64,000 nucleotides of DNA, taken from assembly GCA_036476315.1 (NCBI GenBank), contig JAZGBI010000098.1:32001-96000 (forward strand). The letters run 5' to 3'. Source of the stretch: Candidatus Neomarinimicrobiota bacterium. GTDB lineage: Bacteria; Fidelibacterota; Marinisomatia; Marinisomatales; S15-B10. This document shows positions 1 to 64,000 of the stretch, one piece after another (position 1 is the stretch's first letter; each line of letters opens with the position of its first letter). A program made the position numbers and the translations under genes. The notes beneath the pieces are model-generated. The model worked only from the letters and a program-made list of their open reading frames with translations, was not told the DNA's origin and made no database searches.

Positions 1-827
1 ATGAAACTCAACTGGTTTCCGGACGCTTCTGACACAAGTTGCCACCCCATCGCCTGATCAAGAGGAAGAGCCGTCACATCCTCAATGGCGTCTTCCACAG
101 TAGCATGTTCTTCGAATACGAATTCCGCGACTCTCAGGAAAAACCCACATTCCGGGCAATTCCTGATGTGGGGGGCAGAAAACATCTCTGACTCCCACTG
201 GAAAACGGGGTAGGTCGTATAAATCTCGTTCTCTGCCAGTTCCTCAAAACCACCCCCGGGAGAGGTCAATTGAAGCGTTCTCGATGGGGTTACATTGAGG
301 ATCTGTTCCACCGTGGCAAGCAATCCACCATCCTCCGAAAACACGGAGAGACGAAAGGCATAAACACCCTCGGGAAGTCTTCCTGTCTGTACAATCACGC
401 TGAATAAGTCATCCAGATCTTCCATCTCCAGACTCTTCTCAACATCGATGTCTACTTCAACCTCGTTGCCCTCCACATCATATAGAACCAGGTTTTCGGT
501 TGAAAGATCTCTGTTGTCCAGGTCGATGTGCGCCGTCATTTCAGGAATATCCGCCGCCACCTCGATCAGCGTGGTGGGGTCGGGTATTCCCAGGGCAGCG
601 GATTGAATCGTGATTTCGAATTCCACCGTGACAGAAATGGGATAACTGTCACTCGCGAGACGGTATCTGAAAAGCTGGACGTCTGAACTACCGGTATTAA
701 TATCAACGGAACTGACATAGTAAGTGATAAAGCGGTAAAACGTTCCGTCTAATGTAACCGACTGTCCAAAAAGAAGTGACTTGACCAGCAGAATGCAAAA
801 AGTTAGAGCAATTCCTTTTTTCGTCAT
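1..827 (-). CDS. Secreted protein of unknown function, 3' end outside window
   Basis: This reading frame is open from an ATG at 827 to the window edge, so the C-terminus is missing; about 275 residues are visible. The N-terminus is a clear signal peptide: basic MTKKG, a hydrophobic stretch, then LLFG followed by Gln, the likely mature N-terminus. The mature part alternates hydrophobic and polar residues, as in beta-sandwich or outer-membrane-associated proteins, and has a Cys pair (NCPEC) near residue 230. I do not recognise a family. A CRP/FNR-type palindrome lies about 107 bases upstream of the start, so expression may depend on a cyclic-nucleotide or redox regulator. Function unknown. Confidence 0.7.
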   Translation of the reverse strand, partial: MTKKGIALTFCILLVKSLLFGQSVTLDGTFYRFITYYVSSVDINTGSSDVQLFRYRLASDSYPISVTVEFEITIQSAALGIPDPTTLIEVAADIPEMTAHIDLDNRDLSTENLVLYDVEGNEVEVDIDVEKSLEMEDLDDLFSVIVQTGRLPEGVYAFRLSVFSEDGGLLATVEQILNVTPSRTLQLTSPGGGFEELAENEIYTTYPVFQWESEMFSAPHIRNCPECGFFLRVAEFVFEEHATVEDAIEDVTALPLDQAMGWQLVSEASGNQLSF

Positions 828-933
828 GACCTATTCCTAAATTGATGAAGGAAAACCTGTCCCAGCTATGAACCTGCCAAGTTTAGCTCCCGCTTTATGA
901 ACATCAAAATAGATTTCGCTTACATTTTGAGCC

Positions 934-949
934 TGTGATCTGAATCACA
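934..949. promoter_or_regulatory. CRP/FNR-family-like palindromic operator
   Basis: The sequence TGTGATCTGAATCACA is a TGTGA-N6-TCACA inverted repeat, the classic shape bound by CRP-family regulators. It lies in the 173-base gap between the 3' end of the antiporter gene and the secreted-protein gene starting at 827, so only the latter has it upstream. The regulator is not in the window; binding is inferred from the motif alone. Confidence 0.45.
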
Positions 950-1000
950 AGTGGGAACCAAGTATAATCAGCTTCACACTGTATGGGGCAAGACCAGCTG

Positions 1001-2437
1001 TTATGACACCAGGAGATACAGGAAGGAGGCAATCCCAGCACCTATCAAGGCGTAGGGAATTTGCGTGCGGACATGATCCATGTGATCAGAGGCCGATGCC
1101 ATGGAAGAGATGATAGTGGTATCAGAAATGGGGCTGCAGTGGTCGCCAAAGATGCCCCCTCCCAACACCGCCGCCAGAAACATGGGAATACTTCCTCCCA
1201 GTGCAGTTGCCATGGGAACAGCAATGGGCACCATCACGGCGAATGTCCCCCACGAGGTTCCCGTCGCAAAAGCGACAAAACAGGCGATCAAAAAGAGTCC
1301 TGCCACAGCCACTTTCGTATGAACCACACCTTCCATGAGACCCGCCACGTATTCACCCATCCCGAGCTGACGAACGGTATCCCCCAGGGCAAAAGCAAGA
1401 ATCAGCAGGCTCACCACAGGAATCATACCGCCCATCCCCTTGAATATAAACTTCAAGAAATCGCCGGAACTCATCCTTCCTCGTCCCAGGTTGAACAGAG
1501 CAAGCACCGCGAGGCTCATGATAACTGCCCAGAAGACGGCCGTCGCCCCCGAACTTGCCTGAACGATGTCCCAAAGATCAGCTCCCGGTCCGGCACTCCG
1601 CCTCCCTGTAAGATAGATCCCGATCACGATTGTCACCACCATGGTGATAACAGGCATGATGAGGTTTCGAGCCCTCGGCGTCAATCCGGGTTGCCGCTTC
1701 ACATCTATGACATCATCTGCCAGCATGGGCTGGGCGCCATCAGCGTACGGTTTTCCTTCCTCTCGGGCCCGCCGTTCCGCCTCACGCATAGGACCGAATT
1801 CCCATGGTCGAACAATGGAGATAAGTACGATCAGAATTGCAGCCATGGGATAGAAGTTCACCACTACACTCCGAAGAAGCACTGCTACCGGTCCATCCAC
1901 TCCCTGCACGGCAAGCAGTCCAATGATGTAAGCTCCCCAACCATTGAAGGGCACCAATATGCAGATGGGAGCGGAGGTGGAGTCGCAAATGTAAGCGAGC
2001 TTTTCCCTGCTCACACCATGGCGGTCCGTGAGCGGCCGCCCCACGGTACCCGCCACCAGGGCCGTAATAGAGCTTTCAACCGTGATCAGCACACCCGCAA
2101 GAAACGGAACCAATTGGGCCTGCCGCCGGCTCTTCACCCAGTTTCGCCGGTCCAACCAGCCTACGAATCCTTCTACCCCTCCTGTGGCGCTCATGAGCGT
2201 CAACGTGGCGCCCACCAACAAGCTGTAAAAAATGATGCGCGTATTGTCCGCATCACTAAAGACCGAAACCAGCGACTCCGCCGTGGACCAGAGACCTGTG
2301 AAGGGATTCCACCCCTCCAATACCCACCACCCCAACCAGACACCAAACAGGAGGGCAGGATAGATCTGCTTTTTCCACAGTGCGAGCCCCAGCGCGCCAA
2401 CAGGGGGAAGTAACGACCAGATGCCGTATGTTTCCAC
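1001..2437 (-). CDS. Na+/H+ antiporter, NhaC family
   Basis: The 478-residue polytopic inner-membrane protein has about a dozen hydrophobic segments and a charged cytoplasmic loop near residues 215-255. The C-terminal signature GDHCSPISDTTI (about residue 425) and the preceding TGTSWGTFAVMVP segment are typical of NhaC-type transporters, which exchange sodium (or an organic solute) for protons across the inner membrane. The start at 2437 puts a short polar N-terminus directly before the first membrane segment. The gene stands alone, with the FmdB-like gene upstream on the same strand about 70 bases away. Substrate cannot be read from sequence; some NhaC relatives exchange organic acids. Confidence 0.85.
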   Translation of the reverse strand: METYGIWSLLPPVGALGLALWKKQIYPALLFGVWLGWWVLEGWNPFTGLWSTAESLVSVFSDADNTRIIFYSLLVGATLTLMSATGGVEGFVGWLDRRNWVKSRRQAQLVPFLAGVLITVESSITALVAGTVGRPLTDRHGVSREKLAYICDSTSAPICILVPFNGWGAYIIGLLAVQGVDGPVAVLLRSVVVNFYPMAAILIVLISIVRPWEFGPMREAERRAREEGKPYADGAQPMLADDVIDVKRQPGLTPRARNLIMPVITMVVTIVIGIYLTGRRSAGPGADLWDIVQASSGATAVFWAVIMSLAVLALFNLGRGRMSSGDFLKFIFKGMGGMIPVVSLLILAFALGDTVRQLGMGEYVAGLMEGVVHTKVAVAGLFLIACFVAFATGTSWGTFAVMVPIAVPMATALGGSIPMFLAAVLGGGIFGDHCSPISDTTIISSMASASDHMDHVRTQIPYALIGAGIASFLYLLVS

Positions 2438-2446
2438 GGGAAATGG

Positions 2447-2474
2447 TTAGTGGCGAGTGGTGAGTGGTGAGTGG
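2447..2474. repeat. Four tandem 7-bp units (consensus TGAGTGG)
   Basis: Four consecutive heptamers of the form YKAGTGG lie just upstream of the antiporter start at 2437, the last two identical. They cover the region where its ribosome binding site would be. Such a short tandem array could vary in copy number by slippage; no function is shown. Confidence 0.5.
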
Positions 2475-2506
2475 AGATGGATCATAGGAAGACTTAGGAT
2501 TAGAAA

Positions 2507-2728
2507 CTAGGTGCAGTGAGAGCAGCCACCGGCTGACGAATGTCGCCTGCCGCATCGACACGAAGATTTCGGTGCTGACACACCCATCGTGGCCGGAGCT
2601 CCCATGAGCCGCTCTGGATTTCGCGCAGAACAGTCAGGACACACCACTTCCCTGTCGTCATCCCAGTTCGTGAGAAGCTCCTCAAACGTTCGACCACACT
2701 TATTACAATAGTAATCGTACATGGGCAT
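2507..2728 (-). CDS. FmdB-family zinc ribbon protein
   Basis: A 73-residue protein beginning MPMYDYYCNKCGRTFEELL, the hallmark of the FmdB/CxxC-CxxC regulatory protein family. A second CPDC pair follows near residue 30, so the two pairs should bind one zinc. The C-terminus is also rich in Cys and Gly (CRCGRR, then CSHCT), common in this family. I chose the ATG at 2728 because the family starts there and GGAGGG precedes it by about nine bases; a longer in-frame start at 2794 would overlap the upstream rhodanese gene. Family members are named after a formamidase/amidase regulator, but their real role is poorly known. Confidence 0.8.
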   Translation of the reverse strand: MPMYDYYCNKCGRTFEELLTNWDDDREVVCPDCSARNPERLMGAPATMGVSAPKSSCRCGRRHSSAGGCSHCT

Positions 2729-2745
2729 GGGGTTGATCCCTCCGA

Positions 2746-3177
2746 CTAATCCATTTTCTGATCTTCTGCGGGAGCGTTCATGGACGCATTCCACGCTTTC
2801 ATGCCACCTAGTAGGTTAGTCACACGAAAACTGTGGCGCGAAAGAAGTGTGGCTGCCGTCCGGCTACGATTCCCGCTACGGCAGTACGCGATAATCTCCT
2901 TGTCCTTGTAATCATTTAGCTCGCCCACTCGCTCCTCCAATTCTCGTACAGGAATAAGAATGGCTCCCTCCAGGTGGCCAAGGGGACCCGTGAACTCCCT
3001 AGGTGACCGTACATCCAATAGCACGAGATCTTCGCCTCTCTCCAGCCTCTCCTTCAGCCGGGCCGGCGTGATGTTTTCGTAGACGGGTTCCTTCCCAATC
3101 GTAGCGCGTGTCTGGCAGGCAACAAAAGCTCCGATGCCCATCAGGATAATCGCGATAATACCTGCTCTCATAAACAC
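2746..3177 (-). CDS. Rhodanese-like domain lipoprotein
   Basis: The 143-residue protein starts with a hydrophobic signal sequence ending in GAFVAC, which fits a lipobox, so it is probably lipid-anchored in the periplasm. The rest is one rhodanese domain: LLDVRSPREF near residues 53-62 and the active-site loop CRSGNRS with the catalytic Cys at about residue 99. Rhodaneses move sulfane sulfur or redox-active sulfur groups. It ends 17 bases before the FmdB-like start and probably shares a transcript. ATG codons at 3177 and 3171 are both possible starts. Confidence 0.8.
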   Translation of the reverse strand: MFMRAGIIAIILMGIGAFVACQTRATIGKEPVYENITPARLKERLERGEDLVLLDVRSPREFTGPLGHLEGAILIPVRELEERVGELNDYKDKEIIAYCRSGNRSRTAATLLSRHSFRVTNLLGGMKAWNASMNAPAEDQKMD

Positions 3178-3232
3178 CTCGTGAAAGATTTAACAAATAA
3201 TTTACCACACTCTATCAAAGAAATACACCTCT

Positions 3233-3487
3233 TCAATGATAAAGTGTCACAACCATCCAGGCGAACGCCAGAGCGATGATGGCTTCAAGGAGAAGTTCAT
3301 AACGGACAAGGAGAAACGGTTCTCCAAGAAGATTGAAGGGGGCAAATACCTCGAAGAAAAAGAATGTGAGCCATACAATCGCTCCGAAGATCAGAACTTT
3401 CCTGCCCATTTTTTCCGTCAATTGCGGACTCACAAAGGCATAGAGACTCACCAGACCCAGGGACCACAGATAAAGTAGAAGCATCAC
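3233..3487 (-). CDS. Small membrane protein of unknown function
   Basis: An 84-residue, very hydrophobic protein with about three membrane segments (residues 3-20, 30-50 and 62-82) joined by short polar loops. No family is recognised. It lies about 55 bases upstream of the rhodanese gene and about 20 bases downstream of a short frameshifted reading frame, all on the minus strand, suggesting a small operon of envelope proteins. Confidence 0.55.
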   Translation of the reverse strand: MMLLLYLWSLGLVSLYAFVSPQLTEKMGRKVLIFGAIVWLTFFFFEVFAPFNLLGEPFLLVRYELLLEAIIALAFAWMVVTLYH

Positions 3488-3505
3488 TGCGAGTTTCTTA
3501 ACCGT

Positions 3506-3719
3506 CTACTGTGCGAGATCATCACGAAACGGGGTGATCGCCAGCAGCGGTTCAAGCCGCCTCCACATATTCAGACGTTTCTCGCTCTGACCGAATTCTC
3601 CTGAAAAAACAATGCGTTGGGAAACAGGATTTCCAAATAATACAAGAAACGCTAACGAGGCCCGCCACCCAGGCAGCCACCGAAGCCACGATCCCCTTTC
3701 GCCAATTAAACCCTTCCAT
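3506..3719 (-). pseudogene. Small membrane-protein gene with an apparent +1 frameshift
   Basis: An ATG at 3719 follows AAGGGG by six bases and opens a frame starting MEGFNWRKGIVASVAAWVAG, a polar start followed by a membrane helix. One frame over, the same region continues as LFGNPVSQRIVFSGEFGQ and ends at a TAG at 3506-3508 just before the next gene. The span from ATG to TAG is 214 bases, one more than a multiple of three, so one inserted base near 3650-3680 would explain both halves. It could be a decayed gene or a consensus error. No family recognised. Confidence 0.4.
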
Positions 3720-3895
3720 AACTTACCCCTTCAACACCTTAATACTTCTCCGAAGGAGTCCCCCCGGGAAACACTCTAACCCGCTTTTCTCACCATAGAT
3801 CGTAGTCCCGACGCGTTGGGAGAGGAGACGTTTATGAATACAAGGCCTACAGAGAAAAATTGACGGAGGTGTACTAGACAGTACGTCGAGTACAT

Positions 3896-3911
3896 CCCGA
3901 TAGCTATCGGG
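3896..3911. repeat. 16-bp perfect palindrome downstream of the threonine synthase gene
   Basis: CCCGATAGCTATCGGG reads the same on both strands. It lies about 70 bases beyond the stop of the minus-strand gene ending at 3978. There is no T-run next to it, so it is a weak terminator candidate; it may also be a protein-binding site. Confidence 0.3.
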
Positions 3912-3977
3912 TCGCCGTTGTCGTAAGCATTACACTCCGTTGCAGTAGATTTGGTGGTGAGAAATGCGGGCTAACAC

Positions 3978-5120
3978 CTACAACCCATATCTTTCCCCAC
4001 TTCCCGTAACGGGAATCACAACCTTTTGCCCTGGTCGAATCCATCCACTCCCGGTAAGTTGTTGGAATCCCAGCCACGCCACTCCCACCTCCGGGGAGGG
4101 ATTTGTTCCCGACGCCTGTGCCACTTCGTCCAGAGCAGATTGAATGAGCGCTTCTTTCACGATGACCGCTGTCCCCCGGCTTTCCCGCAGTACCTTCAAC
4201 ATCCATGATCCTCCAATGGGATCAGGTGAATTTAGGCCGAGGGCAGCGGTGTGGCCTTTCTTCCATGGCTGGCATCGATCCCGCCCTTCAACAAACGCCT
4301 TCACAACCGGGGCACACTCCGAGGACTGAACCACCACCATGCGTGGGAGTTCATCCTCAACCCAATGGAGGCGTCTCATTTCGTTAAATGCCTTCCACAT
4401 GCCGATGAGGCCTGTACCTCCACCAGTGGGATATATCACCACATCCGGGAAATGCCAACCCAACTGCTCCGCGATCTCATACCCTAGCGTCTTCTTTCCT
4501 TCCACCCGGAACGGCTCTCTCAGAGTTGACAGATCAAACCAGGCTGCTTCTTTTTCCTCCTGCATCCTCAATGCGGACTCTGCGAGCGTGTTCCCAGCGA
4601 GTCTCACATCTGCACCGTAATTTTCCGTCTCCTTCACGAAGGCATGGGGAATTCTTCCCGGCAGGTAGACGTGGCAGACAACACCGGCCTCTCTACCGTA
4701 GGCTGCCGCCGCAACGCCCGCATTCCCTGCTGAAGGGAGACATATTTCTTTTACTCCATATTCCTTTGCTTTCGAAATGGCCACGGCCATACCGCGATCT
4801 TTGAAGGAGCCGCTAGGATTCTTGGTTTCGTCCTTGAAACAGAGAGAAATGCCCCTGTAGTCACCCGCTTCAATAAATGGGGTCCACCCCTCGCCAAGGG
4901 TGATCCTCTGCTCCTCGCTTGTGGGAGACAGTACGCACTCATAGCGCCAGAGGGAAGACAGATTGATATCGATAGCTTCGCGTGTTGGGAGTTTTCCTGG
5001 CCAGATGATCTCCACCTGAAGGGGGTGCCCGCATGAGCAGAGAGTAGGAGGATCACCGCCCGAATAATCGTTCCCGCAGAACGTACAGACAAGCGCGGTG
5101 TCGCGGGCGGGACTATTGAT
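3978..5120 (-). CDS. thrC: Threonine synthase-like PLP enzyme, start codon uncertain
   Basis: Fold-type II PLP enzyme like threonine synthase, which converts O-phosphohomoserine to threonine. NPSGSFKDRG carries the PLP lysine (residue 72 counted from the GTG at 5015), followed by SAGNAGVAAAAYG and the glycine-rich phosphate loop PTGGGTGLIG. The first canonical start in frame is that GTG, with no ribosome binding site. The frame is open further upstream and encodes CTFCG then CSCGHPL, the zinc ribbon usual at the N-terminus of this family. No ATG, GTG or TTG lies between the preceding in-frame stop and the ribbon; the best start is an ATC at 5120, nine bases after GGAGG. That would overlap the 3' end of the DUF1028 gene. 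I extend to 5120 on this reasoning. Confidence 0.7.
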   Translation of the reverse strand: MNSPARDTALVCTFCGNDYSGGDPPTLCSCGHPLQVEIIWPGKLPTREAIDINLSSLWRYECVLSPTSEEQRITLGEGWTPFIEAGDYRGISLCFKDETKNPSGSFKDRGMAVAISKAKEYGVKEICLPSAGNAGVAAAAYGREAGVVCHVYLPGRIPHAFVKETENYGADVRLAGNTLAESALRMQEEKEAAWFDLSTLREPFRVEGKKTLGYEIAEQLGWHFPDVVIYPTGGGTGLIGMWKAFNEMRRLHWVEDELPRMVVVQSSECAPVVKAFVEGRDRCQPWKKGHTAALGLNSPDPIGGSWMLKVLRESRGTAVIVKEALIQSALDEVAQASGTNPSPEVGVAWLGFQQLTGSGWIRPGQKVVIPVTGSGERYGL

Positions 5121-6096
5121 TAAGGATGGCCTCCATCATCTCGGGGTCGTCAGGTAGGAGCTCTGACTTCACCAGTCTCGGGGTCAGTTGGCGCCACCGG
5201 TCATCTTTTCCAAACACGGATTTGAATATCGGAAGGGCCTCGTCAAGACGGCCGCTGCTGGCTAACGTCACGCCGCTCCAGAAAGGTAGTTCTATGTTCT
5301 CCGGGTAGAACCGGGCGGCCGCATCGTACTCTTTCAGGGCGCTCTCGATATCACCCTTCTCCAACAGCTGGTCGCCCTTGTTCGCATGGTCATAAGCCCG
5401 GTGTATCCGGATCAGTCGCTTTAATTGCTTCAGAGGCTCCGGGTGATCCTCCACCCTGAGATCCATCACAACGTCTTTCCAGGGAATCCCTGTGGGCGTG
5501 CCGTTGACAATCAACATAGCGGCCGATTGACGTCCCCGGATGTCACCCCCTTCACTTTCTGCCGCCTCCAGGGCAGCCATCATCCGGTCAGCCAAATCAC
5601 CTTCTGCCGATTCAAAGGCTTCTGCCATGGCGGGCCATACGGCGGACTTCTCCATCAGATTTGCCTGAACGGAATAGTTGTCTCCACCCTGGTGGCCCGC
5701 TGCTTCGATGCACCTGTCTCCCGTATGCACCGCCACGTTACCCCGAATATCAACCATTGCCACTTGTCGCACCGCCTCTCCTTCATCTTCGGAAAGGAGT
5801 CTTGCCAGGGCTTCCCCAGCCGTCATTCCCTCCTTCATCAGGCTCAGACCATCAGGTCCGTAGTCTACCTTTACGAAGGACTGGGTGGCCACTGCTCCTA
5901 CTCCGGCTTCGGCCCACGGAACCACGGATCCTACAGAAAACCAGTGACTCTGCACCGCAACTCCCAGTTCCTTCGTCTCCGGATCGAGAGCCACAATGGA
6001 ATAGGTACTCACGGGGCGGGAAGGCATTTCCTGGGAAATGGCAACGGTGGTGGTCACGGCAACAAGGCATGTGAATGAAAGAATCTGTCGACTCAT
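5113..6096 (-). CDS. DUF1028-family Ntn-hydrolase-like protein with TPR tail
   Basis: A 327-residue protein with a signal peptide ending AIS before Gln. The mature N-terminus STYSIVALDPETKELGVAV and the later AVATQSFV and GDRCIEAAGHQGG segments match the DUF1028 family, predicted to adopt an N-terminal-nucleophile hydrolase fold. From about residue 235 the chain becomes helical and TPR-like (AYDHANKGDQLLEKGDIESA onward). It is probably periplasmic. Its last bases carry the likely ribosome binding site of the threonine synthase gene, so the two are probably translationally coupled. Substrate unknown. Confidence 0.8.
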   Translation of the reverse strand: MSRQILSFTCLVAVTTTVAISQEMPSRPVSTYSIVALDPETKELGVAVQSHWFSVGSVVPWAEAGVGAVATQSFVKVDYGPDGLSLMKEGMTAGEALARLLSEDEGEAVRQVAMVDIRGNVAVHTGDRCIEAAGHQGGDNYSVQANLMEKSAVWPAMAEAFESAEGDLADRMMAALEAAESEGGDIRGRQSAAMLIVNGTPTGIPWKDVVMDLRVEDHPEPLKQLKRLIRIHRAYDHANKGDQLLEKGDIESALKEYDAAARFYPENIELPFWSGVTLASSGRLDEALPIFKSVFGKDDRWRQLTPRLVKSELLPDDPEMMEAILNQ

Positions 6097-6192
6097 GGTA
6101 TCCTCCCTTCGTTGGTGTAAAAGTTACCCATTATTGCCCGGCCCCCACAAATGCCTTATATTGCGTCTCGCTCTTCCAACGAGGGGGGCAGA

Positions 6193-7737
6193 ATGAGAAT
6201 ATTGTTGATGTCCATGCCAAATGCTATTATGGCATTCATTAAGGGTGCCAGAATCCCTAACCTTGCCCTTTCATCTCTGGCAGGAAATCTCGAAACAGGA
6301 CATAAAGTCGCCATCGCCGATCTTGTTCTTTGCAGGGGGAATCTCAAGAAATATCTGGCTCGGCTTCTCAAAGATTTCTGCCCGGATGTGCTGGGTCTGA
6401 CCTGTTTTAGCTTCCAGTACGATACCGCAATTCGGATCGCAAAAATGGCGAAAGAACTTGACCCCACCGTCCGGATTGCGCTGGGAGGATATCACCCAAC
6501 GCTCTGCTACGAAAACATTCCGGAGGAGGAATCTCAGTACATTGACTTAATTGTTCGACATGAGGGGGAGAAAACATTCCGGAACCTAATTCGTGCCCTG
6601 GAAGGTAAACAAGATTTAGCGGATATTCCGGGCCTATCTTACAAGGCGAATGGCGAATTCATCCATAATCCTGCCGCCGGGAATCTGAACCTGGAGGAGA
6701 TAGCACTTCCCGACAGAACGTCCCGAATACTGTTCGGTTACCATGCGTGGGGCCGGCCTTGTGATGTGATTGAGACCTCCCGGGGATGTACCTTCGACTG
6801 CAGCTTCTGCACCATCATCAAAATGTACGGCAGAACCTTCAGGCGTTACCCCATAGAGCGAATCATCCAGGACATCGGCGATGCTCAAGCACGTGGAGCC
6901 AAAGCCATTTTCATGGTTGACGACAACATCACTCTCAACATGGGACACCTGGAAGAGGTGTGCGATGCCATCATTGCCTCCAAATTGAACCACATCCACT
7001 ACATTATTCAGGCCAGCGTACGAGGCATATCCAGCAGCAAAAAAGTTGTGGACAAGATGGGAAAGGCGGGGTTTAAGACTGTTTTTCTCGGCATAGAAAA
7101 TGCAAGTGATGGAAATCTTGAGTTCTTCAGGAAAGATAATCAGGTGAATCTTGACCGGACGGAAAGGGCCGTTGCCTATCTAAGGGAGAACCGGATTATC
7201 GTTCTGGGAGCCACCATTGTGGGGAATCCGGAAGATACCGAAGAATCCATATGGCAGAATTTTCATTTTCTCAAGAAACTCAAGGTGGATGGGCCCCTAT
7301 TTTTCAATCCTACACCACTGCCTATGACGGAACTGAGGGAGGAAACATTGAAGATGGGACTGGTGGTCAATCGCCATGATTTTTCCTGGTATATGGGAAC
7401 GAAAGCAAATTCCCGCAGCTACCATCTCTCTCCCGAAGAAATCAACAGAATTGTCCTTGAGATGTATAAACGGTACCACAATTTCTTCCTTCTCGCAAAG
7501 AACAACGTTCGCAAACACTACCCACGCTATTTCTACAAGCGTCTATTGAAAGAGGGGGCAGCGAGTGCCTGGAATGGTCTTACACTAGGGCTCGGTTTTT
7601 ATGATCGTGATCCCCTAAGGATCGCTCTAAAACGCGACACTAGACGAAGAGAGCAGTGGCTTCTTGGTAACCTCAACGGAAACTGCTCTTGCTTTAACTG
7701 CTCCTTCGCCCGGGGGGAAGCGGCGGTAGCAGTGTGA
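6193..7737 (+). CDS. B12-binding-domain radical SAM protein
   Basis: The ATG at 6193 follows GAGGGGGGC and starts MRILLMSMPNAIM, the usual first strand of a cobalamin-binding domain. That domain fills about residues 1-150 (ALGGYHPTL near 105). The radical SAM core follows, with TSRGCTFDCSFC giving C199-x3-C203-x2-C206 for the [4Fe-4S] cluster. Such proteins use cobalamin and SAM for methylations or rearrangements. An unusual C-terminal stretch, NGNCSCFNCSFARG, may bind another metal cluster. The TGA overlaps the GTG start of the downstream aminotransferase, so the two products are likely made together for one pathway, perhaps a natural product or a modified lipid. Substrate unknown. Confidence 0.85.
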   Translation: MRILLMSMPNAIMAFIKGARIPNLALSSLAGNLETGHKVAIADLVLCRGNLKKYLARLLKDFCPDVLGLTCFSFQYDTAIRIAKMAKELDPTVRIALGGYHPTLCYENIPEEESQYIDLIVRHEGEKTFRNLIRALEGKQDLADIPGLSYKANGEFIHNPAAGNLNLEEIALPDRTSRILFGYHAWGRPCDVIETSRGCTFDCSFCTIIKMYGRTFRRYPIERIIQDIGDAQARGAKAIFMVDDNITLNMGHLEEVCDAIIASKLNHIHYIIQASVRGISSSKKVVDKMGKAGFKTVFLGIENASDGNLEFFRKDNQVNLDRTERAVAYLRENRIIVLGATIVGNPEDTEESIWQNFHFLKKLKVDGPLFFNPTPLPMTELREETLKMGLVVNRHDFSWYMGTKANSRSYHLSPEEINRIVLEMYKRYHNFFLLAKNNVRKHYPRYFYKRLLKEGAASAWNGLTLGLGFYDRDPLRIALKRDTRRREQWLLGNLNGNCSCFNCSFARGEAAVAV

Positions 7738-8867
7738 TCCCCTGCCAGAGACACCTGTTTGATATCCCTGATGATATTGCCTACCTCAATTGTGCCTATA
7801 TGTCCCCTCAGTTGCGCAGCGTCACTAACGCGGGTAGGGAAAGTACGGCCCTGAAAGCTTTTCCATGGCGTATCACGCCAGGGGATTTTTTTAATGCGTC
7901 CGATCGCGCTCGAGAATTATGTGCCCAGGTTATGGGCGCCGAAGCCCCTGATATCGCCATCATCCCTGCAGTAAGCTACGGCATGGCCGTTGCCGCTGCC
8001 AACGTTGACGTCCCCCGGGATAGCTCTATCGTGGTCCTGTCGGAACAGTTCCCATCCAATGTCTATCCCTGGAAAGAGCTGGCCCGGGAAAAGGGGGCGA
8101 ACATAATCACCGTTCCGCGCCCGGAGAACTGGAACTGGACCACGGCTCTCCTTTCTGCCATCGACGAAACGATGTCCGTCGTTGCCGTGCCCCACTGTCA
8201 CTGGACGGACGGGACCCTCATCGATCTTGAGAAGGTTGGTGATCGTTGCAGGGAGGTTGATGCGGCATTGGTCCTGGATGTCACCCAGTCCCTGGGTGTC
8301 CTCCCGTTACCCTTGAATTCGGTTCAGCCTGATTTCATGGTGACAGCCGCGTACAAGTGGTTATTGGGACCCTACAGCACCGGGTTCCTGTACGTCGCTC
8401 CCCCTCATCAGAATGGCCGTCCTCTTGAGAACAACTGGATCAGCCGAATAAACAGTGAGGACTTCGCAAACCTGGTTAACTATTCGAGCGAGTATCAGCC
8501 GGGAGCGAGACGTTTCGACGTGGGGGAACGAAGCAACTTTACCCTCATGCCCCTCGCGGTAGCCGCGTTAGAGCAAATCCTTCAATGGCAAGTTCCCCGC
8601 ATTGCCGAGACCCTGTCACGAATGACAGATATGATCAGTAAGAGAGCCCGTGAGCTTGACCTCGCCGTATCGCCTCGGCACCTGAGGGCCGGGCACTTAT
8701 TGGGGTTGCGATTCCAGCAAGGAGTGCCTGAAGAACTTCCGGCCCGCCTTTCAAGAGAGAAAGTTTACGTCAGTGTCCGGGGTGACTGCATACGCGTTTC
8801 CCCCTACCTGTATAACAACGAGGGTGATATCGATCGACTGTTTGACGTGCTTGAGGCGGTTCTCTAG
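7734..8867 (+). CDS. Class V aminotransferase-fold PLP enzyme
   Basis: A 377-residue protein of the cysteine desulfurase/isopenicillin-N-epimerase-like group. TAAYKWLLGPYSTGFLY contains the PLP lysine (about K208), and LVLDVTQSLGVLPL supplies the Asp that contacts the pyridine nitrogen. The start is a GTG inside the overlap with the radical SAM gene's TGA (GTGA), so translation is probably coupled. I see no cysteine-rich loop like that of classical NifS/IscS, so a desulfurase role is less likely than an amine-lyase, epimerase or transaminase role on the radical SAM product. Confidence 0.8.
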   Translation: MIPCQRHLFDIPDDIAYLNCAYMSPQLRSVTNAGRESTALKAFPWRITPGDFFNASDRARELCAQVMGAEAPDIAIIPAVSYGMAVAAANVDVPRDSSIVVLSEQFPSNVYPWKELAREKGANIITVPRPENWNWTTALLSAIDETMSVVAVPHCHWTDGTLIDLEKVGDRCREVDAALVLDVTQSLGVLPLPLNSVQPDFMVTAAYKWLLGPYSTGFLYVAPPHQNGRPLENNWISRINSEDFANLVNYSSEYQPGARRFDVGERSNFTLMPLAVAALEQILQWQVPRIAETLSRMTDMISKRARELDLAVSPRHLRAGHLLGLRFQQGVPEELPARLSREKVYVSVRGDCIRVSPYLYNNEGDIDRLFDVLEAVL

Positions 8868-8954
8868 ATTAGAGAGAGTTGCTGAGTCTGGGCCAGTGAG
8901 ACACGAAACACCATTTCTTCGTGACTATGAGTCTTTGTGGCAGGGAAGACCAGT

Positions 8955-9779
8955 TCAGAAGAGGGTTGACGCAAACCGGGGACGGTACTTCAGGGTGGTT
9001 TCGTGTTCTTCCCCCAGGATGTGAAAAATTCCGATAATAGCTTTTCGTGCAGCATCGTCCATACAACGGCGATCTTCCCCGAGGGACTCGATGAGTTTTT
9101 CCACTGCTTCGTCCCGATTGCCGGCACGCCATAATTTGATGCCTTCGGTGTAAAGCTTGCGGGCGAGAGAATCTTCATCTTCGGGCAGTTCCCCTTTCTC
9201 CAGATCGTATCGCGTTAATACCACCTCCGCTCTGTCGAAAAACAGGTCCCCGCTCTCAAACCGGGCGGCAAGTTTCCTGCTTTCCTCAGGATCGGTGGGA
9301 AAACTCGCTTCGGCGAGGATAATGGTGGCCTGTTTCTCCAGATTCGGATCTACATCCCCGTTATCGAGAACCTCCCGGGCCTTCACCATGGCGGTAGAGG
9401 TATCCCCCTTTTTCAGAGCCCCCTCAGCCACTGCCAGGGCCTCTTTGGCCGCACCGGGTAAGTGGTCATTCAACCACTGGCGAACCTGGGTCTCCGGCAG
9501 TGCGCCCACAAACTCTCCAGCCACTTCTCCGTTCAGGAACATTTTCACCGCCGGGATACCACGGATCTTGTACTGTGCGGCTATCTCCTGCTGAAGGTCC
9601 GTGTTCAACTTCACGAGCGTCCATGAGTCCCCGGCATCCCCCGCCAGCTTCTCAAGGATCGGTCCCAGAATGCGACATGGAGCGCACCAGGCCGCCCAGA
9701 AGTCCACCACCACGGGTCGAGATCGGCTCGCCTCGACGACGTCCGCCTGAAAATCTATGGGTTCCTTATCAAGATACAT
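8955..9779 (-). CDS. Thioredoxin-TPR fusion protein (CnoX/YbbN-like)
   Basis: About 274 residues from the ATG at 9779. Residues 1-110 are a thioredoxin domain with FWAAWCAPCR placing the two cysteines at positions 32 and 35, as in thioredoxin itself, and a cis-Pro in RGIPAVKMF. The rest is helical, with TPR-like repeats as in the holdase YbbN/CnoX. Unlike E. coli YbbN the CxxC pair is intact, so it may have redox as well as chaperone activity. A longer in-frame start at 9884 exists but would add residues with no match to the domain. It is transcribed divergently from the SRAP gene. Confidence 0.82.
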   Translation of the reverse strand: MYLDKEPIDFQADVVEASRSRPVVVDFWAAWCAPCRILGPILEKLAGDAGDSWTLVKLNTDLQQEIAAQYKIRGIPAVKMFLNGEVAGEFVGALPETQVRQWLNDHLPGAAKEALAVAEGALKKGDTSTAMVKAREVLDNGDVDPNLEKQATIILAEASFPTDPEESRKLAARFESGDLFFDRAEVVLTRYDLEKGELPEDEDSLARKLYTEGIKLWRAGNRDEAVEKLIESLGEDRRCMDDAARKAIIGIFHILGEEHETTLKYRPRFASTLF

Positions 9780-9937
9780 AACTCTGAGTTGTCCAAAATT
9801 TACTGCAGAGTTAAGTTTATGTGAAAAGCAGAAATTCCCGGTGTATCGTATCACGAATTGACTTACAGCGAATACTATGACCACCCTTTGTTTTGAATCC
9901 CATTCAGATCGGCGGGGCGGCTTTTGGAGGGTACAAA

Positions 9938-10615
9938 ATGTGTGGTAGAACGACCCTGACGCTGGACCTGCCTTTCATGAAGGAGGTTTTCACCATCAAG
10001 CATTGGGAGAAGGAAGAGTACTACTCCCGCCGCTATAACATAGCTCCAACCCAGACATCACCAATCCTGTTATCCAATGGCGATCGCCACGTCAAGCTCA
10101 TGCGTTGGGGACTGGTGCCTTCCTGGGCCGGGGAGATTCCCCAGGGTTCCCAAATGATTAACGCGCGAGCTGAAACCGTTATGGAAAAGTCATCCTTTCG
10201 ACGTCTTGTCCCAAGGCGACGCTGCGTTGTGCTCACAGACGGGTTCTATGAGTGGAAGAAGGAGGGGATGTCAAAGGTTCCGCACTACATCCACGATCCT
10301 GATGGAGGGATACTTCCCATGGCGGGATTATGGGATATCTGGACAAGTCCAGAGGGCGACGAGCTCCGTTCCTATACCATTATTACAACGGAACCGAACT
10401 CGCAGTTAGAGTCCATCCACAACCGGATGCCGGTCATTTTACAAACGTCAGATCTGGATCTATGGCTTCGGACGGATGAACACCGTCCCAATGAAGCAAT
10501 AACGTTGCTGAAACCCTACGAGGGACAGCTGGAAATCTTTCCGGTGTCTAACTTTGTCAATTCACCGGGAAATAATTCCCCCGAATGCATTCAGCGGGTG
10601 AGGGGGCGCTATTGA
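9938..10615 (+). CDS. SRAP-family DNA-protein crosslink protein (YedK-like)
   Basis: The ATG at 9938 follows GGAGG by seven bases and starts MCGRTTL, giving the catalytic Cys2 that becomes N-terminal after Met removal. RYNIAPTQTSP, the NARAETV segment and HNRMPVIL near residue 175 are SRAP hallmarks. These proteins bond covalently to abasic sites in single-stranded DNA and protect them. At 225 residues the length is normal. An upstream in-frame ATG at 9893 is rejected because it would bury the cysteine. It overlaps nothing; the PPC-domain gene follows after 14 bases. Confidence 0.9.
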   Translation: MCGRTTLTLDLPFMKEVFTIKHWEKEEYYSRRYNIAPTQTSPILLSNGDRHVKLMRWGLVPSWAGEIPQGSQMINARAETVMEKSSFRRLVPRRRCVVLTDGFYEWKKEGMSKVPHYIHDPDGGILPMAGLWDIWTSPEGDELRSYTIITTEPNSQLESIHNRMPVILQTSDLDLWLRTDEHRPNEAITLLKPYEGQLEIFPVSNFVNSPGNNSPECIQRVRGRY

Positions 10616-10629
10616 AAGGAAGTATAGAC

Positions 10630-11067
10630 ATGTCAATTATGAAAAAGGTTAAACCGAGAGCACTGTTCATGGGCAAGCTAAGTCAAGGCTGTGACTTATT
10701 GGAAGAGATCAGTGACATTTGCCGCAAGGAAAAAGTTCAAATTGGACGCATGGAGGCACTGGGTGCAGTTCAGAGGGCCCGTCTTGCCTTCTACAACCAA
10801 GAAACGCATGAATACGAATTCTTGATGGTAGATCAGTCCCTTGAGATCACCAAACTTGTCGGTAATGTTTCACTTAAGGATGGAAAACCATTTGTCCATG
10901 CCCACATCACATTGGCAGACGAGACAGGAAAAACTTATGGTGGACATCTCGCTCCAGGAACGGTGGTTTTCGCATGTGAATTGATACTGGAATCTTTTGA
11001 GGGTCCGGTTTTTGAGAGGGGTCTTGACGCACAGACCGGTCTCCCTTTATGGACAATTTTAGAATGA
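10630..11067 (+). CDS. PPC (DUF296) domain protein
   Basis: A 145-residue single-domain protein from the ATG at 10630, which follows AAAGGAAG. The fold signature includes an N-terminal FMGKLSQGCDLLEEI, a central NVSLKDGKPFVHAHITLAD with the conserved histidines, and GHLAPGTVVFACELIL. PPC/DUF296 domains occur alone in bacteria as trimers and fused to AT-hooks in plants; bacterial function is not settled. It is 14 bases downstream of the SRAP gene and probably co-transcribed. Two hairpins lie 84-167 bases beyond its stop. Confidence 0.82.
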   Translation: MSIMKKVKPRALFMGKLSQGCDLLEEISDICRKEKVQIGRMEALGAVQRARLAFYNQETHEYEFLMVDQSLEITKLVGNVSLKDGKPFVHAHITLADETGKTYGGHLAPGTVVFACELILESFEGPVFERGLDAQTGLPLWTILE

Positions 11068-11150
11068 AAATCGCCAACGCTGAGCTGTTAGCCGGATGGG
11101 GTGTAAACTCGTTGTTGGCCCCGCCATTGAGTTTCAATCCCTCTCCCGAT

Positions 11151-11234
11151 ACAGCGGGTTCCCCCGCTGTAGACTGCCCACTGCCATTCGGAGCGGAGTT
11201 GAGCGTAGAGGAGATTCCGGTCCTTCGGGACTGG
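11151..11234. other. Two stem-loops downstream of the PPC gene
   Basis: Bases 11151-11170 form an 8-bp perfect stem (ACAGCGGG with CCCGCTGT). Bases 11217-11234 form a 7-bp stem, one pair being a wobble, closed by a UUCG tetraloop. Neither is followed by a T-run, so a classic intrinsic terminator is not shown; they may stabilise or end the upstream transcript. Confidence 0.35.
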
Positions 11235-11670
11235 TGACTGGTTGCCGAGGGCTGAATGTTACGGCCTTGTCGTTATTTCGCTCTTGATTGTCATTCAACT
11301 CATCGGTAGTCTTACTGCAGAGGGAGGTTTCAGTACAGGCAGTTCACTTATCCCGGCACCTCGCCACGCTTTATCAAATAAGACATATAGCAGTTAGGAA
11401 AAGAAATCGGGCCCACAGCTTCATATGGTTACCTTGCCAATAAGATGTGTTAGAAGACTCTATCTTTAAAGCAGACCTTATCTGCCTTCTATAACTTTCA
11501 CACAAGTTCTCTTTCATCAACGGCTGATTAGTCTTCGAAGAGGTTCGTTGGATGCACGCCGCAGACATCCTAGACGCTCATTTCAGGCTAGGTCCTCTGC
11601 TCCGATCACGTCACTTCCTGCTTTGGCCATACAGGGGTTTTCCAACGCCTTGTAAAAAAGACTGCCCTAA

Positions 11671-11740
11671 TTGCGTAATGTTATTGTAATAACTATTTGT
11701 TTAAAGTGCATTTGTGCTTGTCCGTGCATTAGTAACGCAA
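11671..11740 (+). promoter_or_regulatory. Inverted repeat in the promoter of the HTH/HEPN cassette
   Basis: TTGCGTAATG at 11671-11680 is matched in inverse orientation by CATTAGTAACGCAA at 11727-11740 (inner three bases differ). The arms flank an AT-rich stretch where the promoter should lie, about 15 bases upstream of the first HTH gene. Because the first three genes encode small DNA-binding proteins, this is a natural candidate for an autoregulatory operator; that is inference. Confidence 0.4.
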
Positions 11741-11754
11741 AAATGGGGGATTAA

Positions 11755-11994
11755 ATGCAAGATCATATTTTACTCAAACAGGTAGTTCGCCGCCTCGACA
11801 TTCTGATTGCCCTTCACTTGGAAACCTTGGGCGGCTCTGAGGCAGCTCGGCCAACTGCCAAGATCCAACATCTTGCTGGGCTCGGACTTTTGCCGTCAGA
11901 AGTAGCGTCTATTCTGGGCAAGTCGACCAACTACGTCACAGCGACACTTTCCCAAATGAAGAAACGTAAAAAACGCAAGGAGGCAAACACATGA
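11755..11994 (+). CDS. Small helix-turn-helix protein A of the HEPN cassette
   Basis: 79 residues: an N-terminal helix (VVRRLDILIALHLE), then a helix-turn-helix of sigma-70 region 4 type (LLPSEVASILGKSTNYVTATLSQM), then a very basic tail (KKRKKRK). GGGGGA lies four bases before the ATG. Its stop overlaps the next gene's ATG. The three small proteins of this cassette share the same plan, a short leucine-rich helix with an LD motif followed by an HTH, and look like divergent copies. Likely a DNA-binding regulator or antitoxin; not shown. Confidence 0.75.
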   Translation: MQDHILLKQVVRRLDILIALHLETLGGSEAARPTAKIQHLAGLGLLPSEVASILGKSTNYVTATLSQMKKRKKRKEANT

Positions 11995-12209
11995 CTGACG
12001 ACCATTTCAAGACGATCTCTCGGAAGCTGGATCTGTTGGTCCGTCTGGCGGCGCATTCCCTTGTTGCAGACAAGAAGCAACGAGAACAAATCATGCTATT
12101 GAGCAACGCCAGCTTTCAACCGAAGGAAATCGCCGAGATCCTAGGGACTACTCCTAACACTGTCCGTGTTGCACTCTCTGCAATGCGCAAAAGGGAAAAA
12201 AGGGGCTAG
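11991..12209 (+). CDS. Small helix-turn-helix protein B of the HEPN cassette
   Basis: 72 residues, with the same layout as protein A: ISRKLDLLVRLAAHSL, then the HTH FQPKEIAEILGTTPNTVRVA and a basic end (KREKRG). The start is an ATG that overlaps the upstream TGA, preceded by AAGGAGG. The likeness to protein A in the LD-containing helix and in the spacing to the HTH suggests a duplication followed by divergence. Recognition helices differ (TPNTVRVAL against STNYVTATL), so the DNA targets may differ. Confidence 0.75.
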   Translation: MTDDHFKTISRKLDLLVRLAAHSLVADKKQREQIMLLSNASFQPKEIAEILGTTPNTVRVALSAMRKREKRG

Positions 12210-12212
12210 AGC

Positions 12213-12410
12213 ATGGCTAAAGTGGCAAAAAGTCAGGTTAGTGATCCTATTCAACGAGAATTAGATTCCATAAAGCGTCTCCTTATACTTTTGTTGCTTA
12301 AAGGCGGAGCGACGCAAGAAGAAATTGGAACAGCACTACAAATTGATCGGAGCGCGGTGAGTAGGATGTTCCCCTCTCGAAAAATCCGCAAGTTTAGCCA
12401 GAAGGACTAA
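12213..12410 (+). CDS. Small helix-turn-helix protein C of the HEPN cassette
   Basis: 65 residues, starting three bases after the stop of protein B. The N-terminal helix IQRELDSIKRLLILLLL aligns by eye with those of A and B, and the HTH is ATQEEIGTALQIDRSAVSRM, closer to a Xre/resolvase-like recognition helix. The basic tail is shorter. Its position immediately before the HEPN gene makes it the most likely direct partner of the HEPN protein. No catalytic motif is present. Confidence 0.7.
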   Translation: MAKVAKSQVSDPIQRELDSIKRLLILLLLKGGATQEEIGTALQIDRSAVSRMFPSRKIRKFSQKD

Positions 12411-12430
12411 ATGAAAGGAACTCCTAGTCG

Positions 12431-13213
12431 ATGGTAACAAACCGACGTCTGAGAACCGCTCTCTTGGAGCGCCTTAGTGTCACCCCACAGCGTCTTTCAC
12501 AGAGGGTGAAGAAGATGAAGAGTGGCCATGGCCCGATGTCGACTGAGGAAGCAACATATGTTATTGCTCACCAAGAAGGCTTGGATTTGACCAAGTTTCT
12601 AGAGCCATTGATGGTTCGGCGTGTTAGAAGCTTAATCCCTCGCAATTCTTCTCTAGCAGTCAGAGCTAGGAGTGTTCAAAAAAGTAAGCGGTCGTCTATT
12701 CGAACGCCAGTCAGGATTAGGTTAGAAGGTGCATTACCTGAGGTTGATGCATTTATGTCATCGTCAGTTGCCCGTGATGCCAAGGAAATGGCCAAAATCT
12801 ATCCAATTTATTACGTCTTAGAGAATTCACTTAGAATAGTCGTTAGGCGAATTATGGATAGAAAGCACGGAAAAGAATGGTGGGAGAACAGAGTGTCAAA
12901 ACGTCTCAGGAGAAAAGTATCCGATAGAATAGAAAAGGAAGAAAGGAAACCGTGGCACGGCAAACGAGGCCAGCACAAAATCTTCTACTCTGACTTTGGG
13001 GATCTTAGAGCTATCATTGAGAGAAACTGGGAAGATTTCAAATCCCTATTTCCATCACGTTCTTGGATTACCCAAAAACTGGATGAACTGCAACATCCAC
13101 GAAATATCTTGGCTCATCATAACCCAGTTAACAAAACTGACCTTAAAAGGATCGAGCTATATTTTCATGATTGGGTTGAACTCCTCAAGTCGCATAAGGA
13201 CTCGATTCCATAG
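12431..13213 (+). CDS. Swt1-type HEPN domain protein, probable RNase
   Basis: 260 residues, ATG preceded by GAAAGGAA. The first ~70 residues form a helical module (LSVTPQRLSQRVKKM, then IAHQEGLDLTKFLEP). The C-terminal half is a HEPN domain of the type found at the end of Swt1: YPIYYVLENSLRIVVRRI opens it and HPRNILAHHNP closes it. The latter carries the RNxxxH motif (R224, N225, H229), which in active HEPN toxins cleaves RNA. The order HTH-HTH-HTH-HEPN on one strand, with overlaps or gaps of under 25 bases, indicates one operon. A regulated RNase used in defence or stress is the best inference; a purely structural role cannot be excluded. Confidence 0.75.
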   Translation: MVTNRRLRTALLERLSVTPQRLSQRVKKMKSGHGPMSTEEATYVIAHQEGLDLTKFLEPLMVRRVRSLIPRNSSLAVRARSVQKSKRSSIRTPVRIRLEGALPEVDAFMSSSVARDAKEMAKIYPIYYVLENSLRIVVRRIMDRKHGKEWWENRVSKRLRRKVSDRIEKEERKPWHGKRGQHKIFYSDFGDLRAIIERNWEDFKSLFPSRSWITQKLDELQHPRNILAHHNPVNKTDLKRIELYFHDWVELLKSHKDSIP

Positions 13214-13388
13214 AAATCCTTCATGCAATGCCCAACAACTTCTCCAACTCACCTGCGTCGATAGGCGGATATTGACTGTTTTGGAGATAAAAGAAGTTTG
13301 ATGCCTGTCGATTGAATGCATATTGTGTTCACCGCAGGCAACTGAGCTTCGCCGTTAGGCCGATAAGTTCTTGAAGTGAACTGACAAA

Positions 13389-13763
13389 GTGGCCGACACT
13401 CGAGTTCAATTAGAAGTAGAGGACTGGGTTCGCAAACAATGGGTGTCGAAACAATATGGACAAGCTTTTCATCATATGAGCGCCCGGTTATCATCGGGTG
13501 GCGTTTTCGAATTCGATGCCGTCAGTTTAAATGGCAAGATAATCGCCAACATATCGACTAGCAGAGGAACAAATGTTTCCGGGAAGCGTGCCGTCGGAAA
13601 GACACACAAGATCCGATCTGATATGTTCTTCCTTCTACTTGTTCCTGCAGACGACCTCAGTGTAATACTCACTGAGAGAGACATGTAGGATTTCTGGAAC
13701 ATCGAGATGAAGGAAGGCAGAGTTCCTTTACCAGCGATTGTGCCGATTCCACTTCCTTCCTAG
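13389..13763 (+). pseudogene. Nuclease-like gene interrupted by an in-frame TAG
   Basis: From the GTG at 13389 a 99-codon frame encodes VEDWVRKQWV, then GGVFEFDAVSLNGKIIANIS, which resembles a PD-(D/E)XK-like core, then FFLLLVPADD and LTERDM before a TAG at 13686-13688. Reading through the TAG gives 24 more codons, including FWNIEMKEGRVPLP, which looks like the natural end of the same protein, up to a second TAG at 13761. In the relatives I recall, a Tyr follows the DM, so TAT or TAC to TAG is a simple explanation. It could be a decayed gene, amber readthrough or an error. The start lacks a strong ribosome binding site. Confidence 0.5.
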
Positions 13764-13811
13764 TCATAGATTGTCTCCATCCAGATTACCTAACTAATTA
13801 GATATTACCTC
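13761..13811. repeat. Left copy of a 51-59 bp imperfect direct repeat
   Basis: This segment matches 15503-15561: both start TAGTCAT, share TGTCTCCAT, and end in AATTAGAT followed by TTACCTC or TTGCCTC; the right copy has about eight extra bases. The pair encloses the DUF1016 gene and a small membrane-protein gene. On the minus strand both copies contain a short frame reading MET-[IV]-[YN]-D-stop, so they may be remains of a duplicated gene end rather than attachment sites. Confidence 0.5.
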
Positions 13812-13840
13812 AAGCGGGAGTTTGGCGGCTCTATGTCGTG

Positions 13841-13893
13841 TTTGTGGCGGGTTTGTCGCCTTTGTTGCCCCTTTGATGCCCCATTGACACCCG
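13841..13893. repeat. Degenerate tandem ~11-bp repeat
   Basis: About five units of the form TTTGNNGCCCC follow each other (TTTGTGGCGGG, TTTGTCGCC, TTTGTTGCCCC, TTTGATGCCCC, ATTGACACCCG). It lies in the non-coding gap between the nuclease remnant and the DUF1016 stop. No function is apparent. Confidence 0.4.
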
Positions 13894-13960
13894 TTTCGCC
13901 GAAGTACGCCGTCCCCTAGGAAAGGCCACTCCATCCTTTTTTTGACATCGGTGCAGCTGG

Positions 13961-15055
13961 TCAATCCTCATGTCTGTTTTCAATTTCTTCTTTCGCTAAT
14001 TCCTCTTCTAATGCTTCAACAGTCGGTAAATTCTCTTTCAAATTATCCGGCATTGCTTCTGTAAGCCTATATGTTACTACTCCCATTGGTTTCTCCGTAT
14101 CGCGCAATGCGTATTCCACGATTATCTTATTTCTACTCTTGCATAAGATGATACCTAAACTGGAGTGGTCGTCAGGGTGTCTTAACTGCTCATCCACAGC
14201 AGACAGATAAAAGCTCATTTTACCCACGTACTCTGGCTTGAATTTTCCGATTTTGAGGTCAATAACCACAAAACAGCGCAGACGGAGATGATAGAAGAGA
14301 AGATCAATGTAGAAGTCCTGATCACCGACCTCCAGATGATATTGACTGCCCACAAATGAAAATCCAACACCTAATTCCAACAAGAATTCCCGCAGATGCG
14401 CGAGAAGGCCCCGTTCAAGATCTCGCTCAGTTGCCTTTTCCGACAGGGTCAGGAAGTCAAATATGTAGGGATCTTTGATTAGTTGCTGAGCGAGGTCAGA
14501 TCGCGGAGCAGGTAACGTCCGCTCAAACGTGGTTATAGACTTCCCTTGTCGCTGATACAACCCACTTTCAATCTGGTGCACAAGTACGTTTCGGCTCCAG
14601 CCGTTTTCAATGGTTTTTTGGATGTACCACTCCCGCTCGTGGGCATCCTTTACCGTCTGTATAATGCGTATGTTGTGTCCCCAAGGAATTTGTGAAACAA
14701 GCTGTTTCACAATTGATCGATCAGGGTGAGCTTCTGCTAGTGCTCTCATGAACTTAAGATTGCGCGGTGAGAATCCTGTCATGTCGGGGAAACTATTCTT
14801 CAGATCTGCAGCCAAGCGAGCAACAACTTTTGTTCCCCACCCTTCCTGCCGTTGTCTTAGAAGGATCCTTTGGCCAATATCCCAATAGAGTAAGACCAAC
14901 TCTCTATTGACGGAAAGAGAAGCTTTTATCTGTGCGGTTCTGATTCGCTTTTTCAGATCTTCCAATAATTCGGCATAGCCGACAGGTGGCTCTATCAATT
15001 GTGCAACAGGTTGTTTCACTATTTCGGTTCCCTTAGATTTCTTTTTGGACGTCAT
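13961..15055 (-). CDS. DUF1016-family PD-(D/E)XK nuclease (YhcG-type)
   Basis: 364 residues with the two-part plan of the DUF1016 family. An N-terminal helical domain contains LVLLYWDIGQRI, FSPRNLKFMRA and IPWGHNIRII. The C-terminal nuclease domain has FYIDLLFYHLRLRCFVVIDLKIGKF, where the Asp of YIDLLF and the DLK pair form the metal site. Family members are predicted DNA nucleases found in defence islands, often beside restriction genes. The gene stands alone on the minus strand between two copies of a direct repeat, next to the HEPN cassette and a nuclease remnant, which supports an accessory or defence island. Confidence 0.88.
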   Translation of the reverse strand: MTSKKKSKGTEIVKQPVAQLIEPPVGYAELLEDLKKRIRTAQIKASLSVNRELVLLYWDIGQRILLRQRQEGWGTKVVARLAADLKNSFPDMTGFSPRNLKFMRALAEAHPDRSIVKQLVSQIPWGHNIRIIQTVKDAHEREWYIQKTIENGWSRNVLVHQIESGLYQRQGKSITTFERTLPAPRSDLAQQLIKDPYIFDFLTLSEKATERDLERGLLAHLREFLLELGVGFSFVGSQYHLEVGDQDFYIDLLFYHLRLRCFVVIDLKIGKFKPEYVGKMSFYLSAVDEQLRHPDDHSSLGIILCKSRNKIIVEYALRDTEKPMGVVTYRLTEAMPDNLKENLPTVEALEEELAKEEIENRHED

Positions 15056-15291
15056 ACTCGTCTTTTACTCTCGTGAGCTCAAGTTTGCCCGGCGGTCGCT
15101 CAGGCCCATCCCTGCAGGTATTCCCATCTTAAATCGCTGTGAAATAATCCCGAACCTTAACGTGGCGGTTGCTGCAAATCTTGCAACAACTGAAACCCGC
15201 TGTAGCTCTCCAGTTCGGACAATATTCGGCAATTCAGATGCGTGCTGGCATCACCCAATTCATTAGAAAACAGGGATAGCATCAGGCTGCA

Positions 15292-15492
15292 TCATGGTCT
15301 GAAAATTCGTTTGAATATACCCAACCTTGCCAGACGGCCGAGTGCGAAGAAAATCTTTCTCAACAACTGTGTCCGTAGAACAGGGTTTTGCAGGGACGAT
15401 CTTACGTTGTATGCCGTTGCCTTCACCCTGCTGCGGTTCATGTACAGAAGAATCAAAACAACGAGTGCCGCAATAAGAACCAGTCTGGTCAT
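15292..15492 (-). CDS. Small single-span membrane protein
   Basis: 66 residues: MTRL, one hydrophobic helix (VLIAALVVLILLYM), then a basic cytoplasmic tail rich in Arg and Lys. The ATG at 15492 lies 10 bases from the right direct-repeat copy, which would sit in its leader. No family is recognised. The helix-plus-basic-tail shape could suit a small regulatory peptide, but nothing shows it. Confidence 0.4.
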   Translation of the reverse strand: MTRLVLIAALVVLILLYMNRSRVKATAYNVRSSLQNPVLRTQLLRKIFFALGRLARLGIFKRIFRP

Positions 15493-15502
15493 GATTCTTT
15501 TT

Positions 15503-15561
15503 TAGTCATTGACTGTCTCCATATTACCCAATCCATTACCCAATTAATTAGATGTTGCCTC
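15503..15561. repeat. Right copy of the 51-59 bp imperfect direct repeat
   Basis: Partner of 13761-13811, in the same orientation, about 1.74 kb away. This copy has an internal duplication of ATTACCCAAT-like sequence that accounts for its extra bases. It lies between the small membrane-protein gene and the end of the next minus-strand gene at 15573. Confidence 0.5.
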
Positions 15562-15572
15562 TTCCCCATCGT

Positions 15573-16127
15573 TTATGGCCGGGACGCCAACAAAAAATGC
15601 GGGGAGAATCTCAGGAAAAAGGGTCGGTGATAATCATTCAGAATATACTCTATGGTCGTTAGTCTTTCCTCCGGCGCCATCGAGGAAAGATCATACTCCC
15701 TTCTATCTATGGCCCTTCCCGTTTGCCGGGCAAAATCCGCTCCGAAAACAGTCCCCAGTACGGTACCCGTCGCGGTGGGAAATAACACGATGGGATCTTC
15801 CCGGGGCTCTAAAGGCATTTCAAAAATCTTCTCTTCAAACACTTTCCCCAAAAGATAACCCGCGTAACCTCCTGCCAGCCCTCCAAGAAAACCCCACAAA
15901 TGAAGCCCGAATTGACTCTGGTAGTTTACCTGAGCAATGGCATCCACAGGCACCGAGACCTGGTAGAAATCCACCTGGAAGAGGAGTGCGCCATCGTGAA
16001 CATCGTCTATGCGGACATTCGCGTAGGTCTGTCCTGAGGTAAGCGTCACGTCCCAGCGTTGCCCGAAAAGACACCCAGTTAACAAAACGATAATAAGGGG
16101 GACTCTGAAATAAGAGCGGTCAGTCAA
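15573..16127 (-). CDS. Secreted glycine-rich protein of unknown function
   Basis: About 184 residues from a TTG at 16127 that follows GAGGAAG and overlaps the stop of the upstream gene by eight bases. The next longer in-frame start would lie deep inside that gene. The N-terminus is a signal peptide (VPLIIVLLTGC, then LFG before Gln; a lipobox reading is possible). Residues about 30-75 look like a small beta domain (DVTLTSGQTYANVRIDDV), followed by a glycine-rich hydrophobic segment (GFLGGLAGGYAGYLLG) of the glycine-zipper type. Probably envelope-associated; function unknown. Confidence 0.6.
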   Translation of the reverse strand: MTDRSYFRVPLIIVLLTGCLFGQRWDVTLTSGQTYANVRIDDVHDGALLFQVDFYQVSVPVDAIAQVNYQSQFGLHLWGFLGGLAGGYAGYLLGKVFEEKIFEMPLEPREDPIVLFPTATGTVLGTVFGADFARQTGRAIDRREYDLSSMAPEERLTTIEYILNDYHRPFFLRFSPHFLLASRP

Positions 16128-16416
16128 ATAATGCTTCCTCTTTTCCCGTCTCACTGTTCCATACACTGCGACTTTTCTCGCCACCCTTCGGCCAGATAAC
16201 AAGCGATCTGCCGGGCTGCAGAGGGATTATGTAAAGATGCTTTTCCTCCCCTTCCGTATTCTTCAAAAGGATGGACATCTTTTCATTTTCAGCGATTTTT
16301 CCCGTAACGGAATCCAGGTATCGATAGCGGACAAATTTACCTCTATCAAGGAGAAGTCTCACTTCCTTATTACCCTTGCTATCCTGCGTGATCACTGAAG
16401 ATGGATATTCAGACAC
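16120..16416 (-). CDS. Conserved-looking small protein of unknown function
   Basis: 98 residues, soluble and highly charged, with alternating beta-strand-like segments (EVRLLLDRGKFVRYRYLD, then LYIIPLQPGRSLVIWP). No signal peptide and no recognised domain. It ends eight bases inside the start of the secreted protein gene and starts 27 bases after the lipid kinase stop, so the three are likely one operon. Confidence 0.6.
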   Translation of the reverse strand: MSEYPSSVITQDSKGNKEVRLLLDRGKFVRYRYLDSVTGKIAENEKMSILLKNTEGEEKHLYIIPLQPGRSLVIWPKGGEKSRSVWNSETGKEEALFD

Positions 16417-16443
16417 GGTCTGTTCCTCCTCAATTCCTTATCG

Positions 16444-17337
16444 TTACATAAATACGTGAAAGGCCCCGGGCACAACCGACACCTCAAAAGGGGTATTTCC
16501 TTTAAGCTCCCCGTCGACATTCAAGATATCGTTTTCACGTGAAATAATTGAGTACTTCTTGACCTGATGATATTCCACCAGGGGATCCGAGACATGGGAA
16601 CCGTCGAACACTTTGAGAAATAACTTTAACAATTTCCAACGGCTGCCGTTTCGAACAATGACAAGGTCGATGAGTCCGTCGTCGAGTTTCGCGTAGGGTG
16701 CAAGGCGCATCCCTTTCCCCGTGTGCTGCGTGTTGCAGCCCATGGCAAAGATGAATTCGTCCTCATCTTCCCCACCGTCAATGATAAGTCTCGCCGGGCG
16801 GCGAACCAGCTTAAGAAGATGAAGGAGAGTTACAAGCGTATACCGGCTTTCGCCTAGCCACCTAACCTTTTCCGCCGTCACATTTATGTCTGTTGCCATT
16901 CCCCATCCAACCACGTTGAAAGCGTAGACAGTGTCGCTTCCCATCCGGATTTCTGCCACATCGATGGGACGAGTTTTCCCTTGCAGAATCTTCCGGGCAG
17001 CCTCCACCGGGTCGAGGCAATTCAGGTCATGCATGAAAGAATTCCCCGTACCTGCAGGTATGCAACCGATCGGAATTTGTGCTGCATCCGTGCGGGTTAA
17101 GAGTCCGTTGAGAACCTCGTGCAGTGTGCCGTCTCCGCCCACGAGACAAAAGCCGTCCCAGTCCGAGAAATCAATCTGGTTGATCATGTCACCAGCATGC
17201 CCGGCGTATTCAGTCTCCCGGATCTCGAGTTTCGCCCCGGAAGATTCAAATACCGGCGTGACCCTTTTTAGAACCTCCAGTGCCTTTTTCTTTCCCCCAA
17301 ACGGATTGACTGCGAGAATAAAGCGTTTATTTGTCAT
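16444..17337 (-). CDS. Diacylglycerol kinase-family lipid kinase (YegS/DagK type)
   Basis: 297 residues with the two-lobe plan of this family. NPFGGKKKALEVL at residues 11-23 and the signature LVGGDGTLHEVLNGL near residues 66-80 form the nucleotide-binding site; PIGCIPAGTGNSF follows. The C-terminal beta-rich lobe ends VDGELKGNTPFEV, also typical. The reaction is ATP-dependent phosphorylation of a lipid such as diacylglycerol, sphingoid base or related lipids at the inner face of the membrane. The exact substrate cannot be told. Confidence 0.88.
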   Translation of the reverse strand: MTNKRFILAVNPFGGKKKALEVLKRVTPVFESSGAKLEIRETEYAGHAGDMINQIDFSDWDGFCLVGGDGTLHEVLNGLLTRTDAAQIPIGCIPAGTGNSFMHDLNCLDPVEAARKILQGKTRPIDVAEIRMGSDTVYAFNVVGWGMATDINVTAEKVRWLGESRYTLVTLLHLLKLVRRPARLIIDGGEDEDEFIFAMGCNTQHTGKGMRLAPYAKLDDGLIDLVIVRNGSRWKLLKLFLKVFDGSHVSDPLVEYHQVKKYSIISRENDILNVDGELKGNTPFEVSVVPGAFHVFM

Positions 17338-17528
17338 AGCTTTGATTTTGCGATCAGCGGTCAGCTGTTAGCTCTCAGCATCCAGATCGGGCATAAGGTG
17401 TCACGAATCCCGGCGTTCGTTCCATTACGACATAGAAGCAGGCCCCGTGTTTCCATTTCTCCTCCTCCGCAGGAGATCCTACGGGTCAAAGGAGTTCCTA
17501 CGGAACAATCCTCCGGTTCTCCGTCTCC

Positions 17529-18341
17529 TCACTTCGACCATCCCCACTGAAGATCAAACAGAGGCAGCAGGTGCCACTGGGTTCCGAACGGATATTCACC
17601 GAACACCAGCTTGTATCCCACGGTTACCTGGAACCGGGAACTCTTGTTCCAGATCAACAAACCCTTGTGCTCAAAGGCAAAGGTCCCTTCATCCAATCCC
17701 GGCAGCAACAGGGCATCCATGTCAGTGACAAGCTCTGTCCGTTTGGTCACTTTCGTGAGAAAATCAAGACCCAGGTTCATCCCGTATGTGTTGTGGTAAA
17801 CACCAAGGCGGGGAAAAACGGTTGGCAGGTCGACACTGGTGCGGCTGTCCAGTTCGCCCGACTTAACGGATAACGCCAAACCCGCTTTTACCGTAATGAA
17901 AGTAGACGTCCCAAAGAACCGGGTCAACATTATCTCATTCCGCGAGGAAATCATATGCGGGATTTGAGGTATGGTAGGATCGTCGGAGATGATTCCGCCA
18001 ACATCCATGTCGGCCAACGCCTGTATGCCAAATCCCTTTACTCTGAGCAAGCGCAATAATGGCGTCGGATAGACCAGGCTGTGTCGAGTAGCCACTTTCC
18101 AACCGGAAAACGTAGAGTGAGAAATCTTGACCCTGATATTTGGCATTTTGATAAAGAGAATCGGGTGCGTGGACCATTCGACATATTCTGTCTGACCGTA
18201 GCGCAACGGTTGGAACAGTCCGATTTCATATCGTCCCCTGGGAAGTGTGTGAGCCGTTCCCGTTGACCACTCTCTCTCAGCGGCAGGAGCAGCAACAGTG
18301 GCAGTTAAAAGGAGGAGGGCGAATATCTTTCTGCACGTCAT
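17529..18341 (-). CDS. Predicted outer-membrane beta-barrel protein
   Basis: 270 residues with a signal peptide ending AAPAA. The rest has the alternating pattern and aromatic residues of beta strands (GRYEIGLFQPLRYG, then FQVTVGYKLVFGEY) and ends in LFDLQWGWSK, an aromatic-rich last strand. No family recognised. Its ATG overlaps the stop of the EEP lipoprotein gene (ATGA), so the two are translationally coupled and may act together at the outer membrane. Confidence 0.65.
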   Translation of the reverse strand: MTCRKIFALLLLTATVAAPAAEREWSTGTAHTLPRGRYEIGLFQPLRYGQTEYVEWSTHPILFIKMPNIRVKISHSTFSGWKVATRHSLVYPTPLLRLLRVKGFGIQALADMDVGGIISDDPTIPQIPHMISSRNEIMLTRFFGTSTFITVKAGLALSVKSGELDSRTSVDLPTVFPRLGVYHNTYGMNLGLDFLTKVTKRTELVTDMDALLLPGLDEGTFAFEHKGLLIWNKSSRFQVTVGYKLVFGEYPFGTQWHLLPLFDLQWGWSK

Positions 18342-19438
18342 GGTGACAGCACCAGTTTTGCGCTGATGGGTATGTGATCAGATAACCGGGTCGCGCCTTG
18401 ATGCGTGGAATCTGAGTCTGTCGCCCAGCTCAAATTGGTGAAAAGATAATCGAGCTTCCGTCCGCCTGACGCATGCGGAGGACTGCTTTCAGTGAAGTCA
18501 TGGATGAAATAAGTGAAATAAGACACATTGTCACCAAAATATTCGTTTAACCGAATCGCCGGCCTGTAACCTCGGTACAAGCCATTCAACCAGGTGGTTT
18601 CAAGTCCGTAGTAAGCTCCCTCTTTGTGATCGTCGTCTGAAGAATGGAAAGACTCTCCGTCACATTTATCTTCATCGCAATAGTCGGTTGAATCGGATTC
18701 CGGTGGCAATTCATTGAGATCGCCCCCCGCCACAAAGAGGGCTCCTGTATTATCCAGAGCATCCAATTCTTCCTTGAGTGTGTTAATGTGATTTTGTTTC
18801 GTATCGTCCGTCGAAAAGGCCGCCGTGTGGACGCCAACCGCATAAAAGTCCTCGTAACTCGGAAGATCAAGTTTCACCTTAAGGATATTCCGGCGGAGAT
18901 AAAAGTATTGTGTCAGGGAACTCTGATCCCCTCGTAGGGGCAGGGGAACCCTCTCTGTCTCTGTGAAGTTCCACCGGCTTAGAATGGCATTCCCGGCATC
19001 CATTCTCCCCAGCCCATCGCTGGGAATGAACTGAACCTGCCAATACGAGGCATAAGCTCCGTAGTTAAGATGGGTGTGGTCCAGTAACCATTGAACCTGA
19101 TCAACAAAGGCCGTCCTTTTCGATTCCACATCCACTTCCTGGAGAATCAGAATATCCGGCTTTGTGTCGTTAATCTTGTCAGCCACGACTTTCAGGTTAC
19201 CGATGACTTCCCTCTCCGTAAGAAGTACGCGATCCCCACACCCGTCCCCAAACCATGGAATTCTTCCCGCTCCGTACCGGATGTTCCACGTCATAACCAG
19301 GATGGTGTCCACGGCGGTGGGCGGAGGCGCTATTTCAATCGCGGTGTAAGAAATCGCTTCCTCGGCTTCATCCCAACTCGTAGCCAGCGGCCCACAGCCC
19401 AAAAAAAGGAGGAGAAGAGAAAGAATACAAACTCTCAT
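18338..19438 (-). CDS. Endonuclease/exonuclease/phosphatase-family lipoprotein
   Basis: 366 residues. The N-terminus MRVCILSLLLLFLGC gives a lipobox Cys at about residue 15. The EEP fold motifs are in order: MTWNIRYGAG, LILQEVDVES (metal-binding Glu), GVHTAAFSTDD, AGGDLNELPPESDS and finally LSDHIPISAKL with the catalytic Asp-His pair. Relatives cleave phosphodiesters in nucleic acids, sphingomyelin or inositol phosphates. An extracytoplasmic location suggests scavenging of phosphate or nucleic acids. Its stop overlaps the downstream barrel gene by four bases. Confidence 0.85.
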   Translation of the reverse strand: MRVCILSLLLLFLGCGPLATSWDEAEEAISYTAIEIAPPPTAVDTILVMTWNIRYGAGRIPWFGDGCGDRVLLTEREVIGNLKVVADKINDTKPDILILQEVDVESKRTAFVDQVQWLLDHTHLNYGAYASYWQVQFIPSDGLGRMDAGNAILSRWNFTETERVPLPLRGDQSSLTQYFYLRRNILKVKLDLPSYEDFYAVGVHTAAFSTDDTKQNHINTLKEELDALDNTGALFVAGGDLNELPPESDSTDYCDEDKCDGESFHSSDDDHKEGAYYGLETTWLNGLYRGYRPAIRLNEYFGDNVSYFTYFIHDFTESSPPHASGGRKLDYLFTNLSWATDSDSTHQGATRLSDHIPISAKLVLSP

Positions 19439-19675
19439 TTATAGCCTAAAGGCGGTCTGTCTTAGAATCCCACCAATAAAAACCAGTGCCAGACCTCCCA
19501 GACAACAGATCCCCAGGATCCGGCCGAACGAAAGACCCGATAGAGACTGTTTCGACTGGCTCCGGTCCTTTTGAGCGGAATAAACGAGCGTTCCATCGGC
19601 GAGCAGGATTCGGGAAATAGTATTGATATGATAGCTGTACTCCGCGTTTCCTCCCCGCAGTCCAAACTTAACCAC
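19439..19675 (-). CDS. Small membrane protein of unknown function
   Basis: 78 residues from a GTG at 19675. The N-terminal half looks like a small beta domain (KFGLRGGNAEYSYHINTISR, then LLADGTLVYSA), followed by a C-terminal membrane helix (ILGICCLGGLALVFIGGIL). Its stop codon directly abuts the ATG of the EEP lipoprotein, which favours a real coupled gene. The start has no good ribosome binding site, and an upstream frame (MMRGDTGKIVRV) in another register hints at a possible frameshift. Confidence 0.45.
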   Translation of the reverse strand: MVKFGLRGGNAEYSYHINTISRILLADGTLVYSAQKDRSQSKQSLSGLSFGRILGICCLGGLALVFIGGILRQTAFRL

Positions 19676-19748
19676 ACTACCGTTATACCTACCCGCACAA
19701 TCTTACCTGTATCTCCTCTCATCAAAGGGGCTTATTTCAAAGGAAGTG

Positions 19749-20441
19749 CTAGCTGTGGCGTCGATAATGGAGCCAGAATGGGGAGTAGATGATGAGCACA
19801 TGCAATAAGCCGGCAATTTCCAGCCCCAGGAGATACCAGGGCCATTCTCCCATGACAAATGGATTATTGGCTATCGGTTTTTCACAGAGGTACATGTAGT
19901 TAGCATCGAGCAGCCAGTTAACCACTCCAATAACCACCAGCACGGGTTGCGTCCAGAGTGTAACTCTCCACCAGGATCCTTTTCGAGGCCTCATTCGCAG
20001 CACCAGTGTCAGGTAGAGGGCTGAGGCTATGATTCCCCCATGGGCAACGAAATATTCCTGGAATAACAGTGCTTCGCTGCCGCTTGTGAATTCCGGTGTC
20101 AGGAGCGAATGAAAGGCTCCCGGAATGCCCCAATAGTAGAGAAACTCATACGCCCACTGATTCCGCCAGATGAGAACGGTTCCGGACAGTAACGCGGACA
20201 GTCCACACATGTGTAGAGGCAAGTTGGATCGCACATTCCATTTCCCCAACCACATCACGTACGGATGGTACAGTATCCATCGGGACAGAAGAACGACTGC
20301 CAGGATAACCGCAAGGCGATTTCGATATTTGGGCGAGAGCCTTTTCCCGATGAAAATAATGGTGGCGATGAGAACGGCAGTTACGATATTTGCCTGCCAC
20401 CAGAGAGGGCTGAAAATGGGGATTGTCACATGGGGAGTCAT
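19749..20441 (-). CDS. TIGR02206/YwaF-type integral membrane protein
   Basis: 230 residues with about six to seven membrane helices. LPLHMCGLSALLSGTVLI in the middle, followed by the YYWGIPGAFHSLLTPE motif and later LLDANYMYLCEKP, match the TIGR02206/YwaF family of bacterial membrane proteins. No activity is established for the family. The conserved His, Cys and Glu residues in the helices suggest an enzyme or ion-coupled transporter. Confidence 0.75.
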   Translation of the reverse strand: MTPHVTIPIFSPLWWQANIVTAVLIATIIFIGKRLSPKYRNRLAVILAVVLLSRWILYHPYVMWLGKWNVRSNLPLHMCGLSALLSGTVLIWRNQWAYEFLYYWGIPGAFHSLLTPEFTSGSEALLFQEYFVAHGGIIASALYLTLVLRMRPRKGSWWRVTLWTQPVLVVIGVVNWLLDANYMYLCEKPIANNPFVMGEWPWYLLGLEIAGLLHVLIIYSPFWLHYRRHS

Positions 20442-20510
20442 TCGGCGGGAAATATAGAGCCACCCAAAAAGAGAGACTATTAATTAATTTGAGCCCGTGG
20501 AGTCTGTGAC

Positions 20511-22467
<1,957 letters not shown>

Positions 22468-22716
22468 ATGAGCGAAAAGAAAGGGTACAGATACCTCGTG
22501 ACACTCCGGTGGTACATCGAAATGGATGAGGAACTGGTGTCAGGATCCAAGGAAGCCGATGAAAAGATTCTCGAAATTCTCCGGCACCGCGTCGATGGGT
22601 CACGGTCCTGCAACCGGTGTCCCACGAGGAATAATGAGGGCTACGCGATCCTGGCGTATCACGACTTTATGGGCGACAAGCCTGTCTATATGGCTGCAGA
22701 AAGAATTGAGGAGTAG
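22468..22716 (+). CDS. Small soluble protein preceding nuoB, unknown function
   Basis: 82 residues, start preceded by GAGGAGAAG. It contains a Cys pair (SCNRC near residues 47-51) and no membrane segment; the ends look like short beta strands (YRYLVTLRWYIEM, then YAILAYHDFMG). It ends three bases before nuoB and is certainly co-transcribed with it. No family recognised; it could be an assembly factor or accessory subunit for the NuoB protein. Confidence 0.65.
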   Translation: MSEKKGYRYLVTLRWYIEMDEELVSGSKEADEKILEILRHRVDGSRSCNRCPTRNNEGYAILAYHDFMGDKPVYMAAERIEE

Positions 22717-22719
22717 AAC

Positions 22720-23310
22720 ATGGCCGCCAGAGCAGTGGGAAAAGATGGGTCCGGGGACATTCTCGTCGCCCCCTTGAATAAGTTGGTGAACTGGGCCCGA
22801 GCTACATCACCCTGGTATTTTCAATTTGGCCTGGCCTGCTGCGCCATCGAAATGATGGCCACTGCGGCCTCGCGTCACGATCTTGAGCGCATAGGAATGA
22901 TGCCCCGTTCTTCCCCAAGACAAGCCGACGTTATGATTGTCTCTGGCACGGTAACTCTGAAAATGGCCCTGCGGGTCAAGCGACTTTACGAACAGATGGC
23001 GGACCCGAAATATGTGGTCTCTATGGGAAGTTGCGCCACTAGTGGAGGACCGTACTGGCAGTACGGATACCACGTGCTCAAGGGGGTGGACCTTGTCATT
23101 CCCGTAGACGTATACGTACCCGGTTGTCCCCCCAGACCGGAAGCATTGATCGAAGGATTGCTGAAACTCCAGGAAAAAATCCTGAGTGAACGTCCCTTTC
23201 AGGAGACGATCTCGAAAAACCTCAAGAATCTCTTTTCTCGGAAAAAGAAGGAGACTTCCGCAGAGCTTTTCAGGGAAATCGGCCCACCCCGTGAGACAGA
23301 AAAAATATAA
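22720..23310 (+). CDS. nuoB: NADH-quinone oxidoreductase subunit B-like protein
   Basis: 196 residues. All four ligands of the N2 [4Fe-4S] cluster are present: CC at 40-41 in [11 protein letters not shown], Cys in MGSCATSGG and Cys in [11 protein letters not shown]. The core ends near residue 150; the remainder is a lysine-rich tail ([13 protein letters not shown]) not typical of short NuoB proteins. None of the other nuo genes is nearby, so either complex I genes are scattered or this is a NuoB paralogue used by another complex. N2 normally passes electrons to quinone. Confidence 0.88.
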
Positions 23311-23461
23311 GAGAATCACAGACCTCGGGTGGTGGAAGCGCCTCAGCGAGCGAACGGACAAGGAGCTCGAATGGTGGCACCATTACGAAAAGGATATTCG
23401 GGGACATGGGCCTGATCTCAAGGAGATTCGAAAGCGACAGCAGCCGCGAAGACGCGACTGA
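23291..23461 (+). CDS. Possible small tryptophan-rich charged protein
   Basis: 56 codons from a GTG at 23291 that overlaps the end of nuoB by 20 bases. The product is basic and Trp/His-rich ([21 protein letters not shown]), with a composition unlike a random frame. There is no clear ribosome binding site and no family is known. It is listed because the overlap and composition are suggestive. Confidence 0.3.
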
Positions 23462-23570
23462 CCCTTTCCCAGGAACCCCTGTCTATTATTTCAAAACCCG
23501 GCGAATGCATCATTCCTTGTGAAATAGGAAAATCTTGCTGAATTTCGCCGCTTAGCTTTCTGGGGGTACT

Positions 23571-24320
23571 ATAGCCAAAAAACATCCGAATGGCCCTGTC
23601 CCTGCGATCGGGATAAGTCCTTACTATTATGCCCTGAATGACTCCTTCTGGATGGGGATCAAAGAGGACTATGTCTATCGAATATGGGATAACGGGGGTG
23701 TCCCCTTTATGTTGACGCATCCAAATTCCAACGCTTCAGTGTCAGAAGCCGGCAATTTAATTCATGGACTCATACTCATCGGCGGGCCGGACCTTCCGGT
23801 GGAGTATTACGGCGGCTCATCTTATGAATTGAACGGGGAAGAACCCATGCATCCAAACCGGGTTACCTTCGACAGGGAAGTTTTCGAACTGTGCCGGGAT
23901 CAGCAAAAGCCGGTTCTGGGAATCTGTGCTGGCTTGCAGCATATCAATGTAATCTACGGCGGGACACTTTATGAGGATCTCCATTCACAGCTCTCCAGTT
24001 CGGTGAACCACGGGAACTACAAGGGGCCCATCACGCAGCATTCCGTGACCATCGACAGAAACAGTCTCCTCTTCGACATCCTGGGAAAAGATGCGATCGT
24101 GGTAAACAGCACCCATCATCAGGGTAAACGAACAAAAGGGAGAGACTTAAAGGCGACCGCCTGGTCAGAGGACGGTCTTGTGGAAGCGGTTGAATCCCGG
24201 GATTCGTCCGCCAGATTCGTTGCGGTCCAATGGCACCCGGAAAAGATGGAAAACGACCCTGTTCAGAGAAAACTTTTTCAATGGCTCATTGATGAGGCGC
24301 GGGTTCCGGCCGGGGGATGA
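23571..24320 (+). CDS. Class I glutamine amidotransferase-like hydrolase (peptidase C26, PuuD-like)
   Basis: The fold is clear: ILIGGPDLPVEYYGG, VLGICAGLQHINVIYGG with the nucleophilic Cys, then NSTHHQG and QWHPEK giving the catalytic His and Glu. Family members hydrolyse gamma-glutamyl amides such as gamma-glutamyl-GABA. The first canonical start is an ATG at 23652, but in frame upstream lies AKKHPNGPVPAIGIS, the conserved first strand of this family. The codon before it at 23571 is ATA, three bases after GGGGGT, where ATG would be expected. No ATG, GTG or TTG lies between the preceding stop and 23652, so I set the start at the ATA. Convergent with the gamma-glutamyltransferase gene. Confidence 0.8.
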   Translation: MAKKHPNGPVPAIGISPYYYALNDSFWMGIKEDYVYRIWDNGGVPFMLTHPNSNASVSEAGNLIHGLILIGGPDLPVEYYGGSSYELNGEEPMHPNRVTFDREVFELCRDQQKPVLGICAGLQHINVIYGGTLYEDLHSQLSSSVNHGNYKGPITQHSVTIDRNSLLFDILGKDAIVVNSTHHQGKRTKGRDLKATAWSEDGLVEAVESRDSSARFVAVQWHPEKMENDPVQRKLFQWLIDEARVPAGG

Positions 24321-24335
24321 TTCGCCAGTCCCCGG

Positions 24336-25871
24336 TCAAAATGTCAACGAAAAGCCGCCGCGTCTGGGGTCGCCGGCGCCCTCTTCAGCCATCACCGAAT
24401 TGGCACCGCCAAAAAAGACGTTCCGGCTTTCCCACCGCTCTACCGTATACCGGTTTTCGAGTTCCATAAGATCTTCCTCGGACATCCCGGGCTCCACATG
24501 GAGGACCGTCCCTTCAAGGTGGGCTCTTGGAGCATCCGTTGCCTCTTGTATCTCCAGCCCATCGCACAGAACGTGCGCGATGATTTGGACAATGACAGAT
24601 CGAATCCGGTTGCTTCCTGCCGTCCCTGTCAAGAGGATTGGCCTACCATCAGACACAACTATGGTAGGTGCTACCATGGAGGGAAGACGTTCCCCGGGCT
24701 GATGGCGGTGGAACCCCCCGGGGTTTAAGTCTTCCTCTCCCAACATATTATTCAGCATGAATCCGGCTTCCGGGAGGACGTACCCGCAACCTTCTCCATT
24801 GGTAACGGTAAGACTGGCCGCGTTGCCCTTTTTGTCGAGAATACTGATGTGCGTCGTCTCACCCCGTGAAAAAGAGCGTGAGGTGGCTCCATCCGATGAG
24901 TGTAACCGGTGAAAACTCTCCACATACGAAGGGAAATCGTCGCGTCCAGTGAGGGACTCATGGATTTCCCCTTCCATCCCATGTGCCAAATAATCTCTTC
25001 GCACTTGATTCGTAACGTCAAATGCTGTTACCAGGTCTTTCAGGGGCATGGGTGACTTCCGGGCACATCCCGTGTTCTCAAGCAAAGACAGGGAGACATC
25101 GATGAGGAGACCGCTCTGAGCCGGTGGCGGGTTCAGCAGCACGGTGTGTCCCCGAAATGCCGTTCTCAGCGGGGTTCGCTCCTTAACCCTGTAATTCTCG
25201 AGATCCTCAGCCTTCAACAGGCCTCCATCACCTGCCCAGTCAACTATGATTTTTGCCACCTCTCCTTTGTAGACGAGATCGGATCCCTCGTGAGCCAGAA
25301 CCTCGAGAAAATCCGCAAAGTCGGACATCACCAGCCGGTCACCCCCTCCCAACAATGTCCCCTGTGGCGCAAATAGCTGTCGACCTCTTTCATCGTGTGT
25401 CAGAATCGGTTCCAGGAGGGTGGCCAGGTAACCCTGAATGTGGGAAAGGATAACACCTTCTTTCGCTGCCCGGATAGCGGGCGCCAGGACATCCATGCGA
25501 GAAATGGAACCCAGCACTTCCTGAACGTGCAAAAGACCCGCTACGGCACCTGGCACCGCAACGGCCCCTTTGCCAATGTGGAACTCCTGGTCAGCCGTTC
25601 CGAAATTGACATAGATGCTCACAAAATCAAGCTCAGAATCTATGACTTCCCCACTCGGCATCTCCGCGAAGAAATCAAAGAGCACCGGGCTTCCAGACTC
25701 CGGGAGGGCCATAAGGTGGCCCCCTCCGCCAGCACTTGTGAGAGTGGGTTCCGACACCATGGCAACAAACATGGCCGCCACTGCCGCGTCATAAGCGTTG
25801 CCGCCGATCCACAGAATCTCCTGGGCGGCCTCAACGGTAGTCTTATCCCCTGCCGCTATGACATTTTTCAT
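24336..25871 (-). CDS. ggt: Gamma-glutamyltransferase
   Basis: 511 residues from the ATG at 25871, just before the conserved VIAAGDKTTVEAAQEIL start; longer frames to 25985 add unrelated sequence. GETTHISILDKKGNAASLTV contains the Thr that becomes the nucleophile of the small subunit after autoprocessing, and PGERLPSMVAPTIV follows. It transfers or hydrolyses gamma-glutamyl groups, e.g. of glutathione. There is no obvious signal peptide at the chosen start, unlike many GGTs. It faces the PuuD-like gamma-glutamyl hydrolase gene, so the neighbours act on the same bond type. Confidence 0.88.
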   Translation of the reverse strand: MKNVIAAGDKTTVEAAQEILWIGGNAYDAAVAAMFVAMVSEPTLTSAGGGGHLMALPESGSPVLFDFFAEMPSGEVIDSELDFVSIYVNFGTADQEFHIGKGAVAVPGAVAGLLHVQEVLGSISRMDVLAPAIRAAKEGVILSHIQGYLATLLEPILTHDERGRQLFAPQGTLLGGGDRLVMSDFADFLEVLAHEGSDLVYKGEVAKIIVDWAGDGGLLKAEDLENYRVKERTPLRTAFRGHTVLLNPPPAQSGLLIDVSLSLLENTGCARKSPMPLKDLVTAFDVTNQVRRDYLAHGMEGEIHESLTGRDDFPSYVESFHRLHSSDGATSRSFSRGETTHISILDKKGNAASLTVTNGEGCGYVLPEAGFMLNNMLGEEDLNPGGFHRHQPGERLPSMVAPTIVVSDGRPILLTGTAGSNRIRSVIVQIIAHVLCDGLEIQEATDAPRAHLEGTVLHVEPGMSEEDLMELENRYTVERWESRNVFFGGANSVMAEEGAGDPRRGGFSLTF

Positions 25872-26059
25872 CACTCGAATAGACCTCCCCCCTACCATGA
25901 GAGAAATACGAGTCCGAGAATAAAAGGTAATGCCACCGCACAGCCCTGTCAAGAGAATTGAGCCCCGCCCTTTCTCGGCCCCCAATCCTTACAGAGGGCT
26001 GTCTCACTCTAAACATCTGGACAGTTTCAATTGATTTCTGCAATTTTGCTGCAGGCCTA

Positions 26060-26530
26060 ATGATGGACTCCAAGCTTCTCCATAACCTGACCTGGATCCC
26101 TCTCTTCGTCATCGGCCTCTTCGGTGCCGTTCTGGGAGTCTTCTGGCTCATGGCTGACGAACCCTGGCTTCTTGATAGAGCCGCGAACGAATCAACACTT
26201 GGAATCACGTTTTCTGAACTTTTTGAAACGGAAATCAATCAAACCTTGCCCGATTATATAGCTATGGTTTACCGATTTTCCGGTCTCTGGCTTCTGGGAT
26301 TTGGAGCCATGGTCTGCACTTATGTTCTCATTACCTTCTTGGGAACACCAAGGTCGAGGAACAACCTGTTGATTGTACTTGGAGCGCTATTCGTGGTCCT
26401 TTTTTACATGGAATACACCCTCATTGCCAGATCTTTTTTTGTGAATTTGACATACGGACTACTGGCTCTTTATCTGATAAGCGTGTGGGCTACACTTCGG
26501 TTGAACAAGGAAGAAGAGGGGGCCAGATGA
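26060..26530 (+). CDS. Four-helix membrane protein of unknown function (1 of 3)
   Basis: 156 residues from the ATG at 26060. There are four hydrophobic helices: WIPLFVIGLFGAVLGVFWLM, LWLLGFGAMVCTYVLITFL, LLIVLGALFVVLFYM and LTYGLLALYLISVWA. A polar loop with NESTLGITFSELFETE sits between helices 1 and 2. No family is recognised. It is the first of three similar-sized membrane proteins followed by a radical SAM protein, all on the plus strand. Confidence 0.6.
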   Translation: MMDSKLLHNLTWIPLFVIGLFGAVLGVFWLMADEPWLLDRAANESTLGITFSELFETEINQTLPDYIAMVYRFSGLWLLGFGAMVCTYVLITFLGTPRSRNNLLIVLGALFVVLFYMEYTLIARSFFVNLTYGLLALYLISVWATLRLNKEEEGAR

Positions 26531-26655
26531 AGGAGCCCGGAGCAGAAGGATCTTCCGGTCCGACCAGGCTCATCCTGAGTTTTACACGGGCTTTGGTTAT
26601 GTTGGACGGACCGTGTGACACGAAAAACCACTTGAGCAGAAAAGGAGAGTGAACA

Positions 26656-27069
26656 ATGAAAAGCAAGAGGTTCTATAAGGGAATGTTCATGGTGGCCGCC
26701 TGGTATGATTTCATCCTGGGAATAGTATTCTTTTTCTTTTATAAAGGTGTCTATTCCTTATTCGATATTCGATTGCCGGATCAACCCGCTTACCTGCATA
26801 CTGCCGCGGCCTTTGTTTTTGCCCAAGGCCTTCTTTACTATTTTGTGTATTTAGATCTGGAGCGAAATGTCGACATTGCCAAAGTGGGAATAGTCTACAA
26901 ATTGGTTTACACCGGCGTGGCATTTTACTACTGGGCCATCGGAGGTCTGCCACACCCGATGTTCGCGCTTTTTGGATTTCTTGATCTCGTTTTCGTCGTC
27001 CTGTTTGTGCTTTACCTCAAGAACTATCGTCTGTTAATAGCAGCACTTGAACCTGAACCACCAGCGTAA
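26656..27069 (+). CDS. Four-helix membrane protein of unknown function (2 of 3)
   Basis: 137 residues with about four helices rich in Phe and Tyr (FILGIVFFFFYKGVYSLF, then AFVFAQGLLYYFVYLDLE, and FGFLDLVFVVLFVLYL). The ATG follows AAAGGAGAG. The layout resembles DoxX- or DUF-type small membrane proteins, but I cannot assign a family. It lies 18 bases upstream of the third membrane protein and probably belongs to the same operon. Confidence 0.65.
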   Translation: MKSKRFYKGMFMVAAWYDFILGIVFFFFYKGVYSLFDIRLPDQPAYLHTAAAFVFAQGLLYYFVYLDLERNVDIAKVGIVYKLVYTGVAFYYWAIGGLPHPMFALFGFLDLVFVVLFVLYLKNYRLLIAALEPEPPA

Positions 27070-27087
27070 CGAAACGGGTTCAACATC

Positions 27088-27489
27088 ATGAATCCTTACA
27101 CCCCTCAGGCAAACCTGATCCTGGGTTGGCTATGGATTGTTCTGGGGTTCCTGTCTGGCTCTATCATCGGCCTGAACTTCAACTTCTTCCGGGACGACTG
27201 GCTAGGAGGTTATTCCGGTCTAAAACGGAGACTCTACCGTCTGGGACACATTTCCTTTTTCGGGTTAGCGCTGGTTAACTTCATATTCTATTTCACTGCC
27301 CGGCTTTTTGCCGAACCGGGAGTCATGCTGAAAGTCGCCTCATGGGGTTTCATTGTTGGGGCCATTACCATGCCCATCTGCTGTTTTGTCATGGCGCATT
27401 TCCCGAGACTAAAGAACCTTTTCTACATTCCGGTAATGAGTCTGCTCACGAGCGGTTTTTTCACTCTCTGGGAAGTGGTCACACGATGA
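27088..27489 (+). CDS. Four-helix membrane protein of unknown function (3 of 3)
   Basis: 133 residues with about four helices (LGWLWIVLGFLSGSIIGLNF at the N-terminus, then FFGLALVNFIFYFTARLF). A conserved-looking cytoplasmic loop has GGYSGLKRRLYRLGHI. Its stop TGA overlaps the ATG of the following radical SAM gene (ATGA), so the membrane protein and the enzyme are translationally coupled. No family is recognised. Confidence 0.65.
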   Translation: MNPYTPQANLILGWLWIVLGFLSGSIIGLNFNFFRDDWLGGYSGLKRRLYRLGHISFFGLALVNFIFYFTARLFAEPGVMLKVASWGFIVGAITMPICCFVMAHFPRLKNLFYIPVMSLLTSGFFTLWEVVTR

Positions 27490-28844
27490 AAATCGGCTTG
27501 ATTGCCATGAGCGGTGTCAGGGCACACAACAAGGAACTGACACAGCTTGGCTTAACGCTTCCCGGGTTCGTGGAACGCAACAAAATCATTGCTTCACTGC
27601 CAAGCTTGTCCTTATTGACCCTTGCTGCATTGACACCTAAGAAGTTCGAAGTGAAATACAGAGAAATTGCAGACATAGAGAAAGAGGGCGATTTGCCTGA
27701 CGACTTCGACCTTGTGGCTATATCGTCTTATTCGGCACAAATCTTTGAGGCTTACCAGCTCGCACGTCGATTTCGAAGAAACAAGATCCCTGTGGTCATG
27801 GGCGGACTGCATGTCTCCTCCCAACCGGAAGAAGCAAAAAGACATTGTACAAGCATTGTCGTTGGGGAGGGAGAGGCTCTTTGGCCGCAAGTTCTGCGGG
27901 ATTTTGAAAAAAACTCCCTGAAGCAGCGTTATGTTCAGTCCCCCCCAGGAACATTCGATCTGCGAAAAGCACCTGTCCCTCGTTTCGACCTTCTGGATCC
28001 CCATAAGTACAACCGCCTTACGGTTCAGACAAGCCGCGGTTGTCCTTGGAGGTGCGACTTTTGCGCGAGCTCTATTCTTCTAGTGCCCAAGTATAAAGTC
28101 AAACCAGTTGCTAAGGTAATAGATGAGATCCGTGCCATCAAGAAGATCTGGGAAAGACCGTTCATTGAATTCGCTGATGACAACACCTTTGTGAATCATG
28201 TCCACTACAAACACCTTCTCCGGGCCCTCGTGAAGGAAAAGATCCGATGGTTTACGGAAACAGATATCTCCGTCGCAAACGACCATGAGCTTCTGGGCTT
28301 ATTACGGGACTCAGGCTGCAAACAAGTTCTGATCGGATTAGAAAGTCCACGGAAGGTCAGTTTGGACGGTATTGAATTGCATTCCAATTGGAAGATGAAG
28401 CAACGTGAAAAATACATAGAGGCAATAGAGCGGATTCAGTCGTACGGAATTGCGGTGAACGGCTGCTTTGTTCTCGGGCTGGATGGAGACTTACCGGATA
28501 TTTTCGATGACGTATCTCACTTCATCAGAGAATCCAACCTGTACGAAGTCCAGATCACATTCATGACGGCTTTCCCAGGCACACCGCTTTACGAAAGATT
28601 GAAGCGGAAAAACCGAATCATACGTGACATGGCCTGGGAGCTGTGCACTCTTTTCGACATAAATTTTCTGCCTAAGGGAATGACCGTTCAACAACTGAAC
28701 AACGGGTTTTTACGACTCGCCAAGATCTTGTATTCAGAGAAAGAAACCGATGAACGTCATCGAAAGTTCAAACGAATGTTGAGAACATCACCTTATTTCC
28801 ACAGAAAAAATCCATCAGGCGATGAGAAAATCTATGCGGCCTGA
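27486..28844 (+). CDS. B12-binding-domain radical SAM protein (second)
   Basis: 452 residues from the ATG at 27486; the longer frame from 27342 is discarded because it runs inside the upstream gene. Residues 1-150 form the cobalamin-binding domain (DLVAISSYSAQIFEA, VVMGGLHVSSQPEEA). TSRGCPWRCDFC gives C186-x3-C190-x2-C193 for the [4Fe-4S] cluster, and FADDNTFVN and LIGLESP follow as usual. No close similarity to the other radical SAM protein at 6193 beyond the family. Coupled to a run of small membrane proteins, it may modify a lipid or hopanoid-like molecule; that is inference. Confidence 0.85.
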   Translation: MKIGLIAMSGVRAHNKELTQLGLTLPGFVERNKIIASLPSLSLLTLAALTPKKFEVKYREIADIEKEGDLPDDFDLVAISSYSAQIFEAYQLARRFRRNKIPVVMGGLHVSSQPEEAKRHCTSIVVGEGEALWPQVLRDFEKNSLKQRYVQSPPGTFDLRKAPVPRFDLLDPHKYNRLTVQTSRGCPWRCDFCASSILLVPKYKVKPVAKVIDEIRAIKKIWERPFIEFADDNTFVNHVHYKHLLRALVKEKIRWFTETDISVANDHELLGLLRDSGCKQVLIGLESPRKVSLDGIELHSNWKMKQREKYIEAIERIQSYGIAVNGCFVLGLDGDLPDIFDDVSHFIRESNLYEVQITFMTAFPGTPLYERLKRKNRIIRDMAWELCTLFDINFLPKGMTVQQLNNGFLRLAKILYSEKETDERHRKFKRMLRTSPYFHRKNPSGDEKIYAA

Positions 28845-28987
28845 GACCCTTACCCACCCATTTTCTGCCCGTCTTTCGTTTTAGTGAAGATGGCCACTCG
28901 TTAACCAGTCCTTAAGTTTTCCGTTGTAATTCTCACGAGGTGGGGGTTAACATTTGACGCTTGCAGTCGTGAGTTACCCGTTTCTCC

Positions 28988-30742
28988 ATGCCACTTCAGC
29001 ATGACATTGTCATCGTTGGCGGTGGCGGCGCAGGACTAAGGGCCGCTATCGCAATTGCTCAGGTCAACCCAGACCTGAACGTTGCGGTCGTAAGTAAGGT
29101 CTACCCAATGCGGAGTCACACGGTAGCCGCTGAAGGGGGTGCGGCAGCGGTCATCCAGGACAACGACACCTTCGATGATCACTGTCTGGATACCATCGCA
29201 GGAGGAGACTGGTTAGCGGATCAAGATGCGGTGGAGCTTTTCGTCAAGGAGGCCCCCGGAGAGTTAATCCAACTTGAACACTGGGGATGCCCCTGGAACC
29301 GCGAGCCAGACGGCACCATCGCCGTGCGTCCCTTTGGTGGGATGAAGATTGAACGGACCTGGTTTGCCTCCGACAAGACCGGTTTCCATATGCTTCACAC
29401 CCTTTTTCAGACCTCCCTGAAATACAACAATATCACACGCTACGATGAATGGTTTGCCACAAAAATCCTGGCCGAGAGCGGCCGGTGTCAAGGTATTACC
29501 GCCCTGGAACTCCGCTCGGGAAAATTGGAGGTGATTGCTGGGAAAGCCACCATCCTTTGCACTGGAGGTGCCGGAAGAGTCTTCCCCTTTACAACGAATG
29601 GCTCCATCAAGACGGGCGACGGGATGGCTATGGCCTACCGGAGCGGCGTTCCGTTGAAGGACATGGAGTTTGTTCAATATCATCCCACGGGCCTTCCTGG
29701 GACAGGGATCCTGATCACCGAGGCAGCCCGGGGAGAAGGGGGTATACTCATTAACAAGGACGGTTATCGCTACCTCCAAGATTACGATCTGGGCATCCCC
29801 TTGGAGATTACGGACCCACGTCACCCTGTCAAGAAAAGCATGGAACTGGGCCCCCGTGACAGATTGAGCCAGGCCTTCATCAAAGAGTTGGAAAAGGAGC
29901 GTACAATCTCCGGTCCGCACGGGGATGTCGTTCACCTTGACATCCGCCACTTAGGGGAGAAGAAAATCAATAAGAAATTGCCCTTTGTCAGGGAGCTGAC
30001 GACGAAATACGCCGGCATTGATCCTGTGCGCCAACCCATCTCCGTCCGGCCTGTTCTCCACTACTTTATGGGAGGCATCGATACTGATACCAGTGGAGCA
30101 ACCGTACTTCCGGGTCTTTATGCTGTGGGAGAGACAGCGTGCATTTCCATCAATGGGGCAAATCGCCTCGGCTCGAATTCTCTGACCAAACTGTTGGTTT
30201 TCGGCGCTCGAGTTGGAAAATCAGCCGGCGTCTTTGCAGCAGAAAACCCTAAACTGGACATCACCGCCCTTGAAATCCAGGGAAAGGATGAACAGGAAAG
30301 AATTGCGAAAAATTTCATTCGCAAGGAAACGGGGTCGGAACGAATCAGCACCCTTCGTGATGAAATGAGACAAACCATGGAAACCGGTGCGGGCATATAC
30401 CGCTCGGAAACGGGATTGAAAGAGTGTTGCGATGCCATCAGTGAACTCCGTGAACGATTTAAAGGTATCGTCCTTGACGACCGGACACTCACATTCAACA
30501 CGGAACTCACCTCGGCCCTGGAACTCGATTTTATGCTCGATGTTGCCCAGGCCATCGCCCACAGCGCCCTGGCAAGACAAGAAAGCCGGGGATCCCATCA
30601 GCGCACTGATTTCCCCAAGAGAGATGACCGGAATTTTCTCAAGCATACTCTCGCCTTTCGAACGGATGGGGCCCCCCGCTTTGACCATAAGGACGTGGTC
30701 ATCACCAGGTGGCCACCCGCGGAAAGGGTCTATGGCAAATAA
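28988..30742 (+). CDS. frdA: Fumarate reductase flavoprotein subunit, E. coli type
   Basis: 584 residues. [15 protein letters not shown] binds FAD, and [15 protein letters not shown] places His44, the covalent FAD attachment site, at the same number as in E. coli Frd[22 protein letters not shown] and [10 protein letters not shown] are active-site segments. With B, C and D following directly, it reduces fumarate with quinol, or works as succinate dehydrogenase, at the inner membrane. Start ATG at 28988. The four-subunit arrangement indicates a haem-free membrane part, hence menaquinol-linked anaerobic fumarate respiration. Confidence 0.95.
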
Positions 30743-30751
30743 AACCCCATA

Positions 30752-31504
30752 ATGGCAGAAACAGTAACGCTAGAAATCTTCCGTTACCGGCCGGACCAAG
30801 AGGATGAACCCGCGTTCGACACTTACGAGGTTCCTTTCCGGGAGGATTGGGTGATTCTTGACGCCATAAACTACATCAAAGACGAAATGGATGGGTCACT
30901 TTCATATCGTTGGTCCTGCCGCATGGGAGTCTGTGGGAGTTGCGGCATGATAGTCAACGGAGTCCCCGTGTTAACCTGCGGCGATTTTCTCAGGGACTAT
31001 CATCCCTACAAGATCCGTGTAGAACCTCTTACCGGATTCCCGGTTGAGCGGGATCTGGTGGTGGTGATGGACGATTTTATGGATAAATTGAAACGTGTGA
31101 GCCCGTGGATCATCCGGGAGGAGGAACAGGAGAAACCCGTCGAAGAAGGAGAATATCTCCAGACGCCGGCCGAACTGGAAAGGTACAAACAGTATTCCAT
31201 GTGCATTAACTGCATGCTCTGTTATGCCGCCTGTCCAGTGTACTCCCTCGACTCAACGTTCATCGGGCCAGCGGCCATCGCCCTGGCTCAACGGTACAAC
31301 ATGGACTCCCGTGACCAGGGAAGAGACCGCCGCCAGGAGGTCATGACGGGCCACGATGGAATCTGGGAATGCTCGTACGTGGGTGAGTGCAGCGCCGTCT
31401 GCCCCAAAGATGTGGACCCCGCCGCCGCCATCCAACGGGCCAAACTTCCAAGCAGTCTGGAATGGTTCAAGGAAGTCCTTCTCCCACGGGGTAAGAGACG
31501 GTGA
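30752..31504 (+). CDS. frdB: Fumarate reductase iron-sulfur subunit, E. coli type
   Basis: 250 residues carrying all three clusters: CRMGVCGSCGMIVNGVPVLTC for [2Fe-2S], CINCMLCYAACP for [4Fe-4S] and CSYVGECSAVCPKDVDP for [3Fe-4S]. It passes electrons between the flavoprotein and the membrane quinone site. It starts nine bases after frdA, and its TGA overlaps the GTG of frdC. Confidence 0.95.
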   Translation: MAETVTLEIFRYRPDQEDEPAFDTYEVPFREDWVILDAINYIKDEMDGSLSYRWSCRMGVCGSCGMIVNGVPVLTCGDFLRDYHPYKIRVEPLTGFPVERDLVVVMDDFMDKLKRVSPWIIREEEQEKPVEEGEYLQTPAELERYKQYSMCINCMLCYAACPVYSLDSTFIGPAAIALAQRYNMDSRDQGRDRRQEVMTGHDGIWECSYVGECSAVCPKDVDPAAAIQRAKLPSSLEWFKEVLLPRGKRR

Positions 31505-31872
31505 AACCTTATCACAGGCCCTTTCCCAAAATGTGGTGGGTGAAGCGACGATCGTATTTCCTGTTCATGATGCGTGAACTCACAAGCGTCTTCGTAGCGG
31601 GCTATTGTATCTTTCTCCTCGTGATGATATATACCCTCGGTAGAGGGGACGGGATTATGGGTCTTCTCGCGTCACCAGTCAGTGTCGTATTTCACGCCCT
31701 CGCCCTCCCTTTTGTACTCTACCACACGATCACGTGGTTTAACCTCACACCCAAGATCCTGGTCCTTCGAATCGGGGAGGAACGGGTTCCTCCCGCCCTT
31801 ATAGCCGGAACGTTCTATGCGGGGTGGATCATCATTTCACTTATAGTTGGCTGGATTGTGCTGGCCACGTAA
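31501..31872 (+). CDS. frdC: Fumarate reductase membrane anchor subunit C
   Basis: 123 residues, close to the 131 of E. coli FrdC, with three helices. The basic N-terminus KPYHRPFPKMWWVKRRSYFLF matches the FrdC start, and LPFVLYHTITWFNLTPKIL contains a conserved His/Phe region. The GTG start lies inside the frdB stop. With FrdD it anchors the enzyme and forms the quinone site without haem. Confidence 0.9.
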   Translation: MKPYHRPFPKMWWVKRRSYFLFMMRELTSVFVAGYCIFLLVMIYTLGRGDGIMGLLASPVSVVFHALALPFVLYHTITWFNLTPKILVLRIGEERVPPALIAGTFYAGWIIISLIVGWIVLAT

Positions 31873-31875
31873 GCT

Positions 31876-32214
31876 ATGACGAAGTCGACAGAACCACTCT
31901 GGTGGTCATTGTTCTCAGCCGGGGGGATGGTTTCGGCCATGTTTTTTCCCGTACTTATCATTCTAACAGGCTTCATTTTGCCTTCAAAAGAAACCGTGTC
32001 TGTGGAGAGACTACATACCGCAGTTTCCGGTCCTGTTGTAAAGTTCATTCTCCTGGGCGTGATTGCCCTACCCCTGTTTCACTGGGCCCACCGGTTTCGC
32101 TATACCCTAGTGGATATGGGACTCAAAAAGGCGGATAATCTAATCTCCATTATTTGCTACGGAAGCGCCGTTGTGGGTACTGCAATGGCCGCCGGTGTTC
32201 TGTGGCAGCTTTGA
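31876..32214 (+). CDS. frdD: Fumarate reductase membrane anchor subunit D
   Basis: 112 residues with three helices, similar in length to E. coli FrdD (119). EPLWWSLFSAGGMVSAMFFP at the start and LFHWAHRFRYTLVDMGLK near residues 75-92 match FrdD. It follows frdC by three bases and ends the operon, its stop one base away from the end of the convergent ATPase gene. Confidence 0.9.
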   Translation: MTKSTEPLWWSLFSAGGMVSAMFFPVLIILTGFILPSKETVSVERLHTAVSGPVVKFILLGVIALPLFHWAHRFRYTLVDMGLKKADNLISIICYGSAVVGTAMAAGVLWQL

Positions 32215-32215
32215 C

Positions 32216-33346
32216 TTACTGAATAAATGTCAGGTAGTTACCCCTGTCAATGACTTCGAAACTTGAATTATTATAGGTCATAAGCCAATCTTTGGGGGGC
32301 TTCACTCTCCGCTTCTGCCACTTGATTTCATAGCCAAATAATTTTCCCGCACGCTCCTCAATCAGGTCGATTTCCTTTCTGTCATAGGTTCGCCAGAAGT
32401 AAGAATGAGTAGATTGACGCGAATATTCCATTTTTTTCTTTCGCTCAATAATGACGTAGTTTTCCCATAAGCGCCCAAGATCGTCCCTGATTTCTATTGG
32501 ATTGAAATTCCCTATAAGTGCATTACGAATGCCGTTATCGTAGAAGTAGTACCGCCTGTTTTTTGTAATTTCTTTTCGCAAGTTCCTACTGAACCCCGAA
32601 CGCCCATAAATCACGAAAACCTTCTCCAGCAAGTCGAGATATCGGTCGACTGTATTCTTGCTCATCCTTAATTGGGTGCCCAACTCGTTGTGCGAAACGT
32701 CTCTACCGATTTGAAATGCCAATAGCTGCAACAGACGGACCAACTTATCAGAATGTCGAACGCCTTCTAATTCCAATATATCTTTGAATAAGTATGAAGC
32801 AACCAACTCTCTAAGGTAACCTTCTCGCTTTATGTTGTCTTGCGTGGTTACCGCTTCAGGATAACTTCCATAGAGAAGTCGGGATTCCAGATTCGCTTGC
32901 GTCTCATGCGAGGTTTCCATCATCGATATCTCCATCTGGGCCAACGGGAACAGCTGTAGCACATACTTTCTACCAGTAAGAGGCTCGCCAATATCCTTTG
33001 CAATGTCAAAGGACGAGGATGCCGTGGCGATTACTTTTATGTTAGGAATATGGTCGACGATTAGCTTTAGGTTAACGCCAATATTTTTGATTCTTTGAGC
33101 CTCATCAACAATGAGTAAAGAACTGTCACCTACAAAATCTCGCAGCTTTGGGACTGACTGACTTTCCAGATTCTGTCGGACGATAATGTCATCGCCATCG
33201 ACATATAGACCATCTTCATCGACGGTCTTTAGAAACTTCCGAACTAATGTGGTTTTGCCCACCCTCCGGGCTCCATAGATAACAACTACCTTGCCCGGAG
33301 TTATTAGCGCTTGAAGATTCCGAAGCTGCTGTTGCGGTATATACAT
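32216..33346 (-). CDS. AAA ATPase with DUF4143 domain
   Basis: 376 residues: an N-terminal P-loop domain with YGARRVGKTTLVRKF (Walker A near residues 24-33) and SLLIVDEAQRI (Walker B), a winged-helix-like middle (LRMSKNTVDRYLDLLEKVFVI), and the C-terminal DUF4143 nuclease-like part (DLIEERAGKLFGYEIKWQKR). Such ATPases are common, mobile and of unclear role. It is AT-richer than its neighbours, points against frdABCD and sits alone between the two fumarate reductase operons, which suggests later insertion. Confidence 0.88.
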   Translation of the reverse strand: MYIPQQQLRNLQALITPGKVVVIYGARRVGKTTLVRKFLKTVDEDGLYVDGDDIIVRQNLESQSVPKLRDFVGDSSLLIVDEAQRIKNIGVNLKLIVDHIPNIKVIATASSSFDIAKDIGEPLTGRKYVLQLFPLAQMEISMMETSHETQANLESRLLYGSYPEAVTTQDNIKREGYLRELVASYLFKDILELEGVRHSDKLVRLLQLLAFQIGRDVSHNELGTQLRMSKNTVDRYLDLLEKVFVIYGRSGFSRNLRKEITKNRRYYFYDNGIRNALIGNFNPIEIRDDLGRLWENYVIIERKKKMEYSRQSTHSYFWRTYDRKEIDLIEERAGKLFGYEIKWQKRRVKPPKDWLMTYNNSSFEVIDRGNYLTFIQ

Positions 33347-33533
33347 TATGACTTCCTATAATTCCGTCATATTACTGACCAACTTTATAATAATATGGTC
33401 AGTAAGTCAACAATATTTTAGAAAACTTGGTCTATTGCATTGCCAGAGACTCTGGTGTTCGATGATTGAACTTGTTTGGTAGGAAAGTAGCGAGCAGTAT
33501 TAAACAAGGAGGGGGTGTCTGAAGTCCGATTGC

Positions 33534-34283
33534 TTAGACTGAGACGGACTCTTTTTTGCTTCTCTTCAGGCCAGTCGTGGTCATCTTCCGGCGGATATAG
33601 GCAAATACTTCCAGAAGGGGGAGATCTTTCGGACAGACGTCGTCACAGCTCATCATGCCAAAACAACCGAAGACGCCCTCATCCGTTGAAACGAGTTCAA
33701 ACCAGTCGCTATCCTCACGCTGGTCCCTCGGGTCAATCATGAATCGACCGATGCGGAATAGTCCAGCCGCTCCCAAAAAGTCCGGGGCCACCAGAGCGGT
33801 GGCACAGCCCGCGATACAGCAGCCACACTCAATGCACCGCTCCGACTCATAGATTTTGTTGGCCAGCTCATTGTCCATGCGTTCTTCCTGTGCATCGGGA
33901 TCAAATTCCTTCTGGGTATGAATCCACGATTCCACCTGCTCAGACATCTGGCGGAACCACACCTCCGTGTCCACCGAAAGATCTCCCAGCAATTTGAAGA
34001 AGGGAAGAGGATATAATTCAATGGTATCGAGAAGATTGGAAGTGAGGGTACGGCAGGCCAGGGTGGGCCGCCCATTGATCATCATCCCACAGGAACCGCA
34101 GACCCCGGCCCTGCAAACAAAGTCGAACATCAACCCGGGGGCCTGCTCTTCCCTAATTTTGTGGAGTGCGGTAAAAAGGTTCAAGCGCGGTGTCTCTTCC
34201 AACTTAAAAGACTCCACTCTGGGATGACCGTTTTCCAGACCTGGATTGTAACGAAAGATTTTAAAGGTTAACAGACGTCCCAT
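33534..34283 (-). CDS. frdB: Fumarate reductase iron-sulfur subunit, Wolinella type
   Basis: 249 residues with the three cluster motifs CRAGVCGSCGMMINGRPTLAC, CIECGCCIAGC and CFGMMSCDDVCPKDLPLLE. It begins with the LTFKIFRYNP strand typical of this group. It is clearly different from the plus-strand FrdB at 30752 and belongs to the di-haem (type B) branch. Its ATG overlaps the stop of the flavoprotein gene by one base. Confidence 0.92.
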   Translation of the reverse strand: MGRLLTFKIFRYNPGLENGHPRVESFKLEETPRLNLFTALHKIREEQAPGLMFDFVCRAGVCGSCGMMINGRPTLACRTLTSNLLDTIELYPLPFFKLLGDLSVDTEVWFRQMSEQVESWIHTQKEFDPDAQEERMDNELANKIYESERCIECGCCIAGCATALVAPDFLGAAGLFRIGRFMIDPRDQREDSDWFELVSTDEGVFGCFGMMSCDDVCPKDLPLLEVFAYIRRKMTTTGLKRSKKESVSV

Positions 34284-36232
34284 CAGCCGCCTTCCTTGTC
34301 AAGTTCTGACCGCCACGCTTCCTTGGGTAATTGTGTCCCCGCAGGTTTAACAGTGTCGAACCGTCCCCTTGCCTTCTGCTCTTCGTACACCTTCTTGTTG
34401 TACGTTTGCAATGATATTCTCATAGGGATTTGTTCTCCCTCTCCATATCCCCTTTCACCCGGGGGCAGGTCCAGTATACCCACGGGTTCATAATCGAATA
34501 AGGGTTCGTCTGCCCCTTCGGGCCATCTGACAAGAGTGCGCTTCAGCCAGTTGGCGTCGTCACGGGCCGGATAATCCTCCCGATAATGGGCTCCCCGGGA
34601 TTCTTTCCGGGCCAAGGCTCCCATGGCGATCACGAGAGCTTGCTTGGCCATTCCCTCAATGCGCAAAGCGCCAGACAATTCAGGGTTCATCCCTGGCGCC
34701 CGGAACCGAACTCTTACTTTTTGAATTCGCTCAACAACATCCTTCAGTTTGGTAACGGCCGTCTCAAGCCTTTCACCATTCCGGAAAATACCCACATCAT
34801 TGATCAATGCCTCCGCTATCTCGTCGCGAAGTCGGTATACGTCTTCACCGTCGTTACTACTCAGCAACTGAGCAATCTTGCCATTTTCCTTTTTGACAAA
34901 AGACTCGGCCAGGGAAACATCGCTCACCAGAGTGGAGTTCCTTGCGTAATCGGCAATGTGTTCACCTACAATCATTCCCGCTACGACCGTCTCAGCCAAG
35001 GAATTGCCCCCAAGCCGATTGAAGCCATGTAAATCCCAGCACGATGCCTCTCCCGCGGCATACAGCCCTTTCATATTGTAAGCGTGTCCGTCCTTATTCA
35101 CACGGATACCACCCATGGAATAGTGCTGAGTGGGCCGTACTGGGACCAGTTCCTTTATGGGGTTTACCCCGATAAAATGCATGCAGATATCATATACTTC
35201 CCGAAGCTTTGTCTTCAGGTGATGTTCCCCCAGATGGCGTAAATCCATCCAGAGATGATCCCCGTACGGCGACTTCACCCCGTTCCCCTTCAAAATGTGT
35301 TCTATCATCCGCCGGGATACCACATCCCGGGATGCCAGCTCCTGTTTTTCCGGTTCGTAGTCGGGCATGAAGCGATATTCATCCACATCCAGGAGAATCC
35401 CCCCATCTCCGCGGCAGCCCTCGGTCACGAGAATATCTGTGGGAACAAGCCCGGTAGGGTGAAACTGTACAGCCTCCATGTTTCCTAAAGGAACGATGCC
35501 TGTCTGGAGGGCCAGCCATGAACCCGTACCTTCATTGATAATCGCGTTGGTGGAAATTCCGTAAAGACGTCCGTAACCCCCCGTGGCGATCACCGTGGCT
35601 TTGGCGAAGTAGACCACGATCTCACCATTGCGAAGGGAACGAACCACAGCCCCCATACACCTGCCATCCGCATGTATGAGCCGTAAAGCTTCCATTCGGT
35701 CGTGAACCGTGATCCCCAGCTGAACTGCCATATTGTCCATGGTATAAAGAACGGAGTGGCCTGTCCCATCCGCCGTATAGCAAGTACGCCATTTGGCGGT
35801 GCCTCCAAAAGCACGGGCGGTGATGAGACCTTCTTTTTCATAATCCTCAACAATGGTCGCTTTCTTTCCCTTAATAAAAACCTCCTGAGGCCCTCCTTTC
35901 ACACGATTCCAGGGTACGCCAAAGTGCGCCATCTCCCGCATGGCAATGGGGGCGCTGTCCGTAAAAATACGTGCCACTTCCTGATCGTTCCCCCAGTCGG
36001 ATCCCCTTATGGTATCGAGCCAGTGGACAGTGGTATTATCACCCTTGCCCATGACGCTGTTGCCAAGAGAAGCCTGCATCCCCCCCTGAGCCGCACAGGA
36101 ATGACTGCGCCGGGGGGGGACCAGCGACAGCATGATCACGTCCAACCCTTCGCTGGAGCAAGCAATGGCCGTCCGCTCACCTGCGAGACCTGCACCAATC
36201 ACCAGGACATCGGTGGTGACGATCTCGGCCAT
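34283..36232 (-). CDS. frdA: Fumarate reductase flavoprotein subunit, Wolinella type
   Basis: 649 residues, the longer flavoprotein found with di-haem cytochrome b anchors. VLVIGAGLAGERTAIA binds FAD, RRSHSCAAQGGMQASLGN carries the flavin-binding His44, and VQFHPTGLVPTDILVTEGCR and HYSMGGIRV are active-site segments. The order C-A-B and the sequence type are those of epsilonproteobacterial fumarate reductases and of Bacteroidetes and Bacillus succinate dehydrogenases, so direction in vivo is not fixed by sequence. Confidence 0.94.
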   Translation of the reverse strand: MAEIVTTDVLVIGAGLAGERTAIACSSEGLDVIMLSLVPPRRSHSCAAQGGMQASLGNSVMGKGDNTTVHWLDTIRGSDWGNDQEVARIFTDSAPIAMREMAHFGVPWNRVKGGPQEVFIKGKKATIVEDYEKEGLITARAFGGTAKWRTCYTADGTGHSVLYTMDNMAVQLGITVHDRMEALRLIHADGRCMGAVVRSLRNGEIVVYFAKATVIATGGYGRLYGISTNAIINEGTGSWLALQTGIVPLGNMEAVQFHPTGLVPTDILVTEGCRGDGGILLDVDEYRFMPDYEPEKQELASRDVVSRRMIEHILKGNGVKSPYGDHLWMDLRHLGEHHLKTKLREVYDICMHFIGVNPIKELVPVRPTQHYSMGGIRVNKDGHAYNMKGLYAAGEASCWDLHGFNRLGGNSLAETVVAGMIVGEHIADYARNSTLVSDVSLAESFVKKENGKIAQLLSSNDGEDVYRLRDEIAEALINDVGIFRNGERLETAVTKLKDVVERIQKVRVRFRAPGMNPELSGALRIEGMAKQALVIAMGALARKESRGAHYREDYPARDDANWLKRTLVRWPEGADEPLFDYEPVGILDLPPGERGYGEGEQIPMRISLQTYNKKVYEEQKARGRFDTVKPAGTQLPKEAWRSELDKEGG

Positions 36233-37060
36233 TCAGAAGCTTCCTCCCGATTCAGGCAAGAGCAACGCCAGAGGAGGAGCCAGCACACCAGCCAGCACCA
36301 GCAGTGTGACAATGCCAATAATGGTGAAGAACCAGAGAACGATTCGCTCGCTCCTGTGCGCCATCTGGCGTGTCATACGCTTTCCGGTGAAAGGGATGCG
36401 CGAGCCCACGCCCCATTTGACAGCAACCCGGTAAAGTCCGATGCCCGCATGCAGTTCCACGCAAAACAGCAGCACGGCGTAAAGTATCCACATGCCATCC
36501 TGCACCCGTGCCATACTCTCACTGGCGGTGATTCCAGCACCGCCGAAGGTGCGCTGCCAGATGTCAGCAACCACCACAAAAAGATGGATCGATCCGATGG
36601 CAAGAATGATCATCCCGGTGCGTACCTGCCAGATCCACAGTGAGGTTTCAGAATGGTCCCGGTGCCGGATTTCAGATCTCGGGTCCTGGTTCCACCGTTT
36701 CCTCGCCCCCTTCACTGTACGTCCCAGCTCCATCATTCGTCTCCGCTCACTGAGTTTTCCAGGAATCTTCCGGCTCGCTGTCACGAAATGCACGAAGAAA
36801 GCCACCGTCACCAAGATAACAATCAGCTGGGCCAGCCAGGTGGTTTCAAGGACATTTGACACGAAATCGAATCCTCTCTGGCCCGTCAGGATGCTTCCCA
36901 CGAAGAGCATGTGGGTCCACATGAACAGGGCGAGAAAAACGCCCGTTGCCGCACTGATCCACTCATCCGTCAGGGCTCTCCGGGGGCCCTTCCTGTCCCC
37001 GGGAAGCTTTTGCTTCTGGAACAGGACGTCCATATACAGTTTGGAACTTATATTTTTCAT
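36233..37060 (-). CDS. frdC: Di-haem cytochrome b subunit of Wolinella-type fumarate reductase
   Basis: 275 residues with five helices. Four histidines in the expected helices (about H50, H91, H159, H204) can ligate two haems b. A Glu two residues before the last His (E202, in CVELHAGIGLYR) corresponds to the E-pathway glutamate of Wolinella FrdC, which carries protons across the membrane during quinol oxidation. The N-terminus (residues 1-30) is hydrophilic and longer than usual. First gene of the C-A-B operon; stop and next start are adjacent. Confidence 0.9.
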   Translation of the reverse strand: MKNISSKLYMDVLFQKQKLPGDRKGPRRALTDEWISAATGVFLALFMWTHMLFVGSILTGQRGFDFVSNVLETTWLAQLIVILVTVAFFVHFVTASRKIPGKLSERRRMMELGRTVKGARKRWNQDPRSEIRHRDHSETSLWIWQVRTGMIILAIGSIHLFVVVADIWQRTFGGAGITASESMARVQDGMWILYAVLLFCVELHAGIGLYRVAVKWGVGSRIPFTGKRMTRQMAHRSERIVLWFFTIIGIVTLLVLAGVLAPPLALLLPESGGSF

Positions 37061-37082
37061 CTGGCTGTACTTATGGTAATTT

Positions 37083-37123
37083 AGGACCGTTTTGTCCGTG
37101 TTTTATGGAAAACCTGTGGTCCT
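37083..37123. other. Inverted repeat between the response regulator and frdC genes
   Basis: AGGACC at the left and GGTCCT at the right (both within one base of these coordinates) can pair, with a further GTTTT/AAAAC match inside. The element spans the end of the minus-strand regulator gene and the short leader of frdC. It could be a weak attenuator or processing site; the loop is long and no T-run follows. Confidence 0.3.
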
Positions 37124-38477
37124 AGTCCCTCTTTATGCCCAGCTCCTTCATCTTTCTTGATAAGTTGGACTGGTGCATCCCCAGCTCTCTCGCCGCTGAA
37201 CTGATGTTCCAATCGTGTTTTTTTAGCTGAGTGGTGAGATAGCGAATCTCGAATTCTCTTTTGGCAACCTTGAAATCGCGGGTCTCAAACAAAGATCCCT
37301 CTGCTTCTCCCCGGCGATTCATCTCGGAAACAAAGGGAAGAATATCCTCTTCTGTTATGGAATCTGAAACCGTCAAAATGTATAGTCTCTCAATCAGATT
37401 CTTTAATTCCCTCACATTGCCGGGAAACGGGTAGCTTTTCAGGCGATCCTGAGCCCTCACATCCATCCGTTTCGGTGGAATCTTCAGCTCAACGGAAAAC
37501 TGACGGAGAAAATAGTCGGTAAGAATTTCAATATCTCCCTCCCGTTCTCTCAACGGAGGAATCACAACAGGCACAACGTTCAGGCGATAATAAAGATCCT
37601 CTCGAAAAGTGCCCTTTTGAATCATGGTTTCAAGATCCTTGTTCGTAGCGGCGACTATCCTCACGTCAATGGCAATGGTTTTATTTCCTCCCACTCGCTG
37701 GAATTTCCCTTCCTCAACGACCCTCAGGACCTTCGCCTGAGCCGAATCGCTCATGTCTCCAATTTCATCCAGAAAAAGTGTCCCTGCGTCTGCAATTTCC
37801 AGTTTTCCCAGTTTCTGCCGATCGGCTCCCGTAAACGCCCCCTTTTCGTGGCCGAAAAGTTCGCTTTCAACCAGCTCATTGGGGATGGCGGCTGAATTGA
37901 ATTTCACGAACGGGCCGCCCGTTCTCCTGCTCCCTTCGTGAATCGCAAAAGCGATCAGTTCTTTCCCGGCTCCACTTTCTCCCCGGATGAGAACCTTCGA
38001 ATCCGTCCGGGCCACTTTTCCAATCGTCTGTCGAATCTTAACCATCTGGGGTGACTCCCCCACGAGCCGGTAGCGTGACCGGTCAGAAGTTTCCCCCTCC
38101 TGGAGCCTTGTCAAGAGGTTCCTTTTTTCGCTGATGTTTCTTGCGGCGGTTAAGATTTTAGCCATGGAGAGGGGCTTCTCCAAAAAGTCGTAAGCGCCCA
38201 GCTTCACTGCCTCCACCGCCGTCTCAATGCCGCTGTGACCTGAAATCATCAGAACGTCAAGTTCCGCCTGGATTTCCTTTGTCTCCCTGAATACCTGAAT
38301 GCCATCCATTCCAGGTAATTTGACGTCCAGAATAACCAGGTCCACCCACTCCCGGGACAGAATGTCTAGCGCCTTCTCCCCGGAATCTGCCGACACCACA
38401 TCGTACCCTTCGTCCACCAGAATATCTGTCAGCGTCCTCCGAATATTCTTTTCGTCATCGACAACAAGGATTCTCAT
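37122..38477 (-). CDS. NtrC-family sigma-54 response regulator
   Basis: 451 residues in three domains: a receiver (DDEKN near the start, phospho-Asp in [13 protein letters not shown]), an AAA+ domain with Walker A GESGAGKE and the sigma-54 contact motif GAFTGA in [14 protein letters not shown], and a C-terminal Fis-type helix-turn-helix ([20 protein letters not shown]). It activates sigma-54 promoters when phosphorylated. Its ATG overlaps the stop of the kinase gene by four bases, so they form a pair. Targets are unknown; the frdCAB genes follow 61 bases downstream on the same strand. Confidence 0.93.
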
Positions 38478-39703
38478 GGCATAACTTTCCCCTCATCACG
38501 GTCGTACCTTCGGGACGGTGCCCGATTCGGAAACGTCATTGCGAAGGTTGTCCCCACTCCCGGTTGACTGTCTGCCTTTACCCTCCCCTGGTGCTGCTCC
38601 ACAATCCGCTTTACGATGGCAAGTCCAAGACCGGTTCCCTTTTTTCGCGTGGAGAAATAGGGATCAAAAATCTTCTCCAAATCCTCTGGAGGGATTCCAG
38701 AACCCCGGTCTGAGATCTCAACGGATATTTGCCCGTGAATGACAGAAGTGGACATGCGAATGGTACAGTCATCCCCTGAAGATTGAATTGCGTTTTGAAT
38801 GATGTTCACGAATACCTGCTTCATTTGAAGGCGGTCCATATGGAATGGGGGTAGATTGTCTGCCAGCTCCATCTGGAAGTCCGCCTGGTCCTCATATGGA
38901 ATAATGATTTCCTTCAGCTGCTCGTTCAGGTCGTGAGGGGCAATATTCGCTTCCGGTAGCCGGGCAAACTGGGAAAATTCCGTCGCCAGCGATTGCAGAT
39001 TATCGATTTCCTCCTGAATAATCGAGGCCGACTCCAGAAATAAGTCGTGAAATTCTTTCGCTGACAGGCTCTTTTTGCTTTCCATTCGCTCCAGGGCCAG
39101 CCGGATGGGGGTGAGAGGATTCTTAATCTCGTGGGCCATCACCCGGGCCATTTCCCGCCACATGCTCTCTTTTTCGGCCCGAATCAATCTCTCCCGGTTT
39201 GCGTCCAGTTCCCCGGCCATCTTATTGAAGGATGCAATCAAATCGTTCAGCGGTGAGAACTTGCTTTCCCTTACGCGTATTCTCCAATTCCCTTTCGACA
39301 GTTCCTCAGTGCCAGACTGGAGCCGGCGGAGGGGGCGGGAGACCAGGTTAAATGTGATGAAAAAGAGAATCGCCACGGCAATCACCAGGAAAATGAATAT
39401 GAAGCGGGAATAAAGCGCAATCTCTTTTTTGAAAAGATCCGCCTCCAGGTCCCGCTGCCATTCCATTGACAGGACAGACTCCACTTCTTCCCGGAACCTC
39501 TCCCTCTCTTCAGGCCCCATCCCGCCACCGTGATCCTGATACATCGCGTCCAGCTTTTCCCTCATATCCGGCCTGTGGACATTTGCCGAGTATTCCTCAA
39601 AACTTACCAGAAAAAAGTGTCGAAAGAAAAGAGCCGAGACGATAACCAGGAACAGCACCAGGAAAACGATCTGGGTTCGAAAGGAGGGGATCAACAATCT
39701 CAT
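38474..39703 (-). CDS. Membrane sensor histidine kinase (NtrY-like)
   Basis: 409 residues: a first membrane helix (residues 10-30), a short periplasmic part (about 35-90), a second helix (FIFIFLVIAVAILFFI), a HAMP linker, then the dimerisation domain with the phospho-His in MAHEIKNPLTPIRLALE, and an ATPase domain ending in FDPYFSTRKKGTGLGLAIV. The HEIKNPLTPI motif is typical of NtrY/NtrB-like kinases paired with NtrC regulators. The stop-start overlaps on both sides show one operon with the DUF4390 gene. Confidence 0.92.
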   Translation of the reverse strand: MRLLIPSFRTQIVFLVLFLVIVSALFFRHFFLVSFEEYSANVHRPDMREKLDAMYQDHGGGMGPEERERFREEVESVLSMEWQRDLEADLFKKEIALYSRFIFIFLVIAVAILFFITFNLVSRPLRRLQSGTEELSKGNWRIRVRESKFSPLNDLIASFNKMAGELDANRERLIRAEKESMWREMARVMAHEIKNPLTPIRLALERMESKKSLSAKEFHDLFLESASIIQEEIDNLQSLATEFSQFARLPEANIAPHDLNEQLKEIIIPYEDQADFQMELADNLPPFHMDRLQMKQVFVNIIQNAIQSSGDDCTIRMSTSVIHGQISVEISDRGSGIPPEDLEKIFDPYFSTRKKGTGLGLAIVKRIVEQHQGRVKADSQPGVGTTFAMTFPNRAPSRRYDRDEGKVMP

Positions 39704-40284
39704 TGCCTGAATATGTCTCCCTCAAAAGGGTCGGAAGTGGCCACGGGCTTTTGACTGCTCCAGTAGAACATTAGATTGAGTCTCTCATCCATGCCGGGAA
39801 GGTCAATTTCTTCCATGAGCGCAGTTACCAGTACGGAGTATTCCTCCCCAGACGAGAGGTCACGGGATCCCGCAACCGCAATTTCGTCGACTTCCGCCAG
39901 CATCACCTTTGCCTCTTCCAGCGACAGACCGTCCCTCCGCTCCCCATGATGAGAGCAAAACACCTCATAAATCTGCTCTACCAGAGAGTACTCGACAGAA
40001 TGGTAAAAGGTCATTTCATGGATGGCCTCATCAGTGTTAACTCCGATCACCTCTACCAGAAAATGGATCTGGATTTCCTGCCCGGAGCTGAAGATCCTAT
40101 CGAGATCCTCCGAAAAACAATTGACCAGGCGGGTGGATAGAACAAGCCGGTCCCCCTTGGCCTCCAGATTCACCTCCTCGAACTGGGGGATGACACCTGA
40201 TATCGTGGAATAGAACATGGAACCGATGGCTATCACGGCTGCAACGATTTTCTTAGACAGGAGGGCAAAGACATTCTCTTCCAT
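39700..40284 (-). CDS. DUF4390-family protein
   Basis: 194 residues from the ATG at 40284 (a TTG two codons earlier is also possible). One N-terminal hydrophobic helix (KIVAAVIAIGSMFYSTIS) is followed by a beta-rich domain: VLSTRLVNCFSEDLDRIFSSG, IHFLVEVIG and FYHSVEYS match the DUF4390 family, which commonly precedes NtrY/NtrX-type kinases. It is probably a periplasmic or membrane-tethered partner of the kinase at 38474, with which it overlaps by four bases. Its exact role is unknown. Confidence 0.75.
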   Translation of the reverse strand: MEENVFALLSKKIVAAVIAIGSMFYSTISGVIPQFEEVNLEAKGDRLVLSTRLVNCFSEDLDRIFSSGQEIQIHFLVEVIGVNTDEAIHEMTFYHSVEYSLVEQIYEVFCSHHGERRDGLSLEEAKVMLAEVDEIAVAGSRDLSSGEEYSVLVTALMEEIDLPGMDERLNLMFYWSSQKPVATSDPFEGDIFRQ

Positions 40285-40350
40285 ATCCAAAATTAGCCCA
40301 GATTGACTATCTTTGGGTCAACTTTTACCCACAAAAGGTTCGAAAGAAGA

Positions 40351-40390
40351 AGTGGCCAGCCCAACCCGTGTACGGGTCGCACTGGCCACT
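40351..40390 (-). terminator. Strong stem-loop downstream of the PDZ-protein gene
   Basis: AGTGGCCAG at 40351-40359 pairs perfectly with CTGGCCACT at 40382-40390; inside, ACCCGT pairs with ACGGGT across a two-base loop. Read on the minus strand, the hairpin follows the PDZ gene (stop at 40555) and is followed by the pyrimidine-rich TTCTTCTTTCG, fitting a terminator. On the plus strand CTTTT also follows, so it may act both ways. Confidence 0.5.
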
Positions 40391-40554
40391 CTTTTCCTGG
40401 TTAACCCTGTTAATCGTGCTTACGGAATAGGAAGCAGAAGAGGAATGACCGTCAAAGCAATGAGAAGGCAGGGAATAATGAGACTGCTTTCAATTTTTCG
40501 ATGTTTCTTCATTTTTGACCTCACCAATCGGTTCATGACGCTACCTTGCACGTT

Positions 40555-41793
40555 CTAGTATCCAAACCAAAATCCCAGTGAAAAGGTCGGTCCCGAGGGT
40601 ACGGCAGGAGAGACACTGTCAACCCCCTCAACCGTGAAATCGAACGGTTTCTCCGTCCACTTGTCGTCACCGGCGTAAGTACCTAAATACCCCACCGATC
40701 CATGAACACCAACCCAGTTCTTGATCCGCACAAGAAGTCCGACAGAAGGCCGATAGACAAAGTAACCCTTCTCAAACCGAACGGAATAACTGTTCTTGGC
40801 AGCAATGTTCTCACCCCACGTGACGTCGCCGTTTGTCTGACTCATCGACAATGTCGTTCCTCCACCACCTAACAGCACGCCCACATCCAACACGAATCTA
40901 TCAGTGAAAAGGGGCACTTTTTTCTGAAGAGTCACCCCTCCAAACGCCGTTTCCAGCTTGTACGCTTTCCAACCAACCTGACCCTGATCGTCTTCAACGG
41001 AAATCTGCTGCCTCTTTTCAAACCCCCCTCCAGCGCCCCCGATGAACCATCCTTTCCCCACATTCCCCATGCCGCCACCACCCCACGCGACGACAAGTCC
41101 TCCGGGAATGGCATCAAATTTGTTAGCTTTCAGGAATTTATTAATCCCCTTGAAATCGAAATCGATGAAATAAGGCTCAAATCCTCCTCCACCGTATCCC
41201 GGAGACAACCTCTTCCCCACTTCAGCCGGGACCTCCCCGAACTCATCGACTTTCGCCTTCTGGGAATAAAATATGACGTCGGTTGTCATCACCTTCTCAT
41301 CCCGAAAAAACTTTATTTCCACCGTGTCACCGATACTCCTGGCGTTTCTCATCCTCAACAGATGGTCCTCGTAACGCACCTTCTCGCCGTCAAATTCCAT
41401 GATGATATCCCCTTCCCTCAGGCTGGCAAGATCCGCACTTCCACCTCGAACGACGCCCTCAATCAACACGCCGTAGTTCTCAGGATAGTGTGCCTCATAG
41501 GCGTCCTGGAAATCCATGTCGTCGATGTGGAGACCAAACCTGGGCCGGACCTCACGCCTTGACTCCCGCTGCTGAGCCAACATGGGGACGACGAGAGGCA
41601 TAGGAGGCACCTTCATAACTCCCAAGTCTATCTCTTGGTCATATTCCCCCACCACTTCCTCAGTTTCCAGGCTCTCTTCCGCCTCCTCCTCTTCCTGCGA
41701 GAAAGCCTCGGAAGGTAGGAGGAGTAGTCCGGTCATGAGACCGGTCACAAATATGATGTCTGTCACTCTTACTCCAGTCTTTGCTTTTGTCAT
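40555..41793 (-). CDS. PDZ-domain secreted protein
   Basis: 412 residues. The signal peptide ends EAFS before Gln; an acidic stretch (QEEEEAEESLETEE) follows. A PDZ domain spans about residues 95-170 (VRGGSADLASLREGDIIMEF). The second half is glycine-rich and strand-like, ending in SLGFWFGY, an aromatic end as in outer-membrane barrels (VVAWGGGGMGNVGKGWFIGG in the middle). No protease motif is seen, so this may be a PDZ adaptor attached to a barrel-like domain. Function unknown. A strong hairpin lies downstream. Confidence 0.72.
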   Translation of the reverse strand: MTKAKTGVRVTDIIFVTGLMTGLLLLPSEAFSQEEEEAEESLETEEVVGEYDQEIDLGVMKVPPMPLVVPMLAQQRESRREVRPRFGLHIDDMDFQDAYEAHYPENYGVLIEGVVRGGSADLASLREGDIIMEFDGEKVRYEDHLLRMRNARSIGDTVEIKFFRDEKVMTTDVIFYSQKAKVDEFGEVPAEVGKRLSPGYGGGGFEPYFIDFDFKGINKFLKANKFDAIPGGLVVAWGGGGMGNVGKGWFIGGAGGGFEKRQQISVEDDQGQVGWKAYKLETAFGGVTLQKKVPLFTDRFVLDVGVLLGGGGTTLSMSQTNGDVTWGENIAAKNSYSVRFEKGYFVYRPSVGLLVRIKNWVGVHGSVGYLGTYAGDDKWTEKPFDFTVEGVDSVSPAVPSGPTFSLGFWFGY

Positions 41794-42011
41794 GTCACAT
41801 GCTCCTTCCTTTTCAATTCTCGTTCTCGCGTTTTGTCAATACCCTAGTGCAACATCCGTGCCAAAAGACACTGTTCTGTTTATAACATAAAGAATTACAA
41901 CGCGTTATCAGAAATGAGGCGGCGAGGTTCTGGGCCTGCTGTTATATCAAAACGATATAGAAGAAGCTCAGATTGATATGGATTGGATCAACAGGAGGGT
42001 CAGGAGGGTTA

Positions 42012-42494
42012 TCAGTAGGGATTTCCCCCCAGGCGGAGCCACTCATTGAAAAGGGTTACACACTCCTCCTTGAGGCAGCCCCCTGCCACTTCCACGGGAC
42101 TTCCCCCCAAGCGTTTCATTTCCACGTTGGAAATGGTCAATTCGTTGAACCCGGCCTGGAGGCCATCTGAAATGCTGGCTCCGTATACGAGTCGGCTGAT
42201 TCTCGCCCAGTGGATGGCTCCGAAACACATGGGACACGGTTCCGTGGTGGAGTAGAGGACGCATCCCGAAAGATCCACCGTGTTGAGAACGTGGCAGGCC
42301 TCGCGGATTCCCCCAATCTCAGCATGAGCCGTAATGTCCGTCCTCTGCCATACCACATTGTGGAGACAGGTTATCACCTGGGCATTCCTGATTATGCATA
42401 CACCAAAAGGGGATTGTTTCTTCTTGATGCCTTCCCGGGCCTTCTCTACGGCCAGGCGCATGAACAGCTCGTCCTCCCGTTTAGACACAGCCAT
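42012..42494 (-). CDS. Nucleoside/guanine deaminase-like protein
   Basis: 160 residues of the cytidine/deoxycytidylate deaminase superfamily. HAEIGGIREAC carries the zinc ligand His and the proton-shuttling Glu, and STTEPCPMCFGAIHWARI gives the two Cys ligands (PCPMC). The length and SPFGVCIIRNAQVI are like bacterial guanine deaminase GuaD and other nucleoside deaminases rather than TadA, although a TadA-like role cannot be excluded. Stands alone between the PDZ gene and the tonB cluster. Confidence 0.8.
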   Translation of the reverse strand: MAVSKREDELFMRLAVEKAREGIKKKQSPFGVCIIRNAQVITCLHNVVWQRTDITAHAEIGGIREACHVLNTVDLSGCVLYSTTEPCPMCFGAIHWARISRLVYGASISDGLQAGFNELTISNVEMKRLGGSPVEVAGGCLKEECVTLFNEWLRLGGNPY

Positions 42495-42556
42495 GCTTGC
42501 TCCTTTTTTTGAAGAATCCCCAGTCGCGGGTGGCGTCTGGAGTTACGGTGGAGGGA

Positions 42557-43204
42557 TCAGCCCTTGAGTCTGAAGTTTACCGGTATAGAGATCCAGACAC
42601 CCACCGGCCTGTCTCTCTGTTTGGCGGGCCTGAATCTGGTTTTCTTGATGGCGTTCATGGCGGCCTCATTCAGTCCGGTGTTGGGAATCCCCTTCAGGGT
42701 TACGGTGTCTGTCACTTTTCCTTTCTTATCCACAAACGCTTGGATGACCACGGTCCCTTCGATTCCCGCTTCCTGGGCTATCTCCGGGTAGATGATGTTC
42801 TTCTGAATAGCCCCGTAGCCTCCGATGGGTATGGGAGGGTCATCATATGCGATAAATCGGACTCGCGGACCTTCATCGGGCGGAGGCGGAGGAGAGTCCC
42901 ATTCCACAAAATCATCCAGTTCCGTCTCATCAATGGTCACATCGTCGGCCAGGTCTTCACTTTCCGATTCCACCGGAATGGCCGGCCGTGATGGAGGAGG
43001 CGGCAATTCGAACTGCTGGGTTTGGGGAATATCGAACTGCTCAATATCAATCCGGATTTCCTTCTCGATGAACTGGCTGGCTTCAAACTTGGGAAAGGCC
43101 ACCAAAAGAGCGATGAGAAGGATAATGCTCACGAAAATCATGGCCCGCACCGTAACGGGATAACGGAGCTTGAGAGAAACCCTTGGGTCTTTTCGAAGAA
43201 TCAT
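42557..43204 (-). CDS. tonB: TonB-family energy transducer
   Basis: 215 residues: one N-terminal membrane helix (VRAMIFVSIILLIALLVAF), a proline-rich linker (FELPPPPSRPAIPVESE, then DSPPPPPDEGP) and a C-terminal TonB domain beginning YPEIAQEAGIEGTVVIQAFV and ending in PVNFRLKG. It spans the periplasm and passes proton-motive energy to outer-membrane receptors. It follows the second exbD gene by two bases. No TonB-dependent receptor is in the window. Confidence 0.9.
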   Translation of the reverse strand: MILRKDPRVSLKLRYPVTVRAMIFVSIILLIALLVAFPKFEASQFIEKEIRIDIEQFDIPQTQQFELPPPPSRPAIPVESESEDLADDVTIDETELDDFVEWDSPPPPPDEGPRVRFIAYDDPPIPIGGYGAIQKNIIYPEIAQEAGIEGTVVIQAFVDKKGKVTDTVTLKGIPNTGLNEAAMNAIKKTRFRPAKQRDRPVGVWISIPVNFRLKG

Positions 43205-43206
43205 GA

Positions 43207-43620
43207 CTATATGGGAGTCGGTTTAGAGGAGTAATTTACTTTCAACGCATCTGCCTCCCGCAGTTCCGTGTGGATCTCACTGATGAGGTCCATATGAGCA
43301 TTTCGATCGGCCTTAAGAGAGACGATCAATTGGGGGTCGGCTACCCGCTTCTCATACATGACATGCCTCACATTGTTCATGGGAATTATCTTATCATCAA
43401 TGGAAACCAGGCCGTCCTTGGATACAAAAACATGGGCAACATGACGTTTTGTCTCCAGCCGCTCGATCTTTCTCGCCTGAGGCAGAAACACATTGAGTCC
43501 TTCATACGTTCTCAAAACCGTGGTAACCATGAAGAAAATAAGAAGCATAAAGATAATATCGGGCATGGAGGCCGTTGGAATAGTGGCCGACACCTTGGTT
43601 GTTGCCTCAAATTTCATCAC
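43207..43620 (-). CDS. exbD: ExbD/TolR biopolymer transport protein (second copy)
   Basis: 137 residues: a short cytoplasmic start, one membrane helix (MPDIIFMLLIFFMVTTVLR) containing the proton-carrying Asp, and a periplasmic domain. Two ExbD paralogues in tandem are common in FCB-group TonB clusters, where both join the ExbB pentamer. Start overlaps the end of the first exbD by four bases (ATGA). Confidence 0.9.
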   Translation of the reverse strand: MMKFEATTKVSATIPTASMPDIIFMLLIFFMVTTVLRTYEGLNVFLPQARKIERLETKRHVAHVFVSKDGLVSIDDKIIPMNNVRHVMYEKRVADPQLIVSLKADRNAHMDLISEIHTELREADALKVNYSSKPTPI

Positions 43621-44006
43621 TCAGGCTCTGCAATAGAGATACGAGTCGCGTTGGCCTGTTTCAGCTGGTCAAGAACGTCAACGTATGATTGATATTTCGT
43701 CCTCGCATGTGTCTTCAAGGAAATAATCAGCTTATCGTTGGCCGCGATCTTTTCCTTCACAATTCTTTTAATGTTCTGTGTTTGGATGGGTTCCCCGTCC
43801 AGTAGAACATCGCCTCGGGCATTGATGAGCAGATTGGAGATGTTCTTTTTGGGCACCTCCTTCTGTTCGCCTTTCGGCGGGAGCACGAGTCCCAATCCCT
43901 TGTCCATATCAATCGTCGTGGTAACCAGAAAGAAAATAAGAAGCAGAAAGGCAATGTCAGCCATGGAGGCTGTTGGGATTTCCCCTGGTGTCACCCGTTT
44001 TTTCAT
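43617..44006 (-). CDS. exbD: ExbD/TolR biopolymer transport protein (first copy)
   Basis: 129 residues with the same plan: IPTASMADIAFLLLIFFLVTT is the single helix with the proton-translocating Asp, followed by a periplasmic domain (VLPPKGEQKEVPKKN). It overlaps exbB and the second exbD by four bases each, so translation of the whole cluster is coupled. Confidence 0.9.
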   Translation of the reverse strand: MKKRVTPGEIPTASMADIAFLLLIFFLVTTTIDMDKGLGLVLPPKGEQKEVPKKNISNLLINARGDVLLDGEPIQTQNIKRIVKEKIAANDKLIISLKTHARTKYQSYVDVLDQLKQANATRISIAEPE

Positions 44007-44671
44007 TGCGTCGGTTGGGCCGGTTTACTTTTTCTTGCCCCTGTTTTCTGCCCGACCCTTCCCTCCTGTTCCATCTCAACCAATTCATCGATGAGGAGAA
44101 CCGAATTCTCTTCCATGTCAATGATCAGCTTATCCACACGGGAAATCAGAAAGTTTTGAAAGATTTGAATAATGACCGCCACAATTAATCCGAACAGGGT
44201 GGTAAGAAGTGCTATGGAGATACCGCCAGCCACAACCGAAGGCGAAATGTCATTGGCCTGCTTAATATCATCGAACGCTCGGATCATACCGGCCACGGTT
44301 CCCGTAAACCCAAGCATGGGCGCCAACGTCACAACCGTACTCAACCAGACCATATTTTTCTCAAGAAAGGCCATCTCAATGGCGCCGGCATTTTCTATCC
44401 CCTTTTCCACGGCCTCGATTCCCCTGTGGATCCGGGACAACCCTGCGTGAAGAATTTCCGCCACGGGACCCCGGGTCTTACTGCACACGTCCACCGCCGC
44501 CTCGTATCCCTCTTCGTGAAGGGCCGTTCGGACCTTCTGCATGAACTTTCGCGTGTTTACCGAAGCCCGGAACAGGGTGTAGAGTCTTTCGAGTCCGAAT
44601 CCCAGGCCGAAAATGAGAAGACCCAGAATGGGGTACATGAAGCTTCCGCCATCTAAGAAATATTGGACCAT
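44003..44671 (-). CDS. exbB: MotA/TolQ/ExbB proton channel protein
   Basis: 222 residues with three membrane helices: an N-terminal one (FMYPILGLLIFGLGFGLERL) and two after a long cytoplasmic loop (LSTVVTLAPMLGFTGTVAGM and SIALLTTLFGLIVAVIIQIF). The LAPMLGFTGTVAGMI motif is diagnostic of the ExbB/TolQ family. The first gene of exbB-exbD-exbD-tonB; a short non-coding gap of about 100 bases separates it from the protease gene upstream. Confidence 0.92.
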   Translation of the reverse strand: MVQYFLDGGSFMYPILGLLIFGLGFGLERLYTLFRASVNTRKFMQKVRTALHEEGYEAAVDVCSKTRGPVAEILHAGLSRIHRGIEAVEKGIENAGAIEMAFLEKNMVWLSTVVTLAPMLGFTGTVAGMIRAFDDIKQANDISPSVVAGGISIALLTTLFGLIVAVIIQIFQNFLISRVDKLIIDMEENSVLLIDELVEMEQEGRVGQKTGARKSKPAQPTQ

Positions 44672-44768
44672 CGATGATTCTCCTTCCTAATTAGCGGCCG
44701 AAAATAACTAATCGTCTCCTAAATGTCAACGAGCCTCTAAGGAACATCCTGTAGCAGAGTTTACAAAA

Positions 44769-46355
44769 TTATTGTTGAGCGAGAAACTCTTTCGCCCGGT
44801 CAAAGTATCCAACCGCCTCGCTTACTTGCGAATCGCCGGCTACAAGTATCTCATAGTATGCCTGCCTTCCCCAAAAGGCACCGCTGATCTCTGCCTTAAG
44901 CACCGTCCTTAAATAGTCGGTGTCTCCGTGAAGCGTCTGCTCATCAAAGTCGACACCGTTTTCCCGAACGTACCTTTCGAAATCCGATAATAGTTCGTCT
45001 GGAACCTTGAATTCTCCTCTGAACTCTTCTGGTGAATCCCATGTGCCCCTGTGTGAGGCGGCATAATCCATCCCCCAATTAAATGTAAAACGGCCAGGAT
45101 GTCTTACGATACGATCGGTCGCTTCGGAGAACTGTTCTGATGGAATGTATGCGTCAGGAGTTATTCCTCCCCCCCCGTACACCTCCCGCCCTGATTTCGT
45201 GGTGTACCGGGGCCTCGTTTCTTTCAGAGAATCGAGAATGTTTTCTCTCTCCATGTCTGCCAATTCCTGGTAATACGCGTGCGTTCCATTCTCGTAAGGC
45301 CGCTGTATGAGGCGACCGCTGGGGGTGTAATAACGGGCAATGGTGACGCGAAGAGCCGAGTCATCCCTCAACATCCATTGACGCTGGACCAGACCTTTGC
45401 CGAAACTGGTTTCGCCCACAATAAGACCGCGATCCAGGTCCTGGACGGCACCGGCAACGATTTCGCTGGCACTGGCGGACCAGCGATTGATTAATACGAT
45501 AAGAGCAAAACGTGTGGAACCCACGTCCGGATTGGCAAGATAGACCTCCCTTGCATCAGCCGTTCTCCCGTCCGTGTACACTAACGTATCATTCGTGGTG
45601 ATAAAATAGTCTGCCACCTCCACCGCCTGCTGAAGAAAGCCACCACTGTTCGTCCTTAAATCAAAAACCAGCTGGGACATGCCCGATGAGAGGAGGTCAT
45701 CGATGGCCTCCCGCACTTCCTGTGCGGTCGTGGAGGAGAATCGGCTCAGGCGGATATATCCCGTGTCATCGTCCAGCATGAATGTCGATGTGATACTCCG
45801 GATAGGAATCTGGTCCCGAATGATTAGCACATCGAGCGTTTTATCCATACCTGGCCTTCGGATCGTAATGTTCACGCTGGTACCCTTTGGACCCCGAAGC
45901 TTGTGGAACACCTCCTCCTGAATAATCCCAAATGCATCTTCACCGTTGATCCTAACAATCTGATCCCCGGGTTGAAGACCCGCCTGATCGGACGGCGACC
46001 CCACGATCGGGGAGATGACGGTTATGTAGCCCCCGAGAATGTCAAATTCAATCCCTATTCCCTCAAACTTCCCGTGAAATTGCTCGTTTATAGCCACTGC
46101 CCGTTCCCGTGGTATATAGGCCGAATGAGGGTCGAGCTTTCCCAGAAGGCCCTGAAATGCACCATCCAGAACTTCATCCCACTCCACTGGATCAACGTAG
46201 CTCTCATTAACGATGGCGATGATTTCATTGAGCACCCGAATCTTTTCGTAAATATTGACGGCCCGACTGTATAGGGTGGGACCTACGACCAATCCTGTGA
46301 CCAGAAGTGCCGTCAGAATGACGGCAACATAGTTGCTCTTTTTCACTCGCTTCAT
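44769..46355 (-). CDS. S41-family C-terminal processing peptidase (CtpA-like)
   Basis: 528 residues: a membrane anchor (VAVILTALLVTGLVVGP), a helical part, a PDZ domain (SPIVGSPSDQAGLQPGDQIV near 105-125) and the protease core. INRWSASASEIVAGAVQDL contains the catalytic Ser, and GETSFGKGLVQ the Lys. The C-terminal extension (about residues 400-528) is helical and longer than in short Ctp proteins. It cleaves proteins at exposed C-termini in the periplasm. It starts directly after the stop of the barrel-like gene at 46356. Confidence 0.92.
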   Translation of the reverse strand: MKRVKKSNYVAVILTALLVTGLVVGPTLYSRAVNIYEKIRVLNEIIAIVNESYVDPVEWDEVLDGAFQGLLGKLDPHSAYIPRERAVAINEQFHGKFEGIGIEFDILGGYITVISPIVGSPSDQAGLQPGDQIVRINGEDAFGIIQEEVFHKLRGPKGTSVNITIRRPGMDKTLDVLIIRDQIPIRSITSTFMLDDDTGYIRLSRFSSTTAQEVREAIDDLLSSGMSQLVFDLRTNSGGFLQQAVEVADYFITTNDTLVYTDGRTADAREVYLANPDVGSTRFALIVLINRWSASASEIVAGAVQDLDRGLIVGETSFGKGLVQRQWMLRDDSALRVTIARYYTPSGRLIQRPYENGTHAYYQELADMERENILDSLKETRPRYTTKSGREVYGGGGITPDAYIPSEQFSEATDRIVRHPGRFTFNWGMDYAASHRGTWDSPEEFRGEFKVPDELLSDFERYVRENGVDFDEQTLHGDTDYLRTVLKAEISGAFWGRQAYYEILVAGDSQVSEAVGYFDRAKEFLAQQ

Positions 46356-47273
46356 CTATAATCCAAAGTAGATCATGGTGCGGACAGCCAGGCTGTTCAG
46401 GTTCGTCGCAGGGGAATCACTGATGGGTTTGCGGTCGTCTGTCTTCCATGTCCCCTGCCCTACCTGCGCGAGATTGAAGCCCACACTTAACCTTATTCCC
46501 ATCCTGTCCAGAAACTGAAGCTTCACCGCAAGATACGGCTGCACATTGAAGAAGGTTGCCGTCCGGGATGTCATGCTCCTGGTAGTGGAAATCGTGGGAA
46601 AAACATTCGCTTCAACATAGTCAAAATCATCCTGATTCACAAGAGTGTCACCATTGACGTCATTGACGAGGTAGTAACCGCCCGAAAACTGTTCCTCCCA
46701 CGAAGGACTCCCGGAACTCTGAGTAATATTCAAGCTCAAACGCCCCACTCCCATCAGCACGCCAGTGGAAAGTTCAAGTCCTCTCAAAAGGGGGAACACA
46801 TACTCCACCGTGGCCCCACTCATGAGAATCATGATCTTCGCCTGTATGTCGGGAGCGAGATTTCCCGTCTGAGGATCAGGATCATATTCCCGCCGTTCTT
46901 CTCCCGCCTCGTAATCCCCACTACTGTCCGCGTCGAGAAAAAGAATGATGCTCTGTTTTTCGCTGATGAACGAGGAGCCCACACCCGCATAGCCTCCAAG
47001 ACGCCACCGGCCCGTCACATTTGAAAAGCCTTCCCCGCCATTGATCACGAAGGGCGAAGTGAACTCTTCGGTATCCAGGCCCAGACCAGCCGTGTCTCCT
47101 ACGCTTCCCAGCAACTCAAACCCCTCCAGCTGTCCAACCTTGGTAAAGAGAAACATGCGGCTGAACCCCACACCGCCACCGTAAAACGATTCCGGCATAT
47201 AGAGATCATCTTGCGCTGGTGCAAAAACGTGTATAGTAACTATGAGGATCAGCATTCTATTCATTGAGCCCAT
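46356..47273 (-). CDS. Predicted outer-membrane protein
   Basis: 305 residues, ATG preceded by GGAGGTAAGA. The signal peptide ends FAPA before Gln. The mature chain has barrel-like strands (YGGGVGFSRMFLFTKVGQ, later MGIRLSVGFNLAQVGQG) and a Ca-binding-like loop, DADSSGDYEAGEE, plus DVNGDTLVNQDDFD, both resembling dockerin/EF-hand loops. It ends SLAVRTMIYFGL with a terminal aromatic-Gly-Leu. Its stop is directly followed by the protease start, so they are one operon. Function unknown. Confidence 0.65.
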   Translation of the reverse strand: MGSMNRMLILIVTIHVFAPAQDDLYMPESFYGGGVGFSRMFLFTKVGQLEGFELLGSVGDTAGLGLDTEEFTSPFVINGGEGFSNVTGRWRLGGYAGVGSSFISEKQSIILFLDADSSGDYEAGEERREYDPDPQTGNLAPDIQAKIMILMSGATVEYVFPLLRGLELSTGVLMGVGRLSLNITQSSGSPSWEEQFSGGYYLVNDVNGDTLVNQDDFDYVEANVFPTISTTRSMTSRTATFFNVQPYLAVKLQFLDRMGIRLSVGFNLAQVGQGTWKTDDRKPISDSPATNLNSLAVRTMIYFGL

Positions 47274-47337
47274 TCTTACCTCCGGTAGGATTCGTTAATT
47301 TTCAATTTAAACTTCGCCTTTCCTAAGTACCAAGAGA

Positions 47338-48016
47338 TTATTCCGTCATCTTCGTCGCCAGACAGCTTCTCCGGGCTCCCAGGCCTCCCTTCATGCCCTG
47401 TCGAAAAGAAAATAGGTTGGCTAATGCCATGATCATAAGAATCGTTCCCATGATCTGCTTCTCAAAACGTTCAAACAACTCAAAGCCCCTGAACTCCAGT
47501 CCCCGGCGAACAATATCAACAAGGAATAAAATACCTGCTACCGTTACGGTAACATAGGTGAGCCCAACTACGGCGATTCCACTCCACCCCGCCATACTTG
47601 CCCTGAAAAAATAAGTCTCGATTTCGATGCACGGTGTGAAAAACATGCTGACCAATATTGCCGTGGTTGCCGCAAAGCTGGAACGGCGGGCAGCTTTGCC
47701 CAGGTGAATATCTCCATGCGAATGGTTCCGGAGATTATCCCGGATTCCCCCCATAAAATAGACTGGCCGCCGCAAGGCTCATGGCCTCCACGCTGATGGA
47801 TGCCAGCTTCATGCCCAGCAGACCCACGCCAACTCCGATGATCATCGTGCTCAAACTGTGTGACAGGCCGGCGAGTGCCGCCACCCGTCCCAGTCTGAAA
47901 CGCCCCCACCCTTCGGACTTTCCTATCACCGCGATGGGCATCCACTGGTTTGGCATAAGAACATGCACCATGCTCAGAGCGACGCTCCCCACAACTATTG
48001 CGCTGATCATTGGCAT
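47338..48016 (-). pseudogene. NicO/RcnA-like membrane protein gene with a frameshift in a C6/G6 run
   Basis: Two overlapping frames join into one protein. The first, from 48016, has HVLMPNQWMPIAVIGKSEG and GLSHSLSTMIIGVGVGLLG, resembling nickel/cobalt exporters of the NicO type with His motifs, and stops soon after SLFYGGNPG. The other frame continues GGIRDNLRNHSHGDIHLGK and two to three membrane helices to 47338. The switch falls in a run of six C on the plus strand (47747-47752); five would restore one frame of about 225 residues. It may be a real mutation, a programmed slip or a homopolymer error. Confidence 0.6.
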
Positions 48017-48122
48017 CCCGGCACACCTATGACTTTTCCAACCGTTCTGCGGGAGACAACGACTTACTTACCCCACATGACGCTATCTCGTTCACAGAAA
48101 CCCAAACATGAGGCCCCAAAAC

Positions 48123-48320
48123 CTACCTCCCTTCGCTCCCCGTCCTGAGACCCTCGAAAAATTCGAGGAGCGCTCTTTCTGACACAAGCCATCGCCTGCC
48201 CAATTTCACTCCTTCCAATTTGCCCCTCTGCAGGTAACGCCGGATCGTCTTTTCATTCAGACCCAGCTCAGAGGCAATCTCCTCCACAAAATAGTACATG
48301 GTACCAAGAATCTCTTTCAT
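48123..48320 (-). CDS. Excisionase-like helix-turn-helix protein of the partition cassette
   Basis: 65 residues. YYFVEEIASELGLNEKTIRR, followed by YLQRGKLEGVKLGRRWLVSE, is the MerR-like/excisionase HTH (HTH_17) fold. Its ATG overlaps the stop of the ribbon-helix-helix gene by four bases. Third gene of the ParA-RHH-HTH unit; it may bind the centromere or regulate the cassette. Confidence 0.75.
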   Translation of the reverse strand: MKEILGTMYYFVEEIASELGLNEKTIRRYLQRGKLEGVKLGRRWLVSERALLEFFEGLRTGSEGR

Positions 48321-48589
48321 CCGCTTTTCCTCGCCCTTGCCTCCTCCCGCTTTTTCTGGAGTTCTGGTGGAAGAGCCTTTACCCTCTTCCCTCGGAAGAA
48401 TATCTTCAAGGCTTGTTCCACCGTACTGGAAATGGTGGCACCCGGTGTCCAGTGAGCGTAAGCCTGAACTTTATCAATTAGCTGCGGATCGAGCCAGTAG
48501 GTCATTCGCTCCCTTTTCTTACCCCCTTTTGCAGGCTTCCGCCGGGGCTTATCCTCCCGTTCAAAGGAAAAGTCTTTGAATTTGCTCAT
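48317..48589 (-). CDS. Ribbon-helix-helix DNA-binding protein, putative centromere-binding partner of ParA
   Basis: 90 residues: a basic, flexible N-terminus (DKPRRKPAKGGKKRERM), then a strand-helix-helix segment (TYWLDPQLIDKVQAYAHWTP, then SSTVEQALKIFF), and a basic tail. The layout fits small ParG/Omega-like partition proteins encoded just after a ParA. Its leader at 48593-48621 resembles the leader of the parA gene at 49414-49436. No ParB of the large type is near. Confidence 0.7.
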   Translation of the reverse strand: MSKFKDFSFEREDKPRRKPAKGGKKRERMTYWLDPQLIDKVQAYAHWTPGATISSTVEQALKIFFRGKRVKALPPELQKKREEARARKSG

Positions 48590-48592
48590 CTC

Positions 48593-48621
48593 TTAATCTA
48601 CCCTTTCTCACCCATTTGTCT
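48593..48621 (-). promoter_or_regulatory. Leader repeat copy 1, before the RHH gene
   Basis: On the plus strand TTAATCTACCCTTTCTCACCCATTTGTCT; the parts TAATCTACCCTT and CCATTTGTCT recur, closer together, at 49414-49436 before parA. Read on the minus strand the element ends AAGGGTAGATTA, so it also supplies the ribosome binding site of both genes. It may be an operator or part of a centromere-like site. Confidence 0.45.
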
Positions 48622-48635
48622 GCTCCACTGCGCCC

Positions 48636-49412
48636 CTAGTTCCATGTCTGTTTCAATACTTCTCGCGCGAGGGACAGAAAGTCGAGGGCACCCGGACTCT
48701 TCGACCGATAGGCCAGAACATCCTTGTGCTGAGCTGCTGCCTCCGTGATCGCCACCGTATTTCTGATGGCAGTATTGAAGACCAACTTCCCGAAATGCTC
48801 CTCAATCATCCCTCGACCCTCGACAGAAATTCTTCTTCTTGTATTGTACAGGGAAAGAATTATACCGCTTAACTTGACCCTCCTCGTCTGCTGCCGGAGT
48901 TTCCTCACCTCTTTCATGAGTTCAACAACGTTGCGCATGGCCAAATACTCCGTCTGCAAAGGGAGGAAAAATTCCCCTGTCATCACCAAAGCCGCCTGCG
49001 TCAGGTAACCCAGTGACGGGGGACAGTCGACCAACACAAAATCGTAGTCCGATAGATCACGCAAGCTCGAACGCAACTGGAAAAGATATTTCCGGCTCCG
49101 GTTGAAACGCATCAGTCTCCTGTCACCGGGTATGATATCCACTCTCTCTCCTATCCCCTCTCGTGCCTCTTCCCATGATGCGTACCCTGTCATCACGTCG
49201 TATATCGACGCCCCGTCCCCGAACGTCTCGGTGATAAAGGAAAGATTCGACTGCGGATCCAGATCAATCATCAACACCGAGTTCCGTCGAGCCTCATGCA
49301 CCGGAATCGACGCATCCACCCGTCTCAATCGACTTATCGCCGCCGCCAAGTTATGAACCGTAGTTGTCTTCCCTGTCCCACCCTTCGTCGATACGATACT
49401 TACTTTCCTCAC
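48636..49412 (-). CDS. parA: ParA-family partition ATPase
   Basis: 258 residues, GTG start at 49412. VSIVSTKGGTGKTTTVHNLA has the deviant Walker A motif (KGGTGKTT), SVLMIDLDPQSNLSF the second motif and YDFVLVDCPPSLGYLTQ the Walker B region, all as in ParA/Soj. ParA forms ATP-driven patterns on the nucleoid to move a DNA-bound partner. Small size, with no N-terminal HTH, and the RHH gene following after 46 bases make this a type Ib, plasmid-like partition cassette. Its presence on what looks like a chromosome suggests an integrated element or a chromosomal origin-linked locus. Confidence 0.9.
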   Translation of the reverse strand: MRKVSIVSTKGGTGKTTTVHNLAAAISRLRRVDASIPVHEARRNSVLMIDLDPQSNLSFITETFGDGASIYDVMTGYASWEEAREGIGERVDIIPGDRRLMRFNRSRKYLFQLRSSLRDLSDYDFVLVDCPPSLGYLTQAALVMTGEFFLPLQTEYLAMRNVVELMKEVRKLRQQTRRVKLSGIILSLYNTRRRISVEGRGMIEEHFGKLVFNTAIRNTVAITEAAAQHKDVLAYRSKSPGALDFLSLAREVLKQTWN

Positions 49413-49413
49413 T

Positions 49414-49436
49414 CTAATCTACCCTTCCATTTGTCT
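49414..49436 (-). promoter_or_regulatory. Leader repeat copy 2, before parA
   Basis: CTAATCTACCC, then TTCCATTTGTCT on the plus strand; partner of the element at 48593-48621 with a six-base shorter spacer. Read on the minus strand, the GGAAGGG part is the likely ribosome binding site of parA. Confidence 0.45.
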
Positions 49437-50123
49437 TCACGTCCCACAGTGTCCCCTCAGCTCCTTTGCCGACGATCCGTCTCCGGCCCAGGCCTTCCCC
49501 AATCTTCAGTCGAACCCCGATGCCATCGGAAGACACACTAAGTCCCTTTGTCCTATTTCGAGCCCCGTTGTCCGTTACGAAGACTCTTTATTCCCCATTA
49601 GACATAAGCAAAATTATTCGTTAACCCTGACACCTGAGCAGGAGCATCAATTATCAGTCATTTTCGTCCGTCAAACCCTCGCTCTTTTTCACCCTTCCGC
49701 CAGGCTCTATTTATCCGGCCTCCGTCACGCTCCTGACTCTACCAGAAGTGACCCGTCCCCACAGACCCGTTCCGTTCCACACTCAGGCCCCACAGGACGT
49801 TTAACACGTTTAAGTCGTCCTTCGCCTGAATGCAAGCTCGGCGGTCTGCCCACCGTACCCGACGATAAACTAGCGGTCATTCTAGTCCTGCGCAACAAAA
49901 AAATCACACCCTCATCCAGGTGGTCGGCCCTGCTTCTCGTTGCATGATCTTCCGACCTGTTGGTGATGACCCCATTGCGCGAATCTCTGCTGGACGATCG
50001 AAGGTTTGGGGAAATGTGGCTCTGCGAGGCTGCCGTTTTGGAGGTGTGGCAGGATATGTGAACCAGTTTTTGAAAGGGGGAGGGGAGCCGTCAGCCACCA
50101 CCGGTGATCACTTGTAGGATGAA

Positions 50124-50143
50124 TGTGGATAAATTGTGCATAA
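50124..50143. promoter_or_regulatory. Two adjacent DnaA-box-like nonamers
   Basis: TGTGGATAA at 50124-50132 is the exact complement of the consensus DnaA box TTATCCACA. Two bases later TGTGCATAA (50135-50143) differs by one base, in the same orientation. Two boxes are fewer than in a typical oriC, but they lie in the longest gene-free stretch of the window and close to a parA cassette. Confidence 0.45.
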
Positions 50144-50190
50144 GTAGGCCCAATTCGGTTGTTTCGGCCAATCCTGACCTAATTATTGTC

Positions 50191-50219
50191 TTGATTTTCA
50201 GCGAACCGCCGAATATATT
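50191..50219 (+). promoter_or_regulatory. Sigma-70-like promoter for the first repeat-protein gene
   Basis: TTGATT at 50191-50196, a 17-base spacer and TATATT at 50214-50219 fit a vegetative promoter well. The -10 lies inside the palindrome CGAATATATTCG, which could be an operator. The start codon is about 125 bases downstream. Confidence 0.45.
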
Positions 50220-50343
50220 CGCTTACAGAGGTTGAGAGGTAAGGGTTCTTACTATTGCTAGGCCAACTCTACAAGGGGAGGGGTTACGCCTTGGGCTTCC
50301 CATTGCGTCTCTGAAACCTCAAATAGACAGGTAGGGTGAAGAA

Positions 50344-52020
50344 ATGGTGTATTGTGCACGATTCCGAGGGATTCTGGCATTCCTGTCCGTGTTGTTTCTT
50401 TGCGGGTCCCTTTCGGGACAACAGGTAGTAGCTCTTAACGGAACGTACGATTTTGACGGGGACGGCCTGAGCGAGTTCTTAAGTATTGAGAAAGCTGGTC
50501 CTGGGGTGCCTTATTCGGAGGTTGCAGCCTACTATGAAATAGACGAGCAGGGATCTCACCTGCTCTTATGGGGATTCACCAGTTCTCGCCCGCTGATCGA
50601 TGCACGGATCGGCGACATGGACGGAAACGGGGCCCCCGAAATTATTGTCCTAACAGGGGGTTCCCTTCTCGGGAGTGGCGACAGTCCTTCGTGGCTTCAC
50701 TGGTTCCCGTGGGACGAAGACTCTTTCTCCGAAGGTCCAAGGATTGAATGGAGCGGCGAGCGTTCAGCCGGCAGTCAAAAACCCTTTGGTTTCACCATCA
50801 TCGATTCTGACAACGATAGCCGGGACGAAATCGCCCTCGCCGTGGGTAGTCCCAACCGTGAAATTCTTCTTCTGACCCTGAACGTCATGGCCGATGCCCC
50901 GCTTTTTGAAATTGCCCGTTCCCTCAGTTCACCTGCCGTCTCTTCGGGTTACGGCCAGATAGCTCTTTCCACTGTCGATCAGGACCGGGATGGATTCTGG
51001 GATCTTATGGCCATCATGAGGGAGCTGTCCACGCTTAAGGTTCAGATATTTTCCAATGAGGGGGGTGATCTTGTGGGAGGCCCTTCGTACGAGGAGGACA
51101 TAGCCCAGGTAAGTCCTCGGTTCTCGAGACTGGTGCAGAGTGCCATCAACACGATTGACATAGATCAAGATGGTACGCATACAGTCATTCTTCCGTTTGA
51201 AACCGGGAGTGCTGTTGCCATCAAGGCCTATTCGGACCGGCTTGCACTGGTTCCCGTGGAAGTCGAGGTCGCCTCCCTGTTTGCCCTACCCAAAACCGGG
51301 GTTGAAGAAACCGTCATAAACGAAATCCTTCTTGAGCGCGCGGAATCAGGAATTACCGGGATGCGCGTGAGAAAACTTGAATTGGAGGCAAAGCAACTGG
51401 AGGTCCCCACTGCGCCCGAAGAAGCCGTGGAGGTTCCGCCCACGGCCCCCCCTGCCAGAAAGGTGAAGCGGTTGGAGCTTACCGCTGTAGAGGATACTGT
51501 CTCCACGGAAGTACTGTCTGACGAGCTTCTCGACACAACCGGTCAGGCCGTTGTCGTTGAGCTCCCAGTCATCGAACGGGAAGTCTCCGAGGAAGTTGCT
51601 CCAGCCACACCAGGAAAGGTTCGCAAATTGGACCTCACCACAGTAGAAAAGAGAGCGGAAGCCCCCGCTCTTGCCCCCACTCCCGGTCTTCCAGCAGATG
51701 TTACCGCAACAGACACCGTCATGGCAGGAGAAACGTATACGCACTCGCTGGAGCCCGATGAAAAGAGGCAGCTGCACGCATTCAGACCTTCAACGCTTCC
51801 CTCCGGTGCTTTCTTCGATCCGCCAACGAGGACGATTGTCTGGACCCCTTCTGAAAATCAGGTGGGGGTGCATCGTCTTGCCTATGAAGTCGAATTTGAA
51901 GTGACAGGTGAGCGGGTCAATGTGGAAGAAGTGGAAGGAACGGGCGTCCAGGTCCTGTCCATAACTGAAACGGATACAGTTGAGCTTTACATTCTTGTGC
52001 GCAGTGAAATAGAGCCGTAA
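50344..52020 (+). CDS. Secreted FG-GAP-like protein with Ig-like C-terminus
   Basis: 558 residues, ATG preceded by AGGGTGAAGAA. The signal peptide ends GSLSG before Gln. Residues 30-330 contain FG-GAP-like Asp-rich loops (DFDGDGLSEF, GDMDGNGAPEI, DSDNDSRDEI, DQDRDGFWDL), as in calcium-binding propeller repeats. A Pro/Glu/Val linker (about 340-460) holds three copies of V-[RK]-[KR]-L-[ED]-L near residues 342, 374 and 427. The C-terminus is a single putative Ig-like (He-PIG) unit: LPSGAFFDPPTRTIVWTPSE. The next gene encodes a longer paralogue and starts with a one-base overlap. Probably a cell-surface or periplasmic scaffold. Confidence 0.75.
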   Translation: MVYCARFRGILAFLSVLFLCGSLSGQQVVALNGTYDFDGDGLSEFLSIEKAGPGVPYSEVAAYYEIDEQGSHLLLWGFTSSRPLIDARIGDMDGNGAPEIIVLTGGSLLGSGDSPSWLHWFPWDEDSFSEGPRIEWSGERSAGSQKPFGFTIIDSDNDSRDEIALAVGSPNREILLLTLNVMADAPLFEIARSLSSPAVSSGYGQIALSTVDQDRDGFWDLMAIMRELSTLKVQIFSNEGGDLVGGPSYEEDIAQVSPRFSRLVQSAINTIDIDQDGTHTVILPFETGSAVAIKAYSDRLALVPVEVEVASLFALPKTGVEETVINEILLERAESGITGMRVRKLELEAKQLEVPTAPEEAVEVPPTAPPARKVKRLELTAVEDTVSTEVLSDELLDTTGQAVVVELPVIEREVSEEVAPATPGKVRKLDLTTVEKRAEAPALAPTPGLPADVTATDTVMAGETYTHSLEPDEKRQLHAFRPSTLPSGAFFDPPTRTIVWTPSENQVGVHRLAYEVEFEVTGERVNVEEVEGTGVQVLSITETDTVELYILVRSEIEP

Positions 52021-55000
52021 TGGAACGCGCTGTATCGAGACTGGCTGTTCTTCTGTCTGTCCTGGTTCTTACCCTGGGCGGCGCCAACCTCAAAGTTGTC
52101 CATATAGATGGCATCTTCGATCTTGACTACGATGACCTGGTAGAATTCCTCACTATTGAGGATGGCCAGGGGACAGGGGGCGTTGTCACACGAATAGGAT
52201 ACTACGAAATCGACGAACTCGGCTTTCCACAACTCCTCTGGAATATCGATGCTCCCCGGGACATTGACGGCTCCATTGTACATGTGCGTATGGCCGATAT
52301 GGATGGTAGCGGTACGCCCGAAATCGTTGTGGCCGCCAATGCACGAGGAGGAATAGACGGAGAGCTTGATCTGGCAACACTCTATCTTTTTGAATGGGAC
52401 CAGGGAGAGTTTCCAGAAGAGCCGACTCTGACCCTTTCCCTGGCCGACACCATCGCTCCCCAGGCTATTAACAACCTGGATCTTCTGGATCTTGAGGGCG
52501 ATGGGAGAGATGAGTTGGTGCTCTCTCTTCTCGGGACCGAGCCGACTCTTTCCATAATCGCTCTGTCTACGATCGATAACGTGAGGCAGCTCCATGAACG
52601 GTGGTCCTACGTTCCAGAAGGCTTCTCCTCAAGTGGAGGCAGGCTTTACGTAGGGTCTCTCGATTTCGACCGGAACGGACAGTACGACCTTTTTGCTCTC
52701 AGTCCTGAGCGGAATGTCCTACGGATCCAGTCGTTCCTGAATCAGGGGGGAATTTTGAAACCCGGCCCCGGACTTCTCCGCCGCGTGCCTGGCATGTCGG
52801 ACCTTCATTTCCGTTCTTTTGTGAAGCTCGATTGGAATCGTGACTCACGCGATGACCTCCTGATCCCCTTCCGGTCAGGTCACGTGGTCTCCCTTTCTTT
52901 CGTTGAAGGAAGAGTGGAAGTGAGTGAGCTGGGAATCGATGCCGGCCCTCTTTCTAACCTGACTCGGGCTGATTTTAATCAGGACGGTCTCCCTGATCTC
53001 CTTCTGGTCAGTCCCCAGCAGGGAGTCGTCACCCTCGCCTACGGCACTCCCGACGGTGGTGCCCCGCTACAGGAGTTTTTCTCCATCGCTGCCGGAGAGG
53101 AGGAGCCGGGGATCCAGATTTTCTGTGCGGTTCCTGAAATCGTCGACGGAATCTACTTGGGCACAGTCATAGCCGGCGGCTGGACGGGAGATGAGAGTGA
53201 GATCTTCTACTTTGAACTGGGGTCCGTTCCTGAGTATCCCGAAGAGGAAATACTCGTGGATACCTACATCCCGGAAGCCAGAGTCGAAGAAGCTGTAGAG
53301 GAGCTCCCTCGAGCCAGGCCCATGGAAGGAAAGCCTCTGCCTCCAGGCATTCTCCCCACGTACGTATTGCCCGTCAATCAGACGTTTGCCTACACGATCC
53401 CGGAAGATGAGGAGCGTGAGTTCTTCAGCTTTCGGTGGCTGGAGCCGCCAGCCAGGGGCATGTATTTCCACTATGATACGCGTTCCATCGAATGGGTCCC
53501 TGATGACCAGCAGCTCGGTGCCTATGAGCTTTCTTATCACCTTAGAATGAAGGTGGGCGAAACCATAGACATAATGACAGATGAGGATACGGTCGTTACC
53601 TATCAGGTGGTCCCAGAGCTTGCCTCCCTGGAATCAAGGTTCTGGATTTATGTCAATGACCCCCCAAAAATAACCTCCTTTCCTGAGGGGACAGAGTTTG
53701 TGGCAGGCAGCCGTTTTGCCTATAATGTGGTGGCCATCGATAAAAATGAGGATGTCCACCTGCGGTATACCCTCGAGAAAGCACCGGAGGGCATGAGCGT
53801 TGATGAAGACGGGTTTGTCTCGTGGCAAACTGATGCTTCTCATATCGACATCTATCCTGTTCGGATCGTCGTTTCAGACGGCTTCGATCGAGATGTTCAG
53901 ACGTTCAGGCTCTACTCAAGGGGTCAGGTCGTTATCACTTCTTACCCTGAAGAGGAAGCGGCCGCTGGCGAAAAGTACACGTATGAACTGAAGGTTACGA
54001 TTCCGGAGGACAAGCGAGAAGAACTCATCTTTGCCCTGCTCAAAGCTCCCTATGGCATGAGCGTGGACAACACCGGTCTTATCACATGGACTCCTCAAAG
54101 TACTCAGATAGACACTCAGCGCTTCGTCGTCTCGGCCAACCATGGAATTGCCGCTGACACTCAACGTGTTTCCGTCTATGTAAATCACTCTCCGGTTCTC
54201 GTGTCTGTCCCGGAGGCCATGACAAAAATCGCCATAGAAGATACTTTCAATTTCCAGCTCGTTGTGGAAGATCCGAATGAGTTCGACATTCTCCGCTACG
54301 AACCTGTCTCCCTGCCTCCAGGTATGAGGGTGGATCCCTCCACTGGCAGGATTCTGTGGGTGCCCGCGGAGGAAAATCTCGACTTCTCCACCGCCGTCGT
54401 CAACATTACGGATGGGCATGAAAACATTGAACTCTCTTTTGAACTGTTTGTGAATTCTCCCATTCACATTACCTCTGAGCCCACCACTCTAGCCACCGTG
54501 GGAAAGCCGTATAATTACAAGATCATTGCAGCCGACCTCAACAGAGGATCGCTCATGACATTCTCTCATGTGACCCCTGTCTACGACCTGGAAAACTCAC
54601 GGGTATACTCAGTCCAGATTGAGGACGATGTGTACAGGGAAAATATTCAACGGTATGTAGGTGAGTTCATGAACAAAAAATCGATCCTGGTGGAAATTCA
54701 AGAGAAAGGGCCTGATGGTGAAGAAACTGTCTCTCGAGTTAATCTCAGGAAACACGTCCAGAGTGTCTTTTATGAGGACGAGCGTCTTCTCGTGATAATC
54801 AGGGACATAGGCGGGCGCAAGGTGAAGATAAAGGATGTCCTCTGGGAATTTTTCGAGGGAAATAAGGGAAAACCGCCCAAGGTTCTTGTTGAGCGGGCCC
54901 CGTTTGTCCACTATGCCCTGCTCGATTTTCCCGATGGAATGTTTGTGGATGAACTCACAGGTGCCATATCGTGGACACCCTCGCTGAAGCAGTACGACAC

Positions 55001-55694
55001 CCATACCGTCACATTTATGGTCTCTGACGGCTACACCCGCGATGAACAGTCATTCGACCTTTACGTGAACCACCCCCCAACCATCATTTCGACGGCACCC
55101 AGGACAGCTCGCGTCGATCAGTTATACAAGTACAAAGTCGTGGTGGAAGACAAGAATTCCGATAAGCAACTCACCTATAGATTATTGAAAGCACCCAAGG
55201 GAATGCAGATTGGCCGGGATGGGCGGATCACCTGGATGCCCAAGCCTTCCCAGATAAACAGTCGCCTCTTTGGCGTGGGTGTCTCGGATGGGTACGAGGA
55301 GGACCTGCAGGAGACGAACCTCTTCGTCAATATCGCACCTCAGGTCATCTCAGAACCAAAACCGGTCGCTCTTACAAATTTTGAATACCGCTACCGTATG
55401 GCTACGGAAGACTTGAACGGCGATCAGGTTAGACTGAGGGCCATCAAGACACCAAAATACGCAAAGTTTGACGAACAAACGGGTATGTTCCGCTGGAAGC
55501 CACGGATGAATCAGAGAGGCGTCAACAATATTGTCCTATCCGCCGTCGACGAACGTGGCCTCGCCACCTCGCATGAATTCCAGATTCATGTCTTCGAAGA
55601 TCCGAGCGCCCAGCAATTCGTTTCTACAAGCTGGCCCCTTCTCCTGGCCTTCGTGGGTACCATGTTCACCGTGGGTATGTCAGCCCTCCGGTAG
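52020..55694 (+). CDS. Large surface protein with FG-GAP-like region and repeated putative Ig domains
   Basis: 1224 residues. After a signal peptide (LAVLLSVLVLTLGGA), residues 25-400 repeat the plan of the upstream paralogue (DLDYDDLVEF, ADMDGSGTPEI). From about residue 450 there are seven He-PIG-like units, recognised by PxGM-x-VD near 476, 589, 676, 766, 970, 1058 and 1144, each followed by W-x-P. Spacing is about 88 residues except for a 204-residue gap between units 4 and 5, where a charged insert sits (about 840-960). The chain ends with a membrane helix (WPLLLAFVGTMFTVGMSAL). A long fibrous surface protein anchored at its C-terminus is likely. Confidence 0.8.
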   Translation: MERAVSRLAVLLSVLVLTLGGANLKVVHIDGIFDLDYDDLVEFLTIEDGQGTGGVVTRIGYYEIDELGFPQLLWNIDAPRDIDGSIVHVRMADMDGSGTPEIVVAANARGGIDGELDLATLYLFEWDQGEFPEEPTLTLSLADTIAPQAINNLDLLDLEGDGRDELVLSLLGTEPTLSIIALSTIDNVRQLHERWSYVPEGFSSSGGRLYVGSLDFDRNGQYDLFALSPERNVLRIQSFLNQGGILKPGPGLLRRVPGMSDLHFRSFVKLDWNRDSRDDLLIPFRSGHVVSLSFVEGRVEVSELGIDAGPLSNLTRADFNQDGLPDLLLVSPQQGVVTLAYGTPDGGAPLQEFFSIAAGEEEPGIQIFCAVPEIVDGIYLGTVIAGGWTGDESEIFYFELGSVPEYPEEEILVDTYIPEARVEEAVEELPRARPMEGKPLPPGILPTYVLPVNQTFAYTIPEDEEREFFSFRWLEPPARGMYFHYDTRSIEWVPDDQQLGAYELSYHLRMKVGETIDIMTDEDTVVTYQVVPELASLESRFWIYVNDPPKITSFPEGTEFVAGSRFAYNVVAIDKNEDVHLRYTLEKAPEGMSVDEDGFVSWQTDASHIDIYPVRIVVSDGFDRDVQTFRLYSRGQVVITSYPEEEAAAGEKYTYELKVTIPEDKREELIFALLKAPYGMSVDNTGLITWTPQSTQIDTQRFVVSANHGIAADTQRVSVYVNHSPVLVSVPEAMTKIAIEDTFNFQLVVEDPNEFDILRYEPVSLPPGMRVDPSTGRILWVPAEENLDFSTAVVNITDGHENIELSFELFVNSPIHITSEPTTLATVGKPYNYKIIAADLNRGSLMTFSHVTPVYDLENSRVYSVQIEDDVYRENIQRYVGEFMNKKSILVEIQEKGPDGEETVSRVNLRKHVQSVFYEDERLLVIIRDIGGRKVKIKDVLWEFFEGNKGKPPKVLVERAPFVHYALLDFPDGMFVDELTGAISWTPSLKQYDTHTVTFMVSDGYTRDEQSFDLYVNHPPTIISTAPRTARVDQLYKYKVVVEDKNSDKQLTYRLLKAPKGMQIGRDGRITWMPKPSQINSRLFGVGVSDGYEEDLQETNLFVNIAPQVISEPKPVALTNFEYRYRMATEDLNGDQVRLRAIKTPKYAKFDEQTGMFRWKPRMNQRGVNNIVLSAVDERGLATSHEFQIHVFEDPSAQQFVSTSWPLLLAFVGTMFTVGMSALR

Positions 55695-55721
55695 ATAACT
55701 CCCCTGCATGAGATACGTACT

Positions 55722-56810
55722 TTAGGGTTTGGGTCCGGTCGCCCCTCCTCTCCCTCTTCCTTGAAGCCGGAGTTCCTGCTCTATATGAGTCAGAAGTGCT
55801 TTCTCCCCCTCTGGCGACGGGACGAAACTTATCTGTAACGCATAAAGCCGGACGTCTCGTGCCACCCATTTGACCACCTTGAAGATGTCCTTTTCTGTTG
55901 TGACGAGCAGGTCAACGCCCTCCTTTTCTCCCGTGTCCGTCAAGTTTTCCAGGTCCCGTCTCGTATAAACGTGATGATCCGCGAACGCTTTGAAATGGAC
56001 AATCTGAGCTCCCGCTCGTTGTAACAGGTGCCGGAACGAATCGGGATCTCCTATTCCACAAAATGCGACCGTCTTTTTCCCCTTCAACGCGTCCAGGGGA
56101 ACTGTCTGACCGTTTGCACTCCGAAGAAAAGGGTCCGGCTCAACCCGGCAGGCAAACGTGGGAACTTTAGTCTGAAGGACCTTGCTGTGGAGGGTGGGGT
56201 GAGGCGGCTTCAGGTTTGCTTTGGTCCAGAAAATGAGATCGGCACGGCGGAGGTGATTCCAGGGCTCGCGGAGTTTCCCATAGGGAAGGAGTTTGTAGGT
56301 CTCGAGAGGATCGTTGCTGTTCAGAAGAACAATGTCGATGTCCCGGTCCAGGGAACGATGCTGAAACGCGTCGTCAAGGACAATGACGTCCGGGTTGAAC
56401 CGTTCTATAGCAAACACGGCGCCCCGGTAACGGACTTCATCCACCACTATGGGAACCCCGGAAAGGACATTTGCCATGAAGTAGGGCTCATCCCCTGCTT
56501 CCTGCCAGGATAACATGACCTTTTTCCCATCAGATACGAGTCCTGTTCCCGACGTTTTCCGTCGATAGCCCCGGCTGACAATCACCGGTGCCACTCCTTG
56601 CAGCTGCAGTTTTTCTGCGAGATAAATGACCATCGAGGTCTTCCCCGTTCCACCTACTGAAAGATTTCCCACACTGATCACAGGAACGGGGAGGCGCCGG
56701 GTAACAAAGAAGCCGATGCTGTAGAAAAGATTTCGCCAGAAAATCGTCCCCCAGTAGAATAGCGCCAAGGGAAGCAGAAGGTATCTAAGTTTTGTCGATA
56801 ACCGCGGCAT
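55722..56810 (-). CDS. lpxK: Tetraacyldisaccharide 4'-kinase
   Basis: 362 residues: an N-terminal membrane helix, then VISVGNLSVGGTGKTSMV with the P-loop, SRGYRRKTSG, and LDDAFQHRSLDRDIDIVLL, the LpxK signature. The C-terminal half includes FCGIGDPDSFRHLLQRAG. It adds the 4'-phosphate to the lipid A precursor at the inner membrane, so the cell makes lipid A. Overlaps the acyltransferase gene by 26 bases. Confidence 0.93.
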   Translation of the reverse strand: MPRLSTKLRYLLLPLALFYWGTIFWRNLFYSIGFFVTRRLPVPVISVGNLSVGGTGKTSMVIYLAEKLQLQGVAPVIVSRGYRRKTSGTGLVSDGKKVMLSWQEAGDEPYFMANVLSGVPIVVDEVRYRGAVFAIERFNPDVIVLDDAFQHRSLDRDIDIVLLNSNDPLETYKLLPYGKLREPWNHLRRADLIFWTKANLKPPHPTLHSKVLQTKVPTFACRVEPDPFLRSANGQTVPLDALKGKKTVAFCGIGDPDSFRHLLQRAGAQIVHFKAFADHHVYTRRDLENLTDTGEKEGVDLLVTTEKDIFKVVKWVARDVRLYALQISFVPSPEGEKALLTHIEQELRLQGRGRGGATGPKP

Positions 56811-57447
56811 CCACTGCCTCTTGAATACGATTGAGTTCCTTCTCCAGCCGATGGCTGTTGGCGCGAAAGCTGCTCTTCCGATTCATCTCGATGGGCTTAC
56901 CAAACACCATGCATGTCTTGCCCCACGGCTTGGGTACGATAAACGTGTCCCAGTTCCTGATTTCCCACCTTCGACTCGCCTGCCCTGATACGGGAATAAC
57001 AACGGCTCCAGTCAACATTGCCGCCCTCACCGCGCCCGGTTTTACCCGGTGTTGCGGGCCTTTCGGCCCGTCCGGTGTTATTGCAGCCAGACTTCCACCT
57101 TTCGACAATGTGTCAATCAATTCCTGATAAGCTCCCCGTCCCCCCTCGGTAGTCGATCCGCGAATCATTTTCCATCCCATCCTGTCTCCGATCCTGGAAA
57201 TGACTTCAGCGTCTGCGTGCAGCCCCGCCATCGCCCGCCCACCACGGCCCCGTAAGAAATAGAAAGGAAACAGTAATCTCCCGTGCCAGCAACAAAGCAG
57301 CACTGACCGGCCGGCCGCCAGGGCGTCCGTCAAGATCGCTCCGTTCAAAACGAGATGTTTGTTCAGGGAAAACAGAAGATGTATCGTGGGCGTTCCCAGA
57401 GTTACACCAACGTGAAACAGCAGTCGTTTCAGCCTCTCCGGTTTCAT
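56785..57447 (-). CDS. DUF374 lysophospholipid acyltransferase-family protein
   Basis: 220 residues. LLCCWHGRLLFPFYF carries the His of the acyltransferase HX4D-like motif, and SLAAITPDGPKGPQHRVKPG is the DUF374 signature. The family is related to LpxL-type late acyltransferases and sits in lipid A operons of diverse diderms, where it may add an acyl chain or a Kdo-related step. Genes on both sides (lpxB, lpxK) support a lipid A role. Four-base overlap with lpxB. Confidence 0.85.
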   Translation of the reverse strand: MKPERLKRLLFHVGVTLGTPTIHLLFSLNKHLVLNGAILTDALAAGRSVLLCCWHGRLLFPFYFLRGRGGRAMAGLHADAEVISRIGDRMGWKMIRGSTTEGGRGAYQELIDTLSKGGSLAAITPDGPKGPQHRVKPGAVRAAMLTGAVVIPVSGQASRRWEIRNWDTFIVPKPWGKTCMVFGKPIEMNRKSSFRANSHRLEKELNRIQEAVDAAVIDKT

Positions 57448-58562
57448 TCCAGACCCATCAGTCTTTCACTGATCAGCCGGGCGGCCGTCTTGGCCGCCCC
57501 GGGACCCCCGAGTCTTTCTTTGACTTCTCGAAGGCCCGCCAGGATTTTCTCCCTCTCTGGTGGGGATTCTACCATTGTTGCCATTCTGTCAGCGATGAGA
57601 CGAGGGCTGGCTTGGTCCTGCAATAATTCTGGAAGGATTTCCCTGCCAGCAACCAGGTTCGTGAGGGAGACAAACGGAACCTTTGTAACAGCTCGGGCCA
57701 CCAGCCAGGTTGGACCGGATAACTTGTATACGACTACCGATGGGGTCCCGTACAGAGCCGCCTCCAATGTCGCTGTGCCAGAGGCAATCACCCCAATATG
57801 GGCATGTCGCAGGGCCAGATGAGGTGTTTCCTCTACCACAACCGCGCCGGAAAGTTCATGGGAACTGAGCTCAACTCCGGGCGCCTTCCCAATGACGGCT
57901 TGAACGTCAAGGCCCCGTTTCTTCAGTAGTCCCATGGCCCCGGTCATTACAGGCAGGAGCCTGTCAACCTCCTGCTGTCGACTCCCGGGGAAAAGCGCTA
58001 CCAGTGTTCGTCGAGAGTCCAGGCCGTAGGCTCCAATGAACTCCTCACGGCCCATCTCTGCTTCACGGTGATCCATTAGGGGGTGACCCACATAATTGGC
58101 CTCTATGCCACGCCGATGATACCACTCCTCTTCGAACGGGAGAATGCAGAGGGCCTGGTCCACACAATTCTTCATCGCCTCAACACGTTTTTCCCTCCAT
58201 GCCCAAAGTTGAGGACAGATGTAATACGTCACCGGAACGCCCCACCGTTTCAACCTGCTCGCAAGCCGAAGATTGAATCCTGGATAGTCGATAAGGATTG
58301 CCCTCGGCGGCCTTTTCTCTCGCACTGCATTGGTCACCCTTTTGAAGGTCTGTCTCAGGCGGGGATATTTACGGAGGGCTTCCGTGAATCCCACCACCGC
58401 AACACTGTTCACATGTTCCAGGAGATTGACTCCGGCTTCCTCCATCTCATCTCCGCCTATGCCGAAGAATTCCACCCGGGGATTCAGTCGTCCCAGTTCT
58501 CGGAGGAGCGACGCCCCGTGAAGATCTCCGGACGTTTCGCCCGCAACCACAAGAATTTTCAA
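57444..58562 (-). CDS. lpxB: Lipid-A-disaccharide synthase
   Basis: About 372 residues from a TTG at 58562, nine bases after GAAGGA; the longer frame to 58706 would run into the upstream gene. KILVVAGETSGDLHGASLL is the LpxB start, followed by FFGIGGDEMEEAGV, YICPQLWAWREKRVEAM and LFPGSRQQEVDRLLPVM. It joins UDP-2,3-diacylglucosamine to lipid X to form the lipid A disaccharide. The overlap of its TGA with the next ATG and the 14-base gap to the methyltransferase gene show one operon. Confidence 0.93.
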   Translation of the reverse strand: MKILVVAGETSGDLHGASLLRELGRLNPRVEFFGIGGDEMEEAGVNLLEHVNSVAVVGFTEALRKYPRLRQTFKRVTNAVREKRPPRAILIDYPGFNLRLASRLKRWGVPVTYYICPQLWAWREKRVEAMKNCVDQALCILPFEEEWYHRRGIEANYVGHPLMDHREAEMGREEFIGAYGLDSRRTLVALFPGSRQQEVDRLLPVMTGAMGLLKKRGLDVQAVIGKAPGVELSSHELSGAVVVEETPHLALRHAHIGVIASGTATLEAALYGTPSVVVYKLSGPTWLVARAVTKVPFVSLTNLVAGREILPELLQDQASPRLIADRMATMVESPPEREKILAGLREVKERLGGPGAAKTAARLISERLMGLE

Positions 58563-58576
58563 GGTGTCTTGGTCCT

Positions 58577-59158
58577 TCAAGGAACCAGTTGAACCCTGAT
58601 TGCCAGAACAACCAGAAAGATAGCTATCGTCTGCAGGGTCCGTTTCTCCCTCTTTACGGCTTGAGACCACGATGCCGGGCTCACCTTTTTCCCGGCGCCG
58701 CGCCACCGCTTCAAGCCGGGAATGATTCGGGGAACAGATTTGATGTATTCGTCATACTCATCGCCGAAGAGACGCCCCAACGTTTCCTCCTCCAGCGATA
58801 TTATGAGTCCGTATTGAACGACAAAAAAAAGGAGTGTGACCACGAGCATAACCCAGACCTGCTTTCCGCCGGCTAACAAAACTGATCCTGAATAAATCAT
58901 TATGTTGCCCAGATAGATGGGATTTCTCACGCGTGCAAACGGTCCTGTGGTGCACAGTAGCTTCGCCCCCACTTTTCGTGTCCTAATTCTGCCCCCAGCG
59001 TAGCGAACCGATGCGAGTCTCACCCATTCTCCCAGAAGTATGAGGGGAATTCCGGGAAGCCAGAAATTCTTTTCCATGCCCGCGAAATAGAGAATCACAA
59101 GAGCGAGGGGAATTGGGGTATAGCTACGTTTTCGGAAAAGGAAATCCCGAAGGTCCAT
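58577..59158 (-). CDS. Isoprenylcysteine carboxyl methyltransferase-like membrane protein
   Basis: 193 residues with about four membrane helices. GPFARVRNPIYLGNIMIYSG and LEEETLGRLFGDEYDEYIKSV are the SAM-binding region motifs of the ICMT/phospholipid methyltransferase family. The bacterial members methylate small lipophilic or phospholipid substrates or are of unknown role. It lies inside the lipid A operon, suggesting a lipid substrate. An additional C-terminal helix (TLQTIAIFLVVLAIRVQLV) is present. Confidence 0.8.
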   Translation of the reverse strand: MDLRDFLFRKRSYTPIPLALVILYFAGMEKNFWLPGIPLILLGEWVRLASVRYAGGRIRTRKVGAKLLCTTGPFARVRNPIYLGNIMIYSGSVLLAGGKQVWVMLVVTLLFFVVQYGLIISLEEETLGRLFGDEYDEYIKSVPRIIPGLKRWRGAGKKVSPASWSQAVKREKRTLQTIAIFLVVLAIRVQLVP

Positions 59159-59169
59159 ATTCGGGCAGG

Positions 59170-60165
59170 CTAGTGAATGTCTTGCTCTATTTGCTCTTGC
59201 ACTAAAATCGCGATTCGCAAGGCTTCCCGGCCCTCTTCACCGGAGACGATAGGTCTGCTATCTCCTTGAACTGACTCTACGAAGTTTTCCAGTTCGAATC
59301 TCAACGCGTTGATGTTTCTCACCTCCGGTTTCTCGTACACGATTTGTCTGTGGGATCCGTCCTGATCGAGGGGGGCCGTTACTACCGCACTTGGATCTTT
59401 GTCCTGGCCGTCGAGAATTCGGTAAACCTCGGTCAGGCCTAACAAGAAATCAATGGTGACATACATTTCCTGCTGGAATATTCTCAGCTTGCGTACCGAG
59501 GTTTTCGCAATCCGGCTGGATGTGATGTTGGCCACGCAGCCATTCTCAAACCGAAGCCTGGCATTCGCCACATCGACCGATTTCGTCATGATGGACACAC
59601 CCGATGCATGAACCGATTTCACCGGTGATTTCACCAAGGACATAATAACATCGAGGTCATGGATCATCAGGTCAAGTACAACAGGGACATCCGTTCCCCT
59701 TACTGAATAGGAGGCTAACCGATGGGACTCAATGTATTTGGGCTGAACAGGAATCTCATCAAGCGCAAGAAGGGCGGGATTCAACCGTTCAATATGCCCC
59801 ACCTGGATCAGTACAGATTTCCTCTTCGCAAGCGCGAGCAGCCTGTCCGCCTCCGATACCGTTTCACACATGGGTTTCTCCAAAAAGACATGTCTCCCCC
59901 CCTCAATACAAGCCTCCGCCACCGGAAAGTGATCACCGGTTGGGACCACCACCAGTACGGCTTCCGACGCGTCAATGAGCTCCTTGAGAGAAGAAAAGGG
60001 GTGCGCACCGGAAGTCGCCGCCATCAGCCTTGATCGTTCGGAATCGATGTCGTGAAATCCGACACATTCCGCGTGGGGAATCTGAAGGAGATGGTGGAGA
60101 TGCTGCTTGCCTAGATGGCCCACTCCTACGACTCCGACCCTCGTCCTCTTGGAGTGATCTGTCAT
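59170..60165 (-). CDS. Gfo/Idh/MocA-family oxidoreductase in the lipid A operon
   Basis: 331 residues: N-terminal Rossmann fold (VGVVGVGHLGKQHLHHLL) and the family motif EKPMCETVSEADRLL with the catalytic Lys in EKP. The C-terminal alpha/beta domain has the usual long sheet. In diderm lipid A operons a Gfo/Idh enzyme such as GnnA can oxidise a UDP-sugar on the way to 3-amino-lipid A, but no GnnB transaminase is seen here, so this is only a possibility. First gene of the operon running to lpxK. Confidence 0.85.
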   Translation of the reverse strand: MTDHSKRTRVGVVGVGHLGKQHLHHLLQIPHAECVGFHDIDSERSRLMAATSGAHPFSSLKELIDASEAVLVVVPTGDHFPVAEACIEGGRHVFLEKPMCETVSEADRLLALAKRKSVLIQVGHIERLNPALLALDEIPVQPKYIESHRLASYSVRGTDVPVVLDLMIHDLDVIMSLVKSPVKSVHASGVSIMTKSVDVANARLRFENGCVANITSSRIAKTSVRKLRIFQQEMYVTIDFLLGLTEVYRILDGQDKDPSAVVTAPLDQDGSHRQIVYEKPEVRNINALRFELENFVESVQGDSRPIVSGEEGREALRIAILVQEQIEQDIH

Positions 60166-60333
60166 GGGTGATTTTAACGGTTCTGGAGCAATATAGAAAT
60201 TCCACGCAAATTATGGAATCTCCCTTTTAGGCCCCGGTGATAATTTAGACTTGCTTTTCATGCAGAGAATAGGGAATTTTTCCTCAACAGGTTCTGGCCT
60301 TACGTCAGTACCTTACGCAAAATTGGGGATTCT

Positions 60334-60912
60334 GTGGTAAGTCAAGAGATCAAAGCTCTATTCGGCTACATGATTCTTCTGGGTGCTGTGATCGGATTTG
60401 CTGTTGCATTTGCCTCGTCCAGCTACTTCCTTGCTGTCCTGTTCATTATCGGCGGACTCCTCACCTGGATGGTCTATCTGAACATCGCCCGGGTAAGAAT
60501 GGACCGCCCCACGGGCGCCATTCTTATCATTTTCGGGGTACTTCTGGCGTCCGCCATTTTCATGGCCTTTGGCATTGAGCAGGATATGTGGGGGGGCTTC
60601 CGCCTGAAGGCGGAGGGAGCCCTTCTGTCACTTATTATTCTCTTTTTTGCCGTGATGCCCGGACTCGTATTCTACTACTTTCATAAGCCCGTCACCCCCC
60701 AGACTGCTGTCCCGGACCGGATGCCCACCGAAAAATCCCCCCTCCTCGAGACAACCAGACCCCCTGAGCCTCCACCCCCGACAGGCGAGATGTATGACTA
60801 TGGCTATCCGGAATGGACAGAAGAAGATTATGAATACTACGATCCGGAAGCGTGGGCTGCCTACTATGAGGGGGAAGAATATGAAGAGGAGGAAGAAGAA
60901 GAAGACGATTAA
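60334..60912 (+). CDS. Four-helix membrane protein with acidic tyrosine-rich tail
   Basis: 192 residues from a GTG at 60334. There are four hydrophobic helices (residues 8-28, 30-50, 62-82, 92-112), then a Pro-rich linker (RPPEPPPPTGE) and a strongly acidic, Tyr-rich tail (YEYYDPEAWAAYYEGEEYEE) ending in a run of Glu and Asp. Such tails can bind cations or basic partners. No family recognised. A stem-loop with a T-rich tract follows the stop. Confidence 0.6.
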   Translation: MVSQEIKALFGYMILLGAVIGFAVAFASSSYFLAVLFIIGGLLTWMVYLNIARVRMDRPTGAILIIFGVLLASAIFMAFGIEQDMWGGFRLKAEGALLSLIILFFAVMPGLVFYYFHKPVTPQTAVPDRMPTEKSPLLETTRPPEPPPPTGEMYDYGYPEWTEEDYEYYDPEAWAAYYEGEEYEEEEEEEDD

Positions 60913-60955
60913 GGGCTCACATTTGACAAAGTTGCCTCATGAGTGAAGGGTGAGC

Positions 60956-60975
60956 GGGCTTCGCCCTTTTCTAAT
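60956..60975 (+). terminator. Putative intrinsic terminator of the 60334 gene
   Basis: GGGC, a three-base TTC loop and GCCC are followed by TTTTCTAATTTTT. The stem is only four pairs, extended loosely by flanking bases, so it is a weak but plausible terminator 44 bases after the stop. Confidence 0.35.
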
Positions 60976-61204
60976 TTTTGGCAAGAGTACTTTCACGTCA
61001 CATCATCTTACCCAACGCCTCATTGATAGCATACTGAAGATTTCGGACCGCAACGTTACTCTGATGAGCCCTTGGCATTCTCCCATGGAGGTGGAAATTC
61101 ATAGCCAGGTGATTAAGGAGGAAAAGCCCCACATATACGTCCGAGCCAAGTCAATTCGAAGACTTTTCTGTAAGTTGCATAGTGACAAGATGAAGTCCAG
61201 GGCG

Positions 61205-61216
61205 ACCTGTCAGGTT
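61205..61216. repeat. REP-type half element upstream of the RAYT gene
   Basis: ACCTGTCAGGTT, the core of the REP palindromes below, as a single copy. Confidence 0.5.
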
Positions 61217-61274
61217 GGCTAGTCTTGAGGTACAGATCGACATGCGGGCCGCCGATCTATGGGGGCTTACGGAA

Positions 61275-61313
61275 ATCACAACCTGACAGGTTGTGATTAC
61301 AACCTGTCAGGTT
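61275..61313. repeat. REP palindrome upstream of the RAYT gene
   Basis: AACCTGACAGGTTGT (61280-61294) and ACAACCTGTCAGGTT (61299-61313) are perfect inverted repeats with a four-base loop; 61275-61297 is in addition nearly palindromic by itself. It lies 31 bases before the transposase ATG, the place where REP elements recognised by RAYT proteins are usually found. Confidence 0.75.
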
Positions 61314-61344
61314 ATTTGATCAATTCAACAGACTGGCGACAACC

Positions 61345-61983
61345 ATGATAGATAAGCTCTCCCCGCTTTCCTACAATGGCACTTACCACCTTTACAATAG
61401 AGCAGTCGGCAATGAAAAGCTTTTCCTTTCTGACAGTGACTACCGCCACTTCCTCAAAAAATACGAGCTGTATATCTCGCCTATTGCGGAGACATACGCC
61501 TATTGCCTGTTGCCGAATCACTTTCATTTCCTTCTCCGTATCAAAGACGAAAATGAAATCGATCTCAGGAAACCCAACCTGACAGGTCGAACCACAGGTC
61601 GAACTAGGCCTGTCAGGTTGAACTCTGCGGACCCAAACCAGTCTTTTAGCAACTTCTTCAACAGTTATGCTAAATCATTTAACAAGGTTCACGACCGGGT
61701 GGGAAACCTTTTTAACCGACCGTTCAAGCGAATTCACATTGACAGTGAAAGCTACTTCACTCTTTTGGTTTACTACATTCACCGAAATCCAATTCATCAT
61801 GGCTATGTTCATAACTTTACAAATTGGGAATACAGTTCTTACAGAACCTTCCTCTCGGATAAAAGGACGCACTTGAAAGGAGAAGAGGTCCTGACATGGT
61901 TTCGGGGAAGAAATGAATTTATTAACTTTCATCAAGACAACTTGGACTTTTCTGATGACTTTCAGACGTACCTATTGGAGTAG
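61345..61983 (+). CDS. REP-associated tyrosine transposase (RAYT, Y1 HUH family)
   Basis: 212 residues. YHLYNRAV begins the fold, CLLPNHFHFLLRI carries the HUH pair (H59 and H61), and VYYIHRNPIHHGYV contains the catalytic Tyr (143 or 144) and the family's YIxxNP signature. RAYTs nick and join single-stranded DNA at REP hairpins and help spread these repeats. A REP palindrome is embedded in the coding sequence at 61576-61619, adding about 15 residues (LTGRTTGRTRPVRL) between the HUH motif and the next helix without breaking the frame. Bracketed by REP elements on both sides. Confidence 0.88.
   Translation: MIDKLSPLSYNGTYHLYNRAVGNEKLFLSDSDYRHFLKKYELYISPIAETYAYCLLPNHFHFLLRIKDENEIDLRKPNLTGRTTGRTRPVRLNSADPNQSFSNFFNSYAKSFNKVHDRVGNLFNRPFKRIHIDSESYFTLLVYYIHRNPIHHGYVHNFTNWEYSSYRTFLSDKRTHLKGEEVLTWFRGRNEFINFHQDNLDFSDDFQTYLLE
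61576..61619. repeat. REP palindrome inside the RAYT coding sequence
   Basis: AACCTGACAGG at 61576-61586 and CCTGTCAGGTT at 61609-61619 are inverted repeats with the same sequence as the flanking REP elements. Between them ACAGGTCGAAC-like sequence is repeated. It is in frame with the transposase (codons about 78-92). Confidence 0.65.
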
Positions 61984-61995
61984 ATCAAAGTGAGT

Positions 61996-62029
61996 TAACC
62001 TGACAGGGCTTGACCGACCTGTCAGGTTA
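61996..62029. repeat. REP palindrome downstream of the RAYT gene
   Basis: TAACCTGACAGG (61996-62007) and CCTGTCAGGTTA (62018-62029) are perfect inverted repeats with a ten-base loop, 12 bases after the transposase stop. Confidence 0.7.
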
Positions 62030-62128
62030 GATATTGACAATGGAGTTTCAAGAACTAGACATCGTCATTTCCCGCAATACGCATAGAAACTCTCAAGCGG
62101 AAATGTCTCTGGGTTTCGATAAAAACCG

Positions 62129-62182
62129 TTGACCTAACAATATTTCTTGTTTAATATATGCATATATGCGCATAGATATATT
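62129..62182 (+). promoter_or_regulatory. Promoter and probable ArsR operator of the arsR-arsM operon
   Basis: TTGACC (62129-62134), a 17-base spacer and TAATAT (62152-62157) form a near-consensus vegetative promoter. From the -10 to just before the start an AT-rich imperfect inverted repeat runs (AATATAT at 62153 and ATATATT at 62176, with ATGCGCAT between), in the position and size of an ArsR/SmtB-type operator. Autorepression relieved by a metalloid is inferred. Confidence 0.55.
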
Positions 62183-62188
62183 TATTAG

Positions 62189-62545
62189 ATGAGTATGGAA
62201 AAAGCCTATATCTGCTGCCCACCCGATCTTGTGGACGATTGTCAAAGGTTGATGGCGGACGACTTTTTCAAAGCCTTTATCGATGAGAGTCGACTAAAGG
62301 CGTTCCTTATACTGATGGAACGGGGAGAACTGACGGTGAATGAAGTTGCAGGCCGAATGGACATTAGCCAATCAAACGTCTCCCGGCACCTGTCTTTCCT
62401 CAAAAAGGCCGGTGTGACACTCAGCAGAAAGAACGGCCGGGAAACCTATTACAGAGTCAACTACGAAAATCTTGCGGGTCGGCTGCGGTCCATACTTTCC
62501 ATCATCCGGGAATGCTGCCCCCCGGGAAAGGAAAAAACACAATAA
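62189..62545 (+). CDS. arsR: ArsR-family transcriptional repressor
   Basis: 118 residues with the winged-helix fold: [20 protein letters not shown] and [20 protein letters not shown] are recognition-helix segments, then [11 protein letters not shown] is the wing. The classical ELCVCDL metal motif is absent. Instead there is a CCPP at residues 9-12 and another at 109-112, with a further Cys at 18, so an As(III) or similar site could form from the two termini. It overlaps arsM by 34 bases and probably represses it. Confidence 0.88.
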
Positions 62546-63351
62546 GAACAGATATTCAAGAAAAAGTCAAAGAACGCTACGGCCAAATGGCCTCTTCTTG
62601 CTGCTGCGGCGATAATGAATCGGCCGGTCAGCAGGCGACACGCCTGGGATATACCCGTGAGGAGCTTCAGGCCCTGCCTGACGGTGCTAACCTCGGTCTC
62701 GGGTGCGGCAATCCCCTCGCCTTTTTGGAGGTCAAACCCGGAGATACGGTGCTCGATCTGGGAAGTGGAGCAGGAATAGACTGTTTTCTGGCCGCTCAAA
62801 AAGTAGGGCCCCGGGGGCTTGTAATAGGTGTGGATATGACGACCAAAATGATCGACAAGGCAAACCAAAACAGGGGCAAAATCGGAGCCGCCAACGTAGA
62901 GTTTCGTGCTGGCCAAATCGAAAATCTTCCCGTGGAGACCGGGTCCGTGGATCTCGTCATCAGTAACTGCGTCATTAACCTCTCCCCTGATAAGACAAAA
63001 GTTTTTCGGGAAGCCTTTCGGGTGCTGAAGTCGGGTGGACTTCTTCAGATTTCAGATATCGTCCTTCTGAAGAAACTTCCCCGGCCCATCCGCAAAAGCG
63101 TGAACTCCTATGTGGGATGCGTCGCCGGAGCGGCGAAAAAGGAAGATTACCTCTCCTACATTCGCGATGCCGGGTTTATAGAAATGGAAATTCTGGAGGA
63201 AAGGGGCGTGGGAGATATATTCCTCGAGAATGACCCCACCATTCAAAAACCGATGCGATGGGTCCCCTTTCCCAGAAATATGATGAGACGTATGTCAGGA
63301 AGTTACGCTGAAAGCATAAAAGTGCGCGCTGTTAAGCCTGCCGCCGTTTAA
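62512..63351 (+). CDS. arsM: Arsenite S-adenosylmethionine methyltransferase
   Basis: 279 residues. The ArsM features are present: [15 protein letters not shown] near the N-terminus, [15 protein letters not shown], the SAM site [33 protein letters not shown] and [15 protein letters not shown], giving the Cys residues that hold As(III). It methylates arsenite to less retained or volatile forms. The ATG at 62512 lies within arsR; an ATA overlapping the arsR stop (ATAA at 62542-62545) is preceded by GGAAAGGA and is a conceivable alternative. Convergent with the next gene, overlapping by four bases. Confidence 0.9.
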
Positions 63352-63866
63352 TTCCCGGGGTAAACAGGAAACTGTTCTTTTTCTTTTGCCTCCACCTTCG
63401 ATTTCTCCACGGGGACTTTTCCCCAGATCCCTTCTTCCTCCTCCCACCTGTACCGCTCTACTCCGCCTTCTTTATGCACAACCACCTCTGTGGGGACCAG
63501 TTCATCGGCTGACTCTCCCTTCATGAAAATATCCAGATCGTATACTTTCCCTTGAGGAGAGGCGAAATCCGCACAGGCAAAGTAGGTGTCATCTCCCACT
63601 GCGGAAAGTCTGTCTTCATGAACTTTCTTGAGAGCGAGTTTTAGCGTGTCACCCGTTTCCTCATCATAGTGGAGAAACATGCCGTCATTTTCTTTCATCC
63701 GTTCGTCAATATGATGTCGAATGACTTCCGCCAAACTCTCTTCCGTCACTGCCGCTGTACTCAGTCCCACCGGATGCTCTTTTGGGTGTTCCTGGGTGAA
63801 CACAATTGATCCAGAGAAGAGCATCACACTCAGGACTGCTAAACTCAGGGGGATCCTTCTGTTCAT
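63348..63866 (-). CDS. Secreted protein of unknown function
   Basis: 172 residues from the ATG at 63866, which follows GGAAAGGAG by five bases; a GTG two codons earlier is weaker. The signal peptide ends SIVFT before Gln. The mature part is acidic and helical at first ([17 protein letters not shown]), then beta-like ([40 protein letters not shown]). That pattern resembles small periplasmic proteins of a conserved unknown family. It faces arsM tail to tail. Confidence 0.7.
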
Positions 63867-64000
63867 AGTCACTCCTTTCCTGTTTTCGGCCCGTTCACGT
63901 CCATAATGCTTACAAGGTATAATAGAAATGCAGCTTTGTCAAGGAGCTTCCCCGCAATTCGCGCAAAGTGTCAGCCAAAAGACACATTCCGAACGCCACT

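Follow-up and report, generated by a model that had tools for sequence, protein, structure and literature searches.

A ParA cassette of probable plasmid or mobile-element origin, with a leader repeated before two of its genes, in a chromosomal insertion of a Candidatus Neomarinimicrobiota bacterium

ParA proteins of type Ib partition systems are small and have no N-terminal DNA-binding HTH. In the sections of the source cited here, ParA is encoded in one cluster with an RHH-type partner, as in the ParF/ParG pair of TP228, and direct and inverted repeats located before the operon make up the centromere (PMC5016525). In plasmid pSM19035, the sites of the RHH protein overlap three promoters, those for ParA, for the RHH protein itself and for copS, and the same sites serve both repression and partition; at several loci they form runs of 7-10 consecutive heptads, and every gene has a transcript of its own, as described in the cited portions of two accounts (PMC9499535, PMC5016525). 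According to the relevant part of one of them, at least 4 contiguous heptads are needed for full stimulation of the ATPase (PMC9499535). The plasmid cassettes of Flavobacterium pA5BP1 (NZ_MN657160.1), Adhaeribacter, Tenacibaculum and Lawsonia encode a ParA of ~250 aa and then a small protein, as does the locus described here, and in pA5BP1 one repeat precedes both parA and the partner gene.

The assembly of Candidatus Neomarinimicrobiota bacterium comprises 2.6 Mb in 112 contigs, and the window, by which we mean the whole stretch of 64,000 nucleotides that was analysed, covers positions 32001-96000 of contig C98. The compact minus-strand cluster of parA, an RHH candidate and an HTH gene reported in the first-pass annotation was found in place as three ORFs. 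The parA gene (49412-48636) starts with GTG and encodes 258 aa, with the Walker A motif KGGTGKTTT at residues 10-18, so near the N-terminus that there is no N-terminal HTH extension, a likeness to type Ib; the protein matches AAA_31 in Pfam (E 7e-28), and its closest solved structures by sequence are ParA/Soj proteins. After a gap of 46 nt follows a gene for a small protein of 90 aa with a basic N-terminal arm (48589-48317), predicted to be RHH-type from a profile of partner proteins, and overlapping it by 4 nt is a gene of 65 aa (48320-48123) with an HTH_17/excisionase domain (Pfam, E 2.6e-12). The latter is of the generic HTH_17/excisionase kind, as are its relatives in the phylum at 27-44%. 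None of the three reading frames is broken, and the Walker A motif is complete. When the three genes were scanned for the defence system MADS, the HTH protein matched mad1 (E 1.9e-10) and ParA weakly matched mad8 (E 2.9e-4); the full gene set was not found and the assignment was rejected.

The earlier description of the cassette as plasmid-type is backed by the descent of its ParA. A tree was built from 39 hand-selected rows (one of the loci chosen for it had no usable ORF). There the window ParA joins all 15 plasmid and mobile-element ParAs with a support of 100/100, and a topology that puts it among the 12 chromosomal ParAs from the same phylum was rejected (p-AU 0.026). It fell on the same side (97/88) in a 90-row tree, from which loci without an ORF passing the ParA filter were dropped. 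Because its branch is very long (4.09), the placement is less sure than these support values suggest. Raw identity fails to separate the two groups: chromosomal ParAs from the window's phylum share about 42-49% identity with the plasmid-borne ParA of pA5BP1. No relatives of ParA were found in viral contigs. Some related cassettes adjoin a relaxase gene or a match to a TrfA-like initiator (at 21.0 bits slightly short of the 22-bit cut-off), and others lie near integrases and replication proteins, with integrase genes directly adjoining some of them.

The small protein also resembles the partners of plasmid ParAs, in further agreement with the plasmid-type label. Seven plasmid ParA relatives and two Desulfovibrionales loci each have an ORF of 76-190 aa next downstream, and a profile built from eight of these nine partner proteins, a set that did not include L049 or L144 (the Smac51 partner), had the window protein as its top match, with 25.7 bits (E 5.8e-7) against 10.2 bits for the best decoy among the window's other ORFs and 200 shuffled sequences. 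A two-sequence profile gave 12.7 bits for the window protein versus 4.2. The core of the protein resembles those of the pA5BP1 and Adhaeribacter small proteins, and the Geobacter partner protein has a sub-threshold match to RHH_1. A single-sequence AlphaFold2 model, of low confidence (mean pLDDT 55.8), predicts a strand at residues 26-33 and helices at 35-47 and 53-65, which is the order of the RHH domain; a Foldseek search with this low-confidence model returned nothing under 1e-3. The candidate has no match in Pfam, PHROG or NCBIfam, no relative by sequence among solved structures and no match of weight in plasmids and phages. Its gene was found in one of the 101 genomes searched, the window's own, and a phylum-wide search that admitted matches with E up to 1 did not yield a convincing second case. 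An apparent viral relative was rejected as a chance stretch within a long unrelated ORF; a search of viral contigs for relatives of one plasmid partner protein found none. From its sequence, the small protein is likely a ParB-like centromere-binding protein and repressor.

With a ParA of the plasmid and mobile-element lineage and a small partner encoded directly downstream, the cassette is, as judged from these predicted relationships, a member of the class of ParA/RHH pairs of plasmids and mobile elements. An RHH-type partner in the same cluster, as predicted here, would be a likeness to type Ib, but the array of direct and inverted repeats that the cited sections place upstream of such operons was sought and not found, and for this reason we do not file it as type Ib. 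The cassettes of pA5BP1, Adhaeribacter, Tenacibaculum and Lawsonia differ from it in lying on plasmids, in the letters of their AT-rich repeats and, in those examined, in having no adjoining HTH_17 gene.

As to whether the cassette is chromosomal or belongs to an integrated plasmid, a check proposed in the first-pass annotation, it was found inside a lineage-specific insertion of ~2.8 kb (47343..50180, junctions +/- about 10-20 nt), on a contig that is native on both sides. The insertion separates two divergent native genes, a porin-like gene (46356-47273) and an FG-GAP gene (50344-52020), whose homologues are divergent neighbours in relatives. The distance between anchors in the flanking genes is 210-372 nt in eight of nine relatives, 1324 nt in the ninth (G008) and about 3070 in the window, and most relatives show recognisable flanks of the empty site, at about 47277-47350 and 50170-50254 (weakly in G002 and G006); therefore, ~2.8 kb was gained between the two native genes. 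The cassette is absent from all nine relatives that hold both flanking genes in one locus, and its loss in all nine would be a less simple alternative. In G008, a different insertion of ~1 kb occupies the same intergenic site (L120, on contig C77 of that genome), so that this site tolerates insertions.

On its left side, the insertion carries a frameshifted membrane-protein gene (47338..48016, minus strand; overlapping frames 47735-48016 and 47338-47775), which has intact homologues in the same order elsewhere (52% in G013); this genome also carries a 38% paralogue of it, on contig C49, and the frameshift may be a sequencing error. About 700 nt of the insertion are without recognisable genes, and a search for a degraded gene in 49417-50178, covering five of six reading-frame pieces along with portions of the frames of the adjoining genes, gave no Pfam match. 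The segment 48001-50000, which takes in part of this gene-poor stretch, has an excess of C over G on the plus strand, with the strongest skew of the window (-0.274). Near the right end are two tandem 9-mers, TTATCCACA and TTATGCACA (50124..50143, minus strand), which we take to be DnaA-box-like by the presumed consensus; the window holds six such 9-mers versus about one in shuffles, and the same intergenic region of the nine relatives has none. They may represent the remains of a plasmid origin. Neither an integrase or recombinase within the insertion nor a clear target duplication was found. Overall, the cassette seems to be a leftover of a mobile element.

The letters TAATCTACCCTT and CCATTTGTCT, quoted in the first-pass annotation for a leader repeated before parA and the RHH gene, are exact at 49415-49436 before parA and recur at 48594-48621 before the RHH gene, 6 nt further apart. 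The likeness runs past the quoted letters over ~40 nt (49415-49454 versus 48594-48635). In the copy before parA (49415..49454, minus strand), the blocks AGACAAATGG and AAGGGTAGATTA adjoin and the leader ends 2 nt before the start codon; in the copy within the parA-RHH gap (48594..48635, minus strand), the blocks are 6 nt further apart and the end lies 4 nt before the start codon. A strict comparison of the 120 nt before parA with the 46-nt gap scored 18.5 (shuffle mean 9.8), a value reached by one of 2000 dinucleotide shuffles and by none of 1000 in a second run; comparing 120 nt with 120 nt gave 28.5 (0 of 2000 shuffles), with the RHH side overlapping the end of parA. A genome-wide search for more copies found the composite pattern exactly twice in 2.6 Mb and never backwards. 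This exact pattern, of a kind that misses diverged copies, is absent from the 243 other phylum genomes examined and from viral contigs, and within the window mismatched versions of a single leader block are no more frequent than expected by chance. Both leaders hold a tiny open frame from a shared ATG to a shared TAG (ATG GAA GGG TAG at 49415-49436 and ATG GGT GAG AAA GGG TAG at 48594-48621, minus strand), in which the 6-nt difference keeps the frame, possibly by chance. As candidate RNA elements the leaders were rejected: the window has no Rfam match and the leaders fold in an ordinary way (z 0.01 and 1.16).

Conservation of the leader among related cassettes, the lack of which the first-pass annotation had named as one part of a refutation, held in part for its layout and not for its letters, which are conserved nowhere searched. 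Repeats before both parA and the partner gene were detected in 3 of 10 relatives, namely Flavobacterium pA5BP1 (0/1000 shuffles), Deltaproteobacterium Smac51 (1/1000) and a Desulfovibrio MAG (12/1000), the other seven having no significant sharing; L039, L145, L181 and L182 were left out of this test, their gaps being minimal or overlapping or their upstream DNA too short, and in L190 the gap was measured to the next ORF rather than to an RHH homologue. Leaders at two promoter-capable places, together with the repeats that 3 of 10 relatives have in the corresponding positions, point to autoregulation, and by analogy with known systems it is plausible that, as proposed, the leader puts parA and the RHH gene under common control. 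The second proposed role, that of a centromere, fared worse: the leader occurs just twice, at a distance of ~820 nt, and the search upstream of the cassette turned up no iteron array of the kind that usually serves as centromere. Nor was an array of direct and inverted repeats seen upstream, where one leader lies, the other copy being internal. The delta-omega system of pSM19035, in the cited descriptions, combines ParA with an RHH protein, as is predicted for the cassette, and this protein has sites at the promoters of both genes, but there the sites are heptad arrays, whereas here, in a compact chromosomal cluster, each of the two genes has a single two-block leader. Because pSM19035, in that source, uses such arrays and needs at least four contiguous heptads for full stimulation of the ATPase, the two-block leader makes, by that measure, a plausible operator and a poor centromere.

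The reading we favour, with moderate confidence and from sequence comparison, is that of an integrated plasmid or mobile-element ParA/RHH pair whose RHH protein autoregulates via both leaders. The pair, with the added excisionase-like HTH gene, would have entered the chromosome within the ~2.8 kb insertion. RHH dimers would bind both leaders, each directly upstream of a start codon, and the bound protein would repress parA and, separately, the RHH-HTH pair, a dual repression that would keep ParA and its partner in proportion; the leader sites may have been the centromere on the ancestral plasmid. Against this reading stands the 6-nt difference in block spacing, which is awkward for a single rigid complex. 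We consider it unlikely, if still worth weighing seriously, that the repeated leader is merely a duplicated start region, a promoter and ribosome-binding site for each gene with no bound protein and no centromere role. Such a duplication would fit the ends of the leaders 2-4 nt before the start codons, the ribosome-binding-like block AAGGG in both, the presence of only two copies and the lack of an iteron array; however, the likeness extends ~40 nt upstream, beyond a ribosome-binding site, and the relatives and, as far as its cited descriptions go, pSM19035 place repeats at the same two positions.

Chromosomal ParB, noted earlier as absent, is indeed absent at the cassette locus but not from the genome: on contig C77 of this assembly a ParB (PF02195, E 1.7e-30; the only PF02195 match of the genome) adjoins a ParA, so that a normal parAB, which the first-pass annotation had named as the other part of a refutation, does exist elsewhere. 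The C77 ParA, of a Soj/Spo0J-type ParAB, is of the ParA family and 33% identical to the window ParA, but its partner is a ParB_N-domain protein, as is characteristic of chromosomal ParABS and lacking in the cassette, and the window ParA groups elsewhere in the tree. At the 29 loci of the relatives' best ParA matches (L005-L033), a ParB motif, counted with a simple motif, lies near ParA in 19 and not in 10, the latter mostly of family f15. The chromosomal parAB of the host rules out the cassette as the host's main segregation system and leaves its plasmid origin unrefuted; any segregation role in the present chromosome is probably lost or marginal. It is hard to credit that the chromosome has adopted the pair as a second segregation or cargo-positioning system, acting on a chromosomal locus or another cargo: that the frames and Walker A motif are intact while another gene of the insertion is frameshifted could mean selection, which is not measurable because the pair is single-copy, but the RHH gene occurs in 1 of 101 genomes searched, the host has its own parAB and no cargo gene is evident.

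We give still less credence to the possibility that the HTH protein, and not the RHH protein, binds the leaders, and that an integrative element, now lost, left the cassette as its control end; the HTH_17/excisionase domain of the protein and the integrase genes adjoining some related cassettes would suit such an origin, but no integrase was found in the insertion, and the relatives with repeats at the two positions have, as far as examined, no adjoining HTH_17 gene. Least probable of all is a second, chromosomal segregation pair in which two single-copy, two-block sites of variable spacing, one before each gene, would act as operator and minimal centromere in place of iterons.

The wider importance of such an integrated ParA/RHH pair would be small, the host having an ordinary parAB and the layout being already known from pSM19035. 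If our favoured reading is right, the locus would be a ParA/RHH cassette in a lineage where the other 100 relatives searched lack this RHH gene, marked as a lineage-specific insertion, and it would support repeats before both parA and the partner gene as a recurrent layout of ParA/RHH pairs.
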